64,000 bases of DNA, taken from Silurus meridionalis. Lineage: Eukaryota > Chordata > Actinopteri > Siluriformes > Siluridae. Within the stretch, counting starts at the first letter, position 1. Every line of letters begins with the position of its first letter. Shown piece by piece: positions 1-64,000 of the stretch. A program made the position numbers and the translations under genes. Under the pieces are notes generated by a model. It did not search any database. It had not been told where the DNA came from and saw only the letters and a list, made by a program, of their open reading frames with translations. The DNA lies in contig NC_060907.1 of the NCBI RefSeq assembly GCF_014805685.1, forward strand, positions 2,747,197 to 2,811,196, in the 5' to 3' direction.

Positions 1-280
1 TTGTATGGCTTAGAGACAGTGGCATTGAGTAAAAGACAGGAGGCAGAGCTGGAGTTAGCAGAGCTGAAGATGTTGAGGTTTTCGTTGAGAGTGACGACGA
101 TGGACAATATTAGCAATGAGTTTATTAGAGGGACAGCACATGTAAGAAGTTTTGGAGACAAGGTGAGGGAGGTGAGATTGAGATGGTTTGGACATGTGCA
201 GAGGTGGGACATGGGGTATATCAGTAGGAGCTGCCAGGAAAGAGGAAAAGAGGAAGATCAAAGAGGAGGTTTATATATAC
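1..280 (+). mobile_element. RTE-like LINE 3' ORF fragment
   Basis: Open from position 1. It reads VALSKRQEAELELAELKMLR and FGDKVREVRLRWFGHVQRWD, the conserved C-terminal tail of RTE-type endonuclease/reverse transcriptase proteins. It is related to 27,940-28,345 and 44,098-44,265. It lies in the intron left of copy 1 exon 37. Confidence 0.75.
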
Positions 281-342
281 AATTCCTCATTTTTATGTTT
301 AGTTGTATATTAGTTTTTATATTTCTGTATGAATGCTTGTAC

Positions 343-27035
<26,693 letters not shown>

Positions 27036-27939
27036 CTGAACCACAGCAAAGTTAGAAAATCAAAAATCTGCTCCAAATAAATATATTTACTGATATATAC
27101 CAGTGGCAGGCGGTCCGGGCCAGCAAAGCCTTCTCTGCTGACCTAAACACTATCAGAAGCACTGACCTACATTTACAACCTAAATTCTAATATTTGTTCC
27201 ATGAAATTTATTAATTTAGTCCCAACAGTTTATTATCTTCATTTCATAGTTTCTCTTGGCTGCACTGCTTCCAGTATGTAGTACAGAGGAAGAGAAGTTG
27301 ATTTGGTCTCGGACATACTTAAAAATAATTTTTTTAAGAAAAGCTAGACATGGTGAGGAGGTCGGCCAACCCTGAAGCTAGCTAGCGTGTCTCAGCCAGG
27401 GCAAGGGTTGTTCTCCACTTCCAGACCAGTGAATACAAGCGGTACCACTGGATTACAGCCTCTGAGGGGCGCTGCACATTATGAGTCCGCATCTCTGGTG
27501 ACTAGGTTGTGTTTTATTTAAATTTTTTATGATTTTGTCATGTTATTAGACAAATATTGATTCTAAACCGCTCCAGATGTTGTAGGTGCACAGTTGTGGT
27601 TGTAGTGTAGGGGTTTGGAGTCTTAACTGGGTTTCTTGCTTAGTAAAATGGTATCCAGATTGAGGAAGACTTACTTCTCTTGTATTTCTTCCATTTTCTA
27701 TTTTATATAAAATGAGCAGGGGATCAAAAATTGTTTCCCCCACTGTATATCTATGTACTGTATATACTGTGGGCTTTCTGTTGGTACACTAATAGAGAGT
27801 GTGTTAGAGAAGTGAAGAAAGAGTGCAGGCAGGGTGGAGTGGGTGGAGAAGAGTGATAGCAGGAGTGATTTCTGATAGAAGAGTATCTGTGAGAGTGAAA
27901 GGGAAAGTTTATAGGACTGTGGTGAGACCTGCGATGTTG

Positions 27940-28345
27940 TAAGGTTTAGAGACAGTGGCATTGAGTAAAAGACAGGAGGTGGAGCTGGAGGTAGCAGAGC
28001 TGAAGATGTTAAGGTTTTTGTTGGGAGTGACGACGATGGACAGGATTAGAAATGAGTTTATTAGAGGGACAGCGCATGTTGGGCGTTTTGGAGACAAGGT
28101 GTGGGAGGCGAGATTAATATGGTTTGTACATGTGCAGAGGAGGGACATGGGGTATATCAGTAGGAGAATTCTGAGGATGGAGACACCAGGAAGGAGGAAA
28201 AGAGGAAGGCCAAGGAGGAGGTTCATGGATGTGGTGAGGGAAGACATGCAGGTAGTTGGTGTCAAAGGGGCAGATGTAGAGAACAGAGTGGTGGACGGAT
28301 GATCCGCTGTAGAGACCCCTAATGGGAGCAGCCGAAAGAAGAAGA
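27940..28345 (+). mobile_element. RTE-like LINE 3' ORF fragment and tail
   Basis: ORF 27,955-28,302 reads [40 protein letters not shown] and ends near the gatgatccgctgtagagacc tail. It is the C-terminal part of an RTE-type polyprotein, related to 1-280. Confidence 0.8.
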
Positions 28346-28384
28346 TTTGCATTTTATTGCATAAAATAAGTATTTTATACAATA

Positions 28385-29035
<651 letters not shown>

Positions 29036-29252
29036 TTTATATTATAATAGTTCAAACACACACATACACACCCACACACCAAAATGTAAAAGTAAATCTG
29101 AGTTTCCTACACGTTTATAAAACCATGAGGATCTACTAAGATCTAATAATTTACCTGTATTTAATTTTAAATGTTTTATTTTTTATGCCTTATATATATT
29201 ATTTTTTATCATATTTAATGTGTGACTTTTAAAAACATTTGTATAACCTTTA

Positions 29253-29258
<6 letters not shown>

Positions 29259-29328
<70 letters not shown>
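29259..29328. repeat. (TA)n microsatellite
   Basis: Pure TA tract. A (CA)n tract follows at 29,539-29,586. The sequences flanking the two tracts (tttaccta..., gatctaataatttacctgta) repeat each other, suggesting a local duplication. Confidence 0.9.
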
Positions 29329-29332
<4 letters not shown>

Positions 29333-29538
29333 TAAAATTTACCTAATTATAAACTTAAAAATAAAATGTTATTTGTTATTTTTATATATTTTGTGTATAT
29401 ACAATATGTACTAAAATAGTTTTTAACTATAAACATATTTGCTTGTAATTTGTTGGTAAATAGGGTGCAATCCTGACTTTGACTTCCCACTGCTTTTGCT
29501 CAACATTTTATATTGTGCAATAGTTCAAACACCCACAT

Positions 29539-29588
<50 letters not shown>

Positions 29589-29727
29589 ACTCATAAGTAA
29601 ATCTGAGTTTTCAACATTTTTATAAATCCTGAGGATCTGATAAGATCTAATAATTTACCTGTATTTAATTATTTTAAAATTTTTATGCCTTGTATTATTT
29701 TGTATCATATTTAATGTGTAACTTTTA

Positions 29728-29800
<73 letters not shown>

Positions 29801-29802
<2 letters not shown>

Positions 29803-30736
29803 GTGGAACCCGGTTATGTCGCAGGCCTAGGGGACGCCCAAAAAGCGTTGAGATAACCGATGATCGAGATAAACGAAAACCAATATGGCGGCAAAATATT
29901 AACGTGCTTGAAATGTCTTTATGTACATGATGTGCGTTAATAAATGAGAATGTGCATGCACGTGTTTTTGGATGTTTTTACACAATAGCGTTGCTGCGAT
30001 TTGTTCGAGATAACCTGTAATGCGGATAAGGAGGCGGAAGCCGAAGTAAACTCAACAAAGTTTATTGAGAATACTCAGGAAATAATCCACCAATACTTGT
30101 AGTGAAGCAGTGATATCCAGTGCTGCGCTCCGGGAGCGCGGTCCACAAAGTTCTGTAAAAGCAGAGACAGAAAGCAGAGAATCCACAGATCCGCGCTATG
30201 GAAAGCGCAGCGCTGGGCAGCAACGGATAAACGTGGTGCAGACAGCGTGAACATGGAAAACAGCAGGATAGGGGTAATCTGGGGTGTCGTTGAGAGAATG
30301 CGGAGTCCGAGAAGAAGGGTACGTAGCGGGATACGTATACACGATTCCACAGACCACCATGAACCAACACATACGATCATGCACAAACAATAACGGACCG
30401 CGAGTGTGTGGAGGTGAGGGGCTTAAATAGGAAATGGGATGAGTGAGTAAATGAGAGTCAGGTGTGTGTGATCAGCATGACTGCGACGAGCTCAGTGCTC
30501 AGAGAAGAAGCAGGGTGCTTCGGGGAATGCTGCTGCCAAAGGGGGCGTGGCAGGGGGTTTCCTGACATAACCGACGTTAAGTGTTGTGTTTGAGATATTA
30601 GGGTTCGGCGACATAAAAAAAAAACGACATAACCGATTAAAAAATGCTAAGACAAAGCGAGAATTTGGCGGTTCCACTTCAAATACATCGACTTAACAGG
30701 GTCGGCGAGTTAACCGAGGTCGAGATAAGTGGGTTC

Positions 30737-30741
<5 letters not shown>
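29801..30741. mobile_element. Pogo-like MITE between (TA)n tracts, interrupted by a solo LTR
   Basis: Left end tagtggaacccggttatgtc and right end gataagtgggttccacta are inverted repeats. (TA)n tracts flank it (about 29,736-29,796 and 30,742-30,796). A solo LTR is inserted at 30,016-30,567. Related to the element at 36,469-38,163. Confidence 0.8.
30016..30567. mobile_element. Solo LTR with TAACC target duplication
   Basis: 552 bases, TGTAATGCGGATAAGGAGGC to TTTCCTGACA, with TAACC on both sides (30,011-30,015; 30,568-30,572). It shares the gaggcggaagccgaag block with 36,752-37,040. Confidence 0.85.
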
Positions 30742-30799
<58 letters not shown>

Positions 30800-30889
30800 C
30801 ATTTAGTCTAATATATATTATATATGTTTATATATATTAGACTAAATGAAAAATAACATTTCATATTTTTTTTTTAACTTTTTTTTTTT

Positions 30890-31260
30890 TCAGGTGCGAG
30901 AGCTCAGTCGTGCGGTGGACATGGCCCTTCGAGCCACTAAAGAAAATGCTAAGGCCATCAGCCGGTGTATGACTGCCCTAACCGCCACTGAGAGGCATTT
31001 GTGGTCACCCAGTCAGAAATCTCTGACAGGGATAAAAGGGTGTTGCTGGACGCCCCTTCAGGCTTCTTCAGCAACTTTGTTAGTTCGGTAGTTGAAAGGT
31101 TTGAACCCAAGCCCAGCCCCAACCTTAACCCATTGGGAGTTGCAGAACCCATCCCAGTAAGGGATCCAACGCGGTGTTTGGGTCCAAAGCCCCGTGAGTT
31201 GACAGATCTGTGGACTGTCATCTTCAATAAGAGGGCCTCGACCAAAAGGTCCTGACTCAT
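30890..31260 (+). pseudogene. DIRS/Ngaro gag-like fragment
   Basis: Reads LSRAVDMALRATKENAKAIS and ALTATERHLW, then in another frame EISDRDKRVLLDAPSGFF. This resembles the gag-like protein of fish DIRS-group retroelements. Short and frame-shifted. Confidence 0.6.
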
Positions 31261-31869
31261 GTATGAGACCTATTCAATGTTTAAAGGGTCCACACACTTC
31301 CATTATGGCGGCATAAGGATTGTCATTCCCATAGCATTAGGAAACTCAGCATGTAGCTTTTAATAAGGAATGTCTCGGGTAACTTGACTGTAAACCTGTT
31401 TCCTGAAAAACTGGGAATGAGATGGTGTGCCTCATTTATGAACTGCAGTCGTGTTCGGACGTCATTTCAGACAAAGGAATAACCTGATGGTATGTTCGTG
31501 TCATGTCTATTTGTAGCCTCACGTGCTACTTCTTCAGGAAATCACCCAAACACCTTGGACCACTGAGCCAGCTCGGCTGCCAGTGAGACCCCAACATTGA
31601 TGCTGAGACCATAAACAAAGGAGTGGAAAGCAAGGCAGCATTAGGGATAAACTAAGGCTTAACCCAATTATCTAAAAACTAAGCTTCAACCATCTCTCCC
31701 TGGAACCATCCTTGCTAATGTAAAGTATTTTACAAAAAAAATGGATGCTGCTCTGGATGACATCACACAAGTGAATTAAGGAATGTAATGTCATGATTTT
31801 TATGGAATCATGGCTCAACGACAACATCCCCATCAGAACTCATGAGATTAGAGTGTTGCACTGTTTTCT

Positions 31870-33060
31870 GAGTGGACAGGTTGGCAGTGAACTCTGGTAA
31901 GCGCAACAGTAGAGGTCTGTGCATTTATTTTAACAACTCATGGTGCACAGACTCTACTGTTACTGACAAGCATTGTTCCGCTCATTTAGAATATTTGATG
32001 ATTAAGTGCAGGCCCTTCCCTTTACCAAGAAAATTCTCAGCCATTGTTCTGACTGCATTGTACATTCCTCTGGATGGTAACACTAAGCTAGCTATGGAGG
32101 AACTGCATGCAGCTATCAGCAAACAACATTTTGCACATCCGGAAGAAGTTTTTTTTCATTGCTGAAGACTTCAATCGCTCCTCAGATCTGTACTATTAAA
32201 ATTTCATCAAAATGTCTCCTGATCTACAGAGGAGACAACACATTAGCTTAGGCATATACAAACATATCTAAGGGCATACAAGGCCATTCCCCTCCCCTAT
32301 TTGGGTCAGTTTGATCAATCAATTTTGTATATGTTTACCCAAATAAACACCACCGATCAGAAGGTCGGTGATTCAAACCCCAGTATTGTCAAGCTGCCAC
32401 TCTTGGGACCTTAACCCTTTGTGATCCAGGGGTGCTATATCAAGGCTGACCCTGCACTCTGATCCCAGTTTCTGCAAGCTGGGATATGTGAAGAAAGAGT
32501 TTTACTGTGCTGTAATATATATGTGACAAATATAGGCTATTCTACTCATCATCTGTTTTGGACTATATCAACATGTGCATTATGTTTTATCGTCAAACAT
32601 GTGAAATGCTGTCCTATTCAGAAGCTGTGGATGAACTCCATTAGGTCCATCTTCTGCTGAAAGAGATGCTGCTTTTAAATCTGGCAATGCGAAGGACAAC
32701 AGGGCCTGGATCAACCTTAAAAGGAGTATTAGTAGCCAAACTTGCATATAAACTCTACAAAGAAGAGCACTTCCATATCTCTGACCCCAGATGCATGTGG
32801 AATGGCATCCAGATCATCACAGACTACAAACCTACACTCTCTACCAACCAGCAGTGCTTTCCTACCGGAGAAACTCAATTACTTTTTGGCTGTATTCTGA
32901 GACCCTTACTCTACTCCCTACCCATGACTGTGCTCCTCTGCATAACTCTAACATCATCAAGTACACCACAAGGATCAGTAACAATGACGAATCGGCCAAC
33001 AGGGAAACAATCCAAAGCCTTACATGCTGGTTTGCCACCAACAACCTGACCCTGGGCCAC
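31870..33060 (+). pseudogene. APE-type LINE relic (endonuclease and RT pieces)
   Basis: 31,872-32,165 reads RGLCIYFNNSWCTDSTVTDK and FSAIVLTALYIPLDGNTKLA, the endonuclease region. 32,666-33,049 reads RTTGPGSTLKGVLVAKLAYK and GCILRPLLYSLPMTVLLCIT, an RT region. Multiple frame changes and missing segments. Plus strand. Confidence 0.75.
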
Positions 33061-33117
33061 GCCATGTTGCAGTGTGCATCATACAATATGATCTGAGCAC
33101 TGACAAGCGGACCACTT

Positions 33118-33460
33118 ATGCAACATCTAAAGCAATGCTGGCAGCACTCATGCATCTGTTTTTTGAACAAGCTTCTGCACCTGATGCACAGCAGGAGGAA
33201 ACAAGAACTAAAGGCAATCTTTGCGGTCCTGGAGTGGCGTTCTCAGTCACCAGATTTAAATCCAATTGAAAATCTTTGGTGGAATTTAAAGAAGGCATTT
33301 GCAGCACAGAAGCCGTCAAACATCACTGAGTTAGAGGCTTTTGCACGTGAAGAATGGGCAAAGATTCCAATCAAGAGGTGTCAGAAGCTTGTCAGCACTT
33401 ATCGAAAACGCTTGTTAGAAGTTATAAAAACTAAAGGGCGCTCCACAAGGTACTGAAGCT
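33118..33460 (+). pseudogene. Tc1-like transposase C-terminal fragment
   Basis: Reads QSPDLNPIENLWWNLKKAF, EEWAKIPIKRCQKLVSTYRK and ends KTKGRSTRY, the usual Tc1 end with the final catalytic Glu (PIENLW). The N-terminal parts are absent; it abuts the LINE relic. Confidence 0.88.
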
Positions 33461-34394
33461 GGGAGTTGAATAATCCTGCACATGCTCATGTGTTACAAGA
33501 CTTACAATTTTCGTTTGAACTTCAAAGTTAAGTCAACTTCTGTTGTCAAAATAACTCAAATATGTATCAATAAATATTGTTTGTTATTTCACAAGGTTTT
33601 TTTTTACCATTTATTTTCATTATCTTTTATATATATATATATATAAAATCTTATTTTTTATATAGAAGGTGGGAAATAGTTAATTTCCCTATAACTGCAG
33701 TCATTGCAAAAGTAAGTCAATTCAAGACAGTTTAAATCATCAATTTTATTTGTGCGAATCATTTCTAATTATCGAAAATATCTTACCTTGCAACATTTTT
33801 TTAAATCCAAATCTTCGAATGTCAGCATTTGTGCTTTATGGCAGCAAATCAGTGTATGTAATTTGATCAGGTTAGTTTCGGATCCATTACATTCATGTTA
33901 TGAAAGTCATTTGGAATAAGAATAGTTAGTTTATAGCATTTTAAATATATCTAATTTAAATTGTTTGCTTAATTTTATAATTTCAATTAGCGGCAAGAAT
34001 CATTATTTTGAGTGCATATGTGAATTAAATAGAATTTTTAAATATATTTAAATTGTAATTAAATGTTCGTTGCAATTACACAACAAAATTAACATCAAAA
34101 TGAAAAGTTTTTTTTTAAGTCATTCCACTTGTATTTTCTAGTCAAACGTAACTCAAGTGCCATTTAAGCACAAAATGTATTCAATCCGGAGGATTTTTTT
34201 CCGAAGTTTTGCTATTTTGCAGTTTATTGACAAGCACAAAGAAATGCCTGAATAAGTACATAAAAAAAAGTGTTTTCCATGTTTGTACATATACTTTATT
34301 TTATATGTCTCAAGCAACCAATAGAACTACAGATATGTTTATATATTTTTTATTTATATCTTCACATTTATAAACTATAATTTTATTTATTTGT

Positions 34395-34714
34395 TCATAT
34401 ATGGCTATTTTGCCCTTCTTGACTTGTGGGCCAGTTTTCAATCCACGTCTGCTCTCCCAGGATATACAGCAGCCTGACAACAACAACACAAATTAATTCC
34501 AAATCAAACAAACATTTTGTATTATTATCATCAACATCTAAAAAAAACCCACACAGAGATTTGTAGTAGTTACCCTACCTGCTGTCTTCCTTCAGTATGT
34601 TAGAACGTTGCCCCATGAGGAGGTAGCTCTTTCCTTTCACAAAATTGAAAGCACTTCTGCAATCAGCACGACCCATGAAGGAAGTTCGGTTTCCTGGTTT
34701 AACTTGGTCGATCC
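34395..34714 (-). CDS. c3: C3 copy 2 exons 40-41: C345C domain end with early stop
   Basis: Exon 40 (34579-34714) reads [20 protein letters not shown] and [15 protein letters not shown]. Exon 41 (34395-34473) reads [18 protein letters not shown] and stops (TGA at 34395-34397) seven codons later. C3 proteins normally continue past the W-E-W segment with a Cys-containing tail ending in an FGC motif; that tail is missing here. An AATAAA signal on the minus strand lies within about 15 bases after the stop. Intron 39 is long (about 3.5 kb) and holds nested MITEs. Confidence 0.85.
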
Positions 34715-35043
34715 CTGTAAGAAAAAAATTTAATTTAGATAATACGTTCAAGAAGTAAAATATTTGTCAGTATTATTTATTTTATTTATAAATTCTTTAT
34801 TAAATTCAACATAGGGTTAATTCATTAAGTTGTTAAGATATAATGTAGGATAATATGTTTACGATAATAAGAGTTTTTTCCTATAATATTCATCTTCATT
34901 AAGGTTTTGTCAATGATATTAGAATCAAATTAATATCATGAAGCCAGAATCTCAAATCAGATCGAATCATGACAGGAATTCAGAACAGTCCCATACAGAA
35001 ATCTGATATATGGCCATACTTGAACATATATATTAAATAATTA

Positions 35044-35125
<82 letters not shown>

Positions 35126-36398
35126 ATATTTGTTCTGGTTGCTTGAGACATATATAATGAAGTTTATGTACAAACATGTGGACAACATACTTTTTTAACT
35201 TCCTATATAATGTTTCAATACATATGTAAGATACATATACATTAATATATTGTGTAACCATTAATACATTAAAGTAAAACATAACATATGAAATACCTAA
35301 AGTTGATTTATGGAATTATTCAGTATGTAAAACTAATGTCACATAGATGTTTATGTAGAATTTGCTCATGGGAATATTCAACATTGATACACTATTACAG
35401 AGTCATTTGAGATGTCAGTCATGTGATATCTCTGTATCTCTGCTGTTGATCTGCTGCATAAATGTAAATTTAGGAGAATTAAATTATTCAAATCCTTTTT
35501 GAAATAGATTTAAACAATTCAAATAAGATATGTGTAGAATGCAGGTCGGGGCAGAATACGTCCTGCAAACAGTATAATAATTTCACAAGGTAAGATATTT
35601 TCTATATTTATAAATGATTTACTCTTTTCATGATTTAATCAGTGTTGATTTAATAAATATCAATATATTTGATTAAATATTGATATTGTGTGTGTTTTTT
35701 TAAACAGCTTTTTGATCTAGACAAACATTTTCCTTTGCTAATCTGCTAACACTCAAACAAACATATGAATGTTCTCTAAATGTATGTTGAATCATTGTAA
35801 GATATAAAGTCATCGACATGCATCATACTTAAGCAAATTACATGTGTATGATTTGTCATCTTGACATTCATTTTACTTTGCTAGAAATATATTTAGCAAA
35901 TATGCCAAAACGTTACACAATCACACATAGTCCACTGTATATAAAAGTTATCTACAGGGTTTGATTTCATATTAAAACTAATTGTGTATATGAAGTGTAA
36001 CATGCATTGTGATGCTGAGTTGCATCTTCATTACAGCTTTTATTAATTTTTACTCTTTCAGAACCTCATCGGTGTTAAATCATTCCATATTTTTGCATTT
36101 TTGTCTCCGGTTTGGGAAAATAACTGATTTACGATATGTTTTATTTTATTTATTTATTTATTTTATTATTATTTTTTTTTTTATAAAACTGAACTTTACT
36201 CATGCAATTTCTTTGTAAAATGATTGATGTCTTTTGTTTTCACTCTTTTTCTTAGATATGTGAGTTTTGAAAGTGACATTATTCCAACATTTCTGACTCC
36301 AGTTTGGGAAAATCACTTAAATGCAGTGTTCCAAGTTCCAGATCAGGAGATTTGTTTCCCTGTTGATCCCTGTTTCTTGTTGGCACACAGGTTTTAAA

Positions 36399-36471
<73 letters not shown>

Positions 36472-39400
36472 GGCCTAGGGGTTGCCAAAAAGTGTCGAGA
36501 TAACCGTAATCAAGATAAATGAAAAACCAGTATACAATACAAACCACCGTTGATTCTTGATACAAACCTTTATTATATTCTCCAACATTGCAAACACAAA
36601 GATCGCTCACAAAATCACAAAAAACGTGCGGGGTGTAGTTCGTTTTTACAAAAAGCTAACCAGTGTCAACATTTAATTCTCGAGTCATTTCACTCTGACA
36701 CACAGCTCTGAAAATTGTCCTACACTCCTGTGCCTCCTCTTACAGCATAGCTGTTAGGTGGCAGTGATGGAGGCGGAAGCCGAAGCACCAGCAAACAGAG
36801 CTTTAATGAAATATACAGAGAAAACACACAAATACCCTCGGTGTGTAGGGAATTCCGGGGCGCCCTTACGGGGATAGGAGACAAAATGTAGCGAGCAATA
36901 GCGTGTACATAAAGTCCAACCGCAACAATAATGGACGCCGGAGTGGAGTGAGTGAGGTGTTTATATGTGTGCATGAAACAAGGGACAGGTGTGTGCAATC
37001 AGTACGATGGCGAGGAGAAGAAGCAGGGTGCTCCCTGACAATAGCATCTGTTAGGCTTGATTTTTCCGCCACTTCCCCGAGTTCTTTTGTGGTTTCACAG
37101 TGCCGTCTCACTACCGTATTTTCGCGTATATAAGACACACGCTGGGTGAGGGGTTTGTAAAACATTCTGTTACCCACAAAATGATAACATTAACTTAGAT
37201 TTTGATTTTGTCTCTTATTCCTCTCGTGCTGAACTCACAATGAACACATATGGTTGTTGTCGTTGTTGTAGTTTAATTTTAGTTGAGTACTTTGTGCACA
37301 TTCATGTGTACAGATGGGTGTTTGTGTGTGGTCAAACTGTAAACCCAAATAGATTCACCAATTACAATCAAGTATTGTTTACATCACCAATTAAATTTCT
37401 ATAAACATTCAAACATCAACTCTAGATAATAAGCATTAAATTATATGCTTATAAATCAAGATATAATAATCCCTATAATGCTAATATCACAAATTCTAAT
37501 CAACAATTACATATGTGCATCAAGCATTATTCACATGTTTCTAAAACAGTCTCTGTTTTACAAACACATACTAAACTTTATCAACTATAAGCAACATATA
37601 TTGCATGAATATTTCAAAAAGCAATATAAAAGAGAAAACAACAAATGTTGAACCAGAAGTGTATAACATTAGCCGTTTAGGCGCTAATCGCAAGTAGCTT
37701 GCATAACATATCAGAAACGATCAATTCACTTGAACAACATGTGAATTACTCACCACGCTGGGAATATAGTTTAAAATGATATTTTCAAAATTGGAATCTT
37801 TACAGAAGTTCAGTGAGGTTTTAACATTAGAACAACATGCATTTCTCTCTGTTCTTTTTTTTTTTTTTTGCAACCTTTTTTCTAAGCTTAACGCATGTGC
37901 TCCCAGAATCCGTGTCATTAAAGGGGCAGCACCCAACACTTTCTATAAGACCCGTCTTATATACGCGAAAATACGGTAGTGAGATGGTGACGTGGCAAAA
38001 GCCGGCGATTGGTCATGGGGATCGAGATAACCGACGTTGAGTGGCAAATTTGCGCCTGACATAAAAGAATTAACATGACCGATGAGAAAATGCTAAGACA
38101 AAGTGAGATTTGGCAGCTCCAATTCAAAAACGTCGAATAAGTCGAGATAAGTGGGTTCGACTGTATATATTTATATATTCAGATTTCATATAACACATGA
38201 GTGTACAAGCCTGACCATGGTTCAATGACTGATCTATAATCATACAGATAAACAGTAGGACCCACCTTCTCTCAGGATCTCTTCAATCTCCATTTCATAG
38301 AAATCTGTGTTTGGGTTCAGATTCATTTCCACGACTTTGGCTTTATAAACTGCAAGTACACACAAAATAGACAATATAATATTATTGTTATGTTTTATTG
38401 TTTTAATTAAAATAATGACTTATTCTCATACATTACAGGGTGGCATGAATACAGTGAGGAAGAATTTTACCGTAATCGACGAGCTCCCAGTCATTGTTTT
38501 TAATTTTTGGTTTCTTTTGGATACTGCAGTTTTCTGTATTAACGAATGTAAAACATTTATTCATGAATACACAAAATGAAAAGACTTACTCACACTGCCC
38601 ACAATCAAAAGTATGGAAACGGAAAATATATATTAGGGCTGTCAAAATTACCACATTAATTAATTTTAATGGCATTAATGCAGCTCAATTTTTTTTTTTA
38701 ATTCACTAAACATTTGTTGCACTGATGTGCCTCAAATCAAATTAACAGTATAAAAACAGTAAAATATATAATGCCTCATTTTTATGTTTTGTTTTATATT
38801 AGTTTTTTTATATTCCTGTATGAATGTGTGTACCTTCAGCACACTCGCACAGACCCTCCCTGTTACTGCACAACATACTCAGGGCTCCTTCGTTCTTTGT
38901 TGGATGGTAGAACTTCACACAGCGTTCCTCTACAAATGACATAAGAAATCATGTGCATGTCCTTTTAAAAAGATTAAAGTTTTACACATAGGCATGTAGC
39001 AAGAGTTTCAAATGTTTTAGTGTGATGCAGATTTTAGAGCAGAGACTGGATCTGTGACTGTCATTTGGGGTATGTAGGGGCAAAGCCATGCCATAAAACT
39101 AAACTTCTTGTTGAAGCTCTTGAGAAGAAAACAAATTTTAAAAACTCTAAGGAAAACATATTTATACACAAGCAAAATTATTTAATGCACTCAGGCTACT
39201 TCTCAATTATCATGATGAACTGGTTTCCTTGTAACCTAAAATGTCATTAGTTAACTGATTATAGCAAAGAACATATTTGGAAAATGGCTTCTGGCATACC
39301 CTACTAGGTTTGCTGTTGCTAGGTACAGTAACAAGTGCTATACTTTCTTTTGAAGTACGAAACTTGCGATCAATATCAACTAAAGGTCCTGTGCTCCATG

Positions 39401-42400
39401 ATTTATTATGTGACTGGAAGTTTGATTTTCTATGTTTAACTGAGTTTTGGCAGGTTAAAGACAATTTTGATGAGACCACTGAGGCTCTGAAAGACTGTTT
39501 TGACACAACTGTGTGGGAGAAATTGTGCAATCCACATGGGGAGGATATAGACAATTTAACAGACTGTATTACGGGCTATATCAACTTCTGTGTGGAGAAT
39601 ACTGTACCCACTAGGATAGTGGGTACAAAATAGGTTATAGGTTAATCTTATAGCTTATAGGTTAACGTGTCAATTACTGAGCTGTTTACTGTATGTTGCT
39701 GTATGTTGTATGTTGATGTTATTTACACCAGCAGCTGTAAATAATAGCACATCACATATTTTTTTAATATCTTGCTGCCCCGGTGTGTACACACTCTTTA
39801 CCTGGAGAGTAGTACTCGTACACACTGACAGCAGCAGGTTGAAGCATATTTACTTTGTTAATCTTGTGCATTCTGAAGGCAATTCTATCCGGAACAGTGT
39901 GTGATACCTGACATTAGAGAAAAATCAGCAGCTTTAATGCATTTCCACACTTGAACAAGAAAATAAAATTATTTTAATCATACCTTATCTAAATAAATGA
40001 TGAGGGAGCCACGTTCAGAAAGCTCCTCGTTCATCTCAAACTTCTGGATGTATTTATCATTCTCACTGCTCAACTGAGTGTGAAAAAAATTCATTAAAGC
40101 TCATTGTACAGAACTGTTTGTAGTTATCTGATAGTTCCCTTTCAGGAATTTGAGCTGCTTCAAAACGCTTTGGGAACGGCAATAGGCAAGTCGTGATGTC
40201 ATCAGTGGGCGACGTCTTGTAAAACAGGAAGCTACAAAATGGCTGAGTGATGGTAGCGACATTTGCTTCTAATTGTTCAGGTAAGCTCTCTGTGTGTGAA
40301 TCTGTGCAGCCATGAGTTTTAAATGCAAGCAGAGTTCTGACTGTGTGTTCTTTCTTGCCCCGCTTCATTGAGAGGGGGTGTACACAAAGCCGATGTGTTG
40401 TTTGCTTAGCTCAGGATCATGCTTAGTTGGCTCTCGAGAGAATCAACTGTAAGCATTTTTAACCGTGCGGCTTTGTGCTCCCGGAGAGCGCAGAGGAAAG
40501 CGTTCTTCTCGCGGCTCAGGTCCCGCTCTTGCCGAGGCAAAGCAGTCACTAAGCTAGAGATAGCATGGCCCGATGAGAAGCGGAAGAAACATGTTTTTTA
40601 GCAACCTGGATGAGCGTTTTCACTAGAGGTGTCTAGGTCCTGGGAGACCCCATATGTGACCCGTACCTTTAACCCGCATTCGCTATATGCGAATATAGTA
40701 GGGTTATCTCTCCTAGGTATGCATCGCAAAATGCCTACAAATACCACGTTTTTTGCGAGCACTGGATACGTACCTTCACAGGATAAGTGTGTGGAGAAAG
40801 TCGGAGCAAATTTTTGTCTGCTATGGCCCTCACAGGAAAGGTTTTTCTGCCAATTTCAGCAGACGGATAGTCGATAATATTACCACAGGTTATGAGTCCT
40901 CTGGTCTTCCTTCTCCTTTCAGAAGTCAAGGCTCATTCAACCCAGAGTATGGCGGCCTCTACGGCCTGGTCCACAGGGGTTCCCCTACAGGACATATGTA
41001 ACGCTGCATGCTGGTCCATGCCTTTGTCAGGATTTACGACCTCAACATCAGAGTCACTCCTGGCTCCTCTGTCCTGTCCAGACACACTTGGCAGGGACTG
41101 GTCAGTATTGAACACCCGTTTTCAAAGCATTTTGACGCAGCTCGAGTTCCTGAAAGGGAACGTCTCTAGGTTACGTATGTAACCCTAGTTCCCAAAGGGA
41201 ACGAGATGCTGCGTCAACAAGCAGCGCTTACCTTCTCTTTTTTCAGAAGCTATGTCTCTACCATCACTCAGCCATTTTGTAGCTTCCTGGTTTACCCGAT
41301 TTTGCTCGGTGATGATGTCACGACTTGCCTATTGGCCAGATTTGATTCAGAGCATAGACAACGTGGGGCGTTCTCAAAGCGTTTCAACGCAGCGTCACGT
41401 TCACTCAGGGAACTAGGGTTATATACGTATCCTAGTAACGATTTTGCTTACGTCTGTCAGATCTCTTTTATCCACCACAAACCCAGTCAGCAAGCCGATG
41501 TCCAAAATAGTCATAGGGGCATCTCCGTTTGGGTCGTTATAACTGAAATTATGTGTTGAACAGGAAGTTGTTGTTATTTAAAAAAACTACTTGCATTTTG
41601 AATTTTTACTTTTCAGTTTCATTTCAGTTGGATTAAATGTTTGTCGTAACATCTTTTGAAAATCATAAGCTTTAGTTTGTTTTTAGTTTCCAATATCTAG
41701 TATAATGTTAAAGCCTTTTTTATTATATATTTGTTAACTTTCATTTGACCAGGTAATTTAACAAGCTCTAAAAATCCTTAAGTGTAGAAGTGAGATCTTT
41801 TTGACATTTATGACAACTCACAAATCATTTCAAACATACAGTATTAAGCAGGACTGGCTTTATGTTTTCTCACTGGTATATTTCGATTTTATGATTTTTG
41901 TTTTACCTTTAATAACCTTCATATGAATTAGTGTTTGTTTTTTACAAAGAATGTGCAAGCATAAGTCTGCATGCTTACAGGACGTTGATGGTAAACATGT
42001 AGCTTTCTTCTGCATTGCTGTACGATGCTAAGAGAAAAATGATTGCAGAGATATTTAAAAAATATCACAAATGGAAATAAAGTGGAACACTGGGATTTTC
42101 AAAATGAGGTAAATCTTACTTTTTGCTTCTCTCTTCATTTCCAAAGAAACAGTGTAATTTTTGCAGTTGCTCTTCTTTTCTATGGGTCTAGCATAATAAA
42201 TTGTCATTACCTATAATAAGGAGGTATTATTATTAGTAGTAGTAGTAAAAAAAAAAAAGACTTTGTAGTATTCATGAGCACTCACTTTGAAAACTCCAGC
42301 ACCAGTTCCTTTAGCAGTAACATTAAACTCTTGCTGAAGCTGAACCTGAAAAAGTCCAGGCACACTTTAAGGTCTATGTTTGACCTTGATAGGGGACAAC

Positions 42401-45400
42401 AGAGATCTTAAAGTCTATACACCCTGTGTTCATTAACTGCTAATGAATTAATAGCAAGCAAGTAGTAATAATATAATAATATTTAATATATGTTGATTTC
42501 AAGTTTCATATGCAGAAATTCTGAATGAAAATAACCTTGTATGTATATGTAAGTTGTAAGTTTTCGCTGTTGAAAATCCATTTGACGGGACGATGTCTTT
42601 CACTCACCCTCACTTCCACCATCAAGTCTACATTCTTTCGATGGCTTACTTGCTTATAGTATTCAGCCACTGCTTGGAACACCATGATGGTGGCCTAGTT
42701 GACAGGTAAAACCAGAGATGATTTGGTACAACCTCAGACTGATTTAAATGTGACTCTGTTACATTGTAACTTTTATTAGAAATTCTACATGAACTGTGAC
42801 ATGCATGACCCCAGGAATGTTACAGATTCACACAAAACACAGAGTATTGCTTCAAAATCAGTTAAATTCTAAATAAACAACAGCATATTCATTAAAAAGT
42901 TGCTGGTCAACCAACCTGAGTGGTGCCATGACCTCCATAATTGATACTCTGCCTATTGAGCCATCTAACAGCTTTTCCTGCTGCATTAAATTCCTTTGCT
43001 TTTACCAGAGCCAGCAAGGCATATGCTGTCGCTTCCACAGAGAAGAACTGTCCTCCAGGAACCTGCCAGTAAGAACCATCTGTGCACAAGAAATATAAAG
43101 AAAATAAAATGTGCTTCTTGACAGGTTAATTTTTATAGAAATGTAAGAGTTCCTGACCTTCAGAGGACGCCTGCAGCAGATGATTTTTGTTGAACTTGCC
43201 AGCTTTTGCCAAGGCATAGGAAGTCATCGCAATTGCATATGGATTGTTCAAGGAGAGGAGCCTTCTTTCCAAATAATTTAGGGCCTTGCTGGAAGACTCT
43301 AAAATACTCTAAATTAATAGAGAAAGCCAAATAATATAAAAAAGCTGGTCCACATGTTTCAGCCTATTAAGCTGTTACATATGCAGAAATATAATGCGGC
43401 ATAAGTTGACATACGCTAACATACGTGGCACAGAGATGGTTTCCTTCTTGCAAAGCAATCAAGACAAATGCTGTCAGAGATGCATCAGAATCCTTACCTC
43501 GCACATCACCCTGAAATCTCAGAAGAATCACACAGATTTCACATAAAAAGTAGATTTGTGGTTTCTTGTAGATTTCATACAGAAAACAAATTTAATTTAC
43601 ACTTACAACCATCTCTGAATGGACCACTGGGGAGCGTTCTTTAAATGTGCCATCTGGCATCTGTGCATTCAGAATCAACCATTTGATGGCGCTGCACAGG
43701 ACATTTTTATCTATGCTTATATAGTCAGTTGCCATAGCAAAGACTTTGACCACGTATGCTGTCAACCTTTACCACAGACAAAAACAAGCAGTCAAGAAAT
43801 CACCTGCAATCAAATGTTGCTTAGAAAATCTGTTAATTACACAAAGTTTGATTGGTCTCTTTTACCATGTGCTGCTAGGTCTCGTTAGAAATGACGCATA
43901 AGAACCATCATCTTTACGAAATTTAAGCTCTTGTAGATATCCTAAGAGAGGGAGGAAAGATCATTATCTTCGTCCACTCTTTAATTTTATTAAAAGGCAA
44001 TTAAAAGCTCTAATCTAAATGCATCATCTCTTCCGTTGATCTAAACTGCATTACAGGACCAGGACTGATCGTGCTCTGTGAAAAATGGAGGAATTAATGT
44101 AAGGAAGGAGGAAAAGAGAAAAGCCAAGGAGGAGGTTTATGGATGTGGTGAGGGAAGACATGGAGGTAGTTGGGTTGAAAGAGGCAGATGTAGAGGACAG
44201 GGGGGTATGGAGACGGATGATCAGCTGTGGTGACCCCTAATTTGAGCAGCCAAAAGAAGAAGAAGAAGCAGCTCTGGCTGGCTGCAGCCAGTCAACAGAC
44301 TTTACACCTCTGAATTTCTCATGAACACAACAGATGATAACATCTTAATGAGCAAAATAGCCTATAACTGTGTTTTTCTTTACAAATTTTAGATTTGTGT
44401 CCTGACTACACATAAAAATGTGCATTATGGATTTTGAGAAGATTCTTCTCACCTGTTTTAATGTGTTGGATAGCTTCATTACGTTTGTGTAGGCCGACTG
44501 CTTCCCACTGATTAGTGGTATCTAAGTAGTGTGTGGCAGTAAGGGCAATGTCATAGAGATCATGACTTGATCCCCACTTCCAATAGGCTTTATGATCAGG
44601 CGCCCCATGAAGTCTCCACTGATGACCTGCTCGATTGTCTGACTCACCTGCTGACCTGTTGAATAGTAAGATGGTTAGCATGATGGGTAAGCAATTAACG
44701 ACTGTTTACTGTCTACCTTTGGCTCTTTAAAAAAGAGTGTATCAGGCAAAAGTATACAACTAGAATTATGGAAGTATGATTGTTTTCACCTGCTTTCAGT
44801 TTAATTCCATCAGAATTAGAAGGAGCTTTATTGCACAGTATGTTTGCACTTACAAGGAATTTGTGTTGGTATCTGAAGCTTCCAGTGGAAAATTTTAAGT
44901 AAAATGCCAATAAAAAAGCCAAAAAAGAAAGATTTAAATAAGTAAAAATTGCATTGCACATATGTTGTATTTTTTTGCACAATGAGGAGAGCATTATGTG
45001 TTCATGAGGTTGATTGCCTGGGGGAAGAAACTTCTTGTGCCTGCTGTCTTGGTACTTGGTGCTCTGTAGCATCGGTCAGATGGCACAAGTAAAAAAAACA
45101 TATGGCTTAAATTTAAACGATCCAGGGTGAATTTCAAGGGCCTTTTTTCTCATTCTGGATATGTTCCTGTGGAGTGAGCAGGGGTACTCTGTAGTATTCT
45201 GATGTCTGATTGTGTAGCTGAGCCAAAACAGATGGTTATCAAAGTGCACTGGACAGACTCGATGATGGCTGAGTAGAACTGTTTGAGCCGCTTCTGTGGC
45301 AGGTTTAACTTCCTCAGCTGGTGAGGGAAGTACATCCTCTGTTGGGCCTTTTTAACAATGTAGTCGATGTGATTGTCCCACTTCAGGTCCTGAGAGATGG

Positions 45401-48400
45401 TGGTTCCCAGGAACCTGAATGACTCCACTGCTGCCACAGTGCTGTTCATGATGGTTAGTGGGGGAAGTGCAGGGGGGTTTCTCCAGAAATCCACAATCAT
45501 CTCCACTGTTTTGAGCGTATTAAGCTCCAGGTTATGAGTGCACCAGACAGCCAGCTGCAGAACCTCGCTTCTATATGCAGTATTTTAATCATCTTTGAAG
45601 AAGCCGATGACTGTAGTGTCATCTACAAACATTAGGAGCTTGACAGAGGGGTCTGTAGAGGTGCAGTCGTTGGTGTACAGTTAAAGGCCATACTGAAGTA
45701 CACAAACAGGATCCTCACATAAGTCCCCAGGTTGTCCAGATAAAGTGCAGTCCCATGTTCACTGCATCATCCAGAGACCTGTTTGCTTGGTAAGCAAACT
45801 GCAGGGGGTACAGCAAGGGTCCAGTGATATCCTTCAGAAAAGCCAACATCAGTCTCTCAAATCACCAAGATGGTGGTTTAAGATGGCGGTGCAGCAGTAG
45901 CTCGCAGCAGCCGCGCCGGACTCAAAATCGTGCTACTTCCATTTTGTAGCCTGCCTTACGTAACATATGGACATCGGAGTAAACAAACAGAACAAATTGT
46001 TCTACCGGATTTGGAGTATGTGTGTAGTGCAGTGGGATTTGAAAGCACACACATACTCCAAATCCGGTAGAACAATTTGTTCTGTTTGTTTACTCTGTTT
46101 GTTTACTTTGTCTATGTGGCAGCAGGTGCGTGGCCGAGCGTCGGTTTGTGAATGGAGGGTGAGGACGGGGGCAGAAATTACACACCTGAGGGAGTTTTGA
46201 CTAATGAATGTTTTCTCTTGGAGAACATTGCAATAAATGGATTTGTTCGGAACTGGTCTTTGTCCTGAGTGTTCCTTCCCCTGTACCTTGTGCTCTTCCA
46301 CAGTTTATAATGGTGTTTATTTTTTTCATTTTTCTTACCCGTCACAATGATCTGAGAGTGTGCAGGAGTGTTTGGAACCTGCCCACTTGGAATATCAGTC
46401 TTCATCTGTACAGTTTGGATGCCACCTATTAAAAGAAATAGATGAAATAAAATGCTAAAAAAGTTTAGTATAAATGCTGACATAAACAAAAAAAAAAGGG
46501 AAATAGATGAGAAGCAGGAATGAGATGTTTGCTGCGGATTTGGTATGGAATATAGAAAATCTCACCAGGAAATTGAGAGGGATTCAGTTTCAAATTGGTT
46601 TCTAAGATTTCAGTTAGCATCCCCTCAGGCTGAGCAAGAACAACAGAACATTTTAGGCATAAAACTGTTAGACTTTATGTTTATTAAATCACAATATTTG
46701 ATTTGGCAACAAATATAGCTTGTTGTCTGGATTGATCACTGATATATAATTAGTTGATACTCACCATTACCTTCAGGGTTTTCCTTACTCCATCATGATA
46801 TGATCCGCTTGCAGCCTTCACCTCTATATGGTGGTCTCCTATTTTCATGGGAATTATCAGAAATGGGACAGATCTGCTGGAATTGGGGTCAATGTTAACT
46901 ATAGAACGGTATTTCTTCTTTTTGTTGGCTACACTGCAAATTTGCTCCGTCTCAAAGAATTCCAAACGCACCTGTTGGGCACAAGAAGTCGGACAGTCTA
47001 TGTCTTTAACATCAGTACAAAACAGGAATATTAGTTTATTATGATTCTGCCGGTGAAATTAAAACTGTTTCATTAGCTGTGGTTTTAGAGCCTGTCTAAG
47101 GAGGACCAAGCATCAATTCCATTTATATAGTGCTTTTAATAATGGACATTGTCTCAAATCAGCTTTACACAGATAAAGCAGTAATAACCCATGTGTAAGT
47201 GTGTTCCTTATAATTGTAAGCTTGTCCCTAATGAGCAATCCAGAGGTTAAAGAAAATAATGCTAATTCATTTCAGGACACATGTGAGCAATTTATCAGAA
47301 TCAATTATCCTTCCAGACCAACCCCAGCCATTAGGGTTGCACAAGCCAGTGCACTCTTAGTGCTGGTCCCAAGCCCGGATTAATGAGGAGGGTTGCGTTA
47401 GGAAGGGCATCCAGCGTAAAAACATGTGCCAAATCAAACATGCGGATCATGAATACAGATGATCCGCTGTGGCACCCCCTAATGGGAAAAGCCGAAAGAA
47501 AGTAATCATCCTTCCAAAAATTTTATCGTGAGATAGGAGAAAACAAGAGAAACCACATAACATCACAGTGTTGTTGTACACTACAAATACTTAAATGTAA
47601 ATGACTGTAAAAAACTACCTTCTGTAGCATATTGGAGAGGTTATACAGAATTGCTTTGATTTCAACTTGTTCATTGTGTACTGCTGAATAAGGTAACTTG
47701 AGATCCACAAAGAAATCTTTTACCACTGTTATTTCATATGGATCAGCCGCACAGATACCTACAGAGATCGATAAATAAATCTGTGTAAATATTTGCAGTT
47801 ATATGCCAGTCCTAACAGGTGCCTAGTTCAGACATTATATTCCATCAAGACATTTTCAACATGAGAAAAGGATGTGGCCCTGACCGTGGGTCTTGGACAG
47901 ACTGATGGCTAGGATTTGCCATGTTGTAATAGAGTCTTGTAGATAGTTTGTGTCCATGGTGAGAGTTGTTGTGGTACTACAAGAAAAATGTGCAACAGCA
48001 GAGTCAGATCAGTGATCATATTAAGCTCCAGAATGCTAGACTAAATAATCTTTCAGACTGTTTCATTTACCATGGTTTGTTTCCTGGGCAGGCTGGCAGG
48101 CTTATATCCTCCCAAAGCCAGCTCTCTGGGAAATGCGTCCGGGTAAAAAAGCTTATGAAGTCATCATCATCATAATCATAATCATCATCATCATCACCTA
48201 GACAAATATGGATTTGTAAATTACACCTCAGAGAGATCAAAGAGGCAAAAATTGGCTGGTCAGGAAATAAAGAATTCAGCTTAGATAGCTTAAAATATTG
48301 TTATCATTTATTTGCTAGTGTAGATCTCTTTCCCTTTACATTACAGTCAGGTTAAATAAAGTAAAGGTGATTTAATTCATTTTTATGGTACCAATGAATA

Positions 48401-51400
48401 GTTTTTCCTTCCACATTTAATGTCAGTTTGCAACTATTGTCGTTGGAGGTCAGTGCATCACACTGAGGGCACAATTTGTGAAGGGTGTTTGTTATATTTG
48501 TTATTATCTCTTTCGGTGAAACACTAGATTATAAAAAAATATATGTGAAGATACATTTAGAAAAAAAAATTGAATCAAAGTCTTAGTCCCAGGAGATTCA
48601 GATCAGATGTCCCGTGGGGGACACACATGCGATATGCATGTCTTCATAAATAATCAAAATCCCATGACTTAGATATGCACGTTGTTTTAGTTTTTTTTTT
48701 TTAAACAAATCGCTGTTCTAGCGAACCCATATCGAGTTTGCTTTCTCAATATCGGCATTAGCTTTCAAAATCCCATTTACCAACCACCAATACTAAGGAA
48801 CTTCATGAGTGGCTGCACAATTGGAATGGTTTCCTTTAATCTGTTTTACAGTATGATGTTAGCTACAACATTCTGGCCAAAACAATTATTTGCCTGGACA
48901 ACCAAAACATGCCAGAATATATAGAAGAGATTATATAAATATTTTTATAAATGCTTGTGTGCTTCAAAAACTTTCACAAATCAAGAAAAAACAAAGAACA
49001 TTGCTGGTTCTTACTTCTAGCCAGACGCACCAGAGGTCTTTGCTTATCCTTGTGGGACCGAATCTCCGTACAGCAATCCAGAAAGGCCTTGACACACTCT
49101 GAATCTTCCATAATAAACGTAGATCTCTGTTCACATGTGTAATCCAGCCTGGTCTGCCTAATTCCATCTTCACAGCATTTCTTTAGATCTTTGGCAAATT
49201 TACCAACTACAGAACGAGAGCATAAATAAAAATTTACAAATTTACGAGCAGGTCCATCCAAGATAAAAAAAAAAAAATATTTATTTCATCTGTAAATCAC
49301 CTAGTTTATTGTATATAATTAAAATAATAACTATTAATGTCACAAAAACAATAAAACACTGAGTGTTTAAAAATGTGTGTGTTTGTGTGTGAAGAAATGC
49401 TGTAAAGTAAAAATGTTTTAAAAATAAATATTTTAATTATTTTTTTTTTTTTAAACAAATCGCTGTTCTAGCGAACCCATATCGAGTTTGCTTTCTCAAT
49501 ATCGGCATTAGCTTTCAAAATCCCATTTACCAACCACCAAAACTTCATGAGTGGCTACACAATTGGAATGGTTTCCTTTAATCTGTTTTACAGTATGATG
49601 TTAGCTACAACATTCTGGCCAAAACAATTATTTGCCTGGACAACCAAAACATGCCAGAATATATAGAAGAGATTATATAAATATTTTTATAAATGCTTGT
49701 GTGCTTCAAAAACTTTCACAAATCAAGAAAAAACAAAGAACATTGCTGGTTCTTACTTCTAGCCAGACGCACCAGAGGTCTTTGCTTATCCTTGTGGGAC
49801 CGAATCTCCATACAGCAATCCAGAAAGGCCTTGACACACTCTGAATCTTCCATAATAAACGTAGATCTCTGTTCACATGTGTAATCCAGCCTGGTCTGCC
49901 TAATTCCATCTTCACAGCATTTCTTTAGATCTTTGGCAAATTTACCAACTACAGAACGAGAGCATAAATAAAAATTTACAAATTTACGAGCAGGTCCATC
50001 CAAGATGTATTTCAAAAAATGTATTTCATCTGTAAATCACCTAGTTTATTGTATATAATTAAAATAATAACTATTAATGTCACAAAAACAATAAAACACT
50101 GAGTGTTTAAAAATGTGTGTTTGTGTGTGAAGAAATGCTGTAAAGTAAAAATGTTTTAAAAATAAATATTTTAATTATTTTTTTTTCTTTTTCTTATTAA
50201 TTTACAAAATGCAAATGAGCGAACAAAAGAAAATCTACATCAAATCAATATTTGGTGTGAGCAGCCTTTGGCTGAAAGAAATAGTTTTGTCCCTGATCTC
50301 ACCATAACTGAGTCTGTCTGTGATTACATGAAATAACAGAAAGATTTGAGGGAACCTACATCCACATAAGATCTATGTTTATGTGGCATGACACACCGAG
50401 GGCTGACGAAGAAAATGTAGCGATTACGCCACCCTGGCACTTGGCCAGGAAAATAACTGCACTTAGGCAACACAGGTTCGTGTACAAAGAATCAGCGGAA
50501 GACGTGGGTAAAATTAGTATGGATTTCTTTTATTAATGATAAAAGTATCTGATGCACCTAATGAAAAACCAAAAACAGAAATTACTCAACTATAACACAA
50601 ATAACTTCAATAATCTGACACCTTTATCGATGTGAATGCAGGAGCCAAGGCATAACAACGGGGATCAAGGGCACTAATCGGCCTCCACAGCACCACACAA
50701 CTTTTGGTTGCACCTGTGTAGACACTCACACACACCACTGCACCCAGCACAGCACTCGTGAAACAAAACCACCACCACAATCCGCCCCGCCTTCGGCACT
50801 CAGCTCCTTTAAGACACATACCCTTGGGATGAGTGATCCAGAAACACAGGTTACTATAAGGGTAAACCCGAAAGCTGCAGGCTCGTTCCGTAGATCGTGT
50901 GTGGGGTCTTCCCAGGAATCGCGTACACAGCACTTCTGTGCACCCGTAGGCTCACTCGCTTTAATAGCTCTACCACACCATAGTACAATGTGTTAAGGCA
51001 GGCACTGTCGGTATTATTAACGCCGCTCTCTCTCTCTTCGGCTCACCTCGGACTATACACTGCCGCGAGGAAACACGTCAACCCAACACCAGCCGCAAGG
51101 TTTACCCAAACAGACAGCTCTGACTGGCGACTCGTGATGACGCAGACAGGGGCGTAGCACCCGTGCCAACAAAATGCTCCCCAGCCAAATTTATACATCC
51201 CCCTTGCCCAATGATAGGACAATCACTGAGCACCTCAACCGACTAATCCGGAAGCAGGAAGGGACTCGCCAATCTTATCACAATCTCCCCCCCCGCTTCT
51301 GCATCGCCGCCCGACGATGAACACCCTTAATCCCAGGGCCTAAACAGTACTGAAATAGCCCTAGATGCTCCATCCGCCGTATCAAACCCCCCCACAGATC

Positions 51401-54400
51401 GTGGAAGGTGGTGGACATTAGAATGTTGGCCAGCTGTAGTTCGACTACTTTGTCGCACGGTCCTATCATACAAACCCTCTGGCCTTGGAATTAGCTCATC
51501 CCCAACGGGCTGACCCAAGTTAGGTGGGGCCACCACCACCTCACCACTAGGAGGGTCTACACCGCCCAAGTCTACTGGGACACTAACCTCCTCGGTCACT
51601 GGGGGCCCAGATACTACAACCCATAAATCTCCCAGTTCAGACTCCTCAGGTGCCTGCTCATCCGGAGCCAATATGGCCTCAGGGTCCTGAGCAGGTACAT
51701 CACCAGAATCTTGCTGAATTCTGATTTTCAATAAGGAGCGATGTACTTGCCTTACCTTATCTAAATCATCCACAGGGGCAATAGAGTACACCGAGCCTCC
51801 TTTCGTAGGGGCTCTCACAACTTGGTACACCACTGGGCTCCACAGATCTCGGATTTTTGACCGACCTCTCACGCCAAAATCGCGGAGATAAACCAGTTGA
51901 CCCTCCCCCAGTGGTGCATCTCGCACTTGTGAGTCATGCCGTGCCTTACGGCATTCCGCAACAACTCTCAAGTGTTCACGTGCCCCCTCGAAAGCCACCT
52001 GCAACCGGGTTTGATGCTCTACAACCCACTCATGCACTTTTCCCACAGCAGTCTCCTCTACCTTACCTAACAAAAAGTCAACGGGTAACCGAGGCTCTTG
52101 GCCAAACATCAAGTAGTATGGTGACTCACCAGTGGATTGATGGGGGGTAGTGTTATAACTAAACAGGACCTGCGGGAGACATGCAGCCCAATCCCGCTTA
52201 CTCGATGGGGGCAATGTGCGCAAAAGGTTATGCAAAGTCCTGTTAAACCTTTCACACTGACCATTCCCTGCAGGATGGTAGGGGTTGTTCGACTTCTCCA
52301 CCCCATACAACCCACAGAGCTGTTGTATTAATAAAGACTCAAAATTGCGGCCCTGGTCAGAATGTATACGACCAGGGACCCCAAACTACAGAACCACTCC
52401 ACCACTAACACTTGGGCCACTGTCTCTGCCCGCTGATCCCGTGTAGGCACCGCCAGGGTATATTTGGTGAACACATCTGTGATCACCAGCACATTCTCCA
52501 AACCTGCACTGGTTGGCTCCAACACGGTAAAATCCACAGCCAAGATCTCATTGGGCCTAGAAGCCAACAAGTGCCCCATAAAACTAGAGGCCACTGGCTG
52601 TACCCCCTTGGCGGATTGACAACGGTCACATTCCTTACACCATCTGGCCACCGCATCGACATACCAGGCCAGTAGCAACGCTGCCGGACCAACTCGGTCG
52701 TTCGTTCAATGCCCTGGTGTCCATGCTCCTGGTGTAACCCCCTCAAGACCTCAGCTCTTAACACAGATGGCAAAAGAACTTGAAGGATTTCCTCTCTCCC
52801 ATCGGGACGGAAAACCCGACGATAAAGAACTCCTCCTCGTTCCACCAGTCGATCCCACTGGCGGAGCAAAATTAGACTATTCTTGGACAGTACTTTCCGT
52901 TCGTCTGGACCTGAAAGTTTTACTGCGCCAGAGACGCCCACACCCCAATGTCTGGGTCAACGTCCTGCAGTGCCCTGAGGTCAGCCGCGGAATAGCTCGG
53001 GAAGACCCTAAGGGCCGCTTGAGTTGCCTGATGCATAGGCTCTATTCCTGCAGCTTGTTGTATTGATGCAGGAAGCACAGTAACTGGTATGAACTGCCCT
53101 ACTTCCCCACTATCAATTGGGAACTGCCGAGAAAGGGCATCAGCATTACCATTACTCTTACCCGGCCTGTACCAATTTCAAAATCAAAACAGCAAGCTGT
53201 GCAGCCCAACGCTGTTTGGTGGCCCCAACCGCTGATGACAAATGGCTCAATGGGTTGTTATCTGTAAAAACAATGCACTTTTGCCCCACAAATACTCCCT
53301 GAATTTTTCGGTCATTGCCCACTTAAGCGCCAAAACTCCAATTTCATAGAGCTGTAGTTTGCAGAATTGCGCTCAGTGGGTCGCAGGCTACGGCTGGCAA
53401 AGGCAATAGGTCGAACTTTTCCCTCCTGTTCCTGGGACAGAACAGCCCCAACCCTTGAAACTTGCATCTATCTCAAGAATAAAGGCAAAGAAAAGTCAGC
53501 ATATGCCAAAATAGGGGAAGTGGTAAGCTTCTCCCGCAGGGTGTCAAAACTCCTTTGACATTGTTCAGTCCAAGCTCCGGCAAACCCTGGACCCACTACT
53601 CTTTTACGCTTGCCCCCAGCAAACTCTGCCACTAGCTTATGTAGGGGGGCTGCCACCCTGGCAAACCCCTCTACAAAGCGGCGGTAATAGCTGGCAAACC
53701 CTAAAAATGAACGGAGCTCTGTAGCACTTCCTGGACAGGCCCAACTAGCCACTACCTCCACTTTACTTGGATCCGTGGCAACCCCCTGAGAAGATACCAC
53801 ATGACCCAAATACTTTACCTGTTCTTGGAAAAACACACACTTCTCCAGCTTAGCTTTAAGCCCTTCCCGCTTCAATCGACCCAAAACTACCTCCAACCGC
53901 TCCAGATGTTGAGTCACCGAGGAGGAGAAAACCACAATGTCGTCCAGGTATAACAGCAAGGACTGATGCCGTTGGTCCCCAAACAATCTTTCCATCAAAC
54001 GCTGGAAAGTGCTGGGAGCATTACAAAGCCCAAACGGCATCCTGTTCCACTCAAATAACCCAAATGGCGTACAGAAAGCTGTCTTAGACTTATCCCCCTC
54101 AGTGACTGGAACTTGGTTGTAACCGCTAGCCAAATCCAAAGTAGAGAACCAGCGGGCCCCGGTCAATGCGTCTAACGTTTCCTCGATACGAGGCAGCGGA
54201 AACGCGTCCCTCCTGGTCTTTGAATTCAACTGACGGTAGTCAACGCACATGCGGAGACTACCGTCTTTCTTTTTCACCAGGACGATAGGGGATGCATATG
54301 GGCTCGAGCTCTCTCTAATTATCTGGGCATCTAGCAGCTGGTTTATATGCGTTTTCACTACATCATACTCAGAGGGTGGCAAGCGCCTGTACCGCTGCCG

Positions 54401-57400
54401 AACCGGAACGTCATCTGTAAGGGGAATGTCGTGTGAAATCAAGTTTGTACAGCCCAAGTCACTCTCATGAGCTGAAAACACAGACTGATATTTCTGTAAC
54501 AGGGTCCTAACCCTATCCTGCTCCTTAATCTCCAATGCGGATAAATCAACCGTATCAATCCGCTGCTGTAGCGAAGGTTCCAACACACACTCTTGAGCCC
54601 CTACCATTGCAATGGTCTCCTTCACCTCAGTGACCCCAGGAGGCAAACTTACAACAAACACCCCATGTAGGGTACCCAGCAGGGTATTTGGATAGAGTAC
54701 CACATCTAACAACCCTACATTTACAACTGGAATGTAGACTGTACCTCGAACTGATGGCACCAAGGCAGGTGAGGCCAGAAGGCCAGCCGGGAGTCCCGAC
54801 TCAAGCGGCTCAAACAACACCGTGCCCTGAGAGTACTGTTCGGAACAGGTGGCAGCCACAATCTTCATGGTGCCACCTGGAATACGACACTGACGACGCC
54901 CTCGCACCTTTACTCGCCCTACCTGTCCAAGTCCTGGCTGACATGTGTCCTTGTGGCACTGCTGCAAAGCCTGCATCACAAAATCAGGAACCTCTACCAC
55001 CGGTGGAGAGTCGAACAACGCTTGGCCATGTTGACCAAACAGTTCCTGGTAACACCGGCTCAACACATTCATTCCCAGTATTCCTGGGACCTGAGCACAC
55101 GTATCGCCGGGGGGATCCTTTACTACCAATATCCCACACCCTGGCACTATCTTACCACACAGCTCAACATCCAATTCCATATAACCAAGATATGGAATAG
55201 CGAGCCCATTAGCTGCCCGCAGTTGGAGCCATTGGCAAAGTTTTAGACGCCCTGACCCCAAGGTTCAAAATGGCTTAAAAACAGCTCTCGGTTATTGTAG
55301 ACACCATAGAGCCTGTGTCAATCAAGCACGGCACCCCAACCCCTCCCATCCTGACCACCAATTGTGGGCAGCCAGACATTAAATGAGACATCGAGCCCCT
55401 CATTACCCCTGCCGAGCTGTGGCTCAACAGCCCGGCGGGCACTAGTTTCCCGACGGCTGGCTTGGATGACGTTGCCCCCTCGCTAATGACGACGTGGTAG
55501 GGTCCTGACACGAGCGATCAGAAGACGATGAATCAGAAGCCGAATTGGCGGCAGTAACAAATTACACTCCCTGGCAAAATGGCCAGGTTGATGACACCGC
55601 CTACAAACCCCGGTCCATAACGCGGAGAATGACTACGAACGCACGCCCTGAAACTGGGCGAAACTTTGAGTCAGCTGATTTAACTGATTCTGTTGAGCTT
55701 TTAATATTTCTCGTAATTCGTGCAATTCAGACGATGAAGACTCATTTGTAACAGAACGCTGACCCCCCTGCACACCATATTGGATCCCATATGAAAACGG
55801 GACAGACTGGCTACGAGCCCGCGCACCCCCTGGCAAACCCTCCTGCTCCCACCGTATCGCCTCACTACGTACTTCCAATAGCGTGGCGCTTGGTTGACGG
55901 CGAACTAACTGTTTAAGTTCACGGCGGAGGGCATTATCAATTACATGCTCGACGAACTAGTCACGCAGCAATTTTGGAGCATTTAAAACAGCCCCAGGAA
56001 ATCGCTGTTTAACTTTTTCCATAAGACCCATCAGAGCAAGAGAAAACTCCAAAAGACTTTCCCCCTCCAACTGTCGTCTGGAAAAGAACGCTTCCTGTAA
56101 TGCTACGTGGGACTGCGAGCAGCCAAAAACCTCACGTGAGCAAAGAAAATCTTTTCCGGATCCCCTGCTCAGCCTCGAACGATATCGGATTTCGTCTCGG
56201 GCCTCCCCCTCTAAATGATCGAAAAGAAAGAACGCCTGCTCGCCCACCGATAAATGACGGGTCCGAATACAAGCCTGTGCCTCCTCAATCCATTCACTGA
56301 TGCCAATACCAGATCTACCATTGAACCGGGGACACTTCCGGTCACGAGGCACAAACACAAATCTTTCGGATGGATTGGCACCAGCAATGCCTGGAGGAGG
56401 CACAACCCGCTCTGGATCGGGCACATGGGAAGATGATGCGCTGGGGCCAGGCAACGCGAAGCACTTTCTGGCGCAACGCTCATTATCCGCCCTCAACTGG
56501 ACGACCAATTCTCTAAGTTCCCTAAGTTCTTCTTCCATTTCTTAGAATCACGACTTACCACTACGATGGTGTCACAAAAATAGAGGAAGCTGCTCACCAC
56601 ACTCCAGCAGACGCTGTTGCTTTGCCTAAAAAACACTAAACACAACAAAACAATAACAAAGAAACACAATCACCAACCAATTGTAATTCACCTTAACAGA
56701 AAAAAAAAACAAATACCCACGTCTTCACCTAAATGAACATGTATCCTGCCGACTACGCCAAAATGTGGCATGACACACCGAGGGCTGACGAAAGAAAATG
56801 TAGCGACTACGCCACCCTGGCACTTGGCCAGGGAAAATAACTTGCACTTAGGCAACACAGGTTAGTGTACAAAGAATCAGCGGAAGACGTGGGTAAAATT
56901 AGTATGGATTTCTTTTATTAATGATAAAAGTATCTGATGCACCTAATGAAAAACCAAAAACAGAAATTACTCAACTATAACACAAATAACTTCAATAATC
57001 GGACACCTTTATCGATGTGAATGCAGGAGCCAAGGCGTAACAATGGGGATCAAGGGCACTAATCGGCCTCCACAGCACCACACAACTTTTGGTTGCACCT
57101 GTGTAGACACTCACACACACCACTGCACCCAGCACAGCACTCGTGAAGCAAAACCACCACCACAATCCGCACATACACATACCCTTGGGATGAGTGATCC
57201 GGAAACACAGGTTACTATAAGGGTAAGCCCGAAAGCTGCAGGCTCGTTCCGTAGATCGTGTGTGGGGTCTTCCCAGGAATCGCGTACACAGCACTTCTGT
57301 GCACCCGTAGGCTCACTCGCTTTAATAGCTCTACCACACCATAGTACAATGTGTTAAGGCAGGCACTGTCGGTATTATTAACGCCGCTCTCTCTCTCTTC

Positions 57401-57793
57401 GGCTCACCTCGGACTATACACTGCCGCGAGGAAACACGTCAACCCAACACCGGCCGCAAGGTTTACCCAAACAGACAGCTCTGACTGGCGACTCGTGATG
57501 ACGCAGACAGGGGCGTAGCACCCGTGCCAACAAAATGCTCCCAGCCAAATTTATACATCCCCCTTGCCCAATGATAGGACAATCACTGAGCACCTCAACC
57601 GACTAATCCGGAAGCAGGAAGGGACTCGCCAATCCTATCACATTTAGTTCTCCAAGATTCCTTCAGAAACTGTGTCCTTCAGAATCAATGCTATTTTGCA
57701 GGCAAAGGATATATTTTACAGTTCTTAAAATATTTATTAGGACTTATGTAAATAAATGTAATCTTAAGGCACAACTTATAACTATATATACAC

Positions 57794-57864
<71 letters not shown>

Positions 57865-57995
57865 TACTTCATTAGTTAATAAAGTCCAGCTTCTTACCCA
57901 ATGTTTGGGTGATTTGTAGCTCCCTCCGTTTTCTCTTTTGTGGGGTAGGACACTGAATATCTATTAAAAAAATAAAATAAAAATAAATTAATTAA

Positions 57996-58076
<81 letters not shown>

Positions 58077-61000
58077 TATTAGTGAAACCAAACTCAACAC
58101 AGTGCATTAAGACAAAGTGATTTTGGTGGTTTAAATTATGTAAATCATCAAAACAACAAATGGAACTTTTGCTATGTTTCCACACGGACTGTTTTAATTG
58201 CCGGATGTGTGCATCATGGCGGATTTTGATGCTGATTTGAGACTTCACATCAGGGAAATAAAAAATGTCGCTGGAGTTAAATTATTGATTTATTTTTAAT
58301 CCGAGTATAGATATGATGCGAATAAATGTGTGCTGCATTAAAGGTTTGAAATTTGCCTCTTTTATATTTATTTATTTCTCTTTTTAATAAAAATGGTCCA
58401 ACAGAACTGCAGGATGCATTTATTACACGTTAATTAAAATAGTGGTGAGTTGTCTGCTTTGTTGTTGTTTTTTTCATAAGTAGTAAGTCACAGTCAAAAT
58501 ATGTGTTTGCCATTAGGGGTGTGTCACGGCAGTGACTACGCATAGGAAGCGGGAGTAACTCCATTCTGCTTTAATGAATTTCAGAACACAAACAAGACTT
58601 GAGTCAAGGTACGAACCATAACGCGTGTGTAATCCGTACTGCGGGTAGAATCCAGAATGCGGGTAGAATCCATGAAGCAAGTATAATCCGAAGACAAGGA
58701 ACAAGGAGCATGAACCAGCGGGGCATGCTGGTGGTCAGGAATCCGGTATATCACTGTAGCAACTTAATAGGACTGACAGTGAGTGGGGTGGAACGGGGAC
58801 TTTTTAAAGGGGAAAGGTAACGAGGAACAGGTGCTGCCAATTAGAGCAGGGAGAGGCAGCATGAGAGCCTTTGAGGGAGGTGTGGCAGGTGGATCCCTGA
58901 CAGGGTTCTTATGTGTGTGTCACGATGAGCACAATTTCAGAATCCATTATTGAAGTTACAAACTTTACTCATCCCCCTGTTACATTTGTATTGCAGGTGC
59001 ACACTGAGAGCATTAGCTGTGGTTTTCTATCCTGTTTTTAAACTGCTGATTCACCTGATTGTTTATGCACCTGAGTGTTTCCAATGGCTGTGGATGTTGC
59101 TGTTTTGAACAGCTGAGTTGCTGAAAGTTTTAAGACTAATCTGCTCCATTAAATTAGTGGAGAAGTATTAGCCACCTTTGATTTTAGGGCTACTGTTTTA
59201 AACTAAGACAGCTGTACACTGGCTTGCTCATCAGGGATAAAAGCACACCGTTCACCTTGACTGTTGATTTCTGTAAAGCTGCTTTGAAACAATGTCTGTT
59301 GTGAAATGCGCTTTAGAAAGAAACTTGGTTTATTGAAGAAGTTTTAAATGATTATTGATAGCACTGCAATTTTGTTTAACGTGTTTGGACAGGTATATAT
59401 TTTGTATACAGTTTTTTTGGTATGCCAAATCTTTGACAGTGTATCTGTCTACATGTGAATGTTGGATCACCTGTAATGTTGCAGTTTAACAGCAGGGGAA
59501 AGTGTATTTGCTTCTTTTCCAATAATGTTTTTTTTTTCCACTAGCTTTAGGAAACTCAATTTACTGATTTGCTGTGTGATTTGTCCCTGCTGCTAATGTT
59601 GGATTCACACAAGTTTCTTTAGATAAAAGATTATTGTTGTGAAAGTAGAATTTTTCCGGGAAGTCACATTTTTTGTAAACACATTGTTTAAAAACTTCAT
59701 TTGGAGTATTTAATTTTATTTTCCTGGGTGGTAAAAGAACCCGGGTGGCATATTTATGCTTCCTTAACATTTTAAGCAAAGGGTTTTATATTTTTTATAG
59801 TTTTGAAATGAACATTTTAAAATGTGCAAAACATTTTTTTTTCCTCTGAAATTATATTTAGATTTGATTTGTTATAACTGATGTCAAATCTTTGGTCATT
59901 GTCGGTTATTTCAGTTACCCAAAATTATTTATATGCTAAAATTTAAATGTTAATGATAATACCTCGAATAACAATTATTTTCACTTGCTACTCAGTAAAA
60001 AAAAAAAAGATTAGATATAAAAAATAAAATGTGTGGTTATTGAACCAGTGAGCCTGTGGTAATTTCGGGGAAATTATTGTGGCAAAATTAAGCAGAAAGA
60101 CTCACATTAGTGTACATAAGTGATGTAAACAAAGTTTAATCAAAACCAGTAATAACTCATTAATTCTATTAATAAAATATCTGCTTCACCTGTTCTTTCC
60201 TTGGTGCCTCCTGCTTTATCAGACTGAAACAGAAGTCCTGCATCGTAGAAAACCCCCATGCTGTCTTTCCCACTGCCTGGTGTACAGCCCGTGTCATACT
60301 TCTCTATAAGGTTCCAGATCTGTTAGTGGAAAAAGAAAAGAATGGTGCTATAATTATGTACAGTATCTATCTCCCAACATGAATGACTGCTTCCTGATGT
60401 CTGAGCAGTGGTGAATAGTACCATATTACTTTTTTTTTAATAATATTTGCATTTCATAGTTTAATAGTATTTGCATTTGGAGAGACTTTTTACTTCAACT
60501 TCACTACATTTCAAAGTCGAATATCTTACTTTTCACTTAACTACATTTATTTAAATTAGTCGTTTCTTTTTATTTATGAGTGACAAACTTAACTGGTCAG
60601 ATCACCAATCAGGGTCAAGTGCACACTCTGTTTTGAACTTGTATTGATTGGCACGTTTGTGGCATCTACTCATCACCAACATACAATTCAGCATCAGTTC
60701 AACAGCAAGCAGAACAAACTTCTGACTCGAACTCTCCACAACACCTGTGGCCTTGTTTGTGTGATTTTTTCAAAAGTAGTTATAAAGAAGGTTTTGGGTT
60801 TATGATCATTTTCATATTTAACTCATTATCACTATAATATTAATAGTCCAGTGTGCTGAGACTAACATTAAAAATCTTTTCACATAAACTACGTTAATTA
60901 AGTAAAGAGTCTTATGACAAAAATGATAATAGGAACATTATAACCATAGTCTTTTGGATACTTAAGTACATTTAAAGGCAAATACTTTTGTATTTTTACT

Positions 61001-61724
61001 TAAGTGAAAGTTTAAAGGGAACATTTTTACTTTTATTGGAGTCAAATTTTACCAATCTCTACTTTAACTTTGTCAACCAATGGTCCTGATTGAACCAAAT
61101 ATAAACATACATGATTAAGATCATAGAATTTGAAACTCTAACAGCTCAGGGTATCACTCACCTTGGACTGCGTGAGTCTGTTCTTGTTGAGTAGAAAGAC
61201 ACGCTTATCCACAGCGACCAGACCAACCTTAGCACCTGGATCTCCAGTAACTACCAGATTGAAATTCTCACCAGTCTGGAAAACCTTTTTGGACATTTGC
61301 TTTACATTCAGTTTTAGCTACATCCAAGAACAGAACAGAAAACAAATAATATCAGGGCAGAATTAATTGAATCAGCAAATGGAAGCTCCAATGTTTGACG
61401 CAAATAAATGTGTTAAATGTAAAAGAAAGTGAGAAGAGAAACTGCCTACCGTTCCCATACACCTGTCCTTTACCTCGACCCGGATCGAGTCTGATACAAT
61501 TTCAGATCCTATGTGGTAATAAGCCACCAGTCGGAATGAGGGAACCAAGTCCTTGGTGATCCTTTCAGACAGAATCATCTGCTCTTTTTTCTTCAACCTC
61601 TCTGCTTTCACAATCTGTCCTTTACTAAGAATCTGACAAACAGAAACCCCAGAATGTTCACAGACAAACAATGATTTACAGTAGTAACCAAAGCTTAGGT
61701 GAGATTTAAAGTTAAGGCTTAGTG

Positions 61725-61768
<44 letters not shown>

Positions 61769-63117
61769 TAACAATAGTATTGTTGTTGTAAAACTACCAG
61801 ACAATATCACCATCCAATGTATATGTAAAAAACACCAACCAGATAAGTCAAATCTTGTTCTTGAACACTGCTTTGGACATTTAGATGGAATTTTGTCTCA
61901 TTGTTGGTTTCTAGTTCTGTAGAATCAGCACTTATATGTAGGTAATTCCTGGAGCCTCCTTTGGTAGCGTAAGCCTCGGCTATCATCTTGTTCTCAGCCT
62001 GTCTTTCAGCTGATATGTCTGGGACATCAGTCTTTGCCTGGTTACACAGCACAACCATTTTCGTTGGAATGTTTCAGTTTAATTTGATTTAAATTGTGCG
62101 TTTAACAATGCACATTCCCACACATCAGCTTCACAGAAATGAATAGATTGAGAGAATGACAGTTACATTAATATATTTATGTGTAATGGATGAGGTAGAG
62201 GTGATGATGGTGAGGAAAAACTTCCTCAGAGGAGCTGAGAAAGAAATTTTGAGAGAAAACAGACTCCAAATGGAACTTATCTTGATGTAGGTGACAAAAA
62301 CTCTACAGTAATATTTATTGTATTGATGAGTTTGGTCATGTAATAAAGCTGGAAAATGAATTATTTACTAGTGAAGTTGGTTTACCATCTCAACCAGCAC
62401 GGCCTGTTTACTTATTATTTAAAAAGTACATTAATATTGATGTTTCCTTATTATTTCTATTGCTTTGCAATTCATTCTTCACACAGGTCCATAAACCATC
62501 TCTGATGTTACTTACTGTGATTTCTAAAGAGCTCCATCTTTCGTTGGTGTTCACAGTGACTATGGCAAAGCCGTTCCTCCTGGTCAGAGCCCTCACCTCA
62601 CCTTCCTGCCCTGCTCTGATCACCACACCCACATTTTCAGCAGGAGACTGGTCTGGATTGGTCGCATAAACCTTTTCAAATCCAGATCAGATGTACAGAT
62701 TATAAAAATAATGCACATCACTCAAAACTGGTGAAATTATGATCAACTGACATTTAGCACATTGAATAAAAGCGATGCAAATCATTTATGCTAATAATTG
62801 TTACTTCTCCAGCAAATACGAAGAAGTCTTGTGTTGGACTAATGTTTGAATGGCTTTGGATGAAAATAAATTATGATTTAAAAACACATATTAGGATTAT
62901 ATTTTGTTACCGTGACATCAAAAGGCATTCCAGGGTGGAAGTATTTGGGTGTTTTCTTGAACTCGATGGTGTACGGTGATTTCACTATTTGAATATCCTC
63001 CTTTTCTGCTTTAACCATTTCACTTCCTGGAACATTAATAATGATAAATAAAATAATAAAATAATAAACCAGTAGTAGGGAGAGACATTGAATGATAACA
63101 TTTGTAAATATAGAACA

Positions 63118-63169
<52 letters not shown>

Positions 63170-63814
63170 TTTCCGACTCTTACCTGTCTGAGTTAAAACA
63201 CTGGCTGATATAAACAAAGAGCCTCCAACCAGGTCAGCAATATTAGTGATGGACTGCTGTATCATGGATCTTGTGAGCACTACACGTCCCACTCCATTAG
63301 TGATCTACATACAACATACTACAGGTAAGCATTATAACCTGAATATGAGCGCCTTATTATCCTTATATTATTATACTGTCTCCTTTTTGTTTCATAAAAA
63401 AAATGACAATAGATTAATTCATTTTGATTTTGGAGGATGGAACTGCTGGAAAGTGCATGTTCTTTACCGGTGTTCTGCTTAAAGAGCGAGGCAGAGCGAT
63501 CCTTCTGTCATCCCTCCTCACTTCAAACACCACAAACGCAACACCTTCCACATTTTTTCCAAACAGGTACCTTTACATAAATCACAAAGGTTACATCATT
63601 CACATAGCAGGTACAAGTAAAATATAAATAAACATATAACTACCAATTAAAACTTTTAAAAATCTTTTTGAAATATTAGTTTGTTTTTGTTTTTATAAAT
63701 AGTTGGACAGATTTAAATTTTTTAATACATCTCCAGTGTCAGTGCCTCTCACTAATAAAAGCCCCTGGATAAGGCGTCTGCCAAACACCATAAACGTAAA
63801 TGCAGATGGAATAT

Positions 63815-63857
<43 letters not shown>

Positions 63858-64000
63858 TGTTATTTACTCCATTTCCATTTATGCTCATTTACTTCTCATC
63901 TTTGTCATGTTTACTTTACTAACTTATGTATACTTACTTGGCAGTGATTTCCACCTCGAGCTTCTCATCATCCATGTAGAAAAAAGGTTTTGACGGATTT
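34395..64000 (-). CDS. c3: Complement C3-like gene, copy 2 (5' partial; two C3a exons, no thioester cysteine)
   Basis: Second tandem C3 paralogue. Exons (high to low): 63938->64000, 63468-63570, 63184-63304, 62911-63026, 62516-62671, 61840-62037, 61450-61632, 61162-61317, 60190-60319, 57898-57960, 49757-49948, 49015-49206, 48071-48197, 47885-47976, 47619-47758, 46765-46971, 46566-46629, 46339-46425, 44453-44655, 43866-43941, 43607-43766, 43415-43510, 43158-43296, 42916-43079, 42536-42694, 42286-42345, 42120-42210, 41979-42027, 41452-41542, 39984-40073, 39802-39907, 38834-38929, 38471-38533, 38266-38349, 34579-34714, 34395-34473. Splice phases match copy 1 throughout. Exon 24 has GSGDQ and a 1-base deletion; exon 17 is duplicated; the C-terminus is short. 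The gene continues right of the window. It could be a diverged gene or a young pseudogene. Confidence 0.9.
36752..37040. mobile_element. Solo LTR with ATAGC target duplication
   Basis: 289 bases, TGTTAGGTGGCAGTGATGGA to GCTCCCTGACA, with ATAGC on both sides (36,747-36,751; 37,041-37,045). Related to 30,016-30,567. Confidence 0.87.
37106..37984. mobile_element. 879-bp DNA element with about 31-bp perfect TIRs
   Basis: Left end tctcactaccgtattttcgc...gac is the exact reverse complement of the right end gtcttatatacgcgaaaata...gaga. The interior is AT-rich with no transposase ORF, so it is non-autonomous. Superfamily not assigned. Confidence 0.85.
38266..38929 (-). CDS. c3: C3 copy 2 exons 37-39: anchor and start of C345C
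   Basis: Exon 37 (38834-38929) reads [20 protein letters not shown] and GLCECAE. Exon 38 (38471-38533) reads [20 protein letters not shown]. Exon 39 (38266-38349) reads [20 protein letters not shown]. These align to C3 'ENCFIQKSDD...[22 protein letters not shown]'. All are phase 1-1 and open. They begin the C345C (netrin-like) domain at the alpha-chain C-terminus. Confidence 0.9.
39265..39632 (+). pseudogene. LINE fragment in copy 2 intron 36
   Basis: Open frame reads [31 protein letters not shown] (endonuclease start style), then jumps to [20 protein letters not shown], a segment found between endonuclease and RT in fish LINEs. Plus strand. Internal deletion. Confidence 0.65.
39802..42345 (-). 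CDS. c3: C3 copy 2 exons 31-36: CUB end and MG8
   Basis: Exons 31 (42286-42345), 32 (42120-42210), 33 (41979-42027), 34 (41452-41542), 35 (39984-40073, [14 protein letters not shown]) and 36 (39802-39907, [18 protein letters not shown]) are open and phase-matched. Exon 35 has three codons more than copy 1. A DIRS remnant fills most of intron 34 and reaches within about 15 bases of exon 34. Confidence 0.92.
40140..41445 (+). mobile_element. DIRS-type element remnant in copy 2 intron 34
   Basis: Terminal segments are inverted relative to each other: caataggcaagtcgtgatgtc at 40,183 versus gatgtcacgacttgcctattg near 41,315. The plus-strand fragment near 40,945-41,090 reads [20 protein letters not shown], the recombinase C-terminus type. 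The element is a deletion derivative related to that at 11,685-12,900. Its right end lies about 10 bases from exon 34. Confidence 0.75.
42536..43941 (-). CDS. c3: C3 copy 2 exons 25-30: TED body and CUB return
   Basis: Exon 25 (43866-43941) [14 protein letters not shown]; 26 (43607-43766) [25 protein letters not shown] and SPVVHSEM with the catalytic-position His kept; 27 (43415-43510) [18 protein letters not shown]; 28 (43158-43296); 29 (42916-43079) [20 protein letters not shown]; 30 (42536-42694) [15 protein letters not shown]. All are open in their own frame and match copy 1 in length, except exon 30, which is six bases longer. The retained conservation downstream of the exon 24 frameshift suggests that the shift is very recent or artefactual. 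Confidence 0.92.
44098..44270 (+). mobile_element. RTE-like LINE 3' tail fragment
   Basis: Matches 28,190-28,345 (ggaggaggtttatggatgtg, gacggatgatcagctgtggt). Copy 2 intron 24. Confidence 0.7.
44453..44655 (-). CDS. c3: C3 copy 2 exon 24: GSGDQ in place of GCGEQ, with 1-base deletion
   Basis: The exon reads [20 protein letters not shown] and then shifts; the expected [20 protein letters not shown] continues one frame over. It is 203 bases against 204 in copy 1. The lost base is in CCCC (copy 1) versus CCC (copy 2), before the TTATTGCC / TTACTGCC segment. The thioester Cys is Ser, and the next Glu is Asp. Because both copies have Ser, this change probably precedes the duplication. The frameshift would truncate the protein unless it is an assembly error. 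Confidence 0.92.
44700..45880 (-). pseudogene. L2-like LINE relic (RT C-terminal region)
   Basis: ORF 45,150-45,506 reads [20 protein letters not shown] and [20 protein letters not shown], the region following the RT catalytic core in L2-type fish LINEs. Degraded sequence on both sides continues the element to about 45,870. Copy 2 intron 23. Confidence 0.8.
45977..46095. repeat. Perfect 49-bp inverted repeat with 21-base loop
   Basis: Left arm 45,977-46,025, right arm 46,047-46,095, exact reverse complements. Followed by tggcagcaggtgcgtggccg (46,117), a repeat end shared with the 8,950-9,470 region. Confidence 0.93.
46339..48197 (-). CDS. c3: C3 copy 2 exons 18-23: alpha-prime N-terminus, MG6 alpha part, MG7, CUB
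   Basis: Exon 18 (48071-48197) starts with a long Asp/Tyr tract ([13 protein letters not shown]), then [16 protein letters not shown]. Exon 19 (47885-47976) has [17 protein letters not shown]. Exon 20 (47619-47758) has [19 protein letters not shown] and [12 protein letters not shown]. Exon 21 (46765-46971) has [16 protein letters not shown] and [11 protein letters not shown]. Exons 22 (46566-46629) and 23 (46339-46425) follow in phase. Lengths equal copy 1 except exon 18, which is 18 bases longer through the acidic repeat. The exons are open. Confidence 0.92.
47100..47505 (+). repeat. Dispersed repeat followed by LINE 3' tail
   Basis: 47,105-47,250 has the gtctcaaatcagctttacac repeat. 47,330-47,505 has ggttgcgttaggaagggcat...gatccgctgtggcaccccct, the LINE tail also seen inverted at 5,885-6,085. 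Copy 2 intron 20. Confidence 0.65.
49015..49206 (-). CDS. c3: C3 copy 2 exon 17b: C3a anaphylatoxin domain, second copy
   Basis: This has the same length, phases and splice sites as exon 17a; 191 of 192 bases are identical. The residues include [34 protein letters not shown] and RPLVRLAR. If both exons are used, the junction codon becomes ATT, giving LAR-I-GK and two C3a cores in tandem. If only this one is used, the mature C3a is of ordinary length. Downstream, exon 18 starts GT, giving LAR-S, the normal convertase cleavage context. Confidence 0.93.
49757..49948 (-). CDS. c3: C3 copy 2 exon 17a: C3a anaphylatoxin domain, first copy
   Basis: The 192-base exon (phase 1-1) starts [18 protein letters not shown] and ends RPLVRLAR. 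It has the six-cysteine pattern CC-C-C-CC of anaphylatoxin domains and the C-terminal LAR that C3a uses for receptor binding and where C3 convertase cuts. Splice sites are AG before TTGGT and GTAAGA after AGA A. It differs from exon 17b at a single base (T to M, in [10 protein letters not shown]). Since its length is divisible by three, it can be spliced together with 17b or skipped without loss of frame. Confidence 0.93.
50382..51282 (-). repeat. 3' LTR of the intron 16 gypsy element
   Basis: 901-base LTR, nearly identical to 56,764-57,642. It retains a segment of about 20-25 bases (around 50,785-50,815) that is missing from the other LTR. Confidence 0.9.
51327..52941 (-). CDS. Integrase of the intron 16 gypsy element (broken into three frames)
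   Basis: Segment 52,483-52,941 holds the HHCC zinc-binding N-terminus ([20 protein letters not shown]). Segment 52,328-52,678 holds [12 protein letters not shown] and the core start [12 protein letters not shown]. Segment 51,327-52,310 holds [20 protein letters not shown], the catalytic Glu region, then the C-terminal domain. Frame changes occur near 52,680 and 52,320. It would insert the element's cDNA into the genome, but the frame breaks make activity unlikely. Confidence 0.88.
53468..55511 (-). CDS. Protease and reverse transcriptase of the intron 16 gypsy element
   Basis: Two open segments. The first (55,275-55,511) carries an aspartic protease site [11 protein letters not shown]. The second (53,468-55,261) carries a reverse transcriptase with [37 protein letters not shown] and the catalytic [11 protein letters not shown], followed by the RT/RNase H connection [16 protein letters not shown]. 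The segments are separated by a stop near 55,270, and RNase H after 53,470 is out of frame. The order fits Ty3/gypsy. Confidence 0.9.
55957..56538 (-). CDS. Gag-like ORF of the intron 16 gypsy element
   Basis: 193-residue ORF starting [20 protein letters not shown], with a coiled-coil-like N-terminus and a capsid-like region ([30 protein letters not shown]). A CCHC zinc knuckle ([14 protein letters not shown], 55,564-55,605) lies downstream in the element, after a frame break. This is a retrotransposon structural protein that would form the intracellular particle. The ORF ends at a stop near 55,957, so gag is interrupted. Confidence 0.8.
   Translation of the reverse strand: MEEELRELRELVVQLRADNERCARKCFALPGPSASSSHVPDPERVVPPPGIAGANPSERFVFVPRDRKCPRFNGRSGIGISEWIEEAQACIRTRHLSVGEQAFFLFDHLEGEARDEIRYRSRLSRGSGKDFLCSREVFGCSQSHVALQEAFFSRRQLEGESLLEFSLALMGLMEKVKQRFPGAVLNAPKLLRD
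56764..57642 (-). repeat. 5' LTR of the intron 16 gypsy element
   Basis: 879-base LTR beginning TGTGGCATGACACACCGAGG. The differences from its partner are scattered substitutions and one internal deletion. Confidence 0.9.
57790..57863. repeat. (TA)n microsatellite left of exon 16
   Basis: Simple repeat. A second (TA)n lies at 58,003-58,072 on the other side of copy 2 exon 16. Confidence 0.96.
57898..57960 (-). CDS. c3: C3 copy 2 exon 16: beta/alpha junction with RKRR
   Basis: The 63-base exon reads [20 protein letters not shown] and ends in phase 1. KRKRR is the chain-processing site, and ELQITQTL would be the N-terminus of C3a. The exon is nine bases shorter than in copy 1. The next exon is about 8 kb away because a 7.3-kb Ty3/gypsy element is inserted in the intron. 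The exon sits between two (TA)n tracts. Confidence 0.9.
58522..58902. mobile_element. Solo LTR in copy 2 intron 15
   Basis: 381 bases, TGTCACGGCAGTGACTACGC to ATCCCTGACA. Flanks are gggtg and gggtt, four of five bases alike. Related to 2,146-2,600; internal minisatellite of about three 17-18 base units. Confidence 0.8.
58903..60189. other. Copy 2 intron 15 remainder, nothing recognised
   Basis: AT-rich sequence after the solo LTR. I see no exon or clear element. Confidence 0.5.
60190..62037 (-). CDS. c3: C3 copy 2 exons 12-15: MG5, MG6 beta part, LNK
   Basis: Exon 12 (61840-62037) has [17 protein letters not shown]. Exon 13 (61450-61632) has [18 protein letters not shown] and VEVKDRCMG. Exon 14 (61162-61317) has [20 protein letters not shown]. 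Exon 15 (60190-60319) has [20 protein letters not shown] and is almost identical to copy 1. All exons are open. Exons 13 and 14 are six and three bases shorter than in copy 1, keeping frame. Intron 14 carries an insertion absent from copy 1. Confidence 0.92.
60380..61075. repeat. Copy 2-specific insertion in intron 14
   Basis: Copy 1 intron 14 is 179 bases; copy 2's is about 840. The shared flanks (atgtacagtatctat...; accaaatataaacatacatg) surround about 690 extra bases including ttttacttaagtgaaag. It looks like a non-autonomous DNA transposon, not further assigned. Confidence 0.55.
61724..61766. repeat. (ATA)n trinucleotide repeat
   Basis: Simple repeat in copy 2 intron 12; copy 1 has (ATT)n at 14,539-14,568 in the same intron. 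Confidence 0.9.
62080..62310. repeat. Dispersed teleost repeat in intron 11 (copy 2)
   Basis: Degraded copy of the 14,975-15,185 repeat in the equivalent intron. Confidence 0.6.
62516..63570 (-). CDS. c3: C3 copy 2 exons 8-11: MG3 end, MG4, MG5 start
   Basis: Exon 8 (63468-63570) reads [17 protein letters not shown]. Exon 9 (63184-63304) reads [18 protein letters not shown]. Exon 10 (62911-63026) reads [20 protein letters not shown] and uses a GT donor (gtaaca). Exon 11 (62516-62671) reads [18 protein letters not shown] and is three bases shorter than in copy 1. All are open. Intron 9 holds a (CA)n tract also found in copy 1 intron 9, evidence that the two genes arose by segmental duplication. 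Confidence 0.92.
63116..63165. repeat. (CA)n microsatellite in intron 9
   Basis: Paralogous with 15,874-15,907. A further (GT)n lies at 63,820-63,862 in intron 7. Confidence 0.95.
63938..64000 (-). CDS. c3: C3 copy 2 exon 7 (MG3), cut by window end
   Basis: The visible part reads [17 protein letters not shown] and ends at a GTAAG donor. It has six T where copy 1 has five, and its frame is open, showing that copy 1's exon 7 has lost a base. The 5' part of the exon lies beyond 64,000. Confidence 0.88.

Follow-up and report, generated by a model that had tools for sequence, protein, structure and literature searches.

Each complement C3 molecule normally links a single anaphylatoxin with a single opsonin, and it is normally cleaved between Arg and Ser. 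In the cited passages on sea bream, the isoforms C3.1.6 and C3.1.7 are described as C3 without ANATO, and the ANATO region of C3.2 as 81 residues longer (PMC7768046). None of the literature matches listed, whose scope leaves out most subscription journals, pointed to a C3 carrying two C3a domains. We pooled the best 120 of 718, the best 120 of 239 and the best 120 of 331 protein matches into a set of 322 related proteins, in which the six-cysteine pattern of C3a was present once in 291, absent from 28 and present twice in three: P0121 of Sinocyclocheilus anshuiensis, P0010 of grass carp and P0122 of S. grahami. Pfam placed two ANATO stretches in each of P0121 and P0010, both from cyprinids. 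An earlier note on this DNA had taken vertebrate C3 to have one anaphylatoxin domain, which held for the 291 proteins but not for P0121 and P0010, with two ANATO stretches, nor for the 28 proteins without the pattern.

The genome-derived C3 of S. anshuiensis (P0121) resembles gene A of the locus described here (see below) in that exactly the exon-17 block is annotated as a tandem repeat, LAR-T-GQYSG..LAR-S, whose two copies share 64 of 65 residues; it differs in that the host is a cyprinid. The putative complement component c3 of grass carp (P0010) also carries two C3a domains within one C3, but there exons 16 and 17 are both repeated, the copies are alike at 59 of 75 positions, and the first copy ends in KRKPR rather than LAR. 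In residues 564-713 of this protein the KRKPR end is followed by the repeated exon-16-like stretch, and a furin-like cut at KRKPR could, judging from the motif, free the first copy. The P0010 record has no contig and may be of cDNA origin; for grass carp there is also the record P0123, with a single C3a. In P0122 a larger block is repeated and the C3a motifs are identical, probably a misassembly.

Among the 28 pattern-less proteins, exon 16 was joined to exon 18 in 10 (as in gene B, see below) and exon 15 to exon 18 in four, three had intron-like stretches and the anchors were unreadable in 11; some may reflect faulty annotation, as when zebrafish c3.8 was at one time predicted wrongly and its ANATO domain put into an intron that does not exist (PMC4057122, cited passage). 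A second C3a lacking the six-cysteine pattern was also sought through the distance between flanking anchors, which was measured in 299 of the 322 proteins and not in the other 23. The distance was at least 200 in P0010, P0121 and P0074 and at most 77 in 15 proteins; P0074 was rejected as a double C3a, its extra stretch resembling an unspliced intron. One C3 protein, P0081, was labelled as a Prevotella sp. MAG, probably owing to host contamination.

The locus lies in a 64-kb stretch of the Silurus meridionalis genome, called the window here, where tblastn with catfish proteins showed two tandem C3 genes on the minus strand:
34404-63996, minus strand: C3 gene A, its 5' part extending past the right end of the window (tblastn)
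344-27026 (approximate), minus strand: C3 gene B, which lacks a C3a exon (tblastn)
In a 25-row tree made up of C3 proteins, without C4 or C5 rows, genes A and B grouped with the Silurus asotus and S. meridionalis sequences (support 100/100) and with each other (87/85), a grouping expected of C3 genes from a silurid catfish. Gene A shares the C3a exon, its cysteine pattern and the KRKRR site with the complement C3-H1-like protein of S. meridionalis (P0222) and other catfish C3, which differ from it in having a single C3a and a GCGEQ thioester. All 11 catfish C3 rows inspected had one C3a, which counts against a real duplication and shows that the doubling is not general in catfishes; with P0121 from a cyprinid and these rows single, its doubling and that of gene A are likely independent. 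The reading we prefer, and to which we would give an even chance on the sequence evidence, is that gene A is a decaying, thioester-less C3 paralogue in which a symmetric exon cassette underwent a recent, real tandem duplication.

The duplicated segment consists of two units that contain the whole of exon 17, the C3a exon:
49441-50190 (alignment span 49437-50190), minus strand: upstream repeat unit in gene order, about 0.74 kb (self-alignment)
48691-49440 (alignment span 48687-49452), minus strand: downstream repeat unit, about 0.75 kb (self-alignment)
49757-49948, minus strand: C3a exon copy 17a, Met variant, phase 1-1 (alignment, splice check)
49015-49206, minus strand: C3a exon copy 17b, Thr variant, phase 1-1 (alignment, splice check)
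As assembled, the exon with its flanks and splice sites stands in adjacent head-to-tail copies, with a block spacing of 738-750 bases. Alignment of the units bore out the pair of 192-base exons differing at one base, so that the residue behind the final CC is either Met or Thr, and together with the splice check it agreed with the earlier description of both as six-cysteine, phase 1-1 exons ending in LAR (here LVRLAR). The acceptors and donors of the two copies were identical and intact, and the best PDB match was the C3a structure 4i6o (E 9.7e-14). Away from the edges the units differed by two isolated substitutions, at 48815 and, inside the exon, at 49068, by an 8-base indel (48791-48798), by a TG-repeat indel (49374-49375) and in an A-rich stretch (49265-49281); a softer gap cost gave three substitutions and four gap runs over 731 aligned bases. 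Self-comparison of the window, which listed pairs of at least 150 bases and at least 85% identity, listed a single further pair exceeding 300 bases, made up of the retrotransposon LTRs, and none of the other pairs listed was adjacent and head to tail. Chance repetition was ruled out by this comparison.

Poly(T) tracts mark both the outer borders of the repeat and the junction of its units:
49440-49452, no strand assigned: poly(T) junction of the units, T13 (sequence reading)
48691-48702 and 50178-50186, no strand assigned: poly(T) borders, T12 and T9 respectively (sequence reading)
The left border reads T12-AAAC, the right border TTA-T9-C and the junction TTA-T13-AAAC, a form expected when exchange or slippage involves a pair of poly(T) tracts. 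Only 28 A/T tracts of at least 9 bases, 316 bases in total, occur in the 64 kb window, and three of them are the borders and the junction; tracts of this length are so rare that their placement is not due to chance. The 0.74-kb head-to-tail repeat probably arose when two such tracts recently underwent unequal exchange. The mark would be identical if an assembler had joined a pair of alleles at poly(T), and a false heterotype duplication of this kind, in which both alleles of a single 0.74-kb stretch were placed head to tail and the C3a exon of the animal is single and polymorphic for Met/Thr, is a serious possibility, falling short of an even chance. It agrees with the near-identity of the units, whose two substitutions and few indels per 0.74 kb are as expected between alleles, and with a junction lying in a homopolymer, where assemblies slip; the larger block with identical C3a copies in S. 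grahami (P0122) resembles such an error. According to the cited passages of PMC9516828, errors of this type are common and able to duplicate exons; they show near-identical adjacent copies with allele-like differences, as at this locus, and usually, not obligatorily, a gap between the copies. Here the units are joined without a gap and no N occurs anywhere in the window, which mildly favours a real duplication; the borders and junction also fit an exchange within poly(T). The exon-17 repeat annotated in P0121 and the diverged two-exon repeat in P0010 likewise speak for a real duplication, the diverged double C3a of grass carp arguing against a joining of alleles. We infer that the animal itself, and not just its assembly, carries the repeat.

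Under a real duplication, the product depends on how the two copies are spliced to their neighbours:
60190-60319, minus strand: exon 15 (tblastn, splice check)
57898-57960, minus strand: exon 16, which encodes KRKRR, the site of beta/alpha processing (splice check)
48071-48197, minus strand: exon 18, start of the alpha' chain (splice check)
The introns of gene A in this region are GT-AG, and the three that follow exon 16 measure 7949, 550 and 817 bases. A lost acceptor at exon 15, once suspected, was ruled out, the site ending in aacag. The frame is open across exons 15-16-17-18 with 17a, with 17b, with both or with neither. Splicing in silico confirmed that joint inclusion of the copies keeps the frame and gives C3a-C3a in a single precursor, as the earlier note had proposed: the predicted double form reads KRKRR-ELQITQTL-VGKF..LVRLAR-IGKF..LVRLAR-SDDDDD, and Pfam found two ANATO stretches in it (E 2.5e-24). 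Gene A thus has the arrangement of C3, a six-cysteine ANATO domain after a basic processing site, with KRKRR in exon 16 and exon 17 present twice. Counted from the basic site as far as the second LAR, the double form has 136 residues and 12 cysteines. We predict joint use of the C3a exons, read in frame in one C3a-C3a precursor.

The same note had suggested that cleavage could release either a double-length peptide or two C3a peptides. The in-frame C3a-C3a product stands, and the release of two separate peptides is doubtful, the first LAR being followed by Ile and the second by Ser in the spliced double form. For this reason the second LAR is the preferred predicted cut, and a convertase acting there would release a single 136-residue double peptide. 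The further proposal of a mutually exclusive cassette, in which either exon is used and the C3a is a Met or a Thr variant, is not implied by the arrangement and seems very improbable. Both exons are complete, have identical splice sites and are in frame alone, as such use would need; nothing seen enforces exclusion, though, since the 550-base intron between the copies would not by itself keep both from being spliced in, and the frame holds when they are. Neither a very short intron nor a frame break against joint inclusion was found.

Whether gene A makes a working protein turns on its thioester exon and on its rate of change:
44451-44656 (approximate), minus strand: thioester exon of gene A, with GSGDQ, a one-base frame break and an early stop (tblastn, frame reading)
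In place of GCGEQ, gene A has GSGDQ and gene B has GSGEQ, so neither carries the thioester cysteine. A one-base break in a short homopolymer run interrupts the frame of this exon in gene A, with a stop codon a few codons further on; a sequencing error at this site is possible. No second frame break was seen in the exons covered by tblastn, which span 1303 of the 1650 positions of P0222, the first 238 positions falling outside the window. Branch lengths were 0.28 for gene A, 0.11 for gene B, 0.065 for Silurus asotus and 0.028 for the S. meridionalis row; of 1135 residues compared, 176 were changed only in A and 67 only in B, and the A-B dN/dS was 0.53. This pattern points to relaxed constraint and probably to decay of gene A; with a dN/dS below 1 and a single frame break in the covered exons, decay is unproved. 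If the frame break is real, most gene A transcripts would be lost or truncated.

The opposite view, that the break is a sequencing error and that the fish secretes a thioester-less C3 with a covalent C3a-C3a, appears quite unlikely to us. It draws on the intact frame and splice sites around the C3a exons, on the nature of the only break seen, a one-base change in a short homopolymer, and on the occurrence of thioester motifs without Cys in other proteins: at the thioester position of 221 related proteins, 144 had Cys, 29 had Ser, Asn or Asp, and 48 did not match the pattern. Faster evolution and the frameshift in the thioester exon, with its early stop as assembled, make a working double-C3a protein from gene A improbable, barring a sequencing error.

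A recent duplication in a decaying gene A, the reading we prefer, leaves two C3a exons next to a gene that has none. In gene B the exon preceding the expected C3a position is joined directly to the one that follows:
13186-13257, minus strand: gene B exon 16 (tblastn, frame reading)
11338-11445, minus strand: gene B exon next to exon 16 (tblastn, frame reading)
The join between these two exons is in frame. No C3a exon of gene B was found by tblastn of three C3a exon peptides against the whole window at E up to 10, and none was convincing in the minus-strand frames of 11300-13700, the copies in gene A being the only convincing ones. The neighbouring genes A and B thus carry two and zero C3a exons, respectively. 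Gene B resembles sea bream C3.1.6 and C3.1.7, where, in the cited passages, the C3a domain is absent; these are cases of loss, not gain, in another fish order. Exon 15 with its flanks was 96.4% alike between gene A (60150-60370) and gene B (13612-13832), the other A-B matches listed being 85-88% alike; this high likeness is perhaps the result of gene conversion.

Neighbouring genes with two and zero C3a exons suggest that the ratio of anaphylatoxin to opsonin can be changed in fish through gain or loss of one symmetric exon, and the number of C3a exons, from zero to two among fish C3 paralogues, is the point most worth following. Speculatively, and with the odds well against it, the symmetric 1-1 C3a cassette may vary among zero, one and two copies in the tandem C3 genes of ostariophysans, uncoupling anaphylatoxin from opsonin, so that some of these fish would secrete a C3 from which a single cleavage releases a covalent C3a-C3a that has twelve cysteines and a single LAR end. 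If the gene is transcribed and open, it would offer a natural tandem anaphylatoxin for testing the response of the C3a receptor to linked ligands. If the repeat is an assembly artefact, it would be a warning, since the annotation of another fish genome already contains the same architecture.

Most of intron 16 of gene A is occupied by a retrotransposon with long gag-pol-like frames, presumably Ty3-like:
50381-57642, minus strand: LTR retrotransposon within that intron, with LTRs at 50381-51282 and 56763-57642 (reading frames, self-comparison)
Over 877 aligned bases the two LTRs show 12 differences, besides five gap runs. A weak RNA polymerase match in the domain search was set aside as below the curated cut-off. 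The window also contains a perfect inverted repeat of 49 bases (45977-46025 and 46047-46095, with a spacer of 21 bases) and, between C3 exons (16001-22000), a strong GC skew of -0.467 at 16-18 kb and a high GC content of about 0.55 at 18-22 kb. By its look, we take the minus-strand frame at 45153-45584 to be a LINE reverse transcriptase fragment and, likewise, the plus-strand frame at 33097-33456 to be a Tc1-like transposase.
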